From Nocardiopsis coralli (GTDB taxonomy: Bacteria > Actinomycetota > Actinomycetes > Streptosporangiales > Streptosporangiaceae), in contig NZ_JADBGI010000006.1 of assembly GCF_014892575.1 (NCBI RefSeq), positions 1-64,000 of the forward strand: a stretch of 64,000 nucleotides of DNA, given 5' to 3'. The translations under genes and the position numbers were made by a program. The notes below the pieces were generated by a model. That model did no database searches and had not been told where the DNA came from. It saw only the letters and a program-made list of their open reading frames with translations. Positions 1 to 64,000 of the stretch are shown piece after piece (the first letter of the stretch is position 1; each line of letters opens with the position of its first letter).

Positions 1-118
1 GTGGATAACTCCACGAGCACCCTTTTCTCGGATATCCTGAAGCGGGGGAAGGCGCGCTTGAAAATCCGCACGGCCTTGGGAGAATCTCCAACCCGGCCAC
101 CGCACACGTGTTACCCCT

Positions 119-151
119 GACACTCAATGCCCTGCCGGGAGTGCGCGGGGC
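119..151. repeat. 33-nt tandem repeat, copy 1
   Basis: This 33-nt stretch recurs without a mismatch at 183-215, with 31 nt between, giving a 64-nt period. Inside, CACTC (121-125) can pair with GAGTG (139-143), so each copy can form a hairpin. The period is close to a CRISPR unit, but only two copies exist and neither flank continues the pattern. The sequence is also unlike the usual type I-E repeats of actinobacteria. Confidence 0.85.
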
Positions 152-182
152 CCGGAGTCCGCCCGCACACCCGCCACTCCCC

Positions 183-215
183 GACACTCAATGCCCTGCC
201 GGGAGTGCGCGGGGC
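183..215. repeat. 33-nt tandem repeat, copy 2
   Basis: This is the second identical copy of the repeat at 119-151. The 31-nt interval (152-182) ends in CACTCCCC, which could pair with the GGGAGTG inside either repeat. Alternative folding between interval and repeat is therefore possible. The role is unknown. Confidence 0.85.
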
Positions 216-775
216 GTGCTTGTGCTTCCGCAGGAGCGAGCCACCGCCCGCACGCCGCAACCGTTGGTCGCAATGAAACACCCAAGGGGGATAGCAGTGA
301 CCACCGTTCCTTTGGGCGGGCGGGGGCCTTGGGGGTGAAGGGGGTTCGTCGATGCGGGTCGGGTCAGCCCGGCGAACAGGGCCGGAACGCACACCCGAGG
401 CGCCCCGAACAACCACGCAGCACGCCGACGCATCCGCGCCAAGTTCAGGGATCGGGGGTGGCGCCGACGAGGGTTGCGTGCAGGCCCGGCCGGGCTACGA
501 TCCCGACCCCCGACGAACCACCACCCCCGAGGCAACACCACAGAACACCCCACCCCACATGACCCCCGACACCCCCACGCACAACCGACCCCGCAACCTC
601 ACACCCGAACCAATCGCGGGTGCCGGTCTCCGAGACCCGGTATCCAAGACCGTCCCCGGCCCCGAGCTCCGGAACAGGATCCGTGCGGGAAACCGTGAAC
701 CTCCCCGGCCCCTCGGCGCTACGTACTACGCAGCGCCGCCGGACCGCCCGGTGGCCGCGGACACGAGGAGGGCCG

Positions 776-1633
776 ATGGTGGGAACGCCACCGGGAACGC
801 CAGGGGCTTCAGGGACGCCCGTGTCACCGGGACGGACGGGCGGACCCGGCACAGCCGCGGAGACGGGCGCGGTCGACGCACCGTCGTGGCCGGTCGTGCT
901 CCGCACCGAACTGACGCGGCTCAGGCGGGGGTTCCCGCTCTGGTACAGCGTCCTGCTGCCGGCGTTCCTGATCCTCCCGCTCGGGCTCATCACCGCGTTC
1001 TCCCCCGAGGCGCAGGCGGGCCGGGCGTGGGACACCTGGATCCAGGTGGTGCTCATGTTCTGGGGCGTGCTCCTACCGATGAGCGCCGCGCTCTACGCGG
1101 GGGTCGCCGAACGGCAGGACGACGACGCGCGGCGGCTGCTGTACACCTACGCGTTCCCGCGCAGCCGTCTGCTCATCGGCAAGTTCCTGGCGCTGGCTGT
1201 CCTGAGTCTGGTGTCGGCGTTCCTGCTCATCGCCTTCTTCCTCCTGTTGGGCGCGGGTCTGGGCCAGACCGGGGGCCTCGGGAAGATCGCCGTGGGCACC
1301 CTGGTTCCGTGGGCGGCCTTCCTCGGGGCGCTCGCGCTGTGCCTGGTCATCACCAACGCGTGGGGCTTCACGGCGACGATGTGCACGGGTGTGGCCGGGA
1401 TGATGTTCGGCGCCCTGCTCGCCGACAAGGTCGTGTGGTGGGTGATCCCGCTCGCCTGGCCGATGCGCATGGTGGTTCCGATCGCGGGGATCGAGGCGTC
1501 CGGCGTTCCGCTGCCCGATCACCACCCGCTCAACGACCTGACGGTGCTACCGGTCGGGGTGGGCATGTCCCTCGCCCTGGCCGCGGTCCTGCTCGCCGTC
1601 GGTGCCCGTTACGTGAACCGGAAGGAACTGTGA
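776..1633 (+). CDS. ABC transporter permease, lantibiotic-immunity type
   Basis: A 285-aa integral membrane subunit of an ABC exporter. After a Gly/Pro/Thr-rich N-terminus of about 45 residues, a short amphipathic stretch (LRTELTRLRRG) leads into about six hydrophobic segments. This is the layout of ABC-2/LanE-MutE-type permeases that protect producers from peptide antibiotics. ATG 776 was chosen over longer in-frame starts because AGGAGG lies directly upstream and the preceding frame is low-complexity. The stop overlaps the ATG of the ATPase gene (TGATGA), so the two subunits are co-translated. No lantibiotic precursor or modification gene is nearby, so the exported molecule is unknown. The family assignment is firm at ABC-2 level and weaker for substrate. 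Confidence 0.75.
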   Translation: MVGTPPGTPGASGTPVSPGRTGGPGTAAETGAVDAPSWPVVLRTELTRLRRGFPLWYSVLLPAFLILPLGLITAFSPEAQAGRAWDTWIQVVLMFWGVLLPMSAALYAGVAERQDDDARRLLYTYAFPRSRLLIGKFLALAVLSLVSAFLLIAFFLLLGAGLGQTGGLGKIAVGTLVPWAAFLGALALCLVITNAWGFTATMCTGVAGMMFGALLADKVVWWVIPLAWPMRMVVPIAGIEASGVPLPDHHPLNDLTVLPVGVGMSLALAAVLLAVGARYVNRKEL

Positions 1634-2358
1634 TGACCGAGGCGCTGCGGGTGTCGGGCGTGGAGAAGACGTTGGGGCGTTCCTTCGGCAAGCGGGGCGG
1701 CCACCCTGCTCTGCGGGGCGTGGACCTGAGCGTGCGGGCCGGGGAGGTCTACGGGCTGCTCGGGCCCAACGGCGCCGGCAAGACGACCCTGATGAAGACG
1801 ATCGCGGGGCTGCTGCGCCTGGACACGGGGCAGATCTCGGTGTTCGGGCGGCCCCTGGACACGGACTCCCGCCGCGCGCTGGGCACTCTGATCGACGGTC
1901 CGGGTCTGTGGCCCCGGATGAACGCGGCCGAACACGTGCGCGTGCACACCAGGCTGCGGGGCGTCCCTGAGGCATGGGGGCACGAGGCCCTTGAGGTGGT
2001 CGCGATGGCCGAGCTCGCCGACCGCCGGGTCTCCGCGTACTCGCTGGGTATGCGGTGGCGGTTGGGGATCGCGCTGGCGCTCGTGTCCCGGCCGTCCCTG
2101 CTCGTGCTGGACGAGCCCACCAACGGTCTGGACCCGCTCGGGATGCGGGACATGCGCGGGCTTCTGCGGCGGCTCGCGGCGGAGGGTACGACCGTGTTCG
2201 TCTCCAGCCACCAGCTGGACCAGATCGCCCGGACCTGCGACCGCGTCGGGGTCCTGGTGGACGGCGCCACACGGTACGAGGGCACGCTCGAGGGTCTGGC
2301 GGCCGGCGGGGACCTGGAAGAGGGGTTCCTGGACCTGGTGTCCGAGGGCGCCGCGTAG
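1633..2358 (+). CDS. ABC transporter ATP-binding protein (BcrA/lantibiotic type)
   Basis: A 241-aa ATPase that would power the permease encoded just upstream. The Walker A GPNGAGKTT lies near residues 44-52, the signature is the degenerate YSLGMRWRLG, and the Walker B is LLVLDEPTNGLD, followed by the switch histidine in SSHQLDQ. The LSLGM-type signature in place of LSGGQ is typical of the bacitracin/lantibiotic export family. The start codon overlaps the permease stop. A hairpin at 2400-2436 closes the unit. The substrate cannot be read from sequence. Confidence 0.85.
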   Translation: MTEALRVSGVEKTLGRSFGKRGGHPALRGVDLSVRAGEVYGLLGPNGAGKTTLMKTIAGLLRLDTGQISVFGRPLDTDSRRALGTLIDGPGLWPRMNAAEHVRVHTRLRGVPEAWGHEALEVVAMAELADRRVSAYSLGMRWRLGIALALVSRPSLLVLDEPTNGLDPLGMRDMRGLLRRLAAEGTTVFVSSHQLDQIARTCDRVGVLVDGATRYEGTLEGLAAGGDLEEGFLDLVSEGAA

Positions 2359-2399
2359 GGGTTGCGCCCGGGCCGCCGCCCACGCGCCGGCCCGAGTGG

Positions 2400-2436
2400 G
2401 GGCGCCCGGCCCACAAGACGGGTCGGCCGGGCGCCC
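2400..2436. terminator. Hairpin between convergent genes
   Basis: The arms at 2400-2411 and 2425-2436 pair over 12 bp of almost pure GC around a 13-nt loop. It lies between the ends of the ABC operon (+) and the ferredoxin gene (-), and probably stops transcription from both sides. Confidence 0.7.
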
Positions 2437-2441
2437 GGGGC

Positions 2442-2639
2442 TCAGTCGTCGTGCAGGGTGATCGCTGCGGTCGGACACACCTGTGCGGCTTCGTGCACGT
2501 CGGCGTGCAGGTCCGCGCCGGGTTCCGGTTCCAGCAGTTCGACGATGCCGTCCTCCTCGCGCTGGTCGAAGACGTCCGGCGCGATCAGGACGCACTGGCC
2601 GGCCCCGCAGCACGCGTCCTGGTCCACGGTGATCTTCAT
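2442..2639 (-). CDS. [3Fe-4S]-type ferredoxin partner of the P450
   Basis: A 65-aa electron carrier. Cysteines at 10 or 11, 16 and 55 (CCGAGQC ... VCP) give the C-x5-C ... CP pattern of small [3Fe-4S] ferredoxins that feed actinobacterial P450s. The extra Cys11 lies inside the usual gap. The acidic surface fits a role as electron donor. The ATG at 2639 lies 41 nt downstream of the P450 stop on the same strand, so the two are probably cotranscribed. No ferredoxin reductase gene is in the window, so a housekeeping reductase must serve it. Confidence 0.9.
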   Translation of the reverse strand: MKITVDQDACCGAGQCVLIAPDVFDQREEDGIVELLEPEPGADLHADVHEAAQVCPTAAITLHDD

Positions 2640-2680
2640 TCCGGGCCCCTCCTCACTCGTCGGGGTGTTCGCGGCGTCGG

Positions 2681-3889
2681 TCACCAGCGGACCGGGACCT
2701 CGCGCAGGCCGCCCACGAGGAGCCCTTCGACCCGTTCGAGGTGCTCGGGCGGCGATGCCAGTTCGAGGGTGGGGAGCTCGCGCAGGAGCACCTCCAGGGT
2801 CACCTGGAGTTCGGTGCGGGCCAGCGCTTGCCCGAGACAGGAGTGCGCCCCCGTCCCGAAGGCCAGGTGCGGGTTGGGGACACGCTCCAGGTCCATCCCG
2901 TCGGGGTCGCTGAACACATGCTCGTCGCGGTTGGCGGCGGCCATGCTGCACACGACGGCCGATCCCTCGGGAACGGTTTCGCCGGCGACCTCGGTGTCCT
3001 CGGTGACCATGCGGGTCAGCCCGAAACCTTGGTTGGCGTCGGCGCGCAGGGACTCCTCGACCGCGGTGCGCACCTTCGACGGGTCCGAGACCAGGCGTTC
3101 CCAGCGGCTGCGGTCGGCCAGGAGCATCGAGACCATCTTGCCGATCATGTTCGCGGTGGTCTCGTGCCCGGCGATCAGGAGGCCCATCGAGGTGCCGAGG
3201 AGTTCGGTGTCGTCGAGGCCGTCCTCGCCGCTCTCCCGCTGTTCGATGAGCGCGCTGATGAGGTCGTCGGCGGGTTCGGCGTGCTTGGCCTCGATGTGCC
3301 CGGCCATGTAGTCGACGAACTCCCGCTGGGCCGCCTGCATCTCCTGGCCGGTGTAGCGGGTGAGGTTCAGGAGGGTGTCGGACCAGCGCGAGAAGCGTTC
3401 CCGGTCCTCGGCGGGCACCCCCAGCATGTCGCAGATGACGAAGACCGGGAGCGGGAAGGCCAGGCTCGCCTTGAGGTCGGCGGGCTGCCCGGAGGCGGTC
3501 ATGTCCCGGATGAGGTCCTCGGCGATCCGTTCCATGCCCGGCCGGAGCTGACGCATGCGTTTGGCGGTGAACCAGCGGCCGACCAGGCGCCTCCACCGCA
3601 GGTGGTTCTCGCCGGTGGAAGGCACCATCCGGGACAGGTCGGCCGAGTCGTCCCCGGTCTCCCCGGCGTCCCCGGCGGTGCTCCCCACACGGATGTCCCG
3701 TTCGAAGCGGGGGTCGGCGAGCATCGCCTTGACGTCCTCGTGGCGGGTGAGCAGCTTGGCCGGTGCCCCGTTGGGCAGGTGCACGTCGGCCACCGGACAC
3801 TCGCGGCGCAGACCCTCCCATTCCCTGGGCGGTTCGAGCGCGGACTCCGGCGTCAACGGATAGGGCAGTGCATGTTCCTGCGGACTCAT
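2681..3889 (-). CDS. Cytochrome P450 (CYP105-like)
   Basis: A 402-aa soluble monooxygenase of normal length. The I-helix oxygen-activation motif AGHETT is at 241-246, the K-helix ExxR is EESLR near 279, and the haem loop FGTGAHSCLG places the thiolate ligand at Cys351. P450 followed by a small 3Fe-4S ferredoxin is the arrangement of the inducible Streptomyces SuaC/SuaB xenobiotic systems. The ATG at 3889 follows a GGAAGG-type ribosome site. The gene is divergent from a TetR regulator, with a perfect palindrome between them, so induction by a small molecule is likely. The substrate is unknown, and the CYP105-like label rests on context and motifs only. Confidence 0.93.
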   Translation of the reverse strand: MSPQEHALPYPLTPESALEPPREWEGLRRECPVADVHLPNGAPAKLLTRHEDVKAMLADPRFERDIRVGSTAGDAGETGDDSADLSRMVPSTGENHLRWRRLVGRWFTAKRMRQLRPGMERIAEDLIRDMTASGQPADLKASLAFPLPVFVICDMLGVPAEDRERFSRWSDTLLNLTRYTGQEMQAAQREFVDYMAGHIEAKHAEPADDLISALIEQRESGEDGLDDTELLGTSMGLLIAGHETTANMIGKMVSMLLADRSRWERLVSDPSKVRTAVEESLRADANQGFGLTRMVTEDTEVAGETVPEGSAVVCSMAAANRDEHVFSDPDGMDLERVPNPHLAFGTGAHSCLGQALARTELQVTLEVLLRELPTLELASPPEHLERVEGLLVGGLREVPVRW

Positions 3890-4059
3890 CGAGCCTTCCC
3901 TCTCGTGCTGCGGGGTGCGCGTGCGGGCACGCCCCGCGCGGATCGCGGCCGGGGGATGTGGTCGGTGCGGGCAGGATCGTGCGGCGGTACCGGGTCACGG
4001 TTCTGCACCCGGAATTGAGATGACGCTATCGCTTGCCGCGCGAGGGGGTCAAGAAAAGT

Positions 4060-4073
4060 GAGAGTCGACTCTC
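4060..4073. promoter_or_regulatory. Palindromic operator between P450 and tetR
   Basis: GAGAGTCGACTCTC is a perfect 14-bp palindrome. It sits 20 nt before the TetR start and 171 nt from the divergent P450 start. TetR regulators usually bind such sites in divergent promoters, so autoregulation plus P450 control is likely. This is inferred from position and symmetry. Confidence 0.6.
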
Positions 4074-4092
4074 GGTCGATAGGGTGAGCCAC

Positions 4093-4701
4093 ATGAGTAC
4101 CGAGGCCCCGAGACGGCTGCGCGCTGACGCGGCCCGCAACAGCGAGAGGATCGTGCGAGCCGCCCGCGACGTCTTCGCGGAACAGGGCCCGGACGCCCGC
4201 CTGGACGAGGTCGCCCGCCGCGCGGGGGTGGGCGTGGCCACGCTCTACCGGCGCTTCCCCGACAAGGCCGTCCTGGTGCGTGCGGTCCTGGACCAGGCCT
4301 TCCACGAACGTGTCGCCCCCGTCATCGAGGAGGCAGCGCAGGGGGACGACGCCCACGCCGGACTGGTCGCCGTGCTCGACGCGACGATGTCCCTGCTGGC
4401 GAGCGAGTACAACACCCTCTCGGCCGCGGGCGACCTGGGCGTGCTGACCATGGACTCCCGGCGGGCCTTCTTCGAGCAGATCATGGGCCTCGTCCGGCGT
4501 GCGCAGGAGGAGGGGGCCGTGCGCGGCGACCTCGAACCCGAGGACGTGCCCCGGTTCATGATCATGCTCGCCAGCGTCCTGGTGACCATGGAGCGCGGCA
4601 GCGAGGGGTGGAAGCGCTACCTCGCCCTCCTCGGCGACGCCCTCTCCCCCGAAGCGGCGCACCCCCTGCCCCCGCCCCCTCCCGTGATCCGCCCGTTCTG
4701 A
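4093..4701 (+). CDS. TetR-family repressor of the P450 unit
   Basis: A 202-aa regulator. The N-terminal helix-turn-helix is clear: DEVARRAGVGVATLYRRF near residues 37-54, preceded by the helix ARDVFAEQGPDA. The rest is a helical ligand-binding domain, ending in a Pro-rich tail. ATG 4093 was chosen because upstream codons run through the operator palindrome. It is divergent from the P450 gene and so probably represses P450 and ferredoxin until a ligand binds. Confidence 0.88.
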   Translation: MSTEAPRRLRADAARNSERIVRAARDVFAEQGPDARLDEVARRAGVGVATLYRRFPDKAVLVRAVLDQAFHERVAPVIEEAAQGDDAHAGLVAVLDATMSLLASEYNTLSAAGDLGVLTMDSRRAFFEQIMGLVRRAQEEGAVRGDLEPEDVPRFMIMLASVLVTMERGSEGWKRYLALLGDALSPEAAHPLPPPPPVIRPF

Positions 4702-4776
4702 GGCCCGCGCCGCGGTGCCGCGGTGTGCCCCGGAGCCGTGGCCGGAGCGCGGTGCACCCGCCATAAGCTGGACGAC

Positions 4777-4818
4777 ATGTCTGATCTCGCCCACACGAAG
4801 CGGGGTGGCCTCCGGTGA
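4777..4818 (+). CDS. Possible 13-codon leader coupled to the membrane protein
   Basis: An ATG at 4777 opens a short frame (MSDLAHTKRGGLR) whose TGA overlaps the GTG start of the next gene as GTGA. Such overlaps normally couple translation. Its own ribosome site is weak, so it may be a true short peptide, a coupling device, or chance. Confidence 0.3.
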   Translation: MSDLAHTKRGGLR

Positions 4819-5021
4819 GGAACGCCGCCACCATCGTGTCCTTCGTCGTCTTCATCGTCGCCTTCGTCGCCACCCGCGACCTCACGCGGACCTTCCTGGC
4901 GTCCTGGGTCGACCTGGGAGGCGTCGCGCTCTGGGCCGCCTCCTTCGCCTCCTCCGTCGCGCTGGCCGGCTTGGCCGCCGGGCTCGTGCTCCAGATCTTC
5001 CGGTTCTTCGACCGCGGCTGA
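4815..5021 (+). CDS. Small two-helix membrane protein, unknown function
   Basis: A 68-aa protein with two hydrophobic stretches, about residues 5-20 and 35-60, joined by a short polar loop (TRDLTRTFLASW). It ends in FRFFDRG, so it is probably an inner-membrane hairpin. I do not recognise the family. GTG 4815 overlaps the stop of a 13-codon upstream frame. It is followed by a TetR gene on the same strand, but 77 nt separate them and no functional link is visible. Confidence 0.6.
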   Translation: MRNAATIVSFVVFIVAFVATRDLTRTFLASWVDLGGVALWAASFASSVALAGLAAGLVLQIFRFFDRG

Positions 5022-5098
5022 CCCCTCGGGGGAACCGGCCGGAAACCGCCGCGTTCCACGGATTCCCGGGGCCCGTGTGCGTGCGCCATGATGTGCGC

Positions 5099-5686
5099 AT
5101 GGGTTTGCGAGAGCGGAAGAAGGCGGCCACACGTGCCGCGATCCGACGCCAGGCGCTGGCGCTCATCCGGGAGCAGGGGTACGAGGCGACAACCACCGAA
5201 CAGATCGCCGAGGCCGCGGGTGTCTCGGCGAGCACCTTCTTCCGCTACTTCCCGACGAAGGAAGAGGCGGTCCTCACCGAGGACGTGTTCGCCCGGGTGC
5301 ACCGCTACTTCCTCGACGAACCCGCGGAGACGCCCCTCACCGACGCCCTGCGCTCGGGGGTGCGGCGCGCGTACGCGGAGATGAGCGGCGAGGACCGCGA
5401 CGAGGACCTCGACCGGCGCCGGCTCATGTTCACCGTGCCGGAGCTGCGTTCGGCCCTGATCGCCCGGCACGCCACCGGGATCGGTGAGCTCGCCGAGGCC
5501 GCCGCCGAACGCACCGGACGGCCCGCGTCCGACCTCGACGTGCGCGCTTGGGCGGGCGCGTGCATCGGGGTGCTGTTGTCGGTCTCGCTCGCCGTCGCCG
5601 AGGAGGGCGGGGGCGAACCCGCGGACTTCCCCGACCTGCTCGACAGCGCGATCGCCCGCGTGCAGGGCGGCGCGCTGGACCTCTGA
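5099..5686 (+). CDS. TetR-family regulator
   Basis: A 195-aa regulator. The DNA-binding domain is standard: ERKKAATRAAIRRQALALI, then TTEQIAEAAGVSASTFFRYF with the recognition helix near residues 32-50. The C-terminal domain (RTGRPASDLDVRAWAGACIG) resembles the C-terminal domain of MftR-like TetR proteins. ATG 5099 is the first sensible start in frame. The target is unknown. Its closest partners are the small membrane protein upstream and the CRISPR operon downstream, which starts 107 nt later. Confidence 0.85.
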   Translation: MGLRERKKAATRAAIRRQALALIREQGYEATTTEQIAEAAGVSASTFFRYFPTKEEAVLTEDVFARVHRYFLDEPAETPLTDALRSGVRRAYAEMSGEDRDEDLDRRRLMFTVPELRSALIARHATGIGELAEAAAERTGRPASDLDVRAWAGACIGVLLSVSLAVAEEGGGEPADFPDLLDSAIARVQGGALDL

Positions 5687-5792
5687 GCCGGGCGCGCGTT
5701 CCGGGGCGCCCGGGGGCGGCCGCGCGGATTGTCGGTGCCGGGTGTTGGTATGGGTAGCGGCCCCCAGAACCCGGTCACGGAGAGGTACGCCC

Positions 5793-8387
5793 GTGCTCCT
5801 TCCCCCCACCCACGACGAGTTGCTGCGGATGCCCTGGGCGAAGCACACTTCGAGGCTCAGGCCGAAGCACGGGCCGAAAGAGCGCAAGACGAGGCAGGGC
5901 TGGATGCACCCGCTGGTCTGCCACCTCATCGACACGATGGAGGTCGCGCGGCTGCTGTACCACCGCTTCCTCGGGCCGGAGGTGCGCAAGGAACTGGACG
6001 AGGTCTTCCGACCACTCACCGACGGGGACTCGCAGCAGACCGTGAAGTGGGTGGCGCTGCTGTGCGGGCTGCACGACCTCGGCAAGTTCTCCCCGGCGTT
6101 CCAAGGCGTCTCCGTGGAGGTAGCGAAGAAGCGCTTTCCGCACAGTGAGCACGAGTTGCTGGACGGCTGCGCGGCCCGGCGCGGCAGGAAGCAAGACACC
6201 CCGCACGGGATCAGTACCGGCGTGCACCTCGACGTGCTCCTGCGCGGTCTCGACGCACCGGTGACCACCCGCATCGTGCTGAGCCAGGTGTTGGCCGGCC
6301 ACCACGGATATTTTCCGCCCCCCTCCGTACTCGCGCGATATCGGGACGCCAGGGGCGGCCTGCACAGGGAGGACATCGGGCAAGGTCTCTGGCGCGAAGG
6401 CCGGTCCGCCATGCTGCACGAGCTGGCGCGGCTCGCCGGCGTGGTCTTCGATGATCCGCGCTGGGCAGACGTACGTGTGACCTCTCGTGCCGTGCTCTGT
6501 CTGGCGGGGCTGACCACGATCTCCGACTGGTTGGCGTCGGACACCACGTACTTCCCCTACGCCAAGGACCCCGACTGCCTGGACGAGTACCGGGCCCGAT
6601 CCGAGGCACGTGCGCACAGGGCCATGAATGTGACGGGGTGGCACCCTTGGCGGCCCGGCGAGCACACGGGCTTCACGGACATCTTCGCGGAGCAGCTGAG
6701 CCGGGACAGCGCGGAGACCGTCGAACCGCGCCCCCTGCAGCGTGAGGTGGAGCAGCTGGTCGATACCTGCCGGGAACCCGGTGTGCTGGTGATCGAGGCA
6801 CCCACCGGCGAGGGCAAGACCAAGGCTGGCCTCCAGGCGGCCGCACGCCTGTCCCACGTGCTGGGACTGGGCGGGCTCTACTACTCCACACCGACCCGGG
6901 AACTCAGTCGCCAGACCTACGACGACGCACGCGCCCTGCTCGACGGACTCGGCTCCGACCTCGAGGTGAACGTCGTCTACTCGGGGTCGGCAAAGGAACA
7001 GAAGGAGATCGAGGCGGCGAACCAGGCCACGGCCGGCAGCACCATCAACCCGACAGGGGTGGAGGGTGAGGACGATGCGGGCGAGGACGGTTGCGCCCTT
7101 CGTGCGTGGGACTGGTTCGCGAGCAAGAAAGGGTTGGCCTTCCCGGTGGGGGTGGGCACCGTCGACCAAGCACTCAAGTCCGTGATCCGGGGAGGGCACA
7201 ACTTCCTCGGCATGGCGGCGCTGAGCAACAAGGTCGTGGTGATCGACGAGGTGCACTCCTACGGCGCGTACACCACACGCATCGTCAAGCAGCTCATCTG
7301 GTACTGCGGTTGGTTGGGCTCGCCCGTAGTACTCATGTCCGCGACTCTCTCCCCGGAGCAGCGCGTCGAGCTGATCGAGGAATGGCACGCCGGGGCGGAG
7401 GGCCGTGTTCCACTCCCCCAGAGCACCAAGGACACCGGCTCGACGCCATGGAAAGTCACCTGGAGCCGGGACATGGCGAGGCCCAGGACATTCCGCCTGT
7501 CGGAGGTCGCGAGGAAAAGGGGGCCGGTACGGCTGAAGCGCCTACCTGAAAGCCCGGAAACCATCGCCGACCATGTCGAGAAGCTCGTGGACCAGGACGG
7601 CACCGCCCTGGTCGTGCTCAACACGACGGCACGGGCCAAGACCGTGCACGACCTGCTCGAGGAGCGGTACAAGAAGCGTTCCGGCTCCCCCGAGCTGATC
7701 CATTTCGAAGGGGACCACCAAGGTGAACAGCGCCGGGAGATCAAGGGCCGGATCGACGCGCACCTCGGCAAGAAGTCCCTGCCGGATCGACATGCGATCG
7801 TGGTCGGCACGCCGGTACTCGAACACGGCATGGACATCGACGCGGACGTTCTCGTCAGCGACCTGTGCCCGATCGACCTGCTGTTCCAACGGACAGGGAG
7901 GCTGCACCGCCACGCTCGCGGCACTCGCCCGTCCAACCTGTCCGTGCCCACGCTGTACGTCGCCGATATCGAACCTGCGGTCCTTGCAGCAGTGCCCGCG
8001 GGAAAGAAGCGCAAGAACCTGAAGTTCACCCCGTATGTGTCGAACGTCTACGAGCAGTGGATCCTCGGCCGTTCCCGCGCCATTCTCGAGGAGGTTTTCC
8101 CTGGCGAGCAGTGGCGCCCCTTCGATGAGGTCGGTGAGCAGATCCACCGGGTCTATTCGGAGGCGGATTCCATCGAGCCGGAGAAGGGGTGGGAAGACGC
8201 ATGGCGAGCGGCGGAACGGAAATACCTCCGAAAGCTCGAAGACATGGAGGCGGACGCTCGGGCGGTCCTGATCCCGCTGCTCCGCGGACCCCAGCAGATC
8301 CACTTGGTGACGGAGCGCCGTGCACCGGCCGGCAGCACCCGCCAGTCGCAAGGGAGTCACGACGACCGCAAGTACCGCCGTCCTTGA
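5793..8387 (+). CDS. cas3: Cas3 nuclease-helicase, CRISPR type I-E
   Basis: An 864-aa protein that would degrade DNA marked by Cascade. The N-terminal HD nuclease domain has HDLGKF near residues 94-99 and AGHHGYF further on. The superfamily 2 helicase follows, with Walker A APTGEGKTKA near 336, DEVH box VIDEVHSYG near 482, SATLS near 516 and the arginine-finger motif QRTGRLHRH near 699. Length and order match intact type I-E Cas3. GTG 5793 follows GGAGAGGT at the right distance. A 103-nt A/T-richer gap separates it from cse1. Codon choice near the 3' end is less GC-biased than in cas7-cas6e. Confidence 0.95.
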   Translation: MLLPPTHDELLRMPWAKHTSRLRPKHGPKERKTRQGWMHPLVCHLIDTMEVARLLYHRFLGPEVRKELDEVFRPLTDGDSQQTVKWVALLCGLHDLGKFSPAFQGVSVEVAKKRFPHSEHELLDGCAARRGRKQDTPHGISTGVHLDVLLRGLDAPVTTRIVLSQVLAGHHGYFPPPSVLARYRDARGGLHREDIGQGLWREGRSAMLHELARLAGVVFDDPRWADVRVTSRAVLCLAGLTTISDWLASDTTYFPYAKDPDCLDEYRARSEARAHRAMNVTGWHPWRPGEHTGFTDIFAEQLSRDSAETVEPRPLQREVEQLVDTCREPGVLVIEAPTGEGKTKAGLQAAARLSHVLGLGGLYYSTPTRELSRQTYDDARALLDGLGSDLEVNVVYSGSAKEQKEIEAANQATAGSTINPTGVEGEDDAGEDGCALRAWDWFASKKGLAFPVGVGTVDQALKSVIRGGHNFLGMAALSNKVVVIDEVHSYGAYTTRIVKQLIWYCGWLGSPVVLMSATLSPEQRVELIEEWHAGAEGRVPLPQSTKDTGSTPWKVTWSRDMARPRTFRLSEVARKRGPVRLKRLPESPETIADHVEKLVDQDGTALVVLNTTARAKTVHDLLEERYKKRSGSPELIHFEGDHQGEQRREIKGRIDAHLGKKSLPDRHAIVVGTPVLEHGMDIDADVLVSDLCPIDLLFQRTGRLHRHARGTRPSNLSVPTLYVADIEPAVLAAVPAGKKRKNLKFTPYVSNVYEQWILGRSRAILEEVFPGEQWRPFDEVGEQIHRVYSEADSIEPEKGWEDAWRAAERKYLRKLEDMEADARAVLIPLLRGPQQIHLVTERRAPAGSTRQSQGSHDDRKYRRP

Positions 8388-8490
8388 GTCGAGCGTACGA
8401 CCGCACAGGCGATCCCCATTTCTCCCACTTTTCCCACACAATGAACCCGAGTCCCGATAGAGTGACCGTCCCCCTACCCCCGGAGTTTTG
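8388..8490 (+). promoter_or_regulatory. Possible promoter for the Cascade genes
   Basis: This 103-nt gap is locally A/T-rich and has a TAGAGT candidate -10 at 8458-8463, followed by GGAG at 8482-8485, five bases before the GTG of cse1. No good -35 is visible. It suggests Cascade can be transcribed apart from cas3. No CRISPR repeat is present. Confidence 0.35.
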
Positions 8491-10119
8491 GTGACCCTCT
8501 GCCGCTTCAACCTGCTCGACGAACAGTGGATCCCTGTCATCACAACCTCAGGTGAGTCCACGGAGCTCGGCATCCTCGACGTCTTCCGGAGATCGGGCGA
8601 CCTTCGCTGCATCCGCGGTGAGTCGCCCGTGGTCACCGCCTCGCTGTACCGGCTCCTACTGGCATTCCTGCACCGGTCCCTCGACGGGCCAAAAGATGAA
8701 GATGCCTGGGGCGAACTCTGGGCGAGCCGCCCCGGATCGCAGGCCCTGAAGGATCTGGATAAGCACGGGGAATCACACCGTGATGCCTTCTGGCTCCTGG
8801 GCGGCGAGCGACCGTTCTTCCAATGCCCGAACCCCTCCGGGGTCAGGAGCCCCGCCTCTCAACTACTCCTGCACAGAGCCACGGGCAACAACACGACCTT
8901 GTTCGACCACACGGTGGACTCGGACCAGGCCGTGCTTCCCGCCGACGTTGCGGCCCGTTGGCTGGTCGCGGTGCAGTTCTACGACACCGGTGGACTGAAA
9001 CCTGGGCGGTTGTCCAGTGTCGCCTCGCACGGCAACAGCTTCGGGACGGTTCTTCTCGAAGGCTCGACCCTCTGGGAAACCCTGATGCTCAATGCGGTCG
9101 TCTACGCCCCTGAGTGGCAGCTCCCTATTGGCCTGGGTGGAGCTCACGACTGCGCCGTCTGGGAACGCACGAGCCCTCCCTCACCAGAATCCGTCAAAGA
9201 CGTGCGCCCGAAGGGCTGGGCCCACCTCCTCACGCTTCCCACGCGCAACATCCTCCTGCACTGGGTCGAGAAGGACGGTGCTCCCCATGTCGACGCGGTG
9301 GTGGTCTCGCCCGGCGAACAGCTCGCGAAGAACCTGGACAGCGAAATGATGGCCGCATTCGCAGAGCGTGAGACCAAAGGGAAAAAGAAAGAGGTCGATC
9401 CGGTCAAGCTGGAGATGCTGCGAGGGGTGTGGCGTCACGCCACCGACCTTCTCCTGCCGACCGAGAACCACGACGGAGCCCGCCGACCGGCGACGGTCTC
9501 CGCTGCGGCCGATCACGTCGATTACGGAAGGATCGACCCCGGAAAAACGGTCACCCTCCGTGTCTTCGGGCAGAAGCTCATGTCCAATCCGGGAGCGGTC
9601 GAGTACTGGTCCGAAGAAGCGTTTCCGATCAAGCTCTCTCTCCTCGTGGCACAGGACCGCGGATGGAGTCTCGATCTCGCGTTCGGGCACTCCGTGAAGC
9701 TGGCCGACGACGTCGGTAAGGCGCTCCAGGGGATGCTGCGCACCTACCGCGGAGAGCTCCGTGCATCGTTCGACCGCTACGAGCACTGGAGTTTTCTCGC
9801 TGAACGGTACTGGCCGCACCTGGACACCGGGTTCCAACGCTTGCTGCACGACGTCGGCGACCTGGTGGGGCGGCGTGATCCGGGCGACCCCCAAGGGCTT
9901 TCCGAACTCCGCGAACTACTGGATGAATGGCAAAACCACGTGCGGACCACGGTCGACCAGGCCCTCGACACATGGCTGGAGCGTTCCCCCGGAGGCTCCC
10001 CCCGTCAGGTGTTCGAGCTCGCAAGCACAGAAATGATCGCACGGTCGAATGTGAACAAGGCCTTCGACAACTTCGACGAGGCGATAGATCCGGACATCGC
10101 TCGAAGGACAGCACCGTGA
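8491..10119 (+). CDS. casA: Cse1/CasA, large subunit of type I-E Cascade
   Basis: A 542-aa Cascade subunit that recognises the PAM and recruits Cas3. The start FNLLDEQWIPV is the hallmark of the family, and FFQCPNPSG, NNTTLFDH and the helical C-terminal bundle also fit. The length is normal. GTG 8491 was preferred to TTG 8488 because GGAG is five bases upstream. Its stop overlaps the next start as GTGA. The gene uses more A/T-ending codons than cas7, cas5 and cas6e, suggesting a different history. Confidence 0.92.
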   Translation: MTLCRFNLLDEQWIPVITTSGESTELGILDVFRRSGDLRCIRGESPVVTASLYRLLLAFLHRSLDGPKDEDAWGELWASRPGSQALKDLDKHGESHRDAFWLLGGERPFFQCPNPSGVRSPASQLLLHRATGNNTTLFDHTVDSDQAVLPADVAARWLVAVQFYDTGGLKPGRLSSVASHGNSFGTVLLEGSTLWETLMLNAVVYAPEWQLPIGLGGAHDCAVWERTSPPSPESVKDVRPKGWAHLLTLPTRNILLHWVEKDGAPHVDAVVVSPGEQLAKNLDSEMMAAFAERETKGKKKEVDPVKLEMLRGVWRHATDLLLPTENHDGARRPATVSAAADHVDYGRIDPGKTVTLRVFGQKLMSNPGAVEYWSEEAFPIKLSLLVAQDRGWSLDLAFGHSVKLADDVGKALQGMLRTYRGELRASFDRYEHWSFLAERYWPHLDTGFQRLLHDVGDLVGRRDPGDPQGLSELRELLDEWQNHVRTTVDQALDTWLERSPGGSPRQVFELASTEMIARSNVNKAFDNFDEAIDPDIARRTAP

Positions 10120-10691
10120 ACAAAGGGAAAGCGGATAACCCCCACCAGGGGTACGTGAACGAGCTTTACACGATGGGCTGGAAACTGAACTCGGGCCAAG
10201 CACAGGCCGTCGCGCAGGCAAGACGGCAGCTGGCGCGTTTCCGCCGCAGTCTCACCGAAGACAGGTACATCGATGACGTCTACGACGTGCTCCTGAAGTT
10301 CGAAAGAATCCCCGCCGCGCACGAGGGGCCTTGCCTGCTCATCGGCGGCCTCTACGCGCTGCACCCCGACAACGGCACCTCTTCACCCAAACGGTGGCCA
10401 CTGTGTGCTGCCCTCGCGGAGTCCTCCTCCGCTGAAGCCAGGGTCCGCCAGCTCATCGGCGCGTCCCAAACCAGCAACGAGGCGCTCGAGCACTACCTCC
10501 GCCAGGCGGTCCGTCTCGTGTCACGCGCACCGGAACAGCGGCCACTCGACTACAACCAGCTCCTCTGGGACCTCATTCACCTCAGCAGCGGAGATGAGAC
10601 GAGGGCGCGCCCCGTACGCCGGCGTTGGGCACGGGACTTCCGCCATCAGGTGCACACGAGCCAGACCTCCGACAAGAAGGATGCGACCTGA
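10116..10691 (+). CDS. casB: Cse2/CasB, small subunit of type I-E Cascade
   Basis: A 191-aa helical protein that would stabilise the crRNA-target DNA hybrid in Cascade. Features are an Arg-rich helix (ARRQLARFRRSLTEDR), the segment LYALHP, and the C-terminal block FDYNQLLWDL-like (LDYNQLLWDLIHL) with basic residues near the end. Synteny between cse1 and cas7 makes the call secure. GTG 10116 overlaps the cse1 stop. The less GC-biased codon use continues through this gene. Confidence 0.9.
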   Translation: MNKGKADNPHQGYVNELYTMGWKLNSGQAQAVAQARRQLARFRRSLTEDRYIDDVYDVLLKFERIPAAHEGPCLLIGGLYALHPDNGTSSPKRWPLCAALAESSSAEARVRQLIGASQTSNEALEHYLRQAVRLVSRAPEQRPLDYNQLLWDLIHLSSGDETRARPVRRRWARDFRHQVHTSQTSDKKDAT

Positions 10692-10696
10692 CGACC

Positions 10697-11875
10697 ATGA
10701 TCATCGAACTGCACCTCATCCAGTCGTTCCCGGCGAGCAACCTCAACCGGGACGACCTGGGCCAACCCAAATCGGTCACCTTCGGCGGTGCTCTGCGCGG
10801 ACGGGTCTCCAGCCAGAGCCTCAAGAAGGCCGCGCGTTCGCTCTTCCCCCACGTCGGCCTGGCCGAGGGCGAGACCGCTTGGCGCACCAAACGCCTGGTC
10901 CAGCAGGCGGCCGCGGAGCTGGAGGAGGGCGATGAGGAACAACGGGTGGCCGTGGTGACCGAAGCGCTCCGCCAGATGGGGTTCGGCGTGGAGTCCACCG
11001 GTCTGACCGAATACCTGCTCTTCGTCGGCAGGCGGGCCGTGGATGACCTCGTCGCGTTCTGCCGGGAGAACCAGGACTGGCTGCTGAAGGAGGATGCGAA
11101 GCGGGCCGACAAGATCGCCAAGGCCAAGACCGACCAGGCCAAGAAGAAGCTCAAGAAGGAAGAGAAGCCACCGAAGAAGGCGGCCCAGGCTGCGAAGCGG
11201 ATCCTCGACGCCCGCCGTGCGGTCGACATCGCGCTCTTCGGCCGCATGATCGCCGACAACAAGGACTTCAACGTCGACGCGGCCTCCCAGGTCGCGCACG
11301 CCATCTCCACCCACGCGGTGGCGGGCGAGTTCGACTTCTACACCGCCGTCGACGACCTCAAGCCCGACGACGAGGCGGGCGCCGACATGATCGGCACGGT
11401 CGACTTCAACGCGGCCTGCTACTACCGCTACGCCAACCTCGACCTAGGCCAGCTCCAGCACAACCTGTTCGGCAAGGCCGCCAAGCCCGAGGACATCGAC
11501 GAGGACCTGCTCCAGCGGGCCACCAGCGCGTGGCTGAACGCCTTCGTCCGGGCGGTCCCCAGCGGCAAGCAGAACTCCATGGCCGCCCGCACCATGCCGG
11601 ACACCCTCCTCGCGGTGGTGCGCGACAGCGGTTCCTGGAACCTGGCCAACGCCTTCCTCGACCCGGTTCCGGGCAAGGGGGTCATGGGCGCCTCGACCGA
11701 ACTCATGTGGAAGCACTTCCAGCAGCTGCGCGGGTTCTACGGCGAGGAGGAGATCCGCGCGGTGGCGATGGCTTCGCTCTCCGGCGACCTCGAGAAGCTC
11801 GAGGTTCCCGAGAGCGAGCAGGCCGCCAGCCTGCAGGCGTTCACGAGCAAGGTCCTGGGTGAGGCCCGTGGCTGA
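10697..11875 (+). CDS. cas7: Cas7/CasC backbone subunit with a lysine-rich insertion
   Basis: A 392-aa RAMP protein, six copies of which would coat the crRNA. MIIELHLIQSFPASNLNRDD and GRVSSQSLK are the conserved N-terminus. HAISTHAV and GTVDFNAACYYRYA are typical of Cse4/CasC. Residues about 131-170 form a Lys/Ala-rich, probably helical insertion (KKKLKKEEKPPKK), which makes the protein longer than the E. coli subunit. ATG 10697 lies five bases after cse2. Codon use switches to strong GC bias here. Confidence 0.93.
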   Translation: MIIELHLIQSFPASNLNRDDLGQPKSVTFGGALRGRVSSQSLKKAARSLFPHVGLAEGETAWRTKRLVQQAAAELEEGDEEQRVAVVTEALRQMGFGVESTGLTEYLLFVGRRAVDDLVAFCRENQDWLLKEDAKRADKIAKAKTDQAKKKLKKEEKPPKKAAQAAKRILDARRAVDIALFGRMIADNKDFNVDAASQVAHAISTHAVAGEFDFYTAVDDLKPDDEAGADMIGTVDFNAACYYRYANLDLGQLQHNLFGKAAKPEDIDEDLLQRATSAWLNAFVRAVPSGKQNSMAARTMPDTLLAVVRDSGSWNLANAFLDPVPGKGVMGASTELMWKHFQQLRGFYGEEEIRAVAMASLSGDLEKLEVPESEQAASLQAFTSKVLGEARG

Positions 11876-12605
11876 GGGCCCGGTCCTGGCTCTGCGGTTC
11901 GACGCCCCGATGCAGTCCTGGGGCGTGCGCTCGCGTTTCACCCACCGCGACACCATGCAGGAGCCCACCAAGTCGGGTGTGGTCGGGGTGCTGGGTGCGG
12001 CGCTGGGCATCGGGCGCACGGACAAGCCGGAGATCAAGCAGCTGGCCGACCTGCACATGGCGGTGCGGGTCGAGCGCGAGGGCATCGTGGAGCGCGACTA
12101 CCAGGTCTCCACCGACGTTCCCACGACGAAGGGCACCGGGCACCGCAACGTCGTCAGCCACCGCTATTACCTGGCCGACGCGCTCTTCCTTGTGCTGTTG
12201 CAGGGCGAGCGCGCCTTGCTGGAGCGGGTCGCCGAGGCCGTCCAGCACCCCCGCTGGCCCCTGTTCTTCGGGCGCAAGGCCCACGTTCCGGCCTCGCCGT
12301 TGATCCTCGCCCCGGAGCGCGGGTTCGGTACCGGTCTGCGCCCCGAGGGCAGCCTCGAGCAGGCCCTGCAGGAGCACCCGTGGCAGGAGGAAAGGCCTGA
12401 GCTGATCAAGGACATCGAGAGCGACCCGTGGCTGCGCACGGTCACCGACGTCGAGGCGCACGAGCCCGAGCGGGAAGCGCGGTACGACGTCCCGGTGACC
12501 TTCGAGTCCGGCAACCGGAAGTTCCAGCAGCGGTACGTGCGCGTCGGCCGTGTTCCGGTCCCGCAGAGCGACGCCCAGCCGGAAAGGGAAAGCCCGTGTA
12601 CCTGA
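11859..12605 (+). CDS. cas5: Cas5/CasD, type I-E Cascade
   Basis: A 248-aa RAMP protein that would cap the 5' handle of the crRNA. RFDAPMQSWGVRSRF and TKSGVVGVLGAALG are diagnostic of Cas5e, and YYLADALFLV follows. GTG 11859 gives 248 aa. A second in-frame GTG at 11868 gives 245 aa and starts nearer the conserved motif. Either start overlaps the end of cas7. The C-terminus overlaps the cas6e start. Confidence 0.92.
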   Translation: MRPVAEGPVLALRFDAPMQSWGVRSRFTHRDTMQEPTKSGVVGVLGAALGIGRTDKPEIKQLADLHMAVRVEREGIVERDYQVSTDVPTTKGTGHRNVVSHRYYLADALFLVLLQGERALLERVAEAVQHPRWPLFFGRKAHVPASPLILAPERGFGTGLRPEGSLEQALQEHPWQEERPELIKDIESDPWLRTVTDVEAHEPEREARYDVPVTFESGNRKFQQRYVRVGRVPVPQSDAQPERESPCT

Positions 12606-13279
12606 GCCGACTGCGCCCGAGCATCCGCTCGCGTGCCTACCGCCGCGACCACGCGGACGTGCAGCACATGCACCGCACCCTGATGTCGGCCTTCCCCGAG
12701 GTCGACGCCGACGGGTCCGCGCGCAAGGAGAACGGGCTGCTCTGGCGCCTGGACCGCTCGGACGCAGGCCACATGCTGCTCGTGCAGAGCGCCGTCGAAC
12801 CCGACTGGGCACAACTGCCCGACGACTATTTGGCCGCGCCGGCGGAGACCCGGTCCATGGCGGCGGTCTTCGAGGCGATCGTGCCCGGCCGTGAACTGGC
12901 CTTCCGCTGCACGGCCAACCCCACGCGCATCGTGCGGGACCCGAAGGCCCCGAAGTTCGAACGGGGACGGCGGGTGGCCCTGCACGACGAGAAGAGCCGG
13001 CTGGGCTGGATCGCACGCAAGGGTGAACAGCACGGGTTCGAGATCCCGGCGACCCACGACGGCGCCCTGGCCGTGGACGTCGTGCCCCTGCCGCCCGCGA
13101 TCGGTTACAAGGGCACGTCGTCGCGGCGCAGCAAGATCACCGTGTCGCCGGCGCAGTTCGACGGCCGCCTGGTGGTGACCGACGCCGACGCTTTCGCGGA
13201 GGCGGTCCGCACCGGCATAGGCCGCGCGAAGGCGTACGGCTGCGGCCTGCTGAGCCTGGCCCCGGTGCCGTTCGTCTGA
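12596..13279 (+). CDS. cas6e: Cas6e/CasE crRNA-processing endonuclease
   Basis: A 227-aa RNase that would cut pre-crRNA inside the repeat. The start MYLSRLRPSIRSRAYRRD is characteristic, and HMHRTL places a histidine at 26, matching the catalytic His of Thermus Cas6e. The glycine-rich loop GIGRAKAYGCGLLSL near the C-terminus binds the repeat stem. GTG 12596 overlaps the cas5 end and is preceded by GGAAAGGG. It is the last gene of the operon. No cas1 or cas2 follows, and a 14-bp terminator hairpin comes next. Confidence 0.93.
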   Translation: MYLSRLRPSIRSRAYRRDHADVQHMHRTLMSAFPEVDADGSARKENGLLWRLDRSDAGHMLLVQSAVEPDWAQLPDDYLAAPAETRSMAAVFEAIVPGRELAFRCTANPTRIVRDPKAPKFERGRRVALHDEKSRLGWIARKGEQHGFEIPATHDGALAVDVVPLPPAIGYKGTSSRRSKITVSPAQFDGRLVVTDADAFAEAVRTGIGRAKAYGCGLLSLAPVPFV

Positions 13280-13291
13280 CACGGACACCGG

Positions 13292-13327
13292 ACCGGGGCG
13301 GGGCCGACAGCGCGGCCCCGCCCCGGT
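13292..13327. terminator. Bidirectional terminator after cas6e
   Basis: The arms 13292-13305 and 13314-13327 are perfectly complementary over 14 bp, with an 8-nt loop. It sits between the cas6e stop (+) and the acylase stop (-). It fixes the end of the CRISPR operon without an adaptation module. Confidence 0.85.
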
Positions 13328-13333
13328 TCCGGG

Positions 13334-15691
13334 TCAGCCCTGCGGGATCAGGGCGATCGTGTGCTGGGTGTCCGCCTCGACCGCGTCCTCGCTGTAGTGC
13401 AGCGGGACGTAGTCACCCTCGCGCCACGGGTCGACGTGGTCGTCGTAGTGCGGGCTGTCGGGGTCTCCGGACTGGCCGGGGCCGTTGACGGCGAGGGAGG
13501 AGTCCCACTCGCCGACGTCCAGGACCATGCGGTACGAGGCGCCCGCGTTGTGCCGGTACTCGGACTGGTCCATCCCGGACCGGTTCACGGTGTGGTTGGA
13601 GCCCTGACGCTCGAACGGCCCCAGGTCGCCGTCGAGGGGGTGCTCGAACACCGTGTGGTGCAGGTCGCCCCAGCGCCACTGGGAAGGGTCCGCACCCAGG
13701 GATCCGGCGACGTCCTCGTAGGCCGCGGCGAGGGACTCGACGAGGATCCGGTCGCGCTCCGCCTCGGGGTCGCCGTCGAGCCACTCCTCCGGGTGGTGCA
13801 GTGCGTCCAGCAGTGCCCCGGCGTCCTCGGTGTGGTCGGCGAAGGCGGCGAGTTCGGGCGAGACCGCCTCGTAGAAGGCCGGGCCCAGGTGGCGGGCGAA
13901 CCAGGTCTGGTACAGGGCGGCGGGCGCGGAGTCCACCGTGTGGTCGCCGTCCCAGCCCGTCAGGAGCTCGGCCGCGGCGCTCGCCTCGGCGTCCCTGCCG
14001 ATGATGCTCTCCAGCAGGGGCAGCGCCTCGCGCACGGTCAGGTCGACGTCGTCGTTCTGCAGGTCGCCGGCCTCCTCCAGGGTGTGCGGGTCCCCGCCGC
14101 CGAGCACCTCGGTGATGCGGTCCTGGCGGAAGCCGGGGTCCCACTCGTAGCCGAGGTTGTTGTCCTCGGGCTGGTTGTACTCGTTGGCCGTGGAGAAGAA
14201 GCCCTCGTCGGGGTTGTGCACGTACGGCAGGTCGTCCCGGAACCCGTCCCACTCGTGGCTGCCGTCGCCGGGCACGGGGAGCAGGCCGTCGTCGTCGCCG
14301 CGGTCGGGCACGCGCCCGGCCGCGACCCACCCGATGTCGCCGTGCACGTCGGCGTAGGTGTAGTTCATCGGCGGTCCGCCCCAGCCGTCGAGGACCGAAC
14401 GGAACGCGTCGAAGTCCTCGGTCTGCATGAGTTCGAGGCTGTTGAAGTAGGCGGTGGTGCCGGGCTCGGTCCAGGTGGTGCGCACGGCGTAGGCGGTGTC
14501 GGAGTCGGTGTCCTCCGAGATCACGGGGCCGTGGTGGGTGAAGCGCAGCTCCACCTCCTCGGTCGAGCCGTCGGGAAGGGTCAGCTCCTCGGTGACCGTG
14601 TCCATCTGCTTCCACTCGCCGTCGTGGCGGTAGCGGGTGGGGTCGTCGGGGTCGACGTCGTAGAACAGCAGGTCCTGCTGGTCGGCGGCGAGGAAGGTGA
14701 GCCCGAAGGCGGCCGTCCCGTTGTGCCCCATCGCCACGCCCGGCAGGAACGGTTCACCCGCGCCGACGACGTCGACCTCCGGGGAGGTCAGGTGCACGAC
14801 GTAGCGGAGCGCGGGCGCCGTGACGGGCCGGTGCGGGTCGCCGGCGAGGATCGGGCGGCCGGAGTCGGTGTGGTCGGGTGAGACGGTCCAGCTGTTGCTG
14901 CCCTCGCCGCCGTTGGTGGTCAGCGGGGCGTCCTCCTCGGGCCCCGCCAGGCGGGCAGAGCCGTCGTCGTCGAAGGAGACGTCGCCGGTGGCGAGCCGGT
15001 AGGTGTCCAGGACGTCGTCGGGCACCGAGCACGGGTCCAGGCCCTCGGGCAGGGACGCGGTGTGATCGGGCTCCATACCGAGGAGCAGGTCGGCGTTGGC
15101 GAGCTCGTCGTCGCAGGCCACCTGGGTGCGGGTGAGTTCGCTGGCGAGGTTCTCGCCGAGGCTGTGCGTGCGGATGCGCACGACGTCCTCGGGTTCCCAG
15201 TGCGCCGGTTCGTAGCCGAGCTCGTCGAACTCGGGCGGGCGGTGCTCGGGGTTGTCGTCGAGCCAGTCGACGTAGGCGTTGATGCCCTCGGCGAAACGGG
15301 TGGCGGTGGTGCGGGCCTCGGGGCCGTAGCTCTCCCACTCGCGGTCCATGTCGCCCCGGTACAGGAAGAGGCGTGCGGCGCGGTCGCGCTCGACGAAGTC
15401 GGGCCCCAGGACCTCGGAGAGCTCGCCCAGTCCCTGTCTGCGGTGCAGGTCGATCTGGAACAGCCGGTCGCGGGCGGCGTTGACCCCCTGGGCGTAGAAG
15501 AGGTCCTCGTTGGTCTCGGCGGTGATGTGCGGGATCCCGGCGGAGTCGACGGCGATGGAGACCTCGCCGTCGAGCCCGGGCAGATGGAGTTCGTCCCGGT
15601 CGGCGGTCTCGGCGGGGGCGGCCCCGGTGAGGGCCAGTGGAGCGCCGATGACGGCGGCGGAGATCAGGGCCGTGGCTGTGCGTCTGCGCAA
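13334..15691 (-). CDS. Secreted penicillin-acylase-family amidohydrolase
   Basis: A 785-aa Ntn-hydrolase precursor. An Arg-rich n-region and hydrophobic core (about residues 2-30, ending ALTGAAPAET) form a signal peptide. The alpha chain contains YAQGVNAARDRLFQIDLHRRQGLG-type sequence. Cleavage between Gly and Ser in GGEGSNSW (Ser near 264) would create the beta chain with the nucleophilic serine. GDPHRP and NYTYADVHGDIGW follow as expected. The start is TTG 15691, with AAGGA six bases before it and no better ATG/GTG in frame. Likely roles are acyl-homoserine-lactone quenching or cleavage of acylated peptides; specificity cannot be decided. It is very acidic, which fits an extracellular enzyme. 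Confidence 0.9.
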   Translation of the reverse strand: MRRRTATALISAAVIGAPLALTGAAPAETADRDELHLPGLDGEVSIAVDSAGIPHITAETNEDLFYAQGVNAARDRLFQIDLHRRQGLGELSEVLGPDFVERDRAARLFLYRGDMDREWESYGPEARTTATRFAEGINAYVDWLDDNPEHRPPEFDELGYEPAHWEPEDVVRIRTHSLGENLASELTRTQVACDDELANADLLLGMEPDHTASLPEGLDPCSVPDDVLDTYRLATGDVSFDDDGSARLAGPEEDAPLTTNGGEGSNSWTVSPDHTDSGRPILAGDPHRPVTAPALRYVVHLTSPEVDVVGAGEPFLPGVAMGHNGTAAFGLTFLAADQQDLLFYDVDPDDPTRYRHDGEWKQMDTVTEELTLPDGSTEEVELRFTHHGPVISEDTDSDTAYAVRTTWTEPGTTAYFNSLELMQTEDFDAFRSVLDGWGGPPMNYTYADVHGDIGWVAAGRVPDRGDDDGLLPVPGDGSHEWDGFRDDLPYVHNPDEGFFSTANEYNQPEDNNLGYEWDPGFRQDRITEVLGGGDPHTLEEAGDLQNDDVDLTVREALPLLESIIGRDAEASAAAELLTGWDGDHTVDSAPAALYQTWFARHLGPAFYEAVSPELAAFADHTEDAGALLDALHHPEEWLDGDPEAERDRILVESLAAAYEDVAGSLGADPSQWRWGDLHHTVFEHPLDGDLGPFERQGSNHTVNRSGMDQSEYRHNAGASYRMVLDVGEWDSSLAVNGPGQSGDPDSPHYDDHVDPWREGDYVPLHYSEDAVEADTQHTIALIPQG

Positions 15692-15811
15692 GATGCGTCC
15701 TTGAATCGGGGGGAGGAACGGATCGGAGGGACGCGGACGCAGGAACCTTACATCGAGCGCTGTGGGTCGGAAAGAGCCCACACCGGGCGGAACGGGTGTG
15801 ACACTGGGGCC

Positions 15812-16762
15812 ATGACGAGCCACACGATGCGAGCCATCAGGCAGGAGACCCTGGGTACCCCCGATGTCCTGAAGGAGGAGGAACTGCCCGTGCCGCAGCC
15901 CGGCCCGGGCCAGATCCGTGTCCGGACCGTCGCGGCGGGCGTCAACCCCACCGACTGGAAGCACCGCGAGACCGGCCTGTTCCTCGGTGAGCCGCCGTTC
16001 GTGCTGGGCTGGGACGTCTCCGGCGTGGTCGACGAGGTCGGGTTCGGCACGACCCTGTTCCGGCCGGGTGACGAGGTCTTCGGGATGGTGCCCTACCCCT
16101 ACGGCGTGGGCACGCACGCCGAGTACGTCGTGGGTCCGACGCGGGCGTTCGCGCTCAAGCCGCCCGAGATCGACCACGTCACGGCCGGTGCGGTGCCGCT
16201 CGCGGCGCTGACGGCGTGGCAGGCCCTGGTGGACACGGCCGGGGTCGGTGCCGGCGACCGGGTGCTGGTGCACGCCGCAGCGGGCGGTGTGGGACACCTG
16301 GCCGTGCAGATCGCCAAGGCGCGCGGGGCCCACGTCATCGGGACCGCGAGCGAGCCCAAGCACACGTTCGTGCGTTCGCTGGGCGCCGACGAGGTCGTGG
16401 ACTACCGGTCGGTGGACGTCGGCGAGGCCGTCCGCGACGTCGACGTGGTGTTGGACGCCGTGGGCGGGGCCGACCAGGTCGAGAGGTCGGTGCGCGCGCT
16501 CAGGCCCGGTGGGACGGTGGTGACGCTGCTGCCGTTCGACGCCCCGGAGACGGCGGCGCGGGCGGAGGAACAGGGGTCGCGGATCGCGCAGATGCTGGTG
16601 GAGCACGACCACCAGGGCATGCGCTCCATCGCCGCCCTGGTGGCACGGGGTGCGCTGCGGCCCACCATCGCCGACACGTTCCCGCTGGCGGAGGCGGCCC
16701 GCGCGCACGAGATCGGTGAGCGCGGACGGACGACGGGGAAGCTCGTGCTGACCGTCGGGTGA
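15812..16762 (+). CDS. NADPH-dependent quinone-type oxidoreductase
   Basis: A 316-aa zinc-independent MDR enzyme. It has a GroES-like N-terminal domain (AAGVNPTDWKHRETG, LGWDVSGVV) and a Rossmann fold with VLVHAAAGGVGHLAVQIAKARGA-type cofactor motif near 145-168. No structural zinc cysteines are seen. It probably reduces quinones or enones with NADPH. It is divergent from the acylase gene with about 120 nt between, and it is a single-gene unit closed by a strong hairpin. Confidence 0.85.
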   Translation: MTSHTMRAIRQETLGTPDVLKEEELPVPQPGPGQIRVRTVAAGVNPTDWKHRETGLFLGEPPFVLGWDVSGVVDEVGFGTTLFRPGDEVFGMVPYPYGVGTHAEYVVGPTRAFALKPPEIDHVTAGAVPLAALTAWQALVDTAGVGAGDRVLVHAAAGGVGHLAVQIAKARGAHVIGTASEPKHTFVRSLGADEVVDYRSVDVGEAVRDVDVVLDAVGGADQVERSVRALRPGGTVVTLLPFDAPETAARAEEQGSRIAQMLVEHDHQGMRSIAALVARGALRPTIADTFPLAEAARAHEIGERGRTTGKLVLTVG

Positions 16763-16779
16763 GGCCGGCGTGCATGCGT

Positions 16780-16812
16780 CGAGGGGGTGACGGCCGGGCC
16801 GTCACCCCCTCG
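16780..16812. terminator. Convergent terminator hairpin
   Basis: The arms 16780-16793 and 16799-16812 pair over 14 bp around loop CCGGG. It lies between the convergent oxidoreductase and DUF1918 genes. Confidence 0.85.
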
Positions 16813-16824
16813 TTCCGTCCGGGG

Positions 16825-17019
16825 TCAGTCCGCGGACGGGCGGGGTTCCACCACGGTCTCGGGCCCGGGGTAGATCACCATCTCCTCGCCGTCGGGGAAC
16901 CGCACCAGGTACGGCGGGCCGTCGTCGGCGCCGCGGACCTCCACGATCTCTGCTGTTCGCTGCCCGTCGCTGCTGTGGGCCCCGTGCGTGTGCACGAGGT
17001 CCCCGATGTGTGCGCGCAT
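16825..17019 (-). CDS. DUF1918 small protein
   Basis: A 64-aa protein of the actinobacterial DUF1918 family. MRAHIGDLV, RTAEIVEVRG and PPYLVRFPDG are the family's recurring pieces, and the fold is predicted to be a small SH3-like beta barrel. The function is unknown. It is a monocistronic gene between two terminated units. Confidence 0.8.
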   Translation of the reverse strand: MRAHIGDLVHTHGAHSSDGQRTAEIVEVRGADDGPPYLVRFPDGEEMVIYPGPETVVEPRPSAD

Positions 17020-17155
17020 GGTTTCCCCCGTTCGAGGCGGACGGATCGGCCGCAACCGGGATCTACCCGGAGGTCCCGCGCGCCGAAACGGTCCGTGCGT
17101 ACCCTGCTCGCGCGAGCGCGCGGCGAACGTGTCCCCACCGGTGCCGCCTCCGACG

Positions 17156-17740
17156 TCACCGGGGGCTGAGGCCGGACAGCAGGAGGTCGACGACGGCGGG
17201 CAGGTGGTCGTCCAGCTCGTGGCGGGAGCCGGCGTCGGCCAGCGAGGTGAGCCCATGCAGCGTCGCGGAGAGCGTGATCGCGATCGTGCCGGGGTCGAAG
17301 GGGGCGATGGTGCCCTCGCGCTGCCCCTCGGTGACGGGGCGCAGCACGGTCTCCAGGAGGCGGCCGACGGCGGCGGTGAGCTCCTCGGGCGGGTCGGGCG
17401 TGTGTTTGCGCGCGTACATCAGCTCGAGGAGCGCGGGGTGGTCGAGGGCGAAACCGACGTACCCGCGCGCGAGCGCGAGCAGGCGGTCGCGCAGGGGTCC
17501 CGGGGTCTCCACGGCCTCGCCCATCCGGGCGTCCAGGCGCTCGAACCCGGTCAGGGCGAGGGTGTCGAGGAGGTGGTTCTTGTCGCGGAAGTGCCGCCCG
17601 GGCGCCGCGTGGCTGACACCGGCCCGGCGGGCCAGGTCACGCAGGGACAGCGCGTCGGGGCCTTGCTCGGCGAGGGCTCTCTCGGCCCCTTCGAGCAGGG
17701 CGGCGCGCAGGTCTCCGTGGTGATAGGGGCGGTGGGCCAT
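17156..17740 (-). CDS. TetR-family repressor of the adjacent SDR
   Basis: A 194-aa regulator. The N-terminus YHHGDLRAALLEGAERAL, the HTH SLRDLARRAGVSHAAPGRHF and the following KNHLLDTLA are typical of the TetR subgroup with a WHG-type C-terminal domain. It is divergent from an SDR gene, with 81 nt between and a perfect palindrome over the SDR -35. It probably represses the SDR and itself. Here APGRHF replaces the more usual AxYxHF, that is, Gly for Tyr in the recognition helix. Confidence 0.87.
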   Translation of the reverse strand: MAHRPYHHGDLRAALLEGAERALAEQGPDALSLRDLARRAGVSHAAPGRHFRDKNHLLDTLALTGFERLDARMGEAVETPGPLRDRLLALARGYVGFALDHPALLELMYARKHTPDPPEELTAAVGRLLETVLRPVTEGQREGTIAPFDPGTIAITLSATLHGLTSLADAGSRHELDDHLPAVVDLLLSGLSPR

Positions 17741-17778
17741 GCACCCCAGGATAGACGGATGTATACGGTGCCATCATT

Positions 17779-17815
17779 GTTGTCATTGACAACTTCTCCG
17801 GCCGCTGCCTAGGTT
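17779..17815 (+). promoter_or_regulatory. SDR promoter with TetR operator; predicted leaderless start
   Basis: The -35 TTGACA (17786-17791) and -10 TAGGTT (17810-17815) are 18 bp apart. The perfect palindrome GTTGTCATTGACAAC (17779-17793) covers the -35, so repressor binding would block polymerase. Transcription should start about seven bases after the -10, at the A of ATG 17822. The message would be leaderless. Confidence 0.75.
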
Positions 17816-17821
17816 GTGGAC

Positions 17822-18697
17822 ATGCAGACCAACGCCGTTTCCCTTCCCGACCTGACCGGACGGACGGTCGTGATCACCGGGGCCAACAGCGGCCTCGGCC
17901 TCGAGACCGCCCGCATGCTCGGCGGCCAGGGCGCCCATGTCGTGCTCGCCGTGCGCAACGAGGACAAGGGCCGGGAGGCGGCCCGGGAGATCCCCGGCGA
18001 CCCCGAGGTGCGCCGCCTGGACCTCGCCGACCTGAAGTCCGTGCGCACGTTCGCCGAGGACTGGTCCGGCGACATCCACCTGCTCATCAACAACGCGGGT
18101 GTCATGGCGCTGCCCGAGGGCCGCACCGCCGACGGCTTCGAGACCCAGTTCGGCGTCAACCACCTCGGCCACTTCGCGCTCACGAACCTGCTGCTGGAGC
18201 ACGTGAGCGGGCGTGTGGTCACCGTGTCCTCGGGCCTGCACCGCCTCTCGACCGGCATCCACTTCGACGACGTCAACCTCGAGCGCGGGTACACGCCCTA
18301 CCGCGCCTACGCGCAGTCGAAGCTGGCCAACCTGCTGTTCACGCTGGAGCTCCAGAACCGTCTGGACGCGGCCGGTTCGCGTGTGCTCTCGACGGCCGCC
18401 CACCCCGGGTACGCCGCCACCAACCTGCAGAGCCACGGCGCCGACGCGTTCTCCCGCAACGTGGCGATGTTCGGCAACCGCATCGTCGCCCAGAGCGCGT
18501 GGGCCGGGGCCCTGCCCACGGTCTACGCCGCGACCCAGGACCTCGACGGCGCCGGGTTCGCCGGCCCGGGCGGGCTCTTCGGCATGTGGGGCGCGCCCGC
18601 CGCCTCCTCACGCAGCCCTGCGGCCAAGGACCCGGTCGCGGCCGAGCGCCTCTGGGAGCTGTCCGAGGAGCTGACCGGGACCTCCTTCCCGCTCTGA
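17822..18697 (+). CDS. Short-chain dehydrogenase (retinol dehydrogenase-like)
   Basis: A 291-aa NAD(P)-dependent SDR. It has the cofactor motif TGANSGLGLETA near 21-32, NNAGVMA near 89, a serine in VTVSSGLH, and the catalytic pair in YAQSKLAN. The C-terminal extension is typical of classical SDRs acting on lipophilic alcohols or aldehydes. ATG 17822 was chosen because the promoter predicts transcription starting there. GTG 17816 is two codons earlier and inside the -10 spacing. Regulated by the divergent TetR. The substrate is unknown. Confidence 0.88.
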   Translation: MQTNAVSLPDLTGRTVVITGANSGLGLETARMLGGQGAHVVLAVRNEDKGREAAREIPGDPEVRRLDLADLKSVRTFAEDWSGDIHLLINNAGVMALPEGRTADGFETQFGVNHLGHFALTNLLLEHVSGRVVTVSSGLHRLSTGIHFDDVNLERGYTPYRAYAQSKLANLLFTLELQNRLDAAGSRVLSTAAHPGYAATNLQSHGADAFSRNVAMFGNRIVAQSAWAGALPTVYAATQDLDGAGFAGPGGLFGMWGAPAASSRSPAAKDPVAAERLWELSEELTGTSFPL

Positions 18698-18707
18698 TCT
18701 CCGGTTC

Positions 18708-18745
18708 ACGGGGCGGGGTGCACCACCGGGTGCACCCCGCCCCGT
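18708..18745. terminator. Strong terminator after the SDR
   Basis: The arms 18708-18724 and 18729-18745 pair perfectly over 17 bp with loop ACCG. They isolate the SDR from the downstream secondary-metabolite region. Confidence 0.88.
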
Positions 18746-18903
18746 TCGTGTGTCCGGGGTGGTGCGTGTGCCCCGATTCGGCGGGATCGATCGCTGCTCA
18801 CGAAGAAAAATCGCATCCCGTACCAATCCTCACGCGCTGCGGCTACGGATCCCTCGTGACGCCTGACCGCCCACCCTTCACAGGGACACCGAAAGGACCA
18901 ACC

Positions 18904-19143
18904 GTGCTTCCGTCTCTCCGCAGCATCGCCGCCCTCGGGATCACCACCGCCGCCGGGGCCGTGTTCGCCCTCGGCGCCGCCGCGCCCGCCTCCGCGCAGT
19001 CCGCGCAAGGTGAGGCCCCCGAGCAGAGCGAGCACGTCGAGCAGCAGGACGCGACCACGGGTGACGACGGACTCCTCGGCCCGGTCCTGGGCCAGTCCGG
19101 CCTGGTCACCGTCTTCATCGGCAATTACCAGATCAACCACTGA
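18904..19143 (+). CDS. Small secreted protein preceding the NRPS
   Basis: A 79-aa protein with a clear signal peptide: hydrophobic core about residues 6-28 and cleavage likely after PASAQ. The mature part is about 48 residues, first acidic/Gln-rich ([10 protein letters not shown]), then hydrophobic ([22 protein letters not shown]). It faintly resembles actinobacterial surface peptides but lacks the cysteines and repeats of chaplins. GTG 18904 follows AAAGGA. It is the only gene between the SDR terminator and the NRPS. A link to the NRPS product is possible but unsupported. Confidence 0.7.
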
Positions 19144-19155
19144 CCGGATCGGTGC

Positions 19156-19181
19156 GGCCGGCCGCCCATCACTGGCCGGCC
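19156..19181. terminator. GC hairpin between secreted protein and NRPS
   Basis: GGCCGGCC at 19156-19163 and again at 19174-19181 can pair around a 10-nt loop. It lies 13 nt after the stop of the small secreted protein and 67 nt before the NRPS start. It could end the first transcript or attenuate the second. Confidence 0.5.
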
Positions 19182-19247
19182 CCGCCACGGGCCGCACCGA
19201 ACACGTCCTGTCATCACATGTTCTGTTCGTCAGGAGCCAGCATCCCC

Positions 19248-22200
19248 ATGCAGACGCCGAGCACGTCCCGCAGACTTCCCCTGACCGCTGCCCAGAAGGG
19301 TCTCTGGTACGCCCAGCAACTCGACCCGGGAAACCCGCTGTACAACATCGCCGAGTACGTCGAGCTCCGCGGTGACCTGGACGTCGAGCGGTTCACCCAG
19401 GCGGTCCGGTCCATGGTCCTGGAGACCGAGGCCCTGCACCTGGTGTTCGGCGAGGACGAGGACGGCCCGTGGCAGCGGGTCGAACCGCCCGACGACTGGC
19501 ACATGCCCGTCGTCGACCTGCGCGGGGAGGACGACCCGGACGCGGCCGTGCACGCGCGCATGCGGGAGGACCTCGACAGCGTGCACGTCTCCGAGGGCGG
19601 GCCGCTCTTCTCCGAGGTGCTGTTCCTGCTGCCCGACGACCGCCACATCTGCTACCAGCGGGTCCACCACCTGCTCCTGGACGGCTACAGCGCGATGGTC
19701 CTGCTCGGCCGGATCACCGAGCACTACGACGCCATGGCCGCCGGCGGGGAGGCGAGCCCCGCATCACACGGGTCCCTGGCCGACCTGCTGGAGGAGGAGG
19801 CCGAGCACACCGGTTCCGACCAGGACGAGGCCGACCGTGCGTTCTGGGCCGAGTACCTGCAGGACGGGCCCGGCGACGACGACCACGGCGCGGTGGGGCT
19901 CGCCGGGGAGCCGCGCCGTATACCCACCCGTCTGCACCGCGCGACCAGCAGCATCCCGGCCGAGCGCATGGGCGCCCTGCGCAAGGTGGCCGCCGGTGAG
20001 CGCACCGGCCCGCACGCCGCCGTCCTGGCCGCCACCGCCGCCTACGTGCACCGCGCGACCGGGGCCCGCGACGTCGTGCTCGGGCTGCCCGTGGCCGCAC
20101 GCCGCACCGCGCTGGCCCGGTCGGTGCCCTCGATGCTGTCCAACATCGTGCCGCTGCGCATCGCCGTCGACCCGGGTCAGAGCCTGCGTTCCCTCGTCGG
20201 CCAGGTCGCCGTGCGCACGCGTGAGGTCCTGCGCCACCAGCGCACCCGGTACGAGGAACTGCGCCGTTTCGTACCCCGCGGAGGGCGCCTGACCGGCCCG
20301 TCGGTCAACATCATGCCGGTCGGCCGGGAGCTCACCTTCGCCGGTCTGCCCGCGACCGCGCACAACCTCTCCGTCGGCCCGGTCGAGGACATGTCCCTGG
20401 TCGTGCACGGCATCACCGCCGACCAGGACGTGCGCGTCGACCTCGACGGCAGCACCGACCTGTACACCCGCGCGGACCTGGACAGCCACCAGCGGCGCCT
20501 GCTGTCCGCCGTGGAAACGCTCGCCCATGCCCCCGACACCACCGTGGGCACGATGCCGCGCCTGCTGCCCGGCGAACGCCCCGAGCTGCTCGACTCCGCC
20601 CGCGGCCACACGCGCGAGACCGGCGAGCACACCGTCGTGGACGCCTTCGCCGACCGCGCCGCCGAGCGCCCCGATGCTGTCGCCGTCTCCGCCGAGGACG
20701 GCAGCCTCACCTTCGCCGAGCTCGACCTGCACAGCGACCGCCTCGCCCGCCTGCTCAGCTCGCGCGGGGCCGGACCGGGAACCGTCGTGGCCGCCCGACT
20801 GCCGCGCACCACCGCCTTCCCCGTCGCCGTGCTCGCCACGCTGAAGTCCGGCGCCGCGCACCTGCCGCTGGACCCCGATCACCCGGAGGCACGCCTGGCG
20901 GGCATGGCCGAGGACGCCCGTCCCGTGCTGACCGTCGCCGTCGCCGAGACAGCCCCGCCCGAGCCCCACCCGGACGGCGTCCTGCTGCTGGACGACCCCG
21001 CCACCCGCGCGCTGGGCGACCGCGCGTCCGACGCACCGGTGCACGGCCCCCGCCCCGAGGACGCCGCCTACGTCATCCACACCTCCGGTTCGACCGGGCG
21101 CCCCAAGGGGGTCCTGGTCGGCCACGCCGCGCTGTACAACCTGTTCCTGGACCACCGCGAACGCCTCTTCGAACCCACCCGGGAACGCCTCGGCCGCAGG
21201 GCCCGCGCCGCACTGACCGCCGGAACGTCCTTCGACGCCTCCTGGGACCCGATCCTGTGGATGATCGACGGGCACACCGTCCACCTCGTCGGCGACCGCC
21301 TGCGCCGCGACCCCGAGGCGCTCGTCGCCCACCTGGACGAGTCCGGCACCGACGCGGTCGAGACCACGCCGTCGTTCGTGCGCGCCCTGCTCCCCGCGGG
21401 CCTGCTCGACACCGGGCTGAGCGTGCTGGCCCTGGGCGGAGAGGCGGTCGACGCCGACCTGTGGACGACGCTGGCGCGCTCGCCGATCCACGCGGTCAAC
21501 CTCTACGGGCCCACCGAGGCGACGGTCGACAGCCTGACCGCGCCCGTCACCGACGGGACCGCCCCGCACCTCGGCGCCCCGGTGGCCAACACCTCCGCGC
21601 ACGTGCTCGACGCGTCGATGGAACCGGTGCCCGCCGGCGCCGTCGGCGAGCTCTACCTGTCCGGCGCCCAGCTCGCGGACGGCTACCTGAACCGGAGCGC
21701 GCTCACCGCCTCGCGCTTCGTCGCCGACCCGTTCTCCGGCGACGGGTCCCGCCTGTACCGCACGGGCGACCTCGTGCTGCGGGCGCGCAACGGTTCCCTG
21801 GAGTTCGCCGGGCGCGCCGACGAGCAGGTCAAGATCCGCGGGTTTCGTGTGGAGCCCGGGGAGGTGCGGGCCGTGCTCGAGCAGCACCCGGACGTGGAAC
21901 GCGCCGCCGTCGCCGTGGACGGGGAGGGTGCCCTGGCCCGCCTGGTGGGGTACCTCGTGGGCGGTGCCGACCCGGACGCGGTCACCGCACATGCGCGCGC
22001 CCACCTGCCCGCGCACGAGGTCCCGGCCGCGCTCGTCGCGCTGGACACCCTGCCGCTCACACCCAGCGGCAAGCTGGACCGTTCCTCCCTGCCCGCGCCC
22101 GAGAGCCCGGCGACCGGGTCCCGCGCGCCCCGCACCGAACGCGAGGCCGCGCTGTGCACCCTGTTCGCCGAGGCCCTGGGCCTGGAGACGGTCGGCGCCG

Positions 22201-25200
22201 AGGACGACTTCTTCGCGCTGGGCGGCCACTCGCTGACCGCCTCGCGCCTGGCCCTGCGCATCCGCGCGGAACTCGGTCTCGCCGTGGCCGTGCGCGACCT
22301 GTTCGAGTTCCCCTCCCCCGCGTCCCTGGCCGCGGAGGCCCGGGAAGCGGGGACCGGCGAGGGCGGTAGGACGACCGCACCGGTCCTGCGTCCCCGTGTG
22401 CGCCCGCCGGAGGTGCCGCTCGCGCCGGCCCAGCAGCGCCTGTGGTTCGTCAACCGGCTCGACCCCTCGGCCGGGACCTACAACATCCCGGTGGCCCTGC
22501 GCGTGCGCGGTGACCTGGACACCGACGCGCTGTTCGGGGCCGTGCACGACCTCGTCGACCGCCACGAGCCCCTGCGCACCGTGCACCCGTGGGGCACCGA
22601 CGGGCCGGTCCAGGATGTGCGTTCAACGGACCTGGACGCCGCCACCGTGCGCTGCACCGAGGACACTCTGCCGCGCCTGCTCGCCAACGAGTCCTCGCGC
22701 GGGTTCGACCTGACCACCGAGACACCGCTGCGTGTGCGGCTGTTCCGGCTCGCCGAGGACGAGGCCGTGCTGCTGCTGGTCGTGCACCACATCGCCGCGG
22801 ACGGGTGGTCGCTGGCCCCGCTCGGCCGCGACCTGGCCACCGCCTACACCGCGCGCACCGGGGACACGGAGGCGTTCGACGCGCTCCCCGAACTGGCCGT
22901 GCAGTACGCCGACCACGCGCTGCACCAGCACGAACTCCTCGGTTCCGAGGACGACCCCGCCTCCCCCTCCGCCCAGCAGCTGGCGCACTGGCGGCAGGCG
23001 CTGGCGGGGGTCCCCGAGGAGACGACCCTGCCGCACGACCGTCCGCGCCCGCCCGAGCCCGAGCGCGGTGCGGGCCACGTCGCGCTCACCGTCGGCGCCG
23101 GGACCCACCGTGCCCTGGCCGACCTGGCGCGCAGCCGCGGGGTGAGCCCGTTCATGGTGCTGCACGCCGCCCTGGCCGCGCTCCTGTCCCGCCTCGGCGG
23201 GGACGAGGACGTGGTCGTGGGCACCCCGGTGGCGGGCCGCGGCGACGGAACCCTCGACGAACTGGTCGGCTTCTTCGTCAACACCCTGGCCCTGCGCACG
23301 GACCTGTCGGGCGATCCCACGTTCCTGGAGCTGCTGGACCGGGTGCGCGACGCCGACCTGGCCGCGTTCCAGAACCAGGACGTTCCCTTCGACCGGGTCG
23401 TGGAGGAGGCCGCGCCCGCACGCAGCACCGCGCGGCACCCGCTGTTCCAGACGATGCTGTCCCTGCAGAACACCCCCGGGGCCGACCTGCACCTGCCCGG
23501 GTGCACGGTGCGAACGGAACCGGGCGCCACGACCGGCACCGCCAAGTTCGACCTGTCGTTCGACCTGGCCGAGGCCGACGACCCCGGATCCGGGCTCACC
23601 GGCCACCTCGAGTTCGACGCGGACCTGTTCGACCACGACACCGCCGGCACGATCGCCGACCGGTACGCGCACCTGCTCGACGCCCTCGTGAACGACCCCG
23701 AGCGGCCGGTGCACATCCACGAGCTGCGCACCGACGGCGAGATCGCGCGGGAGGAGGCCGAGGAGGCACGCGCCCGCGGCACCGTCCCCGCCGGAACCGT
23801 CGTGGACCGCTTCCGCGAACAGGTGCGCGCCACCCCCGGCGCGACCGCGGTGACCGCCGACGACGCACGCCTCGACTTCGCCGCGCTCGACACCCGGGTG
23901 CGCGCGGTCTCCCGCCGCCTGGCCGAGGCCGGGGTCGGACGCGGGGACGTGGTCGCGGTCGCCCTGCCGCGTTCGACCGACACCGTCGCCGCGCTCCTGG
24001 GTGTGCTCGCCGCCGGCGCCGTCCACATGCCCGTGGACGCCGCCCACCCGGCCGAGCGCATCGCCGGGCTGATCGACGAGGCCGCACCGGCGTGCGTGAT
24101 CACCAACCGCGCCTCCCCCGTCGATCTGCCCGAGGGGACGCCGCGGTTGGACCTCGACGCCCCGGTGCCCTGCACGCCCGGTGCGGCCCTGCCCGAACCG
24201 CCCCGGCCGGAGGACCCCGCCTACCTCATCCACACGTCCGGTTCCACGGGGCGGCCCAAGGGGGTCCAGGTCTCGCACCGGGCCCTGAACAACCTCCTGC
24301 ACTCCCACGTGGAGCACGTCTTCACGCCACAGGCCGAGCGCTTGGGCCGGCGACTGCGTTTCGCCCACACCGCCGGGGTGGCCTTCGATGCCTCCTGGGA
24401 CCCGATCCTGTGGATGGTCGCGGGGCACGAACTCCACGTCGTCCCCGACCGGGTGCGCCGCGAGCCCGATGCCCTCGCCGACCACCTGCGCGGCGAGCGC
24501 GTGGACGGCATCGAGGTCACACCGAGCCTGGCCGGGCAGCTCGCGCACGCCGGCCTGTTCGGGGCCGCGGACGGCCCGAGTCTGGTCGCCCTGGGCGGCG
24601 AGGCCGTCCCGCCCCGACTGTGGCGGCAGCTGCGCGAGACCGACGGGGTGTTCGCGCTCAACCTGTACGGGCCGACCGAGGCCACCGTCGACAGCCTCAT
24701 CGCGCGCTCCGACGAGGAGGACGACCCGGTCATCGGCCGTCCCGTCGCCAACACCGGAGCCCGGGTGCTGGACAGCCGCCTGCGCCCGGTGCCCTCCGGT
24801 GTGGTGGGCGAACTCCACCTGACCGGGGCCGGGCTGGCCGACGGCTACCGGGGCCGCCCGGGGCTGACCGCCGAGCGCTTCGTCGCCGACCCCGCGGCCG
24901 ACGACGGATCGCGTATGTACCGCACCGGCGACCTCGCAGTGCGCCGCCCCGACGGGGTACTGCGTTACGTGGGGCGCGCCGACGACCAGGTCAAGGTGCG
25001 CGGGTTCCGGGTCGAGCCCGGGGACGTGGAGGCCGCCGTCGCCGCGCACCCGGACGTCGCCCAGGCCGCGGTGGTCGCCACCGGTGCCGACAGCGCCGAC
25101 GCCCGACTGGTCGCCTACGTGGTCCGCGGCGGGGCCGACCGCATCGACCCGGAGTCGGTGCGCGACGGGGCGGCCGAGCGCCTGCCCGAGCACATGGTCC

Positions 25201-28200
25201 CCGCCGCCGTCGTGGAGCTGGACGCCTTCCCGCTCACCCCGAACGGCAAGCTCGACCAGCGCGCGCTCCCCGAGCCCGCGCACACCGGCGGGCGCGGCCG
25301 GGCCCCGCGTTCCGGCGACGAGAACACCCTGTGCTCGCTGTTCGCGGAGACCCTCGAGGTGCCCGAGGTCGGCATCGACGACAGCTTCTTCGACCTGGGC
25401 GGGCACTCGCTGCTGGCCACGCGCCTCATCGCGCGCATCCGCACCGTGCTCGGGGTGGAGCTACAGGTGCGCACCCTGTTCCAGGCGCCCACGGTCGCCC
25501 GGCTCGCACGGCACCTGGGCACCGGCGACCGCGCCCAGACCCCGCTGCGTCCGGCCGCCCACCGGCCCGAGCGTGTGCCGCTCTCGCACGCGCAGCGGCG
25601 GCTGTGGTTCCTCAACCGTATGGATCCGGAGGCCGCCGACTACAACATCGTCATGGCGCTGCGTCTGACCGGCCCGGTCGACGTCGCGGCCCTGCGCAGG
25701 GCGCTCGGTGACCTGACCGCACGCCACGAGAGCCTGCGGACGGTGTTCCCCGAGGTGGACGGAACCCCGTACCAGCACGTGCTCGGTCCGCCCGAGGAGG
25801 ACGACCGCCTGCGGGTGCGCCGCGCCGCCGACGAGGACGGGATGCACGCCCGCGCCCGCGAACTGGCCGTGCGCGGGTTCGACCTGCGCACCGACCGGCC
25901 GCTGCGGGCCGAACTGGTCCGCCGCACCGACGAGGACCACCTGCTCGTCGTGGTCGTGCACCACGTCGCCGGGGACGCCTGGTCCACGCTCCCGCTCGCC
26001 CGCGACCTGTCGACCGCCTACGCCGCGCGCTGCGACGGGAGCCACCCCCGGTGGAGCGCCCTGCCCGTCCAGTACGCCGACTACGCGCTCTGGCAGCGTT
26101 CCCTGCTCGGCGACGAGGACGACCCCGACAGCCTGCTCTCCCGCCAGCTCGGTTTCTGGTCCGGGCGCCTGGCCGGCCTGCCCTCCGAGCTGCGGCTGCC
26201 CACCGACCGCCCGCGGCCCGCGACCTCGCGCCAGCGCGCCGGGTCGGTGCCCGTGCACATCGGCCGCGACCTGCACCGACGCCTCCTGGAACTGGCACGC
26301 GGGTCGTCCGCGAGCCTGTTCATGGTGCTGCACGCCGCCCTGGCCGCGCTCCACACCCGTCTGGGCGCGGGCGAGGACATCGTGGTCGGCAGCCCCGTGG
26401 CCGGACGCACCGACGACGCGCTCGACGACCTGGTCGGGTTCTTCGTCAACACCCTGGTCCTGCGCACCGACACCTCCGGGAACCCGTCCTTCACCGACCT
26501 GGTGCAGCGGGTCCGGGACGAGTGGCTGGCCGCCTACGCTCACCAGGAGGTGCCCTTCGAACGGGTCGTGGAGCACCTGGCCCCGGAACGTGTGCTGGGC
26601 CGCCACCCGCTGTTCCAGACCATGCTCGCCCTGCAGAACACGCAGGAGGCCGTGGTCGACCTGCCCGGCCTGGACGTGCACGCCGAGGACGTCGACGACG
26701 GCGCCGAGGCCAAGTTCGACCTGCTGTTCACCCTCGGGGAGCGCACCGACGACCTGGCCGCACCGGACGGCATCGACGGCACGCTCGCCCACAACGCGGA
26801 GCTCTTCGACGAGTCCACCGCCCGTGACCTGGCCCGGCGCTTCGTGCTCGTGCTCGAGGCGGCCGCACAAGCCCCGTCCGCGCCGCTGGGCCGCCTGGAC
26901 GTGCTGGCCCCCGGTGAACGCTCCGATCTGCTGGAGAGCGGACGCGGGCCCGACCGGGGGCAGCCGGCCGGGACGGTCGTGGAGCTCTTCGACGCCCGCG
27001 CCGAGGAGACCCCGGGGGCCACCGCCGTCGTGCACGGCGATCAGCACGTGGACTTCGCCGGTCTGCGCGATCGTTCCCAACAGCTCGCCGACGCCCTCAG
27101 CGGCGGGGGTGTGGGCCCCGGCGACACCGTCGCGGTGCTGCTGCCCCGCGGCATCCGCACCGTCTCCACACTGCTGGGGGTGCTGCGTTCGGGCGCCGCG
27201 TACCTGCCCGTCGACACCGCCTACCCGGACGGGCGCATCGCACAGATGCTCGCCGACGCCGACCCGTGCCTGGTGGCGGCCGACGCCGGCACCGAGGAGC
27301 ACGTCCCCGACGGGCACCGGGTGCTGCGCGTCGACCTGCCGCTGCCGGAGAGCGTGCCCGGGCCCATGGTTCCGGGTCCCGGCCCCGCCGGGGGCGACGA
27401 CACCGCCTACGTCATCTACACCTCCGGGTCGACCGGACGGCCCAAGGGTGTGGAGGTCGAGCACCGGTCGCTGACCAACCTCTACGGCCAGCACGACGAC
27501 GCCCTCTTCGCGCCCGCCGCCGCTCACCTGGGGCGGAGGCTGCGGGTCGCCCACACGGCCGGGGTGGCCTTCGATGCCTCCTGGGACCCGATCCTGTGGA
27601 TGGTCGCGGGGCACGAACTCCACGTCCTCGACGACACCCTGCGGCGCGACCCCCGTGCCATGGCCGCACACCTGCGCGACGCCGGCATCGACGCCCTGGA
27701 GGCCACGCCCTCCTACGTCCGCCAGCTCATGGCCGAGGGCCTGCTCGAGGGGGACGGCGGCCCCTCCGTGGTGGCCCTGGGCGGCGAAGCGGTCGACCAG
27801 GAACTCTGGGCCGACCTGCGCGCCCGTCCCGGCCTGCACGCCCACAACTTCTACGGGCCCACCGAGGCCACCGTCGACAGCGTCGTCGCCCGCATGGAGG
27901 ACCGCGCCGAGCCCACCATCGGGCGGCCCGTCGCCAACAGCTCCGTGTACGTGCTCGACGGCGGGCTCCAGCCGGTTCCGGTGGGCGCGCTCGGGGAGCT
28001 GTACCTCTCCGGCGCAGGCCTGGCCCGGGGTTACCGCGGTCGTCCCGCGCTCACCGGTTCCGCGTTCGTGGCCGACCCCTTCGCGGGGGCGGGCGCGCGC
28101 ATGTACCGCACCGGCGACCTCGTGCGGTGGGCCTCCGACGGGCACCTGGAGTTCGTGGGGCGCGCCGACGACCAGGTCAAGATCCGCGGGTTCCGCATCG

Positions 28201-29561
28201 AACCCGGCGAGGTCGTGGCCGCCCTGGACCGCCACCCCGACGTCGCTCACAGCACCGTGGTCGTGCACGGCGACGACCCCGCCACCCGCCGCCTGGTCGC
28301 CTACGTCGTCGGACACGGCGGCAGCGACCCGACCGCCGACTCGCTGCGCGCCCACCTGGCGCACACCCTGCCCGAGCACATGGTTCCGGCCCAGTTCGTC
28401 GCCATGGCCGCGCTGCCGCTCACCCCGAACGGCAAGCTCGACCGCGACGCCCTGCCGGAACCGGAGACCGTGGACACCGGAATCCGGGGCCTGCCACGGG
28501 GGCCGCGGGAGGAGCAGGCGTGCGCACTGTTCGCCGAGGCGCTCGGACGCGCGCGGGTCGGCGTGCACGACAACTTCTTCGAACTGGGCGGGCACTCGAT
28601 GCTCGTGCCCGGGCTCGTCGACCGGCTCTCGGAGGTGCTCGGGAGCGACGTCGGTGTGGCCACGCTCTTCCGCGCCCCGACCGTGGCCGCCCTGCTGGCG
28701 GTCGTGGACGGGGCCGGCGACGGGGTCTCCGGCGAGGACGGGCTCGGCCGGGTCCTGGCCCTGCGACCCGGCGGCACCCGCACGCCGCTGTTCTGCGTGC
28801 ACCCCGCCGGCGGGCTGGCCTGGCCCTACGCCGGGCTGCTGCGCCGACTGCGCCCCGACCAGCCGGTCTACGGGCTCCAGTCGCCCGCGGTCGAACCGGG
28901 CGGCACCACGACCGGCCGCAGCATCGAGGACCTGGCCGAGGACTACATCGCGCACATGCGCAAGGTCCAGCCCGAGGGCCCGTACCGGCTGCTCGGGTGG
29001 TCGTTCGGCGGCCTCCTCGCGCAGGCCGTGGCCGCACGCCTGCACCGGGAGGGCGACCGCGTCGACCTGCTCGCGGTGATGGACGGGTTCCCCGCGGGCC
29101 AGGAGGACAACGACGGCTTCGCCGGACGGCCGGAGCTGCTCGCCGCGTACCTGGAAGCGCTCGGTGTGCCCGCTGCGGCCGACGCGGAGCTGGACGCCGA
29201 CGGGCTCCTGGAGGCGCTCGCACACCACGGCCACCCGCTGGCCGGCCTCACCCCGGAGACGGTCGACGCCCTGGCGCGCGGGTTCAGCCACCACGCAGAC
29301 CTCCTGCGCCGGCACACACCTGACGTCCACCACGGCGACCTGCTGTTCTTCACCGCCACGGAGGGCAAGGGGCCCGGCGCCCCCGATGCCGGAACGTGGC
29401 GGCCGTACGTCACCGGGACGGTCGAGGACCACCCGGTGCAGACCACGCACTCGGCGATGACCGGTGCCCCGGCCCTGGACCGCATCGCGCCGGTCCTGGC
29501 CGAGCGCCTGGAACCAGCCACCACCGCACTCCACGCGGACCGACGGAAGGACCAGCCATGA
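19248..29561 (+). CDS. Trimodular NRPS, C-A-T-C-A-T-C-A-T-TE
   Basis: A 3437-aa assembly line. C1 (about 10-450; HHLLLDG near 140) resembles the starter C domain of EntF, which accepts an aryl or acyl group from a carrier. A1 ([10 protein letters not shown] near 607; [10 protein letters not shown]) and T1 (LGGHSLT near 993) follow. Module 2: C2 HHIAADG near 1179, A2 near 1658, T2 near 2054. Module 3: C3 HHVAGDAWS near 2238, with Ala for the usual Gly; A3 near 2721; T3 near 3112. The TE has GWSFGG near 3249 and looks EntF-like. There is no epimerase or Cy domain. A2 and A3 share an identical 69-nt tract. ATG 19248 is preceded by GGAG at a long distance; ATG 19218 is an alternative. The product should be an acylated tripeptide or its oligomer. 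Confidence 0.93.
24372..24440 (+). repeat. 69-nt tract in A2 identical to A3
   Basis: This tract covers the A4 core and part of the substrate pocket of A2. It is identical, third codon positions included, to 27558-27626 in A3. The flanks diverge at once downstream, and the matching part of A1 differs at several sites. This is the pattern left by recent gene conversion. Confidence 0.9.
27558..27626 (+). repeat. 69-nt tract in A3 identical to A2
   Basis: Partner of 24372-24440. Both encode the [11 protein letters not shown] segment of the A4 region and the following VAGHELHV, so A2 and A3 share this part of the binding pocket. Confidence 0.9.
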
Positions 29562-29767
29562 CCAACCCCTTCGACACCGACGACGGCAGTTTCCTCGTAC
29601 TCGTCAACGACGACGGCCAGCACTCCCTGTGGCCCGGGTTCCTCCCGGTCCCCACCGGGTGGGCGCTGATCCACGGGCCCGACGACAAGCAGCCCTGCCT
29701 GGACTTCATCGACGAGAACTGGACCGACCTGCGTCCCCGCCGGCACCGCGAGCTCGACCGCGCCTGA
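29558..29767 (+). CDS. mbtH: MbtH-like NRPS accessory protein
   Basis: A 69-aa MbtH family protein that binds A domains and supports their folding and activity. The signature pieces are all present: [15 protein letters not shown] and ENWTDLRP. Its ATG overlaps the NRPS stop (ATGA), so the two are translationally coupled. This is the only MbtH in the window, so it should serve all three A domains. Confidence 0.95.
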
Positions 29768-29798
29768 CCGGAACACGGGGACACCACAGGGGAGGGAC

Positions 29799-30836
29799 AT
29801 GAACACCGACCACGACCCGCCCGGGCCGGAGGCCGCCGCGCCGGCGGTCCGGGTCCGCGGGCTCACCAAGACCTTCGGCGGCCACAGGGCGCTGAAGGGG
29901 ATCGACCTGGACGTGCCCGCGGGCCACGTCCTCGCCCTCCTGGGCCCCAACGGAGCGGGCAAGACCACGGCGGTCCGGGCCATCACCACCCTCACCCGGC
30001 CCGACGCCGGCACGGTCGAGGTGGCCGGGCACGACCTGCGCAGGAACCCCGGGGGCGTGCGCGCCAGCCTGGGCCTGTCCGGGCAGTACGCCGCCGTCGA
30101 CGAACGCCTCACCGGGCACGAGAACCTGCGCATGGTCGCGATGCTCTACGGCATGGGCCGCAAGGAGGCCCGCCGCCGTTCGTGGGAGCTGCTGCGCCGG
30201 TTCCGTCTGGACGACGTCGCGCACCGCCGCGCCGGCCACTACTCCGGGGGCATGCGCCGCCGCCTCGACCTCGCCGGGGCGCTCATCGCCGACCCGTCCG
30301 TGGTCGTGCTCGACGAACCCACCACCGGCCTCGACCCGCGCGGACGCATGGACACCTGGGAGGTCATCGGCGGGCTCGTCTCCGGCGGCACCAGCGTCCT
30401 GCTCACCACCCAGTACCTGGAGGAGGCCGACCAGCTCGCCGACAGCATCGCCGTCATCGACCGGGGCGAGGTCATCGCCCGCGGTACCGCTGACGAGCTC
30501 AAGACGCGTGTGGGCGGCGAGCGCCTCGAACTGGTCGTGGAACACGCCGCCGACCTGGAGACCGCCCGCGCCGCCCTGCTGGTCGCCGGTTCCGGACCGC
30601 CCGACAGCGACCCGCAGGCCCGGCGCGCGCGGGCCGCGGTGACCAACGGCCGCAAGGCCCTCGGGGACGTGCTCACCGCCCTCGACGAACAGGGGGTACC
30701 CGTGCTCGACGTGGCCCTGTGCCGCCCGACCCTCGACGACGTGTTCCTGGAACTGACCGGACACCACACCGGGGACGACGGGGCGGACGCCGGCCCCGAC
30801 GCCGGCGCCGACCACGGCGGGGAGGCCCGGCCATGA
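29799..30836 (+). CDS. DrrA-type ABC exporter ATPase
   Basis: A 345-aa ATPase. Walker A GPNGAGKTT is near 49-57, signature YSGGMRRRLDLAGA, Walker B VVVLDEPTTGLDP, and the DrrA-type C-terminal domain ends in LDDVFLELTGHHTG. It follows the MbtH gene by 31 nt with GGAGGG before the ATG, and overlaps the permease start. With the permease it probably exports the NRPS product and may give self-resistance. Confidence 0.92.
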   Translation: MNTDHDPPGPEAAAPAVRVRGLTKTFGGHRALKGIDLDVPAGHVLALLGPNGAGKTTAVRAITTLTRPDAGTVEVAGHDLRRNPGGVRASLGLSGQYAAVDERLTGHENLRMVAMLYGMGRKEARRRSWELLRRFRLDDVAHRRAGHYSGGMRRRLDLAGALIADPSVVVLDEPTTGLDPRGRMDTWEVIGGLVSGGTSVLLTTQYLEEADQLADSIAVIDRGEVIARGTADELKTRVGGERLELVVEHAADLETARAALLVAGSGPPDSDPQARRARAAVTNGRKALGDVLTALDEQGVPVLDVALCRPTLDDVFLELTGHHTGDDGADAGPDAGADHGGEARP

Positions 30837-31621
30837 CCCTGCTCCGCGAAGGGGGTGTCGTCGCCTGGCGCAACCTCCTCAACATCCGCCGCAACCCCGG
30901 CTCCCTGGTGACGGGGGTCGTGCAGCCGGTCATGTTCGTGCTGCTGCTCGCCTACGTCTTCGGGGGCAGCCTCGGCGGGGACGCCTACCGGGAGTTCCTC
31001 GTCGCGGGGATCCTCGTGCAGACCCTGACCTTCGGCACGTCCCTGACCGCGATCGGGCTCGCCAACGACCTGCACAAGGGGCTCGTGGACCGGTTCCGTT
31101 CGCTGCCCATGTCCCGGATGGCGGTGATCCTGGGACGCACCACCTCCGACCTGGCGGTGAGCGCCCTGTCCGTCGTGGTCATCGTGGTGTGCGGGCTGCT
31201 CATCGGATGGCGGGTGAACGGGACCCTGACCGAGGCGCTCGCGGCGTTCGGCCTCCTGCTGCTCTTCGCGTTCGCGGTCTCGTGGATCGGCGCGGTCATC
31301 GGCCTGACCGCCCGGAGCGTCGAGGTCGCCCAGAGCCTGGGGCTGATCTGGCTGTTCCCGGTCACGTTCGTCTCGGGCGCGTTCGTGTCGATCTCCGCGA
31401 TGCCCGCACCGTTGGCTGCCGTCGCCGAGTGGAACCCGGTCACCGCGACCGCGACGGCGGCCCGGGAGCTCTTCGGCAACGCTCCCCCGCCCGGGCTCGC
31501 CCCGCCCGAGGGGTGGCCGGCCGAGAACGCGCTGCTGTACTCGTTGCTCAGCTCCCTGGTGATCATCGTGCTCTTCGCGAGCATCGCCCTGGTGCAGTAC
31601 CGGCGCATCAACCGCCGGTGA
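30833..31621 (+). CDS. DrrB-type ABC-2 exporter permease
   Basis: A 262-aa membrane protein with about six transmembrane segments. The pieces VVQPVMFVLLLAYVFGG, GLVDRFRSLPMSR and NPVTATATAARELF are characteristic of DrrB/ABC-2 permeases. The ATG overlaps the ATPase stop (ATGA), so NRPS, MbtH and exporter form one operon. Its last 14 nt overlap the convergent ATPase gene on the other strand. Confidence 0.92.
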   Translation: MTLLREGGVVAWRNLLNIRRNPGSLVTGVVQPVMFVLLLAYVFGGSLGGDAYREFLVAGILVQTLTFGTSLTAIGLANDLHKGLVDRFRSLPMSRMAVILGRTTSDLAVSALSVVVIVVCGLLIGWRVNGTLTEALAAFGLLLLFAFAVSWIGAVIGLTARSVEVAQSLGLIWLFPVTFVSGAFVSISAMPAPLAAVAEWNPVTATATAARELFGNAPPPGLAPPEGWPAENALLYSLLSSLVIIVLFASIALVQYRRINRR

Positions 31622-32363
31622 GGCGTGGCCCGGCCGCCCTGTGGCCCAGCAGCGCGGCGTAACCCTGCTCGAGGTCGCGGCCGTCCGGGGCCGCCCGGGC
31701 CAGCGCGGACGCGGGGCCGGTGAAGGCGACCGTCCCCGCGTCGAGCAGGCAGACGCGGTCGCAGAGTCGGGCGGCGTCGTCCAGGGCGTGGGTGGAGAGC
31801 ACGACGGTGGTCTCCCGGGCGAGGCCGGCGACCAGTCCCCGGAACCGGTGCCGGTGCACAGGGTCGAGCCCCGAGGTCGGTTCGTCCAGCACGAGCAGCC
31901 GGGGGCCGCCGATCAGGGCCTGCGCGAGCCCGGCCCGCTGCAGCGCGCCGGCGGACAGGGCGGCGGCGCGGGTGCGGGCCTGCGGGCCCAGGTCGAGCCG
32001 TTCGAACACCCCGTCCACGCTCGCGGCCCTCGAGCGTGCGTCGGGGGCGCCCTTGAGCAGCGCCGTGTTGTCGAGGTTCTCCCGCACGGTCAGGTGCGGG
32101 TAGAGCCCCGGTTCCTGCGGCATGTACCCGACCAAGCGGCGCACGGCCCGCCTGCCCCGGCCGGTACGCAGGTCGTGCCCGCCCACGGTGAGGGTCCCCG
32201 AGCGCGGCCGGAGCAGGCCTGACACCAGCCGCAGGAACGTGGTCTTGCCTGCGCCGTTGGGTCCCAACAGGCCGAACACCCCGCCCCGCACGTCGAGGTC
32301 GATCCCGTCCAGCGCGGCCCGGCCCCAGTAGCGGTACCGCAGTCCGGTCGCGGTGATCTGCAT
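31608..32363 (-). CDS. ABC ATPase of the sigma/anti-sigma operon
   Basis: A 251-aa ATPase. Walker A GPNGAGKTTF is near 35-44, Walker B LLVLDEPTSGLDP, and the switch region is LSTHALDD. The signature LSAGALQRAGLA departs from LSGGQ. It is the third gene of an operon with an ECF sigma factor and a membrane anti-sigma protein. No separate permease is present, so the multi-span anti-sigma protein may itself be the membrane partner. The 3' end overlaps the convergent exporter permease by 14 nt. Confidence 0.85.
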   Translation of the reverse strand: MQITATGLRYRYWGRAALDGIDLDVRGGVFGLLGPNGAGKTTFLRLVSGLLRPRSGTLTVGGHDLRTGRGRRAVRRLVGYMPQEPGLYPHLTVRENLDNTALLKGAPDARSRAASVDGVFERLDLGPQARTRAAALSAGALQRAGLAQALIGGPRLLVLDEPTSGLDPVHRHRFRGLVAGLARETTVVLSTHALDDAARLCDRVCLLDAGTVAFTGPASALARAAPDGRDLEQGYAALLGHRAAGPRLTGG

Positions 32364-32374
32364 GTTCGGACCCC

Positions 32375-33298
32375 TCAACCCGCGCTGCGGCCGGGCCGGG
32401 CGACCAGCCACGCGGCGCCGGCCAGCGCCAGGGCCGCGACCGCCGACGCCGCCGCGAGGTCGGACCACAGCGGCGCGGCGACCGCCGTGACCGGACTCTC
32501 CGCCGGGCCCCACCGGAGCACGACCACGGCCACCGCCCAGGACACACCCCCGAGCACGAGCCCCACCGCGGGTGAACGCCACACGGTCCCGAATACGGTC
32601 AGCGCCGCGCCCAGCAACGCGGGCGGGAACCAGGAACCCACGAGGTCGGGGAAGGCCCCTGCGCCGGGCAGCGCCCCGGCCAGCGCCGAGACCCCGGCAC
32701 CCAGCGCGAGCACCGTGCCGAGCACCAGCACCAGGCGGGCGCACCACACGGCCAACGGTGGTACGAGCACCGCGTGGAGCGCCTCCTTGCCGGGGTCCCT
32801 GCCCGGGTCGCTCGCCACCAGCCCGGCGACCGTGACCAGGCCGACCGTCACCGCCTCCACGTACGGCGCGGCCGGGACAACGGGGAGCAGGAGCAGCGCC
32901 AGGGCCAGCACGGCGAACCCGGCGACCACCGCCGAGGCCAGGGCGGCCGGGACGAGGCGGGCCTGCCGCAGGGTCACCGCCGCGGCCAGCCGTGCCGCAC
33001 GCGCGGGGCCGACCCGGGGCGCGGGCACCGGCTCGGGTCGGGGTTCTGGTTCGGGGACGGCCCGTTGCGCCAGGCGCGGGGCGATCAGGGCGTCGAAGGA
33101 CGGCACCGCGGGCGGCGGTTCCTGGTGCTCCTGTGTGCGTAGGACCGTGGCGATCCGGGCCTGCGCACGCACCCGGTTCCCGCAGTCCGCGCACCCGGCC
33201 AGGTGGGACCGCTGCTCGGCGGACAGGTCCGGCGCGTCCGTCCCGCTCGCGGCGGCCCGGGTCACGGCCTCGTCGTCCACGTGCCGGTCGTGCTCCAT
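32375..33298 (-). CDS. Transmembrane anti-sigma factor, zinc-finger type
   Basis: A 307-aa protein. The N-terminal cytosolic part has a ZAS-like motif, HLAGCADC near 32-39, that would hold zinc and bind the sigma factor. A Pro/Arg-rich linker (about 62-100) leads to about six hydrophobic segments covering the rest. Most ZAS anti-sigma proteins have one transmembrane helix, so this long membrane domain is unusual and looks like an ABC-2-type permease module. The ATG starts one base after the sigma stop, and the ATPase gene follows 11 nt later. Confidence 0.75.
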   Translation of the reverse strand: MEHDRHVDDEAVTRAAASGTDAPDLSAEQRSHLAGCADCGNRVRAQARIATVLRTQEHQEPPPAVPSFDALIAPRLAQRAVPEPEPRPEPVPAPRVGPARAARLAAAVTLRQARLVPAALASAVVAGFAVLALALLLLPVVPAAPYVEAVTVGLVTVAGLVASDPGRDPGKEALHAVLVPPLAVWCARLVLVLGTVLALGAGVSALAGALPGAGAFPDLVGSWFPPALLGAALTVFGTVWRSPAVGLVLGGVSWAVAVVVLRWGPAESPVTAVAAPLWSDLAAASAVAALALAGAAWLVARPGRSAG

Positions 33299-33299
33299 G

Positions 33300-33842
33300 T
33301 CAGCTCACCCACTCCCCCGGAAGCTGCGCGGCCAGTATCCGCCGCGCCTTGGCCATTCGGCTCTTGACCGTTCCCACCGGAACCCCCACCACTTCGGCGA
33401 TGTCGGCGTAGGGCAGCTCCTCGACGAGGGCGAGCACGACGACGTCGCGGTGGGTCTCCGGCAGCCGGCCGATCGCCGCGAGGATCGTGTCGTGCCCGGC
33501 CGAGGCCAGGACCTCGCCCTCGACGTCGGCGCTCTCGTCCACCGGCTCGGGGGCCTCGTCGTACTCGACGGTCGGGGGATCGCGGCGCCGCAGCCGGTTG
33601 TGCGCCTGGCGCCGGGCCACCCCGAGGATCCAGGCGCGTACCGAGGAGGCGCCCCGGTAACCGTGGGCGGAGGTCCAGACGGCGATCCAGGTCTCCTGCA
33701 GGATCTCCTCGGCCGTGCCCGCGTCGGAGGTCAACCGCCGCAGCAGCCGGAGCACGGCCGCGGCGTGGCGCTCGTACAGGGCACGCAGCGCATGATCGTC
33801 CCCGGCCCCGACCCGCTCGAGCAGGCGGCCGTCACCGTCCAC
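33300..33842 (-). CDS. ECF sigma factor
   Basis: A 180-aa sigma factor with region 2 (LRALYERHAAAVLRLLRRL ... EEILQETWIAVW), a short acidic linker, and region 4 (IGRLPETHRDVVVLALVEE ... VPVGTVKSRMAKARRIL). There is no region 3. GTG 33842 was chosen because upstream sequence is not sigma-like and a GGGGGTGAGG stretch precedes it; a longer frame opens at 33953. It leads the operon with its presumed anti-sigma factor and an ABC ATPase. Confidence 0.9.
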   Translation of the reverse strand: MDGDGRLLERVGAGDDHALRALYERHAAAVLRLLRRLTSDAGTAEEILQETWIAVWTSAHGYRGASSVRAWILGVARRQAHNRLRRRDPPTVEYDEAPEPVDESADVEGEVLASAGHDTILAAIGRLPETHRDVVVLALVEELPYADIAEVVGVPVGTVKSRMAKARRILAAQLPGEWVS

Positions 33843-33982
33843 GTCCTCACCCCCGGGCTCTGGATCCGCTGGGATCCTACTCCGCCGGGAACGCCCGTGC
33901 TTGTCGAAGTTTTGCCGGGACGAACCCCGGACTGTCGGTGGCGGGGAGCACACTCGTGTGCGTCACCCAAGGAGGCGCCACC

Positions 33983-34774
33983 ATGCTCACCACCAACTAC
34001 CTCGACGGTTCCCCGAGCTGGATCGAACTCAGCACCAGCGACATCGACGGGGCCATGGAGTTCTACGGACGTGTGCTCGGCTGGGAATCGGAGTCCGCGG
34101 GCCCCGACACCGGCGGGTACCGCATGCTGCGGTCGGACGGTGCGGTCGTGGGCGGGGCCGGGCCGCTCATGGCCGACGACCAGCCCGTGGCCTGGGAGAT
34201 CTACTTCACCACCCCCGACGTGCGCACGACCGTGCGCAGGGCCCAGGAGCTGGGCGCCTCCGTGTACGTCGAGCCGATGGACGTCATGGGGCTGGGGCAC
34301 ATGGCCTACCTCGCCGACCCGCAGGGCGGCGGGTTCTCCCTGTGGGAACCGGCGAGCTTCCCGGGGATGGAACGCACCGACGTGCCCGGCTCCCTCATGT
34401 GGACCGAGCTGTGGACCCCCTCCGCGCAGGGGGCGAAGGACTTCTACGGCACGCTCTTCGGCTGGGAGTTCAACGACATGTCCATGGGCGACGGCGCTGT
34501 GTACAGCACCGTGCGCCCGCACGACACCGGTGAGGAGCGCTACTTCGGCGGGGTGATGAACGTCGACCCGGCGGACCTGCCCGCCACCGAGGGCGCCGCC
34601 GACTGGCACCCGGTCTTCCACGTCACCGACTGCGACCGGGCGGCCTCCGCGGTCACCGACGGCGGCGGGCAGGTGTACATGGGCCCGGAGGACGCGACCG
34701 GCGTCGGGCGGATCGCGGTGTGCGCGGACCCGTACTCCGCAGGGTTCGTGCTGCTGACCCCGGACCCCGGGTGA
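33983..34774 (+). CDS. Two-domain VOC (glyoxalase-fold) protein
   Basis: A 263-aa protein with two vicinal-oxygen-chelate domains, about 10-125 and 135-258. Repeated units are WIELSTSDIDGAMEFYGRVLGW-like and WTELWTPSAQGAKDFYGTLFGW-like, with GFSLWEP and GFVLLTP closing each. Such CFP-30/27kDa-type proteins of actinobacteria bind or modify small hydrophobic compounds and include antibiotic-binding members. The ATG follows a full AAGGAGG. It is divergent from the sigma operon. Confidence 0.87.
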   Translation: MLTTNYLDGSPSWIELSTSDIDGAMEFYGRVLGWESESAGPDTGGYRMLRSDGAVVGGAGPLMADDQPVAWEIYFTTPDVRTTVRRAQELGASVYVEPMDVMGLGHMAYLADPQGGGFSLWEPASFPGMERTDVPGSLMWTELWTPSAQGAKDFYGTLFGWEFNDMSMGDGAVYSTVRPHDTGEERYFGGVMNVDPADLPATEGAADWHPVFHVTDCDRAASAVTDGGGQVYMGPEDATGVGRIAVCADPYSAGFVLLTPDPG

Positions 34775-34790
34775 CCCGGGCGCCGAGAAC

Positions 34791-34821
34791 GCATGGCGCG
34801 GCCCCTCGGGCCGCGCCATGC
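34791..34821. terminator. Terminator after the VOC gene
   Basis: The arms 34791-34804 and 34808-34821 form a perfect 14-bp stem with loop CTC, 17 nt after the VOC stop. Confidence 0.85.
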
Positions 34822-35094
34822 GCAGGGCCGGCGAGGCACGCAGCTCCGGCGCGCAGCCTCAGCACTTGCCCATGAAGTACAGAAGGACGTCGGTCCCACG
34901 CGCGCCGACGGAACGTGGACCTCACCCCGCACACGTGCGGCTCGACCGGTGCCGAGGAGCCGACGGCGCGCGGTCCCCGGTCCCGGTCCAGGACGCCGGG
35001 CCCGGTGTTCGGAGACCGTCAGCGCGTGCCCCGAGGGCCCTCTCCCCCGGTCCACACGACAGGCCTGTCGACCCCGAGGGCCTATCTGCCCGTG
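34822..35094. other. Intergenic stretch without a recognised gene
   Basis: Both strands were read. The frames are short or Arg/Pro/Gly-rich shadows, without a credible start or family match. One minus-strand frame ends in LLYFMGKC at 34859 but has an in-frame stop 21 codons earlier and no start codon. I see no promoter, repeat or RNA gene. Confidence 0.5.
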
Positions 35095-35448
35095 TCATGC
35101 GCCGGGCAGGGGCGGACCACTGCGATCCCGCACACGCCGTGGCGCCCGGGCGTCCCAGGCCTCGGTGAGGAGCTCGCCGAGCTCCTCACCGCCGACCCGG
35201 TCCAGCCGTACGAGCACCGAGGCGTGCCCGGCGTAGTGGTCGGTGGTGAAGAAGGTGTCCGGAGCGCTGTCCAGCAATACCTGCTTCTCCCCCTGGTCGG
35301 CCCGCCAGCAGACGAGCACACCCGGTTCCTCGTGCATGCGCGCGAAGATCCGGCCGCCCGCGTAGAAGGCCGGGGTCCCGTAACAGGGCTTCTCCGTCAC
35401 CTCGGGCAGGCCCATCGCCAGCCGCCGCACGTCGTCCTCGGTACTCAC
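35095..35448 (-). CDS. YjbR/MmcQ-family protein
   Basis: A 117-aa double-wing DNA-binding-like fold protein. Diagnostic pieces are LPEVTEKPCYGTPAFYAGGRIFARM, split here around CYGTP, and the C-terminal LTEAWDARAPRRV. The cellular role is unknown for the family. GTG 35448 follows GGAGGAG. It lies just downstream of the ABC-F gene on the same strand, 36 nt away, and may share its message. Confidence 0.85.
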   Translation of the reverse strand: MSTEDDVRRLAMGLPEVTEKPCYGTPAFYAGGRIFARMHEEPGVLVCWRADQGEKQVLLDSAPDTFFTTDHYAGHASVLVRLDRVGGEELGELLTEAWDARAPRRVRDRSGPPLPGA

Positions 35449-35484
35449 GGTGTCTCCTCCCTGTCCGGGGAACTGCTCAGGGTC

Positions 35485-37155
35485 CTACCCCCGAGCGGGG
35501 GCCTGGGCCTGTTCCGGCACCGGTTCGACCGCCAACCGTTCCCAGTCCCCGACGTCGCGCTGCAACTGGCGGTCGTGCGTGGCCAGCACCACCGCGGCGC
35601 CCGTGGCCCGCAAGCCCTCGGTGAGCTCGTCCACCAGCGTGATCGACAGGTGGTTGGTGGGTTCGTCGAGCAGCAGAACGTGCGGGCGCGACGCGAGCAC
35701 GAGCGCCAGGTCGAGGCGGCGCTGCTGCCCCATGGACAGCTCCCGCAGCGGCTTGTTCACGTCCGCGGACGCCAACAGACCCAGGGAACTCAGCGAGAGC
35801 CCCTCCCGGTCCCGCAGCACCCCGTCGCTGACCAGCCGTTCCACGTGTGTCTCGAACACGTGGCGTGCGCTGCGGTCACCGGCGTGCGGGGACTCCTGCG
35901 CCAGCAGCCGCACCCGCGCCGTGCGGGCGGTGTGCACCCGCCCCCGCGTGGGTTCGACCGTGCGGGCCAGGACCTTCAGGAGCGTCGACTTGCCGGCGCC
36001 GTTCGGTCCGGTGACCACGAGCCGCGAGCCCGAGTCCAGCGACACCGTCACCGGCCCGTGCAGGCGGCCCTCCACCGCGACCTCCTCGGCGCGCAGCAGG
36101 GTCACCCCCGAACGTTCGGGCAACTCCGGCATCCGGAACCCCATCGGCGGTGGCGGCATGTCCACCGCGTGCGCCTCCAGGTCCTCACGCCGCCGGTGCA
36201 CGGCACGCACCAGCCCGCCGGCGCGGGTGGCCCGCTGGTGTTTTCCGGTCCCCTTATCCGGACGCCACCCGCTCACGAGCCGGTTCTGCGCCGCGGAGAG
36301 GTCCTGCGCGAGCCTGGCGTGCTCGGCCTGCTGCTTCTCGTACTCGTCGGCCCAGCGCTCGCGTTCGGCGCGCCGGCCCTCCACGTATCCGGCGAACCCG
36401 CCCCCGTACACACGAGGCAACCCGTCGCGGCTGGGGTCGAGGTCCAGGACGGTCGTGGCCACGTCCGACAGCAGAGCACGGTCGTGGCTGACCAGGACGA
36501 CCCCGCCGCTGCGCCCGCGCAAGCTCCGGGTCAGGAAGTCGAGCCCGGCCGCGTCGAGGTGGTTGGTGGGTTCGTCCAGCAGCAGGAAGTCGTGCGCCGC
36601 ACCGAGCAGGCACGCCAGCCGCACCCGGTACCGCTGTCCGACGGAGAGCTCCGTCAGCGGGCGGGAGCGGTCGGTGACGGCGCCGAGGTGCTCCAACGCC
36701 AGGTCCACACGGCGGTCGGCGTCCCACGCGTCGAGGGTCTCGGCGTCGCTCAGGGCCGTTTCGTAGCGTTCCACGGCCGCGGGGTCGCCCCCGGCCAGGC
36801 CCTCCGCGGCGGCGTCGAGCTCGGCCAGGGCGCTGCGGGCGTCGGCGAGCTCGATGTCGACGAGGTCGCCGACGGTGCGGCCCTCGACCACGTCGATCTC
36901 CTGCTCGGCGACGCCCAGGGTCCCGATGCGCCGGACGGTTCCGGTGTCGGGTTCGAGCACCCCGGCGAGGATGTGCAGGAGCGTGGACTTGCCGCGCCCG
37001 TTCTCGCCCACGATCCCCCAACGGGAGCGCGGGGTGACGGTGAGGTCCGCGCCGGACAGCACGGTGCGTCCGCCGCGGTCGATGCCGATGCCCTGCGCGG
37101 TGAGCTGGGCGTTCTCGCCCGCGGGCATGGCTGTTGATCTGAGCCTGAGGGTCAT
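35485..37155 (-). CDS. ABC-F ribosome-protection ATPase (antibiotic resistance type)
   Basis: A 556-aa soluble protein with two ATPase domains and no membrane part. The first has GENGRGKST near 51-59 and LLLDEPTNHLD; the second has GPNGAGKST near 384 and LLLDEPTNHLS. The linker (about 250-335) is charged and contains DKGTGKHQRATRAGG, as in ABC-F factors that enter the ribosome and displace macrolides, lincosamides or pleuromutilins. ATG 37155 is set by GGAGGA placed in a hairpin loop. The long leader with a five-codon peptide fits drug-induced expression. The drug class cannot be told. Confidence 0.9.
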   Translation of the reverse strand: MTLRLRSTAMPAGENAQLTAQGIGIDRGGRTVLSGADLTVTPRSRWGIVGENGRGKSTLLHILAGVLEPDTGTVRRIGTLGVAEQEIDVVEGRTVGDLVDIELADARSALAELDAAAEGLAGGDPAAVERYETALSDAETLDAWDADRRVDLALEHLGAVTDRSRPLTELSVGQRYRVRLACLLGAAHDFLLLDEPTNHLDAAGLDFLTRSLRGRSGGVVLVSHDRALLSDVATTVLDLDPSRDGLPRVYGGGFAGYVEGRRAERERWADEYEKQQAEHARLAQDLSAAQNRLVSGWRPDKGTGKHQRATRAGGLVRAVHRRREDLEAHAVDMPPPPMGFRMPELPERSGVTLLRAEEVAVEGRLHGPVTVSLDSGSRLVVTGPNGAGKSTLLKVLARTVEPTRGRVHTARTARVRLLAQESPHAGDRSARHVFETHVERLVSDGVLRDREGLSLSSLGLLASADVNKPLRELSMGQQRRLDLALVLASRPHVLLLDEPTNHLSITLVDELTEGLRATGAAVVLATHDRQLQRDVGDWERLAVEPVPEQAQAPARG

Positions 37156-37216
37156 CTGTTCCTCCGAACAGAGCTGTGCCCCGGAGGTTTGCTCGACGGG
37201 GTGTGCACGAGCTCTG
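37156..37216 (-). promoter_or_regulatory. Attenuator-like leader of the ABC-F gene
   Basis: Directly before the ATG, CTGTTC (37156-37161) and GAACAG (37166-37171) pair and leave the Shine-Dalgarno bases in the 4-nt loop. Upstream, AGCTCTG (37210-37216) can pair with CAGAGCT (37169-37175), and inside that CGGGG (37197-37201) with CCCCG (37179-37183). The two structures share bases 37169-37171, so they compete at the edge. This is how drug-inducible leaders of erm and ABC-F genes are built. Confidence 0.65.
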
Positions 37217-37237
37217 CGAGCCGACGGTCGGCCCCGG

Positions 37238-37255
37238 TCAGCGGGGCCAGGACAT
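37238..37255 (-). CDS. Five-codon leader peptide MSWPR
   Basis: ATG 37255 opens MSWPR followed by TGA, 82 nt before the ABC-F start on the same strand. CCCCG and CGGGG around the stop can form a small hairpin. Ribosome stalling on such a peptide could switch the downstream structures. No strong ribosome site precedes it, so the call rests on position. The stretch 37256-37490 holds a TAGAGT -10 candidate (minus strand, 37337-37342), purine runs and no other gene. Confidence 0.45.
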   Translation of the reverse strand: MSWPR

Positions 37256-37490
37256 GCGTCGTGCACCCGCGGCCACGTGGTCGTGTTGGCGGGCGCTGCG
37301 GCTCTGATCAGAGGAAGAGAGGAAGATGCACGGCTCCACTCTACGCGCCCGCCCCCGACCCGGACCTGTGCGATCGGCCATACCGTCCCGCAGGGAAGGC
37401 CCCGGTCCCGTTGCCGGTTGACCTGACCGGAGCCCGGTCCCGTTTGTCAGGAGGACGGTCATCAGCACACCCACCCCGGCCGACGCGCGG

Positions 37491-38354
37491 ATGCATGACA
37501 CCACCGTCGCCTCGGCCCACGAACGCGCACAGGATCCCGCCAACGGCTGGCGCGGCGAGGCGCTCGACCTCGACGCCTACCTCGCACGCATCGGATACGA
37601 CGGTCCGCTCCGCCCCGACGCCGCAACCCTGGCCGCCGTGCACCGGGCCCACACCGGCGCCATCGCCTTCGAGAACGCCGACCTCATGCTGGACCGGCCG
37701 ATCTCCCTGGAGGTCGAGGACCTGCAGGCCAAGCTGGTCGACCGCAGGCGCGGCGGTTACTGCTACGAACAGAACCTGCTGCTGGCGGCCGCCCTGGAGC
37801 GCCTCGGTTTCCGCGTGCGCGGCCACGCGGCGCGGGTCCGGGTCGGCGGAGGCGTGCGTCCCGCGACCCACATGCTGTTGACCGTCGACCTCGGCGACGA
37901 GGGCCGGATGGTCGCCGACGTCGGTTTCGGGGGCGGCGGACCGCTGGAGCCGATCCCGCTGCGCGACGGGGCCGAGGTCCGACAGGGGCGGTGGCTGTTC
38001 CGGCTGCGCCACGAGGGCGGTGTGGCCTGGGGTCTGGACACCGCCGCCGGGGCACAGTGGAACGACGTGCACGGGTTCACGGACACACCCTTCCTCCGCT
38101 CCGACTACACGATCTTCAGCCACTACCTGTCGACGCACCCGCGCTCGCCCTTCCGTCGGCGCCTGGTCGTGCAGCGCAGCGAGGACACCGTGCGCCACAC
38201 CCTCACCGGGACACGGCTGACGGCGCAGTACCCCGACGGGACGACGACCACCCGCGACCTGGACCCGCGCGACGTGTCCGCGGTGCTGCGGGACGTCTTC
38301 GGCATCGAGCTCGACGACGGCGAGGCCTCGGCGCTGGCTGCCGCCGCGGGATGA
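37491..38354 (+). CDS. Arylamine N-acetyltransferase
   Basis: A 287-aa NAT that moves acetyl from acetyl-CoA to arylamines or hydrazines. The catalytic triad is visible: Cys in RRGGYCYEQN near 87, His in ATHMLLTVD near 125, Asp in VADVGFGGG near 141. FENADLML is also conserved. The first in-frame ATG is 37491. However, the only good ribosome site, GGAGG (37450-37454), sits six bases before an in-frame ATC at 37461, which would add ten residues. The true start is therefore open. The gene lies divergent from the ABC-F resistance gene. Confidence 0.92.
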   Translation: MHDTTVASAHERAQDPANGWRGEALDLDAYLARIGYDGPLRPDAATLAAVHRAHTGAIAFENADLMLDRPISLEVEDLQAKLVDRRRGGYCYEQNLLLAAALERLGFRVRGHAARVRVGGGVRPATHMLLTVDLGDEGRMVADVGFGGGGPLEPIPLRDGAEVRQGRWLFRLRHEGGVAWGLDTAAGAQWNDVHGFTDTPFLRSDYTIFSHYLSTHPRSPFRRRLVVQRSEDTVRHTLTGTRLTAQYPDGTTTTRDLDPRDVSAVLRDVFGIELDDGEASALAAAAG

Positions 38355-38380
38355 GCACCGGCGGTCCTGCGTCCGGGCGG

Positions 38381-38415
38381 GACCGCCCGGGACCGCCCGG
38401 GGCCGCCCGGGGCCG
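38381..38415. repeat. 10-bp tandem repeat, about 3.5 units
   Basis: GACCGCCCGG occurs twice, then GGCCGCCCGG, then GGCCG, just after the acetyltransferase stop. The units can fold on each other and may act as a terminator or be slippage-prone. Confidence 0.7.
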
Positions 38416-38641
38416 ATGAGGGGCCGGGGTCGACCTGGAGATCTCCCTGGCTCCGTCCCTGAAAAACGGGTCGTGGTCCGGCCGCAGGGCCCGTGCCCCC
38501 TTCCGGGTTCCACGCATGCGGGTGGCACACACGTGCTGGTCACGGCCGGGCCCCGCCGTCAGGGATCCCCCCGAGGCCGGGTTGCGGGGCGCTCTGTGCA
38601 CCGCCGTTCGCGGCCCGGCGACCGCGTGTAGCTTCACGGCC

Positions 38642-40165
38642 ATGGCACAACGGGGTTCACGCAGAGGCACCGCACTGGTGGCCGGTGCCGTGGTCGCGGT
38701 CCTGCTCACGGCGCCGGCCGCGGCGGCCGCTGCGGCTGCCGAGGGCGGTTCCGACGACCGGCCCGGCAGCCTGGAGGTCGACCGTTTCGTCGAGGGCCAC
38801 ATCGACCGGCACGGGCTCGCGGGGGTGTCGGTCGCCGTGGTCCGCCACGGGGAGATCCTCCACGCGAAAGGGTACGGACACGGCTCCACCGGGGCCGAGG
38901 TCACCGCGCACACCCCGATGCCGCTCGCCTCGGTGTCCAAGTCGGTCACGGCCATGGCGGTGCTGCGGCTGGCCGAGGACGGCGACATCGAGCTCGACAC
39001 CCCGGTCGGGGAGTACCTGGACGGGTTCGACCCGGCCGACCCGCGCGCCGAGGAGATCACCCCGCGGCAGCTCCTCGACCAGACCTCGGGGATCACCTCG
39101 CACGGCCTGTTGAGCCCCGACCGCCAGGAGATCACCACGACCGAGCAGGCCGCGGACGTCATCGCGGGCATGGAGCTCGGCGCCGACCCCGGAACACAGC
39201 ACGAGTACCAGAACGGCAACTACTGGCTGCTGGCACGGCTCGTCGAGACGGTGAGCGGGGAGCCCTTCGGTTCCTACCTCGACCGCGAGGTCTTCCGGCC
39301 CCTGGGCATGGAGGACAGCACCTCCGTGGACACCGCCGACGCCTTCGCCGGGGTCGACGGTACGGCACCGGGCCACGTCGACCTGTACGGGTTCCCGGTG
39401 CCCCGCGAGGAGCCGCCCGACTTCGTGGCCGGCTCGGGCAACGCCGTGTCGACCGCCGAGGACATGGCCCGGTGGCTGGTACCCCACACCAACGGCGGAC
39501 GGTCCGTCACCGGCGAGCCGTTCGTCGGCGTGGACACACTCACCGAGGCGCTCACCCCCTCCGACCCGGCAGGGCGTTACGGGTTCGGCTGGCGCCACGT
39601 GCCGGGCGAGGGCCGGGTGGCGCACGGCGGCGCCCTGTTCGGCCACCTCTCGTACCAGACCGTCACCGACGACGGACTGGGCGTGGCCGTGCTGAGCAAC
39701 ACCCTCACCACCTCGTACGACACCGCCCAACCCCTCGCCGTGGGGCTGGGCGACCTCTTCGAGGGCCGGTCCCCGGAGAGCCCGATCCCCTACCACCGGA
39801 TCATCGACGCGGTCCTGGCGGGCCTGACGCTCCTGAGCATCGCGCTGGGTGTGCGCAGGCTGCGCCTGGCCGGCGTCTGGGCCGAGCGGCACTCCGACCG
39901 GCCCACCTGGCGGCTCGCCCTCCGGCTCGCGCCCCGCCTCCTCCCGACCCTGCTCGCCTGCGGTTTCGCGGCGGCCGCGGTCGCAGGCGTGGCCGTCGTC
40001 GGCGCCTCGCCCCGGACCGTGGCCGCCATCGCCGCGGGGACGTTCTGGCCGCCGTCGTTCACGGTGTGGATGGTGGTCGCGGCGGCGTTCGGCCTCGCGA
40101 CGGTCGCGCTCCGGGTGCACCGCCTGCGCAGCGCCCGGTCGCAGGAACCGTCCCCGGAGGGCTGA
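38642..40165 (+). CDS. Secreted, membrane-anchored beta-lactamase-family serine hydrolase
   Basis: A 507-aa protein. The signal peptide occupies about 1-33 and ends in an Ala run. The class C/DD-peptidase-like domain (about 40-365) has SxxK as SVSK near 99, YxN as YQN near 190, and HGG near 325. Three hydrophobic segments follow (about 380-495), anchoring the C-terminus. This layout matches Pbp4*/EstB-type hydrolases with unknown substrate. ATG 38642 begins the signal peptide. Confidence 0.9.
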   Translation: MAQRGSRRGTALVAGAVVAVLLTAPAAAAAAAAEGGSDDRPGSLEVDRFVEGHIDRHGLAGVSVAVVRHGEILHAKGYGHGSTGAEVTAHTPMPLASVSKSVTAMAVLRLAEDGDIELDTPVGEYLDGFDPADPRAEEITPRQLLDQTSGITSHGLLSPDRQEITTTEQAADVIAGMELGADPGTQHEYQNGNYWLLARLVETVSGEPFGSYLDREVFRPLGMEDSTSVDTADAFAGVDGTAPGHVDLYGFPVPREEPPDFVAGSGNAVSTAEDMARWLVPHTNGGRSVTGEPFVGVDTLTEALTPSDPAGRYGFGWRHVPGEGRVAHGGALFGHLSYQTVTDDGLGVAVLSNTLTTSYDTAQPLAVGLGDLFEGRSPESPIPYHRIIDAVLAGLTLLSIALGVRRLRLAGVWAERHSDRPTWRLALRLAPRLLPTLLACGFAAAAVAGVAVVGASPRTVAAIAAGTFWPPSFTVWMVVAAAFGLATVALRVHRLRSARSQEPSPEG

Positions 40166-40317
40166 GGGGGTACCGGCGCTCTCCGCCCCCGGGCACCGAT
40201 GAAAGACCGGCGAAAGAACGGCCCCCGATGCTGGTCCCAGGAGGAAGGAACCGGTCCCGGCGCGTGCGAGACCGTGTCGGGACCGGGCCACCACCGGCCC
40301 CAGCGGAGGGACCACCC

Positions 40318-41178
40318 ATGAGCGAGGACACACGCACCCCCGACACGACCGTGGACGGGGACCCGGTCTACGTCATGGCGCGGAACAGCGCGGAGACGCA
40401 GCGCCTCATCGACCAGGCCGCGTTCCGTGAGCCCCTCACCCGCCGCCTGTTCGAGGACGCCGGGATCGCCCCGGGCATGCGCGTCCTGGACCTGGGTTCC
40501 GGCGCCGGCGACGTGGCGTTCCTGGCCGCGGAGATGGTCGGCCCCACCGGCCGGGTTCTCGGGGTGGACACCGACCCGGAGGTCCTGCGTACCGCCCGCG
40601 CCCGCGCCGAGGCGGCGGGCCTGGACCACGTCGACTTCACCGTCGGCGACCTGCGCACGGTCGACCCGGGCGAGCGCTTCGACGCGGTGATCGGCCGCTT
40701 CGTGCTCATGTACCTCGCGGACCCGGCGGACGGGTTGCGCCGCGTCGCCCGGCACCTGGCCCCGGGCGGGACGCTGGCGCTCATGGAGGTCAACTGGCGC
40801 CCGGAGTCGATGATGGCCTTCCCGTCCACTCCGCTCTGGGAACAGCTCTGGACCTGGATGTGCGAGACGGTCGAACACGCGGGCGTGGAGAAGAACATGG
40901 GGTTCAAGCTCCACCACGCCTTCACCGAGGCCGGGCTCCCGCGCCCGCGGAGCACGTTGCAGGCGGCGATCGCCGACGGCGACGACACCGACGCGCACCT
41001 GTACGCGGCGCACACGCTCCGGGGCCTGATGCCGTTGATGCTGCAGTACGGCGTCGCCACCGAGGAGGAGGTCGGCATCGACAGCCTCGCCCGCCGGCTC
41101 CAGGCGGAGACGCGCGCGGCGGGCAGCATCCTCAAGATCACCGACGTCGTGGGCGCGTACACCCGCCTCCCGGGCTGA
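40318..41178 (+). CDS. SAM-dependent class I methyltransferase
   Basis: A 286-aa enzyme. Motif I VLDLGSGAGDVAF is near 56-68, GVDTDPE near 82, and motif IV-VI pieces FVLMYLADP and LAPGGTLALME follow. The C-terminal part (about 160-280) is helical and may bind the acceptor. The ATG follows GGAGGG. The stop lies inside a terminator stem. The acceptor is unknown. Confidence 0.85.
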   Translation: MSEDTRTPDTTVDGDPVYVMARNSAETQRLIDQAAFREPLTRRLFEDAGIAPGMRVLDLGSGAGDVAFLAAEMVGPTGRVLGVDTDPEVLRTARARAEAAGLDHVDFTVGDLRTVDPGERFDAVIGRFVLMYLADPADGLRRVARHLAPGGTLALMEVNWRPESMMAFPSTPLWEQLWTWMCETVEHAGVEKNMGFKLHHAFTEAGLPRPRSTLQAAIADGDDTDAHLYAAHTLRGLMPLMLQYGVATEEEVGIDSLARRLQAETRAAGSILKITDVVGAYTRLPG

Positions 41179-41203
41179 CGACACCCGCCACGTCGTCAGC
41201 CCG
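41171..41203. terminator. Convergent terminator overlapping a stop codon
   Basis: The arms 41171-41182 and 41192-41203 pair over 12 bp with a 9-nt loop. The left arm contains the methyltransferase TGA. It also closes the SDR operon coming from the right. Confidence 0.8.
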
Positions 41204-41216
41204 GTGGCCCCTCACC

Positions 41217-41951
41217 TCACGGCAGGCTCAGCTTCGACATCCGGCCGCCGTCGACCGGGTAGACCTCACCCGTGACGAAGGAGGCCTCCTCGGACGCCAG
41301 GAAGGCCGCGAACGCGGCGACCTCCTCCGGCTTCCCCGAACGGTCCACCGGGTGGATCCTCCCGATACCCCGCCGGAAGGCGTCCGGATCCGGCATGCCC
41401 TCGACGAACTCCAGGTTGAGGTCGGTGTCGATCCAACCCGGGGCCACGGCGTTGCACCGGATCCCCTCGTGCCCGTGGTCGACCGCCACCGCGCGGGTCA
41501 ACCCGTGCAGCCCGGCCTTGCTCGCGCAGTAGGCCGCGTGGCGGGGGTTGGAACCCAGCCCCTCGATCGATCCGACGTTGACGATGTTGCCCCGGGTCCG
41601 GCGCAGGTGCGGAAGCGCGGCCCGGATCAGCAGGAACGGGGCGGTCAGGTTCACCGCGAGGCTCCGCTGCCAGTCCTGCGCCGACATCTCCTCGACCGTC
41701 GCCTCCTGCATCATGCCCGCGTTGTTGACGAGCACGTCCAGTTGCCCGGCGCGCTCGATCACCTCGGCCACGATGCGGTCCGGGCTCTCGGGGTCGGTGA
41801 AGTCCGCGGGCACGGCGTCGAACTCGTCGTCGGGGCCGCGCTGCGCGGTGAGGACCGTCGCGCCCTCGTCCCGCAGCCTCCGGGCAACGGCCCGGCCGAT
41901 GCCCGACCGTCCCCCCGTCACCAGCGCGACCTTGCGCTCGAACCGGCTCAT
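41217..41951 (-). CDS. Short-chain dehydrogenase, last gene of the interrupted operon
   Basis: A 244-aa classical SDR. VTGGRSGIGRAVA binds the cofactor near 11-23; NNAGM near 83, Ser in VGSIEG and YCASK near 148-152 form the catalytic set. RNIVNVGSIEGLG and GEVYPVDGG are typical of FabG-like enzymes. Its ATG overlaps the stop of the next upstream SDR. It is the 3'-most gene of the operon that begins with the flavin monooxygenase at 55209, now cut by the transposon. Confidence 0.9.
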   Translation of the reverse strand: MSRFERKVALVTGGRSGIGRAVARRLRDEGATVLTAQRGPDDEFDAVPADFTDPESPDRIVAEVIERAGQLDVLVNNAGMMQEATVEEMSAQDWQRSLAVNLTAPFLLIRAALPHLRRTRGNIVNVGSIEGLGSNPRHAAYCASKAGLHGLTRAVAVDHGHEGIRCNAVAPGWIDTDLNLEFVEGMPDPDAFRRGIGRIHPVDRSGKPEEVAAFAAFLASEEASFVTGEVYPVDGGRMSKLSLP

Positions 41952-42682
41952 GCGACCGCCTTCCCGCCGTTGACCTCCACCAGCGCACCGCACATGTAGC
42001 GGGCCGAGTCCGAGGCGAGGAACAGCACCACGTCGGCAATGTCGCCCGGTTCGGCGATCCGTCCGAGGGGCACGGTCGCCCCCAGCTCCGCCACGGCCGT
42101 GTCGGGGTCGAAACCGCGTTGGGCGAAACCGCTGCGCAGCATCGGTGTGTTCACCTCGTTGGGGCACACCGCGTTGACACGCACGCCCTGCGGCGCGTGG
42201 TCCATCCCCATGCACTGGGTGAGGGAGGCCAGCGCCGCCTTGGTCATGGTGTAGAGGGCGTGGTTCGGTCCCGGGGCCTTGCCGCCCCAGCAGGAGGAGA
42301 CGTTGACGACCGCACCCCCGCCGTCCGCCGCCATCAGGGGGATCGCGGCCCGGCACAGGCGGAAGGGGGCCTCGACGTTCACCCCCATGGACAGGGACCA
42401 GTCGGCGTCCGAGGCGTCGGTGACGGGCCCTCGTGTGATGACGCCGGCGTTGTTGACGAGGATGTCGAGCCCGCCCAACGCGTCGCGCGCGGCCGTTGCG
42501 AGCCCGTCGGTGTAGGCCTGGTCCAACAGGTCGCCGGGCAGGTGGGCCTCGGCCTCGATGCCGCTCACGTCCCGGTCCGCCACGACCACCCGTGCGCCCT
42601 GGGCACGGAACCGTTCCACGACGACGGTGCCGACACCGCCGGCCGCACCGGTGACGAGTACGTTCTTTCCGGAAAAGCTCAA
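41948..42682 (-). CDS. Short-chain dehydrogenase, paralogous partner
   Basis: A 244-aa SDR. TGAAGGVGTVVVERF is the cofactor loop near 11-25, NNAGV near 82, the active site has Ser in VNVSSCWG, and Tyr-x3-Lys is YTMTK near 143-147. The start is TTG 42682, with GGGGAGG seven bases upstream and no other start in range. It overlaps the next gene (ATGA). The broken hydratase gene ends 20 nt upstream. Since the insertion its only visible promoter would be inside the transposon end or hydratase remnant. Confidence 0.88.
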   Translation of the reverse strand: MSFSGKNVLVTGAAGGVGTVVVERFRAQGARVVVADRDVSGIEAEAHLPGDLLDQAYTDGLATAARDALGGLDILVNNAGVITRGPVTDASDADWSLSMGVNVEAPFRLCRAAIPLMAADGGGAVVNVSSCWGGKAPGPNHALYTMTKAALASLTQCMGMDHAPQGVRVNAVCPNEVNTPMLRSGFAQRGFDPDTAVAELGATVPLGRIAEPGDIADVVLFLASDSARYMCGALVEVNGGKAVA

Positions 42683-42701
42683 ATCTGTACCTCCCCTGGG
42701 A

Positions 42702-42823
42702 TCAAACCACCTCGAAGGCGACGCTCCCCAAACCGGCGAAGCGCCCCTCCACCGTCCCGGGCCGATCCATGGGGACCGCGCGCAGGCAGCTGCCGGGCAG
42801 GATCACGTCGCCGGGTGCGAATT
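42702..42823 (-). pseudogene. 2-oxopent-4-enoate hydratase gene, 3' fragment
   Basis: This is the last part of a hydratase gene cut by the transposon. Reading from the target duplication it continues FAPGDVILPGSCLRAVPM and ends GSVAFEVV, the normal C-terminus of the MhpD/FAH-related family. Joined to 52057-52720 with one copy of GAATT it restores an unbroken 261-codon frame. On its own it has no start and should be silent. Confidence 0.92.
42819..42823. repeat. Target-site duplication GAATT, left copy
   Basis: GAATT directly abuts the GGGGT end of the left inverted repeat and is repeated at 52052-52056. Five-base duplications are the rule for Tn3-family insertions. Confidence 0.95.
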
Positions 42824-42877
42824 GGGGTGTCGGTAAGGAGCGTGTCACCAGGTGCCAAGTAACCCGCGAGTAACTTA
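42824..42877 (+). repeat. Left terminal inverted repeat
   Basis: 54 bp starting GGGGTGTCGGTAAGGAGCG. It matches the reverse complement of 51998-52051 at 52 of 54 positions; the differences are at repeat positions 20 and 28. GGGGT ends are typical of Tn3-family elements, though 54 bp is longer than the common 38. Confidence 0.95.
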
Positions 42878-42973
42878 CGGGTTCTCCGGACAACCAGCCC
42901 CAGCGCCCCGGAAGATCGTGGATAGCCGGGCGTACCGCTCGGCCAGGGACACGAGCGGGCAGGGGACGGTCGG

Positions 42974-45931
42974 GTGGCGCGTGATCTGGACCTGGACGAA
43001 CTCCTCGACGCCTTCACCCTCACCGCCGACGAGTTGAGGCTGCTGCGGAACAAGTCCGGGGCGACCCGGCTCGGGTTCGCGCTGACCCTGCGTTTCCTGC
43101 TCTGGCGCGGCCGGTTCCCGCGCGGCCGCGGTGAGGTGCCCGACAACGCCGTCGTCCACGTGGCCAGGCAGGTCAAGGTCGAGCCTTCCGAGATCGCCTT
43201 CTACGACTGGCAGGGGCGTTCGGCCAAGCGGAACCGCACCGAGATCCGCGAGTTCACCGGCTTCGGCGAGTGCTCGGTTCCCGACGCCGAGAAGGTCACG
43301 CTGTGGTTGGCCGAGAACGTGTGCGACCAGGAGCGCAACCCCGACCGGGTACGCCAGCGCCTGCTGGAGCACTGCAAAGAGGAGCTGATCGAGCCGCCGG
43401 AGAAGACCCGCATCGAGCGGATCGTGCGCTCGGCGCTGAGCCAGGCCGAGGATCAGATGATGGCCCGCGCGGTGGGCGAGGTGCCCGCCGAGGTCGTGGA
43501 GCGGATGCTCACGCTGATCGGTCAGGCCAGCGACGACCCCGACGAGGCGCCGGCGGCAGGGGAGGGCCCCGAGGTGTATGCGCGGATCAAGGACGCCCCG
43601 GGCAATGTCAGCCTCAAGACGCTGATCGCGGAGAAGACGAAGCTGGAAGCGGTGCGCGCTGTCGGGGTGCCGCACCGGGCCTTCGCGCGCCTCCCGGCCA
43701 CGATGGTGGCCGCGTGGCGGGACCGGGCCGCGGCCGAGGCTCCCTCGCACCTGCGCGGCCACCCGCACCAGATCAAGGTGTGCCTGCTGGGAGCGCTGCT
43801 GTTCTCACGTGAGCGGGAGATCACCGACACCCTGGTCGATCTGGTGATCTCGACCGTGCACAAGATCAACGCCCGCGCGGAGAAGGTCGTGACCGCCGAG
43901 TTCGTTCGCGACCTCAAGCGGGTCTCGGGCAAGGAGGACATCCTCTTCCGGATCGCCGAGGCGTCCGTGGGCTCGCCGGAGTCGCTGGTGCGCGAGGTGG
44001 TCTACCCGGCCGCCGGCGGTGAGCAGACGCTGAAGGACCTGCTGGCCGAGTTCCGGTCCAAGGGCACCAGCTACCGCCAGCACAAGCAGCGGGTGTTCAA
44101 GTCCTCCTACTCCAACCACTACCGCGTGGGGCTGCTCCAACTGCTGGACGTGCTGGAGTTCCACTCCTCCAACGACGTGCACCGCCCGCTGGTCAAGGCC
44201 CTGGAGCTGATCTGCCGCTACCGGGAGGTGGCCAACAACCGCCCCTACTACGACGCCGGTGAGCACGTCCCCGTCGACGGGGTGATCCCCTTCGAGCTGC
44301 GCGAGCTGCTGCACCGCACCGACCAGCGCGGCCGGGTGCGGGTGCTGCGCACCGTCTATGAGTGCGGGGTGTTCCAGAGCCTGCGCGAGCAGTTGCGCTG
44401 CAAGGAGATCTGGGTGGTGGGCGCGGACCGGTGGCGCAATCCGGATGAGGACCTGCCCGCCGACTTCGCGGACAAGCGCGTGGAGAACTACCGGAAGTTG
44501 AACCAGCCCCTGGATCCGGATGAGTTCATCGCGCGCCTGCGCGGCGACATGGTGACCGAGCTGGCCCACCTCAACGACGCGCTGCCCCGCCTGGGGTGGG
44601 TGGAGGTCGCCGAGCGCAAGGCGGGGGCGATCAGCCTGACGCCGTTGGAGGCGCGTGCTGAGCCGCGCAACCTGCGCAGGTTGAAGAAGGCGGTGCGCGC
44701 CAAGTGGGGTGTGGTCCCTTTGCTGGACATGCTCAAGGAGACCGCGCTGCGCACCGGGATGCTGGAGGCCTTCACCGGGGTCGGCACCCGCGAGGCCATC
44801 ACCACCGAGGAGCTGTGGGAGCGGCTGATCCTGGTGATCTACGCCTATGGCACCAACACCGGGCTGCGTCGGGCGGCTGCGGGCGAGCACGCCTACTCCG
44901 AGGACGACCTGCGCTACATCCGGCGCCGCTACTTCACCATCGAGGGGGCCCGGGGCGCCGCCCGCGCGATCGCCAACGCGACCTTCGCCATCCGCTCCGA
45001 AGCGCTCTGGGGGCAGGGGTCGACCGCGGTGGGGTCGGACTCCACGCATGTGAAGGCGTTCGACCAGAACCTGTTCACCGAGTGGCACTCGCGGTACGGG
45101 GGCCGGGGTGTGCTCATCTACTGGCACATCGAGGAGCGGTCGATGGCCGTGCACTCCCAGTTGCTGTCGTGTTCGGCCTCGGAGGTGCACGCCATGGTGG
45201 AGGGGGCGATGCGGCACGGCACCTCGATGAACGTGGAGGCCAACTACGTCGACTCCCACGGCCAGTCCGAGATCGGGTTCGGTATCACGCGGTTGCTGGG
45301 GTTCAAGCTGTTGCCGCGCATCAAGCAGATCAACCGGGTCAAGCTCTACCAGCCCGACCGCGGCGACCTGGAAACCTACCCGCTGTTGCGGCCTGCGATG
45401 ACCCGGCCGATCCGCTGGGACCTGATCGCCCAGCAGTACGACCAGATGATCAAGTACGCCACCGCGATCCGGCTGGGCACCGCCTCCACCGAGGCGATCC
45501 TGCGCCGCTTCACCCGGGCCGCCTCCCACCCCACCTACGCGGCGATGCTGGAGGTGGGCCGGGCCGAGAAGACCGCGTTTGCGGCGCGCTACCTGCGCGA
45601 TCGCGATTTGCAGTACGAGGTGGGGTCGGGGCTGAACGTGGTGGAGAACTCCCACGGCATCCACGGCGAGATCCTCTACGGCAAGACGGGGGAGCTGTCC
45701 TCCAACCGCCGCGAGGAGCAGGAGTTGACCATGCTCGCCCTGCACATCCTCCAGGCGTGCCTGGTGTATGTGAACACGCTGATGCTCCAGCAGGTGCTGG
45801 CCGAACCCGAGTGGGAGAACACGCTGACGGCCGAGGACCGGCGCGGGCTCACCCCGCTGTTCTCCTCGAACATGAACCCCTATGGCGACATCCGTCTGAA
45901 CATGGGCAACCGCCTGGCCCTGGGTGGATGA
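42974..45931 (+). CDS. tnpA: Tn3-family transposase TnpA
   Basis: A 985-aa DDE transposase, normal family length. The N-terminal half binds the terminal repeats (DUF4158-like, about 1-160). The catalytic acidic residues are visible in GSDSTHVKAF near 688, NYVDSHGQSE near 758 and the Glu of NRREEQELT near 914. GTG 42974 is the first plausible start after the left repeat, following GGGGAC. It reads inward from the left end, away from the right-end recombinase. No frameshift or stop is present, so it should be active. Confidence 0.96.
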   Translation: MARDLDLDELLDAFTLTADELRLLRNKSGATRLGFALTLRFLLWRGRFPRGRGEVPDNAVVHVARQVKVEPSEIAFYDWQGRSAKRNRTEIREFTGFGECSVPDAEKVTLWLAENVCDQERNPDRVRQRLLEHCKEELIEPPEKTRIERIVRSALSQAEDQMMARAVGEVPAEVVERMLTLIGQASDDPDEAPAAGEGPEVYARIKDAPGNVSLKTLIAEKTKLEAVRAVGVPHRAFARLPATMVAAWRDRAAAEAPSHLRGHPHQIKVCLLGALLFSREREITDTLVDLVISTVHKINARAEKVVTAEFVRDLKRVSGKEDILFRIAEASVGSPESLVREVVYPAAGGEQTLKDLLAEFRSKGTSYRQHKQRVFKSSYSNHYRVGLLQLLDVLEFHSSNDVHRPLVKALELICRYREVANNRPYYDAGEHVPVDGVIPFELRELLHRTDQRGRVRVLRTVYECGVFQSLREQLRCKEIWVVGADRWRNPDEDLPADFADKRVENYRKLNQPLDPDEFIARLRGDMVTELAHLNDALPRLGWVEVAERKAGAISLTPLEARAEPRNLRRLKKAVRAKWGVVPLLDMLKETALRTGMLEAFTGVGTREAITTEELWERLILVIYAYGTNTGLRRAAAGEHAYSEDDLRYIRRRYFTIEGARGAARAIANATFAIRSEALWGQGSTAVGSDSTHVKAFDQNLFTEWHSRYGGRGVLIYWHIEERSMAVHSQLLSCSASEVHAMVEGAMRHGTSMNVEANYVDSHGQSEIGFGITRLLGFKLLPRIKQINRVKLYQPDRGDLETYPLLRPAMTRPIRWDLIAQQYDQMIKYATAIRLGTASTEAILRRFTRAASHPTYAAMLEVGRAEKTAFAARYLRDRDLQYEVGSGLNVVENSHGIHGEILYGKTGELSSNRREEQELTMLALHILQACLVYVNTLMLQQVLAEPEWENTLTAEDRRGLTPLFSSNMNPYGDIRLNMGNRLALGG

Positions 45932-45976
45932 GACCGAGACGGTGTCCGGACCGGGTGCGGGAACCGGTGGGTGTGC

Positions 45977-46567
45977 CTACAGTCCGAAGGCGCCGCCCTC
46001 GATGAGGATGACCACACCCAGGACAATGAGGACCAGAGGCAGCAGGATGTGACCCCAGCGGCTGAGCGCGCGGGCGATGGGAGCGCGGGTGGCCAGGAAC
46101 TTGCCGGCCGCGCACAGCACACCGACCAGGATCAGAAAGACCGTCGCGTAGACGGCCAGACTGGCGTAGCCGACGGTGACGAAGACGGGGACGTAAACGC
46201 CGATGTTGTCGCCGCCGTTGGCGAAGGTGACGGTGGCGACGGTGAGCAGGGCCGGGCCGTTGTCGCTGTCGGGGGCCTCATCGTCGTCATCGCCGCGCCA
46301 CAGGTTCCAGGCCGCGCGCAGGCCCAGCAGCAGCGGCAGCAGCCCGAAGTAGGCGCGCACCTCCTCGGGCAGGAAACTCGCGCCGAAGGTGGCGGCCAGC
46401 GCGGCGGCCAAGATCGCGATGAAGCCCAGGTACTGCCCGGCCACGATCTTGGCGGTGGCCCCGCGGTGCCCGGCGCCTTGGGCGAAGAACAGCGCGAGCA
46501 CCACGATGTCGTCGATGTTGGTGAGGGCGAACAGGCCGGCCGCCTGGGCGATGATGATCAGGTCCAC
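45977..46567 (-). CDS. cadD: CadD-family cadmium resistance transporter
   Basis: A 196-aa membrane protein with about six transmembrane helices. ALTNIDDIVVLALFF near 14-28 and FANGGDNIGVYVP near 116-128 are the conserved acidic-residue motifs of CadD, related to LysE exporters. The acidic loop DDDDEAPDSD sits between the two halves. It would move Cd2+ out of the cytosol. GTG 46567 overlaps the lspA end. Last gene of the repressor-ATPase-LspA-CadD operon. Confidence 0.88.
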   Translation of the reverse strand: MDLIIIAQAAGLFALTNIDDIVVLALFFAQGAGHRGATAKIVAGQYLGFIAILAAALAATFGASFLPEEVRAYFGLLPLLLGLRAAWNLWRGDDDDEAPDSDNGPALLTVATVTFANGGDNIGVYVPVFVTVGYASLAVYATVFLILVGVLCAAGKFLATRAPIARALSRWGHILLPLVLIVLGVVILIEGGAFGL

Positions 46568-47073
46568 GGGTCGGAGTCCTTACCGGGCGGTGCCGGTGCG
46601 CCCTGGCGGGCGGACGTGAGCACGAGCAGTACCGCCCCTGCGACGATGAAGGCGTCGGCGAGGTTGAAGGTGGGCCACCAGCCGCTGTGCAGGTAGTCGG
46701 TGACCACACCGTCCAGGCCGCGATCGATGAGGTTGGCCAGCGCACCGCCCAACATCCCGGCCAGACCGACGCGGCCCGCGAGCGGGGTGGTAGGGGCGGT
46801 GCGCCAGGCGTAGGCGGCCACGGCGGCGGTGATGAGCCCGGTGAGGGCCACGATGACCCATGTGGGCATGCTCGCGCCCAGGCTGAAAGCGACGCCGGGG
46901 TTGTAGGTCAGGCGCAACTCCAGCAGCCCCAGGAGTTGTGGTCCGGGCCCGCCGGTCAGCCGGTCTTCGGCTAGGGCCTTCAGGGCCAGGTCGGCGGCTG
47001 TGAGTGTGAGGGCGGCGGCCAGCACGCCCCAACGGGGGAGCGTGCCGGCCGCAGTCGGTGTCGTCGGCCTCAC
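46558..47073 (-). CDS. lspA: LspA-type lipoprotein signal peptidase in a metal operon
   Basis: A 171-aa integral membrane aspartic protease. NPGVAFSLG near 69, GGALANLIDRGLDGVVTDY near 119-137 and FNLADAFI near 146 carry the conserved Asn/Asp residues, so both catalytic aspartates (VTDY and NLAD) are present. Extra lspA copies accompany lead and cadmium resistance operons (the pbr/cad type), where their role in metal handling is not fully clear. GTG 47073 overlaps the ATPase stop as GTGA. Confidence 0.92.
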   Translation of the reverse strand: MRPTTPTAAGTLPRWGVLAAALTLTAADLALKALAEDRLTGGPGPQLLGLLELRLTYNPGVAFSLGASMPTWVIVALTGLITAAVAAYAWRTAPTTPLAGRVGLAGMLGGALANLIDRGLDGVVTDYLHSGWWPTFNLADAFIVAGAVLLVLTSARQGAPAPPGKDSDPWT

Positions 47074-49043
47074 GCCGTCGCCCCCGCACGCTCGCGTGGT
47101 GCGGCGGTGGCGGGACCACCGGGAGCCAGTCCCAGGCGGCGGGTGCGTCCGGCGCGGATGCCGTTGCCGATGACCACGACCTCGGCCACCTCGTGCACCA
47201 GCACGACCGCGGCCAGGCCCAGGATGCCGAACAGGGCCAGGGGCATCAGGCCGATGATGATGGCCAGCGACAGTCCCACGCTCTGCCACATGATGACCCG
47301 AGAGCGGCGGGCGTGGCCCAGGACCTGGGGCAGGTGGCGCAGGTCCTCGCCCATCAAAGCGACGTCGGCGGTCTCGATGGCCACGTCGGTGCCCATGGCG
47401 CCCATGGCGATCCCGAGGTCGGCGGTGGCCAGGGCGGGTGCGTCGTTGACGCCGTCGCCGACCATCGCCACCGGGCCGTGTTCGCGTAGCTGGCCGACGA
47501 TGCGGGACTTGTCCTCGGGGCGCAGCTCGGCGTGCACGTCACCCGGATCGATGCCCGCCTGGGCGGCCAGGGTGGTGGCGGTGGCGTGGTTGTCGCCGGT
47601 GAGCATCACCACCCGGTAGCCCGCACCGCGCAGGGAGGCCACGACCTCGCCCGCCTCGGGGCGCAGCTCGTCGCGCACCGCGATGGCGCCCAGCAGCGCG
47701 CCGTCGTCCTCGACCAGGACGGCGGTGGCCCCGGCGTGCTGCATCCGCTTCACGTCCCCGGCCAGTGGGTCGGCCTCGATCCAGCCCGGTCGGCCCAACC
47801 GGACACTGCGGCCGTTCAGGGTTCCGGTGAGCCCGGCTCCGGTGACCGCCTCCACGTGCTCGGCCCGCTGGGGTGCGGGGGCGGCGGCCAGGATGGCGCG
47901 GGCGAGGGGGTGTTCGCTGCGCTCCTCCAGCGCGGCGGCCACCGCCAGTACCTGCTCTGCGGTGTGGCCGGGCGCCGGGGCGGTTTCGATGACGGCCGGG
48001 CGGTTGCGGGTCAGGGTGCCGGTCTTGTCCAACGCGACGGTCTTGACCCGGCCCATGGCTTCGAGGGCGGCGCCGCCCTTGACCAGGGTGCCGTGCTTGG
48101 AGGCGGCGCCGATCGCGGCGACCACGGTGACCGGGACGGAGATGGCCAGCGCGCAGGGGGAGGCGGCCACCAGCACGACCAGGGCGCGTTCGATCCACAT
48201 CAGCGGGTCACCGAAGAGCGCCCCGAGGGCGGCGATGAGGGCGGCGGCGATCATCACCCCGGGCACCAGCGGTTTGGCGATCTTGTCGGCCAGGCGCTGT
48301 CCGGCGCCCTTGCGGGACTGCTCGGCCTCCACGATGGAGACGATGCGGGCCAGGGAGTTGTCGGCCGCGGTGGAGGTGACGGTCACCTCCAGGACGCCGG
48401 TGCCGTTGATGGAGCCGGCGAACACCTCGTTCCCGGGTCCGGCCTCGACGGGGACGGACTCGCCGGTGATGGCCGAGGTGTCCAGGCTGGTGTGCCCGGA
48501 GGCGATACGGCCGTCGGTGGCCAGGCGCTCCCCGGGGCGCACCACCAGCGTGTCGCCCACGACCAGCTCGGCCGGGTCGACGGTGCGCTCGGTTCCGTCG
48601 CGCAGCACTCTGGCCTGGTCGGGGACCAGGTCCAGCAGGGCGCGTAGGCCGCGGCGGGTGCGGGCCACGGAGTACTCCTCCAGCCCTTCGGCGATGGTGT
48701 AGAGCACCGCCAGCATCGCGGCCTCGCCCACCTCACCCAACAGCACGGCGCCAACGGCGGCGATGGTCATCAGCGTGCCCACGCCGATCCTGCCCTTAGC
48801 CAGGCGGCGCACGGTGGAGGGGACGAACGTCCACCCCGCGACCGCCAGCGCGGCGGCCTTGAGAACCAACCCCACCAGGTCGCCGGCGCCGACCCAGCCC
48901 GCGCCGTACCCGGCCAGCAGCAGCGCCGCGGCGACGGCGGCGAAGCGGATCTCGCTCACCTGCCACAACGCCTCCGGTTCGTGCTCTTCGGCTGCTTCCC
49001 CTGCGCGGGGCTCGTCGCCACCGCATCCGCACGCGTCACTCAC
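47070..49043 (-). CDS. cadA: P1B-type heavy-metal ATPase (Cd/Pb/Zn exporter)
   Basis: A 657-aa pump. There is no HMA domain; instead the N-terminus is a short Cys/His-bearing tail (CGCGGDE, EEHEPE). Membrane helices, then TSAITGESVPV (actuator), the metal-binding SPCAL near 296, phosphorylated Asp in DKTGTLT near 340, and GDGVNDAPAL follow. SPC rather than CPC is seen in P1B-2 and P1B-4 pumps for divalent ions. GTG 49043 overlaps the repressor gene. It would expel Cd2+/Pb2+/Zn2+. Confidence 0.93.
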   Translation of the reverse strand: MSDACGCGGDEPRAGEAAEEHEPEALWQVSEIRFAAVAAALLLAGYGAGWVGAGDLVGLVLKAAALAVAGWTFVPSTVRRLAKGRIGVGTLMTIAAVGAVLLGEVGEAAMLAVLYTIAEGLEEYSVARTRRGLRALLDLVPDQARVLRDGTERTVDPAELVVGDTLVVRPGERLATDGRIASGHTSLDTSAITGESVPVEAGPGNEVFAGSINGTGVLEVTVTSTAADNSLARIVSIVEAEQSRKGAGQRLADKIAKPLVPGVMIAAALIAALGALFGDPLMWIERALVVLVAASPCALAISVPVTVVAAIGAASKHGTLVKGGAALEAMGRVKTVALDKTGTLTRNRPAVIETAPAPGHTAEQVLAVAAALEERSEHPLARAILAAAPAPQRAEHVEAVTGAGLTGTLNGRSVRLGRPGWIEADPLAGDVKRMQHAGATAVLVEDDGALLGAIAVRDELRPEAGEVVASLRGAGYRVVMLTGDNHATATTLAAQAGIDPGDVHAELRPEDKSRIVGQLREHGPVAMVGDGVNDAPALATADLGIAMGAMGTDVAIETADVALMGEDLRHLPQVLGHARRSRVIMWQSVGLSLAIIIGLMPLALFGILGLAAVVLVHEVAEVVVIGNGIRAGRTRRLGLAPGGPATAAPRERAGATA

Positions 49044-49419
49044 CGCGCACCTCCGTCATCGTCGTGCTGTCGGTTCCGTAGTTGGGGCACAGTGCGACCG
49101 CGCTGCCGGTCGCGGCCAGCAGGATCTCGGCCGAGGCCAGCAGGTCCAGCAGCTCGGGGCGGGTCAGGGAGTAGAACACCTGCCGTCCCTCGGGACGCCC
49201 GTCGACCAGGTTGCAGTCGCGCAGGCATGCCACGTGCTTGGAGATCGTGGACTGGGCCAGTCCCAACTGTTCCACCAGGTCGGACACCCGCGCCTCACCT
49301 TGGGCCAGGCGGCGCACGATGGCCAGCCGGGTGCCGTCGGAGAGGCTGTGGAAGAGCGCCTCGGCAGCGCCCAAGCCCGTAGTTGTGGCTACGCACTCAT
49401 CCGTGCCATTCATCGTCAT
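49036..49419 (-). CDS. ArsR/CmtR-type metal-sensing repressor
   Basis: A 127-aa winged-helix repressor. LFHSLSDGTRLAIVRRLA and LGLAQSTISKHVACLRDC show the HTH. Cysteines in ACLRDC (near 74 and 78) and in VALCPNYG (near 112) match the Cys trio by which CmtR senses Cd(II)/Pb(II). Cys10 in DECVATT may also join. ATG 49419 was chosen; a longer frame opens at 49470 but runs across the divergent promoter. It is divergent from a methyltransferase gene and should regulate both directions. Confidence 0.9.
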   Translation of the reverse strand: MTMNGTDECVATTTGLGAAEALFHSLSDGTRLAIVRRLAQGEARVSDLVEQLGLAQSTISKHVACLRDCNLVDGRPEGRQVFYSLTRPELLDLLASAEILLAATGSAVALCPNYGTDSTTMTEVRGE

Positions 49420-49432
49420 ATAGCGATCATAT
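49418..49432. promoter_or_regulatory. Possible AT-rich operator between repressor and methyltransferase
   Basis: ATATAGCGATCATAT is an imperfect dyad, strikingly AT-rich for this genome, in the 43-nt gap between the divergent ArsR and methyltransferase starts. ArsR proteins bind such dyads over promoters. It overlaps the repressor start codon. Confidence 0.4.
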
Positions 49433-49462
49433 CCCATGTTGGCGATGTTGAAAGGTGTGGGC

Positions 49463-50095
49463 ATGCTCATGAACCGCGTGGAGTCGGCGCTGATCGACTC
49501 ACCGCCCCGGCGCTGGTTGCAGCACTACGAGGCCGCAGTGCTGGTCGAACTGGGCGGGCGCACGCCAGGCGCCCACACCGCCGAGCTGGGATGCGGACCC
49601 GGATACGGCACCAAACTCATCCTGGACACCTTCGGCGCCGCGTCCGTGGACGCCGTGGACCTGGACCCCAAAATGCTGGCCAAAGCACGGCGCCGCCTTC
49701 AGCGCCACGGCGAGCGCGTCTACCTCGCGCGCGGCTCGGCCACCGACCTGGCCGCCGCCTTCGGCCCCATCGACGGCGGAAAGGACGCCTCCTACGACGC
49801 GGTGTTCGACTTCGCGATCATCCACCACATCCCGAACTGGAGAGAGGCCCTGGCCGAGGTCGCCCGCGTTCTCACACCGGGTGGCCGGTTCTTCTTCGAC
49901 GAGGTCACCGCCACCGCCCTGGCCCGCCCCACCTACAAGGCCCTGTTCGACCACCCCACCGCCGACCGGTTCAGCGCGGGCGAGTTCCTCGCCGAGCTGC
50001 CCCGCCACGGCCTGCACATCGGCGAGAACTGGCGCACCCGCATCGGTAGCGACTACCTCCTCGGCGTCGCCACCCGCACCCAAAAGGGCAGGTGA
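49463..50095 (+). CDS. SAM methyltransferase in the metal-resistance module
   Basis: A 210-aa class I methyltransferase. Motif I is AELGCGPGYGTK near 40-51, acidic loop VDLDPKM near 67-73, then FDFAIIHHIPNW and LTPGGRFFFDEV. The C-terminus is short, leaving little room for a large acceptor. It is divergent from the CmtR-like repressor and overlaps the next gene (GTGA), so it is probably metal-induced. Whether it methylates a metal, a lipid or a protein is unknown. Confidence 0.83.
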   Translation: MLMNRVESALIDSPPRRWLQHYEAAVLVELGGRTPGAHTAELGCGPGYGTKLILDTFGAASVDAVDLDPKMLAKARRRLQRHGERVYLARGSATDLAAAFGPIDGGKDASYDAVFDFAIIHHIPNWREALAEVARVLTPGGRFFFDEVTATALARPTYKALFDHPTADRFSAGEFLAELPRHGLHIGENWRTRIGSDYLLGVATRTQKGR

Positions 50096-50721
50096 GCACG
50101 ATGGCCATCACCGCACTGGTGCTCTACGGCGTCTTCATCGTCCTGACCGCGACCAAGACGCAACTCCAACGACGCCACGGCACCGACACCGGGATCCGAC
50201 GCCCGGCCAGCCCGCTGGCCTGGGCCGCCCGACTCCCGCTCGCACTGGGCAGCCTGGCCACCGGCGTCGCCGCACCCATCGCCGAACTGGCCGGCCTCAC
50301 GCCGCTGCCCGGCCTCGACCAGCCCGCCCTGCGCACCGCCGGCGCGGCCCTGGCCGCCCTGGGCGTGGCGGGGACCTTCGCCACCCAGCTCGCCATGGGC
50401 CAGGCCTGGCGAACCACACCCGATGAGACCGAACGCCCGCACCTGGTGACCGGCGGCCCGTTCCGCATCGCCCGCAACCCCATCTACACCGCCTACACCG
50501 CGATGTCGCTGGGCCTGGCCCTGACGGTCCCCAACCCCATCGCCGTACTCGGCGCAGCCGCCGTCCTCATCGGCGTTCAAATGCAGGTCAGGGCGATCGA
50601 GGAACCCTACCTGCGGCGCATCCACGGCGCCGCCTACTCCGGTTACGCCGCGCGCACCGGCCGTTTCCTGCCCGGGATCGGCCGCCTCACCGACCACACC
50701 ACCACGAAGGGACCCCGATGA
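50092..50721 (+). CDS. ICMT/PEMT-like membrane methyltransferase
   Basis: A 209-aa protein with about five hydrophobic segments. The C-terminal signature GGPFRIARNPIYTAY and EEPYLRRIHGAAYSGYAARTGRFLP-like sequence is that of isoprenylcysteine carboxyl methyltransferase and phospholipid methyltransferase relatives, which bind SAM in the membrane. GTG 50092 overlaps the upstream methyltransferase stop. It overlaps the next small gene as ATGA. Related proteins occur in actinobacterial metal islands; the acceptor is unknown. Confidence 0.82.
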   Translation: MSTMAITALVLYGVFIVLTATKTQLQRRHGTDTGIRRPASPLAWAARLPLALGSLATGVAAPIAELAGLTPLPGLDQPALRTAGAALAALGVAGTFATQLAMGQAWRTTPDETERPHLVTGGPFRIARNPIYTAYTAMSLGLALTVPNPIAVLGAAAVLIGVQMQVRAIEEPYLRRIHGAAYSGYAARTGRFLPGIGRLTDHTTTKGPR

Positions 50722-50852
50722 GCGGCTGCTGCACCCCGAGCGACCAGGACCCCACCCCCGAAGAAGAGCGCACCGGCACGATCGCGCTGGTCCTCGTCGT
50801 GGCCATCAGCGCCGCCACCCTGGTGGTCGTCGGCGCCTTCCTGCTGTCCTAG
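50718..50852 (+). CDS. 44-aa tail-anchored peptide with Cys-Cys head
   Basis: A very small gene overlapping the preceding stop (ATGA). The product begins MSGCCTPSDQDPTPEEE, so it has a vicinal Cys pair that could bind a soft metal, followed by acidic residues. It then has one hydrophobic helix of about 22 residues to the C-terminus (TIALVLVVAISAATLVVVG). This predicts a tail-anchored membrane peptide. Its place as last gene of the divergent metal operon supports a real gene. No family is recognised. Confidence 0.7.
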   Translation: MSGCCTPSDQDPTPEEERTGTIALVLVVAISAATLVVVGAFLLS

Positions 50853-50886
50853 GGCACGCATGAGGCATCGTGCGGCGCTGCGGGCC

Positions 50887-51933
50887 TCACCGGTCGACGG
50901 TGAGCACCTCCAGGGCGGCGGCCTTGTCGGCCTCGGTGGGCAGAGCGTAGCGGCGGGTGGTGTTGATGTCGGCGTGCCCCATCAACTCGGCCACGGTCAC
51001 CAGGTCCACCGGCTCCTTCGCCAGGTCGCCGCAGCCGCGCACCAGGTCGGTGCCGAAGGTGTGCCGTAGCACGTGTGGGCCGAACGCCTCCCCGTCGTCG
51101 CCCGGTCCGATTCCGGCCGCTGACCCCAACTCGCACACCACCGCGTTCGCCGCCCGCGTCGACAGCGCCTGGCCGTCGCGGTTGCGCACCAGCGGACCGG
51201 CAGCAGGGCGGCCGAGCTCGTCCAGGAGGAGTTCGAGGGAGGCGCGGGCCTCGGCGTGCAGCGGGACGGTGCGGTCCTTGCCGCCCAACCGTCCCTTGCC
51301 GCGCACCCGCACGCTGCCCCGGCGCGCGGACAGGCGGATGTCGGCCGCGTCCAGGGCGACGATCTCGGCGATGCGCAACCCCGTGTAGTAGGCCAGGTGG
51401 CAGATCACCCGGTCCCGGGCGGAGGCGTCGCGGGCCACGGTGCGCAGGAACCTCAGCTTGGCGCGGGCCTCGAGCGCGCGTGGAGCGCTGGGGCGGGCCA
51501 GGTGCTCGCGGACCACGTCGGGCCGTCCCGAGCCGCGCAGGGCGAAGAAGGCGTCGATGGCGGCGAGGCGGTTGTTGATGGTGGCCGCCGACAGGTGGGT
51601 TCCCCGGGCGGTGCGGGTGTTCTTCAACGTGCGGCGGTAGTCGCGCACCGCCCAGTCCCGCGCGGCCGCATCGCACAGCGGGTCGCCGTCCAGGGCGCCG
51701 GCCTCGCGCGCCTGGGCGAGCCAGGCCAGGAAGTGGGCGGCGTTGCGCCGGTACTTGTCGCGGGTGGCCGTCCCCAAATCGGTGGAGGCGGCCAGCTTCT
51801 CGCCGAAGGCGCGGTGTTCATCCGCCAGGTCGTCGGGCAGGTCGAGGGTTCGGCGCGGCCGGCCGGTGCGTGTGTTTCCAGAAGTGGAAACCGGGGGCTG
51901 TCCTCCGACAGGAGGTGTGTTTCCAGAAATCAT
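50887..51933 (-). CDS. Tyrosine recombinase, TnpI-like cointegrate resolvase
   Basis: A 348-aa site-specific recombinase. The SAM-like N-terminal domain is about 45-155. The catalytic residues are Arg in TGLRIAEI near 185, HxxR in HVLRHTF near 287-290, His in LMGHADINTT near 319 and the nucleophile Tyr in RRYALP near 328. Most Tn3 elements use serine resolvases; Tn4430 uses tyrosine TnpI, and this protein has the equivalent position at the far right end. ATG 51933 is the only ATG in range; codons 2-20 run through the motif copies of the putative resolution site, which implies autoregulation. Confidence 0.92.
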   Translation of the reverse strand: MISGNTPPVGGQPPVSTSGNTRTGRPRRTLDLPDDLADEHRAFGEKLAASTDLGTATRDKYRRNAAHFLAWLAQAREAGALDGDPLCDAAARDWAVRDYRRTLKNTRTARGTHLSAATINNRLAAIDAFFALRGSGRPDVVREHLARPSAPRALEARAKLRFLRTVARDASARDRVICHLAYYTGLRIAEIVALDAADIRLSARRGSVRVRGKGRLGGKDRTVPLHAEARASLELLLDELGRPAAGPLVRNRDGQALSTRAANAVVCELGSAAGIGPGDDGEAFGPHVLRHTFGTDLVRGCGDLAKEPVDLVTVAELMGHADINTTRRYALPTEADKAAALEVLTVDR

Positions 51934-51972
51934 GTCCTCAGGCTACTTCAGGGAACGCTGATTTCCAGAAGT
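51872..51972. promoter_or_regulatory. Putative recombination site with four TTTCCA motifs
   Basis: TTTCCAGAAGTGGAAA (51875-51890) is a perfect palindrome holding two inverted copies. TTTCCAGAA recurs in direct orientation at 51920-51928 and 51962-51970. This 2-inverted plus 2-direct arrangement, about 43 nt apart, is that of the TnpI internal recombination site of Tn4430. It overlaps the recombinase start. Confidence 0.72.
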
Positions 51973-51997
51973 ACGGGCATCCGCCGCAAGCGTCGAC

Positions 51998-52051
51998 TAA
52001 GTTACTCGCGGGTTACTTGGCACTTGGTGACGCGCTCCTTACCGACACCCC
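51998..52051 (-). repeat. Right terminal inverted repeat
   Basis: Reverse complement of the left repeat, 52 of 54 positions identical, ending in CACCCC next to the right GAATT. Confidence 0.95.
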
Positions 52052-52056
52052 GAATT
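52052..52056. repeat. Target-site duplication GAATT, right copy
   Basis: Second copy of the 5-bp duplication, directly after the right inverted repeat and within the hydratase reading frame (codons for V-E-F). Confidence 0.95.
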
Positions 52057-52720
52057 CCACCCCGAGGGGCGCGAGCCGGTCGGCGAGCCAGGCGATCGCG
52101 GAGACCGGGTTGCCCAGGATCTCGCGCGTTGAGCCCTCGCTGAGGACTTCCCCGTCGTGCGTGACCTGCCCGTGCATGTCCCGGAGGTCGACGTCCTCCA
52201 GCCGGCGCGGTGCCCCGCCGAGGACCACGGCCCCGGTCGACCCGTTGTCGGCGAGGGTGTCGGGCAGGTCGATGTCCCAGTTCTCGAACCGGGAGTCGAT
52301 GATCTCGATGGCGGGGAGCACGTACGCGGTCGCGGAGATCACGTCGGCGGCCGTGGTGCTCGGCCCGCTCAGGCCCTCCTTCAGCACGAAGGCGGGCTCG
52401 AGCTCCACGAACGGCTCCACGTGGTTCCGCCGGTCGACCGCCAGCCCTTCCGGGACGAAGGTGCCGGCCAGCAGGTGGCCGTAGTCGGGCCGGTCGAGCC
52501 CGAAGGCGTCCTGCATGGCCTTGGCGATGTTGCCGAGTTTGTATCCGACCACCCGGTCACCTGCGGCGACGCGGTCGGCCACGCCCTGCTGCTGGATCCG
52601 GAACGCGGTGTCCGCATCCAGGCCGGTCCACCCCTTGGTCAGCGGGGGCAGTGCGCGCACGTCCCGCCGTGCCCTCGCGAGTTCGGCGGCGGCGTTGCTG
52701 ATCCTGGTCTCGATGTGCAT
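52057..52720 (-). pseudogene. 2-oxopent-4-enoate hydratase gene, 5' fragment
   Basis: The first 221 codons of an MhpD-type hydratase. Family pieces are GYKLGNIAKAMQ near 64-75, EPAFVLKEGL near 111, and IEIIDSRFENW near 138-148. The enzyme adds water to 2-hydroxypenta-2,4-dienoate in meta-cleavage pathways; relatives act as decarboxylases. After LAPLGVEF the frame runs into the transposon end and adds GVSVRSASPSAK before stopping near 52013. The true last 40 residues lie at 42702-42823. The product lacks its C-terminal strand and is probably inactive. Confidence 0.93.
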
Positions 52721-52762
52721 CCGTCTCCTGTCCGGGGCACGGGGGTGCCCCTGGCCGGAAGG

Positions 52763-52798
52763 GCGCAGCGGGCGGATCCGTCCTTCCGCCCGCTGCGC
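52763..52798. terminator. Hairpin inside the monooxygenase operon
   Basis: The arms 52763-52776 and 52785-52798 pair perfectly over 14 bp with an 8-nt loop, in the 103-nt gap between the SnoaL gene and the hydratase. It may end part of the transcripts or mark a processing site, giving less hydratase/SDR mRNA than monooxygenase mRNA. Confidence 0.7.
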
Positions 52799-52823
52799 AC
52801 GACTGTTGCTGCCGTTGCTGCCG

Positions 52824-53252
52824 TCACCGGTCGCCGGGGCGCTCGCCCACCTTCCAGATGTTGACCGAGGAGAGCAGCTCACGCGGGTCCCACACGACCC
52901 ACTCCTCGGCGAGGAGGTCCTCCTCGAACCGGCAGAAGGTGGCCCCCGTGACCGTCACGACCCGGTCGGTGGGCGGCACACCCATGAAGGACCCGGTGTG
53001 TGTGCCGTGGCTCTGCCAGCGGATCGCCACCATCGACCCGTCCTCGACGGTCTCCAGGACCTCGGTACGCAGGTCGGGGAAGGCCTCCTGGGAGCTCTCG
53101 ATCGCCTTCCTGACCGACTCGATGCCCTCCGAACCGGTCTTGGTGTGGCGCACGTACCCGTCGGCGAGCAGGCGCTCGAAGGACTCGAGGTCGCCGTTGC
53201 CCCAGGCCGCGCGCCAGGCGTTCCTGATGGTCGTGGACTTGTCCTCACTCAT
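52824..53252 (-). CDS. SnoaL-like NTF2-fold protein
   Basis: A 142-aa protein of the SnoaL/ester-cyclase group. WRAAWGNGDLESFERLLADGYVRH and VRWQSHGTHTGSFMGVPPT-like segments (IRWQSHGTHTG) are typical. Family members catalyse ring closure, hydration or isomerisation of small polar intermediates. It overlaps the flavin reductase gene (ATGA), so it is part of the monooxygenase operon and probably handles its product. Confidence 0.82.
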   Translation of the reverse strand: MSEDKSTTIRNAWRAAWGNGDLESFERLLADGYVRHTKTGSEGIESVRKAIESSQEAFPDLRTEVLETVEDGSMVAIRWQSHGTHTGSFMGVPPTDRVVTVTGATFCRFEEDLLAEEWVVWDPRELLSSVNIWKVGERPGDR

Positions 53253-53779
53253 CGTCGGGCCCCGCTTCCCGCGTACGCGTTCTCCGCCGGGCCGCTGTAG
53301 CGCCCGAACTCGCCGCCCTGGAACAGCAGGGGCTGACCGTCCGCGGCGGCCATGCCCGTCACCCCGCCGACGACCATGAAGTGGTCGCCCACCACCACTT
53401 CGGCCTGCAGGGTGCAGTCGATCCAGGCCACCGAGTCCAGCAGGTGCGGGACGCCCGTCTCACCGGTCTCGTAGCGCAGCCCGTCGAACTTCCCGGGCCC
53501 CTTGCGCGAGAGCGCGCTGCACACCTCACTGCCCGGGCCGGCGAGCACGTTGGCGGAGAACTGCTGGCTGCGGCGGATCCGCGGCCAGGTCGAGGAGGTC
53601 TCGGCGACGCTGAAGGTCACCAGCGGGGGTTCCAAGGACAGGGAGGCGAAGGTCCCGACGATGAAACCGAGCTCCTCGCCGGTCGCGTCGATGCCGGTGA
53701 TCGCCACGACAGAGGTGGGGATGCGCCCCATGACCTGGCGGTAGTGCTGCTGCGAGATGGAAGATTCGACGGTCAACAT
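53249..53779 (-). CDS. Flavin reductase of the two-component monooxygenase
   Basis: A 176-aa FMN-binding split-barrel protein of the flavin reductase-like (HpaC/DszD) family. Conserved pieces are MGRIPTSVVAITG near 17-29, GFIVGTFASLSLEPPLVTFSV near 38-58, FSANVLAG and GDHFMVVGGV. It would deliver reduced FMN to the LLM monooxygenase encoded next upstream. ATG 53779 follows GGAGG. The genes are 44 nt apart. Confidence 0.9.
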   Translation of the reverse strand: MLTVESSISQQHYRQVMGRIPTSVVAITGIDATGEELGFIVGTFASLSLEPPLVTFSVAETSSTWPRIRRSQQFSANVLAGPGSEVCSALSRKGPGKFDGLRYETGETGVPHLLDSVAWIDCTLQAEVVVGDHFMVVGGVTGMAAADGQPLLFQGGEFGRYSGPAENAYAGSGARR

Positions 53780-53823
53780 GTTCGACACCTCCGAGGGGGT
53801 CTTCGGGCTCTGCCTCTTCGGGA

Positions 53824-55209
53824 TCAGGCGGTCTGCAGCTGGCGGTCGCGGTGGGCGGATCCGGGGTGGTCGTCGCGGAGGCGGGTCACGCCCGGGCCGT
53901 AGAGCTTCTCCCGCAGCGTGGAGCCGTCGTAGTCCTGCCACACCGAGCCGCGGCGCTGCAGCTCGGGGACGACCAGTTCGATGAAGTCGGCGATGTCCTG
54001 GTACTTGACGGCGTGGCCGATGTTGAAGCCGTCGATGCCGGTCTCGCGCATCCACGACTCGAGCTCATCGGCCACGGTGGAGGGGGACCCGACCAGCGTC
54101 GGTCCGGTGCCGCCGACGCCGATGTACTCGGCGATGTCGCGGGGCGTCCAGTCGCGGTCGGGGTCCATCTTGGCGAAGAGGTCGACCATGGTCTGGCCGG
54201 CGTCGGTCTTGACGTGGCGCAGGGGCACGTCCGGGTCGAACTGGGACATGTCCAGGCCGGTCCAGCCGCTGTAGCGCGCCATCGCTCCGGCGTAGCTCAC
54301 CGTGCGCCGGTACTCCTCGTGGCGGCGGTGCGCCTGTTCGTCGGTGGGCGCGCAGACCACGTTCAGCATCTGCAGGACCCGCACGCTCTCGGGGTCCCGG
54401 CCCGCCTCCGCGGCCTGGGCCCGCAGGTCGTCGACCTGCCGCTTCAGCGCGGGTTTGGAGGTCGCGTTGGCGAAGACGGCCTCGGCGCCGGCCGCGGCGA
54501 GGGCGCGCCCCTTCGACGAGCCGCCGGCCTGGAAGATCACCGGTGTGCGCTGGGGCGAGGGCTCGCAGAGGAAGAAGCCGGGGACGTCGAAGTAGGTGCC
54601 GTGGTGGGCGATGTCCCTGACGCGGTCCGGGTCGGCGTAGACCCCGTTGGCACGGTCGAGCACGACCGCGTCCTCCTGCCAGGAATACTCCCAGAGCTTG
54701 TAGCAGACCTCGAGGTACTCGGCGGCCATGGCGTAGCGCTCGTCGTGCGGCACCTGGCGTCCGGTCCCGAGGTTGCGGGCGGCGCTGTCGGCGTAGGAGG
54801 TCACCAGGTTCCAGCCGACACGGCCGTCGGTGAGGTGGTCGAGGGTCGAGAAGCGCCTGGCCAGCGCGTACGGGTGCTCGTAGGAGGTGGACGCGGTGAT
54901 CCCGAACCCGAGGTGTGTGGTGGCGCTCGCCATCGCCGAGACCACCATGCTCGGGTCGTTGGACGGGAGCTGCGCGGCGTCCCTGAGTGCGTGGGCCGCG
55001 CTCTGTTCGTAGACGTCGTGGTACCCGACGTTGTCGGCGAGGAAGAGGCCGTCGAACCGGCCTTCCTCGAGGAGCCGCGCGTACTCGGTCCAGTACTTGA
55101 GGTCGGTGTAGCGCGCGCCCCGGTCGTCGTCGTGCCGCCACAGGCCCGCGGACAGGTGTGCCGGGCCTTGGAAGTCGAATGCGAAGAGCCGCATCCTCCG
55201 GTCGTTCAT
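53824..55209 (-). CDS. LLM-class flavin monooxygenase (NtaA/DszA family)
   Basis: A 461-aa luciferase-like monooxygenase. LFLADNVGYHDVYE near 51, NDPSMVVSAMASATTHLGFG near 78, TSYEHPYALARRFSTLDHLT and GRVGWNLVTS near 128 are the flavin and substrate-pocket landmarks of the NtaA/SnaA/DszA subgroup. These enzymes use FMNH2 from a partner reductase to cleave C-N or C-S bonds or open heterocycles. First gene of the operon, with its own promoter and IclR-type operator upstream. The context (BCCT importer, amine oxidase) suggests a nitrogen substrate. Confidence 0.92.
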   Translation of the reverse strand: MNDRRMRLFAFDFQGPAHLSAGLWRHDDDRGARYTDLKYWTEYARLLEEGRFDGLFLADNVGYHDVYEQSAAHALRDAAQLPSNDPSMVVSAMASATTHLGFGITASTSYEHPYALARRFSTLDHLTDGRVGWNLVTSYADSAARNLGTGRQVPHDERYAMAAEYLEVCYKLWEYSWQEDAVVLDRANGVYADPDRVRDIAHHGTYFDVPGFFLCEPSPQRTPVIFQAGGSSKGRALAAAGAEAVFANATSKPALKRQVDDLRAQAAEAGRDPESVRVLQMLNVVCAPTDEQAHRRHEEYRRTVSYAGAMARYSGWTGLDMSQFDPDVPLRHVKTDAGQTMVDLFAKMDPDRDWTPRDIAEYIGVGGTGPTLVGSPSTVADELESWMRETGIDGFNIGHAVKYQDIADFIELVVPELQRRGSVWQDYDGSTLREKLYGPGVTRLRDDHPGSAHRDRQLQTA

Positions 55210-55226
55210 GGGGAGCCTTCTCTCAA

Positions 55227-55298
55227 CGTTCACTTAATGAACGCGCTGATCGAATGATGAACGATGCAAACGCTACGGACGCCCCAGAAACGCGTCAA
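55227..55298 (-). promoter_or_regulatory. Promoter and operator of the monooxygenase operon
   Basis: On the minus strand, -35 TTGACG (55293-55298) and -10 TAGCGT (55270-55275) are 17 bp apart. Downstream lies CGTTCACTTAATGAACG (55227-55243), a perfect palindrome with a 5-bp centre. A half site TGAACG lies at 55258-55263, near the predicted start. A bound regulator would obstruct transcription. Confidence 0.75.
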
Positions 55299-55402
55299 GG
55301 GGGTCACGGGGAACTCGTTCGCAGAATCTGCAGGGGGCCTGAGATCCCGATGTTTTCCCTGTTCAAGGCGTTATCAATGGCCCGACTCAGGCATGACGAA
55401 AG

Positions 55403-55427
55403 GCCCGGCCGCTCCACGCGACCGGGC
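55403..55427 (-). terminator. Intrinsic terminator of the BCCT gene
   Basis: The arms 55403-55408 and 55422-55427 pair (GCCCGG/CCGGGC), followed on the minus strand by CTTTCGTC, a weak T tract. It lies 18 nt after the transporter stop. Confidence 0.6.
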
Positions 55428-55444
55428 ACACCTATGGTGTTCGT

Positions 55445-57028
55445 CTAGTGAACGCCCGAAGATTCGGACGGATCGGCGTGGTCGCGCCTCAGCTCCAGCA
55501 CGAACCGCACCGCGGCGATGATGAGAAGGATCAGGAAGGGCAGCCCGATCACGATGGACACGGTCTGCACCGCGGACACGCCCCCGGTCAGCACCAGCAC
55601 GATCGCGGTCAGGGCGATGGCCGAACCCCAGACCACGACGATGCCCCTGCGCGGGGCGAGGGTGCCGCCCTGGCAGAACATGCCGAGCACGATCGACGCG
55701 GAATCGGCGCTGCTGACGAAGAACAGGACGATCAGCACGATCACGAGCACGGACAGGATCGCCGTGAGGGGCAGCTGTTCGAAGAGCGCGAAGAGCACCG
55801 CGCCCTCACCCGACGACTCGAGCGCGCCGGTGAGTTCGCCGTCGCCCGAGCGGTCCATGTGCATCGCGGTGCCCCCGACGATGCTGAACCAGAGCAGGCT
55901 CAGGGCCGTGGGGGCCGCCAGCACGGCGAGCAGGAACTCGCGGATGGTGCGCCCGCGGGAGATCCGGGCGACGAAGGTCCCCACGAAGGGGGCGTAACCC
56001 ATCCACCATCCCCAGTAGAAGACGGTCCAGGAGTTCACCCATTCCCCGCCCCCGTAGAGGCCGGTCTCGGTGGCCATGGGGACGAAGCCGGCGACATACC
56101 CGCCCAGGGCCTCGATGTAGGTCTGGATCAGGTTCACGCTCGGGCCCGCGACGAAGACGAAGGCCATGATCAGACCGGCCAGGACGGCGTTGATCGTGGA
56201 GATGTGCTTGATCCCCCGGTGGAGACCCGAGACGGCGGACAGCACGAAGAGCAGCGTGACACCGGTGATGGTCGCGATGGCGACCGTGTTGTTGACCGGG
56301 ATGCCGAAGGTCGAGGCGAGGCCGTCGTTGATCTGGATCGCGCCCAGGCCCAGGGAGGTCGCGGCGCCGAACGTGGTCAGGAAGACCGAGAAGGCGTTGA
56401 CCGACCGGGACGCCAACGAGGTCGTGGGTTTGTTCGGGCACACGACGGAACTGATCAGGCTGGGGCGGCCCTTGCGGAAGATCCCGTAGGCCAGGGGGAG
56501 CCCGATCAGCGCGTACAGGGTCCACGTGTGCAGACCCCAGTGGAAGATCGTGTACTCCATCGACAGCCGGGTCGCCTCCGCCGAACCGGCTTCCGCTCCG
56601 CCCAGGGGCGGCTCGGCGAGGTGGGACAGGGGCTCGGCCACACCCCAGAAGACCAGCCCGGTGCCCATCCCCGCCGCGAACAGCATCGTGATCCACGCGC
56701 CCGTGGAGAACTCCGGACGCTCACCCTCGCGCCCCAGGCGGATGCGCCCGTACCGCGAGAAGGCGATGAAACCCGCGACCCCGACGAGCCCGGTCAGGGC
56801 AAGGACGTAGAGCCAGCCGAACGAGTCGAGGATGCGGTCGAGGGCGGACTGGGCGGCGGCCGCCAGCCCGTCCGCGTCCGCCACACCCCAGCCGACGAAC
56901 CCCGTGCACATGAGCATCGCGATCCCGAAGACCACCCAGTCCATCGAGCCGCGGGCCGGTGGTCGGGGCTCGTCACCGGCGTCGTCCGGCGACGTGTCGG
57001 GGGTCTGGGCAGGCTTTTCGGACACCAT
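55445..57028 (-). CDS. BCCT-family transporter, regulated by the cluster operator
   Basis: A 527-aa transporter with twelve predicted helices. GMGTGLVFWGVAEPLSH near 115-131, YTIFHWGLHTWTLYALIGLPL and FYWGWWMGYAPFVGTFVARI-like sequence are the BCCT hallmarks. The Trp/Tyr cluster (YWGWWMGY) forms the aromatic box that holds a trimethylammonium or similar cation. The N- and C-terminal tails are short, arguing for a catabolic rather than osmosensing role. The operator just upstream ties it to the monooxygenase and amine oxidase units. Confidence 0.92.
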   Translation of the reverse strand: MVSEKPAQTPDTSPDDAGDEPRPPARGSMDWVVFGIAMLMCTGFVGWGVADADGLAAAAQSALDRILDSFGWLYVLALTGLVGVAGFIAFSRYGRIRLGREGERPEFSTGAWITMLFAAGMGTGLVFWGVAEPLSHLAEPPLGGAEAGSAEATRLSMEYTIFHWGLHTWTLYALIGLPLAYGIFRKGRPSLISSVVCPNKPTTSLASRSVNAFSVFLTTFGAATSLGLGAIQINDGLASTFGIPVNNTVAIATITGVTLLFVLSAVSGLHRGIKHISTINAVLAGLIMAFVFVAGPSVNLIQTYIEALGGYVAGFVPMATETGLYGGGEWVNSWTVFYWGWWMGYAPFVGTFVARISRGRTIREFLLAVLAAPTALSLLWFSIVGGTAMHMDRSGDGELTGALESSGEGAVLFALFEQLPLTAILSVLVIVLIVLFFVSSADSASIVLGMFCQGGTLAPRRGIVVVWGSAIALTAIVLVLTGGVSAVQTVSIVIGLPFLILLIIAAVRFVLELRRDHADPSESSGVH

Positions 57029-57088
57029 GACGGCGGATTCCTTCGTGTTGGCGGGGCCCCTGGGGAGTCATGAACGTCAACAGATGGA

Positions 57089-57146
57089 CGTTCTGATAGT
57101 GAACGTAACGTCCAGTTAATGTGACCCACAGCACCAGGTCGGTCAA
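57089..57146 (-). promoter_or_regulatory. Promoter and operator of the BCCT gene
   Basis: On the minus strand, -35 TTGACC (57141-57146) and -10 CACATT (57118-57123) are 17 bp apart. The operator CGTTCTGATAGTGAACG (57089-57105) follows, one base off the perfect form. A second dyad, GAACGTC (57072-57078) with GACGTTC (57087-57093), overlaps it. Same plan as the other two operators of the cluster. Confidence 0.65.
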
Positions 57147-57219
57147 GGGGGGTACCGAAATTACCTCAAATGCACACGTGGAATGTGCAGCAATGGCCCT
57201 TTAAGTCGGATTGAGGGGG

Positions 57220-57273
57220 TTGACACTCCATCGAGCGCAAAAATAATCTGAACACCGCGTTCATTATTTGAAC
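57220..57273 (+). promoter_or_regulatory. Promoter and operator of the amine oxidase unit
   Basis: The -35 TTGACA (57220-57225) and -10 TAATCT (57244-57249) are 18 bp apart. GTTCATTATTTGAAC (57259-57273) lies at the predicted start point. The rest of the 361-nt gap 57029-57389 holds the BCCT promoter at its left and an untranslated leader of about 130 nt at its right; no other gene is seen. Confidence 0.78.
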
Positions 57274-57389
57274 TGACATGCGCGCCGAAAGGCAGCTCCC
57301 CCCGAAAAGACCCCGGTCACAGCGCCACGAACCCCCGCGCCGGACACCGCCGGCACAGGCGCCCGCCGAGGGTCGGAGAAAGGCACCCC

Positions 57390-58679
57390 ATGCAGGAATC
57401 CGCGGACGTCGTCGTCGTGGGGGCCGGTGTCGCCGGCCTGATCACCGCACGTGAACTCGGGCGCGCCGGAAAGCACGTCCTCGTACTCGAGGCCCGCGAC
57501 AGGCTCGGTGGGCGCGTGTGGACCGACGAGCGCTTCGACCGGCCGCTGGAGATGGGCGGCACCTGGGTCCACTGGCTGCAGCCGCACGTGTGGGCCGAGA
57601 TCAGCCGCCTCGGGCTGGAGGTCACCCGCGGCCCGCGCCCGGAGAAGGCCTACTGGCTGGCCGGCGACCAGGTGCGCACGGGAACGCTCGACGGGTTCAT
57701 GGAGCTCATCGACCCGGGCATGCGCCGCCTGCTCTCCGACACCATGGACGTGGTCCCGCGTCCCTACGCCCCCACCTCCTCCCCGGCCCTGGCCTCGGTG
57801 GACGGGGCCACGGTGCAGGACAAGCTCGACGAACTGGACCTGCCGGTCGAGGAGTACAACGCCAACGAGGCCGCCTGGGTCGGCCACCTCAACGCACCGC
57901 CCAGCGAGGCCGGATTCAGCGCCGCGCTCCGCTGGACGGCCGCCACCGCCGGTTCCTGGCACCTCATGCACGAGGCCTCCGCCGTCTTCCGGCTGACCGA
58001 GGGCACCCGGGCCCTGGTCTCGGCTCTGGCCGAGGAGGCGCGGGCCGAGATCCGTACGTCCACCACCGTGAGCCGTATCGAACACGGTGACGACGGGGCC
58101 GTCGTGACGACCGCCGACGGCAGCCGGATCACTGCGGGGCGGGTGGTGGTGAGCCTGCCGCAGAACATCCTCCCGAGCGTGGAGTTCTCCCCGGCCCTGC
58201 CCCCGGGCAAGATCGCCCCCGCCGAGGAGAAGGCCGCCTCGCAGGGCGTCAAGGTCTGGATCAGGGTGCGGGGGCCGATCACCCCGTTCTTCGCCTACTC
58301 CTCCGCGCAGCACCCGCTGTCGGTCGTGCGCACGGAGTTCATCGGCCAGGACGACGCCGTGCTCGTGGCCTTCGGCGCGGACTCGACCCGCATCTCACCG
58401 GACGACCGGGACGCGGTGCAGAAGGCCCTGAACGTGTGGCGGGACGACCTCGAGGTCCTCGACAGCACCGGGCACGACTGGATGGCCGACCCGCTGTCCG
58501 GGGAGACCTGGATGATCCACCGCCCGGGTCAGGTCTCGCGGTACCTCGAGGAGCAGCAGCGCAGTGAAGGGGGCCTGCACTTCGCCGGCAGCGACCACGC
58601 GAACCTCTGGCCCGGCTTCATCGACGGCGCGGTCGAGAGCGGGCTGCGCGTCGCCCGGCAGATCACGGTCGGAGAGTGA
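57390..58679 (+). CDS. Flavin-containing monoamine oxidase
   Basis: A 429-aa FAD enzyme. The dinucleotide fold VVVGAGVAGLITARELG is near 8-24, EARDRLGGRVWT near 36-47, substrate-side MGGTWVHWLQPHVW near 56, and the C-terminal FAD contact LHFAGSDHANLWPGFIDGA near 398. It would oxidise an amine to an imine, releasing an aldehyde. It leads a two-gene unit with an aldehyde dehydrogenase, the natural next step. The promoter carries the cluster operator. Confidence 0.9.
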   Translation: MQESADVVVVGAGVAGLITARELGRAGKHVLVLEARDRLGGRVWTDERFDRPLEMGGTWVHWLQPHVWAEISRLGLEVTRGPRPEKAYWLAGDQVRTGTLDGFMELIDPGMRRLLSDTMDVVPRPYAPTSSPALASVDGATVQDKLDELDLPVEEYNANEAAWVGHLNAPPSEAGFSAALRWTAATAGSWHLMHEASAVFRLTEGTRALVSALAEEARAEIRTSTTVSRIEHGDDGAVVTTADGSRITAGRVVVSLPQNILPSVEFSPALPPGKIAPAEEKAASQGVKVWIRVRGPITPFFAYSSAQHPLSVVRTEFIGQDDAVLVAFGADSTRISPDDRDAVQKALNVWRDDLEVLDSTGHDWMADPLSGETWMIHRPGQVSRYLEEQQRSEGGLHFAGSDHANLWPGFIDGAVESGLRVARQITVGE

Positions 58680-58759
58680 GCCCCGGCCCTTCAGCGAGAG
58701 ACCGGACCCGCGGGACTCCCCCGCCCCGACGAACGACACGAAAGGGCACCAGCGACACC

Positions 58760-60238
58760 ATGGTCACCGCCGACACCGCCGACTCTGCAGCCACGACCGA
58801 CACCGCCGCCGACGACCTGGAGCGGATCCTCGACCGGGCCGCTTCCGCCGCCCCGACCTGGGGTGCGACCCCCGACCACGAACGGGCGCATGCGTTGCGC
58901 CTGGTCGCGGACGCGCTCTCCTCGGCCCGGGACGAGCTCGTCCCGGTCGCCCACGAGGAGACCGGACTCCCCCACCGCCGGCTCGAGGGCGAGGTGCAGC
59001 GCACCGCGGTCCAGCTGCGGATGTTCGCTGACCTCGTGGAGGAGGGCGGTCACCAGCGGATCACCGTCGACCGCGCCGACCCGGACTTCGCCCCCGCCCC
59101 GCGGCCGGACCTGCGCCGCATGCTCGTGCCGTTCGGCCCCGTCCTGGTGTTCGCCGCGAGCAACTTCCCGTTCGCGTTCTCCGTCGCGGGAGGGGACACC
59201 GCCTCGGCCCTCGCGGCGGGCTGCCCGGTGGTGCTCAAGGCCCACCCGGGACACCCCGTGACCTCGCAGCTGACCGCCCGCCTGGTGTGTTCGGCCCTGC
59301 GTGAGGCCGGCGCCGACGAGGGGGTGTTCGACCTGATCAGCGGGGTCGAGCCCGGGGTGCGGGCGCTGAAGGACCCGCGGATCACGGCGGCGGCCTTCAC
59401 CGGGTCCCTCGCGGCAGGGCGTCACCTCTTCGACATCGCTGCTTCGCGGCCGGAACCGATCCCCTTCTACGGCGAGCTGGGCAGCATCAACCCCGCCGTG
59501 GCCACGTCCGGGGCCGCGCGCGAACGCCCCGACGACATCGCCCGCGGGTTCACGGGCTCCTTCACGCTGGGCGCCGGCCAGTTCTGCACCAAACCCGGGC
59601 TGCTCCTCATCCCGGAGGGCACGGATCTGCCCGAGCGCCTCCAGGAACTCGTGGAAGGTGTGGACGAACAACGGCTGCTCACCGCCAAGGTCGCCGACGC
59701 CTACGGGCAGCGGTTGACGGAGCTCGCCTCGACCGCGGGGGTCCGGGTCCTGGCCGGGGGCGAAGAGACCGTGCACGGGTCCGACCGCCCCGAGGCGGGG
59801 GCGAGCCTGTTCGCGGTCCACGCCCGCGACTTCGACGGCCGGGCGCGGACACTGCTGGAGGAGAGCTTCGGCCCGGCGTCGATCGTGGTCGAGTACGGCT
59901 CGGCCGAGGAGGCACGGCGGGTGCTGTCCCTGCTCACCGGCAGCCTCACGGCGACCGTGCACACGGCCTCGTCCCCGACCGAGGAGGAGGACCGGGACGT
60001 GCGGATGCTGCTCGACACGGTGCGGCCGAAGGTGGGGCGCATCGTGTTCGACGAGTGGCCCACCGGCGTCGCGGTGACCGCGGCCCAGCAGCACGGAGGC
60101 CCGTTCCCCTCGACGACCTCGCCTGCCCACACCTCCGTCGGGACCGCCGCGGTCGACCGCTTCCTGCGCCCGGTCGCCTACCAGAACACCCCGGAGCGGT
60201 TCCTGCCGTCCGCCCTCAGGGACGGGCAGGCGGGCTGA
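58760..60238 (+). CDS. Aldehyde dehydrogenase, 2-oxoglutarate-semialdehyde type
   Basis: A 492-aa NAD(P)+ enzyme of the KGSADH/2,5-dioxovalerate dehydrogenase branch. GPVLVFAASNFPFAFSVAGG near 128-147 is diagnostic. The general base Glu is in YGELGSINP near 238 and the nucleophile in AGQFCTKPG near 276. ATG 58760 was chosen because upstream codons overlap the amine oxidase end and are not ALDH-like; AAAGGG precedes it. It should oxidise the aldehyde made by the amine oxidase or a later semialdehyde. Confidence 0.9.
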   Translation: MVTADTADSAATTDTAADDLERILDRAASAAPTWGATPDHERAHALRLVADALSSARDELVPVAHEETGLPHRRLEGEVQRTAVQLRMFADLVEEGGHQRITVDRADPDFAPAPRPDLRRMLVPFGPVLVFAASNFPFAFSVAGGDTASALAAGCPVVLKAHPGHPVTSQLTARLVCSALREAGADEGVFDLISGVEPGVRALKDPRITAAAFTGSLAAGRHLFDIAASRPEPIPFYGELGSINPAVATSGAARERPDDIARGFTGSFTLGAGQFCTKPGLLLIPEGTDLPERLQELVEGVDEQRLLTAKVADAYGQRLTELASTAGVRVLAGGEETVHGSDRPEAGASLFAVHARDFDGRARTLLEESFGPASIVVEYGSAEEARRVLSLLTGSLTATVHTASSPTEEEDRDVRMLLDTVRPKVGRIVFDEWPTGVAVTAAQQHGGPFPSTTSPAHTSVGTAAVDRFLRPVAYQNTPERFLPSALRDGQAG

Positions 60239-60396
60239 GCCACCCGCGCCCCCGAACGTCCTCCCACCGTCCGTACTCGTCGGTATGCACGGTGTGCACG
60301 CGGATTCCTGACCGAACCCTCCACCCTCGCTGCGGCTAAGGTGGGGGGCCGGTAAAGCCCCTCGGGGCGAACGAGGACGCGTGGGAGGACGAACAC

Positions 60397-61188
60397 ATGG
60401 GCGAGGCGCCCGAGTCGGCGGACCTGACCAACAAATCCGTGGTCAAGGCCGTGCGCCTGCTGAGGGAGCTCGCCAAGCACCCCCACGGCGCGACGGCCAC
60501 CGCCCTGGCGGCCGAGACCCGGATCGCCCGGCCCACCGCGTTCCGGCTCCTCTTCAGCCTGGAACAGAGCGGCTTCGTCGACCGGGTCGACAACAACTAC
60601 ATCCTGGGTTGGGACCTGGCCCGCCTGGGCAAGATCGCCGACCCCTACGCCGGGCTGGTCAAGCGGGTCCAGCCGGCGATCGACGACCTGGCCGCACTGC
60701 TCAACGAGTCGGCGACCCTGTCCGTACCCCGCGGGGACGACGACCTGGAACTGATCGCGGACGCGTCCGGCCCCCACGTGGTCGGCGGCGGCATGGGCAA
60801 GTACATCGGCCAACGGTTCCCGCTGCACGCGAGCTCGACCGGCAAGGTCCTGCTGGCGGAGCTCTCGGAGGACAGGCTCGCGTCGATCCTGCCGGAGGAG
60901 CTGGAGTCCTTCGCCTCCCGCACCGTCACCGACCGCGCGGTACTCGCCCAGGAACTGTCCGAGGTGCGTGAGCAGGGCTACGCGGTGATCGACAACGAGC
61001 TCGAGGAAGGGCTCCTCTCCCTGTCCCGGCCCGTGCGGGACTCGGCGGGGAACCTGGCGGCGGTCCTGACGGTCAACGGGCCGCGTTACCGCTTCGGCCG
61101 GGACCGTATCCCCGACGCGCTGCAGGGCATGCAGGAGACGGTCAACAGCATCGTCGACGTGCTCTGGGAGGAGTCCCCCCAGAAGTAG
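60397..61188 (+). CDS. IclR-family regulator of the catabolic cluster
   Basis: A 263-aa regulator. The winged HTH is at about 15-75 (ATALAAETRIARPTAFRLLFSLEQ). The IclR effector domain occupies about 80-255, including LHASSTGKVLLAEL and GYAVIDNELEEGLLSLSRPVRD-like sequence. IclR proteins bind short palindromes and respond to pathway metabolites. The three GTTCA-N5-TGAAC-type sites of this cluster are the obvious targets. None is seen before its own gene, so it is probably not strongly autoregulated. Confidence 0.9.
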   Translation: MGEAPESADLTNKSVVKAVRLLRELAKHPHGATATALAAETRIARPTAFRLLFSLEQSGFVDRVDNNYILGWDLARLGKIADPYAGLVKRVQPAIDDLAALLNESATLSVPRGDDDLELIADASGPHVVGGGMGKYIGQRFPLHASSTGKVLLAELSEDRLASILPEELESFASRTVTDRAVLAQELSEVREQGYAVIDNELEEGLLSLSRPVRDSAGNLAAVLTVNGPRYRFGRDRIPDALQGMQETVNSIVDVLWEESPQK

Positions 61189-61303
61189 GCCGGGAGCGCC
61201 GACTCGGCATCGAACACGTCCACGCCCGTTCCCACAGCAGCGCCCGGCCTCCCCTGTCCCGACGGGGACGTGGAAGACCGGGCGCGGGTCGCGGCCGGAG
61301 GCC

Positions 61304-63370
61304 TCAGCGGGATCCGGTGTGCTCGGTGTCGTCCGCGCGAGCGGCGTCATCGGCCGCCTCGGCGCCGTCGAGCTGCCCGGTGTGCTCGCGCAGCAGTTCC
61401 TCGGTCTCCTGCTCGGCCCCGGCGGCGGACTCGGCGAACTCGGGGGTGTCGAAGACCTCCCCGGCCAGCGGGTCCTGGATCGCGTCCTCCTCGCTCCAGT
61501 CGAGCGCGCCGGTGTCGGGGTCGACCGTGGTCTCCTGCGGGGCGACGTCGTGCACGGCGAGGACCGTGCCGCCGTTCTCGGGGGCGTTCGCCACGACCCC
61601 GCTTCCCACGGCGGGGTCGAGCCCGGCCAGTGTCGCCGAGGCGGAACTGAACCCGCCCTGGTGGCGACTGCCGCTGTTCTGCACCCGCAACAGGTCGCGC
61701 AGGTTCTCCCCGAGTTCCTGCTGGTCACCGGCCTGTTCCTTCGCGGTGGAGACCAACGCGGAAGTGGTCGCCTGCGGACGGATGCGCACGTAACGCGGCA
61801 TGACGGCGATCTCGTAGCGCAGCATCCGGACCAGAGCCACGGTGGCCACCACGTAGATGACCGACAGCGGCGCTGCACCGGCGAGGGAGCTGACCTGGAG
61901 CACGGTCAGGGCGGCCTCACCACCCGCGAGCAGCAGGAGTGCCCCGGACACACCGACGAGCGCGGCCCAGAACAGGCGGGTCACCCGGGGTGTCTCGGTG
62001 CGTCCGCCGTGGCAGAGCACGTCCACGACGAGCGAGCAGGTGTCGGCCGAGGTCACGAAGAAGAGGCCGATGACCACGATCGCGATCATCGACAGTACCG
62101 CGACGAACCCGGGCCCGATCGGCAGGTTCTCGAAGAGGGTGAACAGCGAGGTGTCGGTGTCGACGACGCCGCCCTCGCCGATCATGCCGCCCTGGGTGAT
62201 CTGGTAGTGGATCCCGGTGCTGCCGAAGACCGTGAACCACACGATCGCGACGACGGTCGGGGCGAGGATGACGCCGAGAATGAACTCGCGCACGGTACGT
62301 CCGCGGGAGATGCGGGCGATGAACATCCCGACGAACGGCGCCCAGCTCAGGAACCAGCTCTGCGTGAAGAGGGTCCAGCCGAGCGTCCAGCCGTCATCGG
62401 CGCCGGCACCGGTGACGAACATGAGTTCCGGCAGCGCCTGCACGTACTCACCGGTGTTCTGCACGAGCGACTGGAACAGGAACACGGTCGGGCCGAGCAG
62501 GAGCACGGCCAGCGCCAGGAGCGCGGCCAGGCCCATGTTGGCGTGGGAGAGCCAGCGCAGCCCCTTGTACAGCCCGCTGATGACCGAGATGGTCGCGACC
62601 GCAGTGATGATCACGACCAACCCGACGAGCAGGGTGTCGGAGGGCTCGAACCAGCCCAGATGCGCCAGCCCGGCCTGGATCTGGAGCACGCCCTGCCCCA
62701 AGGAGGTCGCCACACCGAACATGGTGCCGACCACCGCGAAGACGTCGATGGCGTGGCCGAGCCAGGACTCGATGAGCTTGCGGCCGAAGACCGGTTCGAG
62801 CAGCCAGCGCACCGACAGCGGGCGTCCCCGGCGGAAGGTCATGTAGGCCAGGCCGAGGCCGACGACCACGTAGATGCCCCACGCGTGCAGGCCCCAGTGG
62901 AAAATGGCCTGGCCGATGGCGGCGCGTCCGGCCTCCTCGCTCCCGGGTTCCATGCCCAGCACCTCGGGCGGGGCGACCATGTGGTTGAGCGGTTCGGCCA
63001 CGCCCCAGAAGACGAGGCCGATGCCCATCCCGGCCGCGAAGAGCATGACGAACCAGGTGAACAGCGAGAACTCGGGCTTTTCGTCGTCGCGTCCCAATCT
63101 GACGTTTCCCGCCTTGGACAGCGCGGCCCAGAAGGAGAAGACGAGAAAAACCGTGACAGCGAGGACGTACCACCAGCCGAGGGTTTCTCCGATGCCGTCG
63201 CGGATACCGCTGAAGGCGGCCTCGGCGTCGTCGCCGTACTCGGCCCCGTACCAGGTGGCCAGTGCGAGCGCTCCGACGACGATGAGGACGGCCGGGACGA
63301 AGACCGGCTTCGAGAGACCTTGCCAGACCGAGGGTCTCTTCCCGTCGTTCTGCTGGAGAACGGATGACAC
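61304..63370 (-). CDS. BCCT-family transporter with long acidic C-terminal tail
   Basis: A 688-aa transporter. The core has GMGIGLVFWGVAEPLNHM, FHWGLHAWGIYVVVGLGLAY and SWAPFVGMFIARISRGRTVREF. After the last helix about 165 hydrophilic residues follow, first basic (MPRYVRIRPQ), then rich in Asp/Glu. In BetP and OpuD-like carriers cytosolic tails sense osmotic state, so this is more likely an osmoprotectant carrier than the catabolic importer. GTG 63370 was chosen because GAGGAAAC precedes it; a longer frame opens at 63409. No cluster operator is upstream. It converges on iclR. Confidence 0.9.
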   Translation of the reverse strand: MSSVLQQNDGKRPSVWQGLSKPVFVPAVLIVVGALALATWYGAEYGDDAEAAFSGIRDGIGETLGWWYVLAVTVFLVFSFWAALSKAGNVRLGRDDEKPEFSLFTWFVMLFAAGMGIGLVFWGVAEPLNHMVAPPEVLGMEPGSEEAGRAAIGQAIFHWGLHAWGIYVVVGLGLAYMTFRRGRPLSVRWLLEPVFGRKLIESWLGHAIDVFAVVGTMFGVATSLGQGVLQIQAGLAHLGWFEPSDTLLVGLVVIITAVATISVISGLYKGLRWLSHANMGLAALLALAVLLLGPTVFLFQSLVQNTGEYVQALPELMFVTGAGADDGWTLGWTLFTQSWFLSWAPFVGMFIARISRGRTVREFILGVILAPTVVAIVWFTVFGSTGIHYQITQGGMIGEGGVVDTDTSLFTLFENLPIGPGFVAVLSMIAIVVIGLFFVTSADTCSLVVDVLCHGGRTETPRVTRLFWAALVGVSGALLLLAGGEAALTVLQVSSLAGAAPLSVIYVVATVALVRMLRYEIAVMPRYVRIRPQATTSALVSTAKEQAGDQQELGENLRDLLRVQNSGSRHQGGFSSASATLAGLDPAVGSGVVANAPENGGTVLAVHDVAPQETTVDPDTGALDWSEEDAIQDPLAGEVFDTPEFAESAAGAEQETEELLREHTGQLDGAEAADDAARADDTEHTGSR

Positions 63371-63479
63371 GTGCGTTTCCTCTTCTTTCGGATCGTGCGG
63401 ACACCGCAACGGTGCGGTGGTGCTCCGGCCCGCGTGCGGTGCGGTGCCGGGCGTGCGTCACGGCGGTGTCCATGGCGTG

Positions 63480-63511
63480 GGCCGCATCCCCCGCTGCGGG
63501 GGTGTGCGGCC
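63480..63511. terminator. Terminator between MFS and BCCT genes
   Basis: GGCCGCA (63480-63486) pairs with TGCGGCC (63505-63511), and inside CCCCCG (63488-63493) with CGGGGG (63497-63502). It lies after the MFS stop, upstream of the BCCT start. Confidence 0.75.
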
Positions 63512-63565
63512 GTGGTGCGAGGCTTCGGGCGCCGCGGGCTCTTTGTGCTGTCGGCTGTGGTCCCC

Positions 63566-64000
63566 TCAGCCGGTCGCGCTGGGCTCGGGGTGCGCGGAGA
63601 ACACGGCCTGCGAGGCGAGCGGGACCGCCAGGATCGTGACCACCGCGGCGATCACGGTCGCCGTGGTCAGGGGCACAGCGAAGGTGAGCAGGCCGACCAG
63701 GACCGGTGGAACGCCCGCGCCCGCGTAGAAGGCGATGTAGAGCGCGCCCGAGATCCCCCCGCGCTGCGCCGGCGGCACGGCGCTCTCCACCGCCGCGGAC
63801 GCTCCCCCGTACGCGAGCCCGTGGCCGATCCCCGCGACGACCGCAGCCACGGCGGTGAGGAAGGCGGCGCCTCCGAAGGAGAGGGCCAGCAGGACCAGGC
63901 TGAGCAGGAGCGCCGCGAGCCCGGCCAGCTGCGCGTTGCGCACGCCCAGCGCGGGCACGGCCGGTTGCACGAACAGGGAGAACAGCAGGACCGTCCCGAG
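63566..64000 (-). CDS. MFS transporter, 3' part (gene runs off the window)
   Basis: The last 144 codons of a major facilitator protein; the start lies beyond base 64000. At least four hydrophobic helices are seen, with the loop VESAVPPAQRGGISGALYIAFY that resembles the cytoplasmic loop and helix start of drug:H+ antiporters. The frame is open to the window edge, so an ATG or GTG inside it need not be the start. The substrate is unknown. Confidence 0.8.
   Translation of the reverse strand, partial: LGTVLLFSLFVQPAVPALGVRNAQLAGLAALLLSLVLLALSFGGAAFLTAVAAVVAGIGHGLAYGGASAAVESAVPPAQRGGISGALYIAFYAGAGVPPVLVGLLTFAVPLTTATVIAAVVTILAVPLASQAVFSAHPEPSATG

Follow-up and report, generated by a model that had tools for sequence, protein, structure and literature searches.

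In the window (the whole 64,000-nucleotide stretch of Nocardiopsis coralli DNA analyzed here), a CmtR-like metal sensor stands between two divergent operons on a transposon. The soluble methyltransferase gene that opens one of these operons, MT1, very probably belongs to the regulon of that sensor, as judged from predicted operators upstream of MT1 here and in other genomes. Bacterial cadmium and lead resistance is usually described in terms of sensing, pumping, and sequestering. The pairing of MT1 with the sensor's predicted operator, even where the sensor gene lies kilobases away, suggests a second branch of the response, one that is chemical.

The transposon and its two operons

Both operons lie within a complete Tn3-family transposon of 9,228 bp (42824-52051), in which we found a Tn3-family transposase gene, terminal inverted repeats, and a perfect 5-bp target-site duplication. 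The inverted repeat as matched spans 42813-42877 and 51998-52062, with 91% complementarity. The features, in window coordinates, are as follows.

42819-42823, no strand: left target-site duplication GAATT, identical to the right flank
42824-42877, + strand: left terminal inverted repeat (inverted-repeat match; element end set by the duplication)
42974-45931, + strand: tnpA, Tn3-family transposase gene (NF033527, 720 bits vs cutoff 500; PF01526)
45977-46567, - strand: CadD-like transporter gene (PF03596, 108 bits vs cutoff 26.2)
46558-47073, - strand: LspA-like signal peptidase II gene, GTG start (PF01252, 96 bits vs cutoff 25)
47070-49043, - strand: P1B heavy-metal ATPase gene, SPC motif, N-terminal CGCGG (TIGR01512, 517.1 bits vs cutoff 313.5)
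49036-49419, - strand: CmtR-like ArsR/SmtB repressor gene (NF033788, 89.9 bits vs cutoff 55)
49404-49433, no strand: predicted operator common to cmtR and mt1 (core pattern 49410-49431; matrix score 25.9 bits)
49463-50095, + strand: MT1, soluble class I SAM methyltransferase gene (PF13649/PF08241)
50092-50721, + strand: MT2, PEMT/ICMT-type membrane methyltransferase gene (start 50092 or ATG 50101; PF04191, 60.6 bits)
50718-50852, + strand: 44-residue Cys/TM peptide beginning MSGCC (five distinct alleles after MT2)
50887-51933, - strand: tyrosine recombinase gene within the transposon (PF00589, 92.7 bits)
51998-52051, - strand: right terminal inverted repeat (inverted-repeat match and duplication)
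52052-52056, no strand: right target-site duplication GAATT, identical to the left flank

The earlier note had placed a CmtR-like repressor between an ATPase-LspA-CadD operon and an MT1-MT2-Cys peptide operon. This is borne out, as we located all the named genes, in the divergent arrangement, in the window sequence at 45977-50852. From left to right, the transposon carries tnpA, the leftward regulator-ATPase-LspA-CadD genes, the rightward MT1-MT2-Cys peptide genes, and the tyrosine recombinase gene. Overlaps of a few bases occur between cadD and lspA, lspA and the ATPase gene, the ATPase gene and cmtR, and mt2 and the peptide gene; mt1 and mt2 overlap only if mt2 starts at GTG 50092, not at ATG 50101. 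The MT1 start is supported by relatives that begin at or near the same methionine.

Copies of the transposon occupy other sites in three further Nocardiopsis genomes, with 96.8 to 99.96% identity. Across the full element, identity to the window's copy is 99.91% for N. salina (L152, flanked by TGGTT) and 99.96% for N. alborubida (L153, flanked by CACTG). The N. metallicus copy (L154, duplication ATGTA) is more diverged, with 99.2% identity in the passenger part and 96.8% in the transposase part. A 10-kb cousin element was also found in genome G111 (L066, duplication GAGTT), and together with the GAATT of the window, 5-bp duplications are present at five sites. Because full-length, near-identical copies are flanked by different duplications, we conclude that the whole cassette transposes together and has done so recently.

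The export arm (regulator, ATPase, LspA, and CadD) is ordinary, given that a Rhodococcus plasmid module (e.g., on pREL1) carries the CmtR, ATPase, LspA, and CadD genes in the same order but lacks the methyltransferase arm. The ATPase scores above cutoff for both the heavy-metal and the Cd-family P1B models (TIGR01512), and its best PDB match is 7qbz, "Cadmium translocating P-type ATPase," a P1B-4 structure. The identities that the earlier note gave to the regulator, CadD, and LspA hold at the level of the general family models but not at that of the curated NCBIfam models, whose cutoffs were missed by CadD (TIGR00779, 112.9 bits vs 181.65; PF03596 passed), by LspA (TIGR00077, 68.4 bits vs 73.95; PF01252 passed), and by the regulator (NF047906, 57.7 bits vs 150). 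We therefore speak of "like" proteins and name the regulator CmtR-like only. The LspA-like sequence contains NLIDR and FNLAD, presumably the catalytic motifs.

The metal site of CmtR consists of C57 and C61 in the recognition helix together with C102. The window's regulator has the same arrangement of two recognition-helix cysteines and one further cysteine (C82, C86, and C128 in the 144-residue ORF). In its best PDB match, 2jsc (Rv1994c), SCLRGC is aligned to ACLRDC of the regulator, so that both recognition-helix cysteines are matched; the third lies outside the 2jsc alignment. Among the 49 regulator matches at or above 55% identity (redundant copies counted), 44 contain [AS]CLR[DEN]C, and in 43 of these 44 a third cysteine follows exactly 42 residues past the motif. 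The L109 regulator has a cysteine only at 18 residues past the motif, within the part read. Read from the sequence, the cysteine pattern of the regulator is that of the Cd/Pb site of CmtR. Rv1994c is CmtR, a reported sensor of cadmium and lead (PMC10961391), and we infer that cadmium or lead acts as the inducer at the Nocardiopsis locus.

Recurrence of the methyltransferase arm and its predicted operators

We searched for MT1 in plasmids, in 394 genomes of the class, in 34 genomes with MT2, and in 248 genomes of the genus of genome G126. Matches were found in 9 of the 394 class genomes (own genome included), 8 of the 34 MT2 genomes, and 27 of the 248 genomes; of the 18 plasmid records in which MT1 reached 60% identity, 8 were included. 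Mapping by tblastn against reference proteins covered 51 MT1 loci, and at a threshold of 95% MT1 identity these fall into 40 clusters: 31 with at least 55% identity to MT1 and nine with 37 to 50%.

Within 6 kb of MT1, a regulator (here, defined as any tblastn match to the CmtR/CadC references) is present in 28 of the 31 closer clusters, a Cd-type ATPase or CDF exporter in 27, CadD in 13, and LspA in 11. At least one of the four is present in 29 clusters, and none in L010 and L125. MT2 lies downstream of MT1, on the same strand and within 1 kb, in 22 of the 31 clusters; it lies upstream in L071 and is absent within 1 kb in eight. None of the reference genes was detected in 20 control windows from six mycobacterial chromosomes (tblastn E ≤ 1e-6, after filter), which, set against 28 of 31 clusters, indicates a layout beyond chance.

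In Mycolicibacterium, Streptomyces, Gordonia, and Pseudonocardia, MT1 is likewise found with CmtR/pump modules. On the Bacillus OF4 and Listeria pLIS4 plasmids, a more distant relative (32% identity) is followed directly by genes for an ArsR/SmtB regulator and then a heavy-metal ATPase. Given this recurrence in several actinobacteria and in a distant form in Bacillus and Listeria, the statement in the earlier note that the second operon is not a standard part is not borne out in that wording. The MT1 arm is nevertheless optional, as two Rhodococcus CmtR-ATPase-LspA modules lack methyltransferases. The nine distant clusters include two with a regulator, one with MT2, and none with a predicted operator site. 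Five distant MT1 paralogues lie near ATPases with a CPC motif, a typical copper-pump feature; the MT1 family may therefore be constant while its partner metal differs.

We described the operator with a 30-bp matrix from nine training sites at CmtR promoters, which were picked after inspection. The predicted operator at 49404-49433 overlaps the start codon of the regulator, lies 29 nt before the MT1 start, and is the only independent site of at least 13 bits in the window. No site reached 13 bits among 251,440 control positions from six mycobacterial chromosomes (maximum, 12.4). In the closer clusters, a site of at least 13 bits is present within 500 nt upstream of MT1 in 27 of 31, or in 18 of 22 once the nine that hold a training site are set aside. 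Nine clusters have CmtR more than 1 kb from MT1 (2 to 5 kb), and all nine have a separate site upstream of MT1, within 350 nt, with scores from a weak 13.9 (L011) to 25.4 bits. Among the MT1 clusters in which CmtR was not found, zero of three have an upstream site. L104 is a counter-case, with its site at CmtR before a cyclase-domain gene that precedes MT1, and not directly at MT1. The matrix is useless in AT-rich DNA, as seen from many chance matches in L017 and L018.

A four-site matrix that excludes Nocardiopsis and Streptomyces ranks position 49406 first in the window (19.5 bits, shifted 2 bases); the next independent site in the window has 12.5 bits, and the control maximum is 13.2. In the own genome (6.4 Mb), the core pattern TCATCG-N8-CGATNATA, which was chosen after the sites were seen, has a single occurrence. 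Across 16 genomes selected because they carry MT1 or MT2, it has 25, of which 22 fall within mapped MT1/MT2 loci, and the reversed control has none. Further sites are located at G619:C1:711357 and 715853 and at G594:C1:3982964. The regulator is predicted to bind at 49404-49433. Recurrence with sensor and pump, together with a shared or separate predicted operator, upholds the proposal that the methyltransferase arm is part of a metal-resistance passenger; its absence from related elements, which the earlier note had named as a reason to give up the proposal, was not observed.

We also examined loci with MT2 but without MT1, using 20 of 30 places plus L007 (21 loci, redundant loci counted). A sensor or pump (a CmtR-like regulator of at least 43% identity, a CDF exporter, or a Cd-type ATPase) is present in 8 of the 21; L077 and L096, with only a distant ArsR match (35 to 36%), were left out of the 8. 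In three MT2-only loci (L090, L092, and L093), the divergent genes for CmtR and MT2 flank a predicted operator. Since 13 of the 21 loci have no clear reference sensor or pump, the MT2 family is probably not restricted to metal loci.

Possible roles of the methyltransferases

MT2 has the ICMT membrane fold and passes the PEMT domain model PF04191 at 60.6 bits against a gathering cutoff of 25; it missed the curated ICMT model NF040696 (40.9 bits vs 160). The reaction that defines ICMT is methylation of the carboxylate of a prenyl-cysteine. Profile relatives of MT1 include phosphoethanolamine and phosphatidylethanolamine N-methyltransferases. The structure model of MT1 (pLDDT, 88.9) aligns with PmtA (8ys9) at a TM score of 0.69/0.69, yet numerous other class I enzymes reach similar scores. 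PmtA is not among the 50 MT1 structural neighbors listed, which excludes nothing, and ranking by fold fails to separate the candidate substrates. Of the 31 closer clusters, 11 have a fatty-acid hydroxylase match (PF04116 in L016) no more than 6 kb from MT1; all 11 are mycobacterial and hence mutually non-independent.

Considering the ICMT fold and PF04191 domain of MT2, the phosphatidylethanolamine-type N-methyltransferase relatives of MT1, and the neighboring fatty-acid hydroxylase and LspA genes, we lean, with somewhat less than even confidence, toward the arm being a metal-induced envelope-protection module in which the methylation target of MT1 and MT2 is a membrane lipid or a lipid-linked group and not the metal. 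The CmtR-like repressor would sit on the single operator common to both arms, and binding of a Cd/Pb-type ion would release ATPase-LspA-CadD and MT1-MT2-peptide together. Membrane methylation by MT1 and MT2 is the product we infer, with an N-methylated ethanolamine phospholipid or a methylated lipid-modified cysteine as candidates. Such methylation could keep the membrane and exported thiol proteins and lipoproteins working while the pump clears the metal. Of the three possible substrates raised in the earlier note (a metal, a thiol carrier, or lipids), lipid is favored, a thiol is still a candidate, and direct methylation of metal is disfavored.

The metal-island setting does suggest a direct, ArsM-like alkylation of the toxic metal that yields a volatile methyl-metal, and ArsM is among the sequence relatives of MT1 (5eg5 and 8xt7). 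ArsM binds As(III) through cysteines. Across the conserved columns of 40 aligned MT1 relatives, however, the only conserved cysteine is C44, within SAM motif I, and no conserved metal-binding cysteines were found. We rejected ArsM-like methylation on this basis, and the distant paralogues near CPC ATPases, where the partner metal may vary, also make metal alkylation a very improbable role. It is similarly far-fetched that the arm is a neutral transposon passenger unrelated to metal. The arm does travel on a mobile element, and the two Rhodococcus modules do without it, but we rejected a random passenger because of the recurrence in chromosomal and plasmid islands and the separate operator copies upstream of MT1.

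Two other kinds of substrate have more in their favor. Several MT1 islands hold genes of a sulfide type (MBL-fold hydrolase, TauE, CsoR-type regulator, and rhodanese), and MT2 falls in a membrane methyltransferase superfamily with known thiol methylation. MT1 and MT2 might control thiol-metal chemistry under metal stress by transferring methyl groups to the sulfur of a small thiol, of sulfide, or of a persulfide, as the membrane enzyme MddA does with methanethiol. This is unlikely, given that the reference sulfide genes are absent from the mapped element copies (L003 to L005) and many other MT1 loci and that blocked thiols would mean fewer metal ligands. The methylated group might instead be on a protein or quinone, such as the pump, the Cys peptide, an LspA-made lipoprotein, or a respiratory quinone that metal stress damages or limits. 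The overlap of the peptide gene with mt2 and the conservation of MSGCC agree with this, as do UbiG and Coq5 among the MT1 structural neighbors and relatives of LspA, Lnt, ResB, TlpA, and DsbA in several islands. Outside the window's genus and family, however, no copy of the peptide was found, and within them it was found only downstream of MT2, which makes it unlikely as a general substrate, and we regard methylation of a protein or quinone as rather improbable.

The five peptide alleles come from the window's element, L008/L067, L065, L066, and L089. The N-terminal half, including MSGCC, is conserved (pN, 0.05 to 0.15; pS, 0.08 to 0.73), and the C-terminal half shows little constraint. One hydrophobic window, from residue 24 of 44, is probably a transmembrane helix. 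Because the cysteines stand ahead of this helix, the peptide has no lipobox arrangement, and we rejected it as a lipoprotein substrate of LspA. It matched no Pfam or NCBIfam family, 44 residues being short for a profile; at E ≤ 1, zero Pfam families were found for it and for P0241, hence no DUF1490. PacL has an N-terminal transmembrane segment and Ala/Glu repeats (PMC13043812). The Nocardiopsis peptide, in which the CC pair is N-terminal and the hydrophobic helix C-terminal, has the opposite arrangement and lacks both DUF1490 and Ala/Glu repeats, and we therefore rejected it as a PacL. By analogy, it might still be a small membrane protein that, like PacL, partners with the pump or with MT2, which is a guess. 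As far as seen, the peptide does not extend beyond the window's genus and family, with one further entry in a large protein set (25 contigs, named from Nocardiopsis potens).

Relation to described metal-resistance systems

The export arm is known, as are ICMT-like genes in metal operons; for the link between MT1 and CmtR, we found no earlier account in the open-licence literature. In that literature, we found no printed account of a link between MT1 and cadmium or of MT1 as a member of a CmtR regulon, and no established function for the arm, in agreement with the suggestion that its role is undescribed. ICMT-like genes in metal operons are already in print, none with a tested enzymatic role in the available text of the reports (PMC7563307, PMC9045368, PMC8478169, PMC8832061). 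Because the Nocardiopsis pair is compact, mobile, and linked to a sensor, and the genus can be cultured, the role of such genes becomes directly testable. It is possible, although doubtful, that the Cd/Pb sensors of actinobacteria command a transposon-spread membrane-methylation branch of metal resistance, in which two enzymes, one soluble and one intramembrane, chemically remodel the envelope and to which CzcN/NccN and the copA-linked ICMTs would be distant parallels.

The cmtR-pacL2-ctpG operon of Mycobacterium tuberculosis, for which a cadmium response is reported (PMC13043812), resembles the Nocardiopsis locus in its ArsR/SmtB CmtR-type sensor, P1B ATPase, and small membrane protein. It differs in having no methyltransferase, LspA, or CadD, and the word "methyltransferase" occurs 0 times in the text of PMC13043812. 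In the czc and ncc systems, CzcN and NccN are membrane ICMT-like proteins whose genes lie on mobile DNA next to those for Cd/Zn/Co efflux (PMC9045368, PMC7563307, PMC12193353), and two of these three reports, in the text available, call their function unknown. These systems differ in their RND pump and two-component control, and the similarity of CzcN (czcN read from pMOL30) to MT2 is weak, with only 31% identity over 78 residues (E, 2e-4).

Islands with merR-copA-cupredoxin-DUF2933-ICMT in Alteromonas and others likewise combine a P-type ATPase, a small protein, and an ICMT-family protein, but they concern copper, which is reported to induce genes of these systems, and use MerR, and MT1 is not named in the available text (PMC8478169). 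The arsR-czcD-STE14-ompR operon of Cellulomonas sp. Y8 is similar to some MT2-only loci in its ArsR-type regulator, CDF exporter, and ICMT-like gene, but differs in that no MT1 is listed in the text available. STE14 is named there once, outside the four tested genes, and czcD is slightly repressed by Cd (PMC8832061).

Neighborhoods of MT1 in mycobacterial and other islands

In the mycobacterial island L016 (5113-6885 in the locus's own coordinates), a fatty-acid hydroxylase match lies approximately 0.95 kb 5' of the gene for MT1, the soluble class I SAM methyltransferase, in divergent orientation, with an HTH_18 regulator gene between the two. A similar divergent layout is found in mycobacterial islands L103, L106, L117, L119, L120, and L121. 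Because the predicted operator in these hydroxylase/MT1 islands is located in the gap preceding MT1, the hydroxylase and MT1 may be under common metal control. Sulfide-type genes are recurrent in MT1 islands (L011, L012, L068, L069, and L117); this set includes an MBL-fold hydrolase, TauE, and a CsoR-type regulator, with a rhodanese in L012.

MT1 relatives beside metal ATPases

On Bacillus and Listeria plasmids (L017, 7001-10165; L018, 7001-10103), the gene immediately upstream of an ArsR/SmtB regulator gene and its neighboring heavy-metal ATPase gene encodes an MT1 relative. At five other loci (L070, L075, L110, L123, and L076), CPC-motif ATPases are encoded no more than about 1.2 kb from distant MT1 relatives (37 to 46%). 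The predicted operator was not found at these relatives, which perhaps represent a parallel family serving another metal.

Predicted-operator matches elsewhere and surroundings of the transposon

Outside the mapped loci, the pattern of the predicted operator is matched exactly at additional sites (genome:contig:position G619:C1:711357, G619:C1:715853, and G594:C1:3982964), and these sequence matches may mark other regulon genes.

The transposon carries a tyrosine recombinase gene (window 50887-51933); a single serine recombinase reference sequence had no match within the mapped element copies L003-L005. The contig also encodes a second P1B ATPase, 65% identical (G000:C56:70644-72584), which is outside the window and approximately 20 kb downstream of the element. 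In N. metallicus, matches to an ArsR-type regulator and a MerA-like protein (L004, 13129-13620 onward) lie approximately 4 kb from the element.
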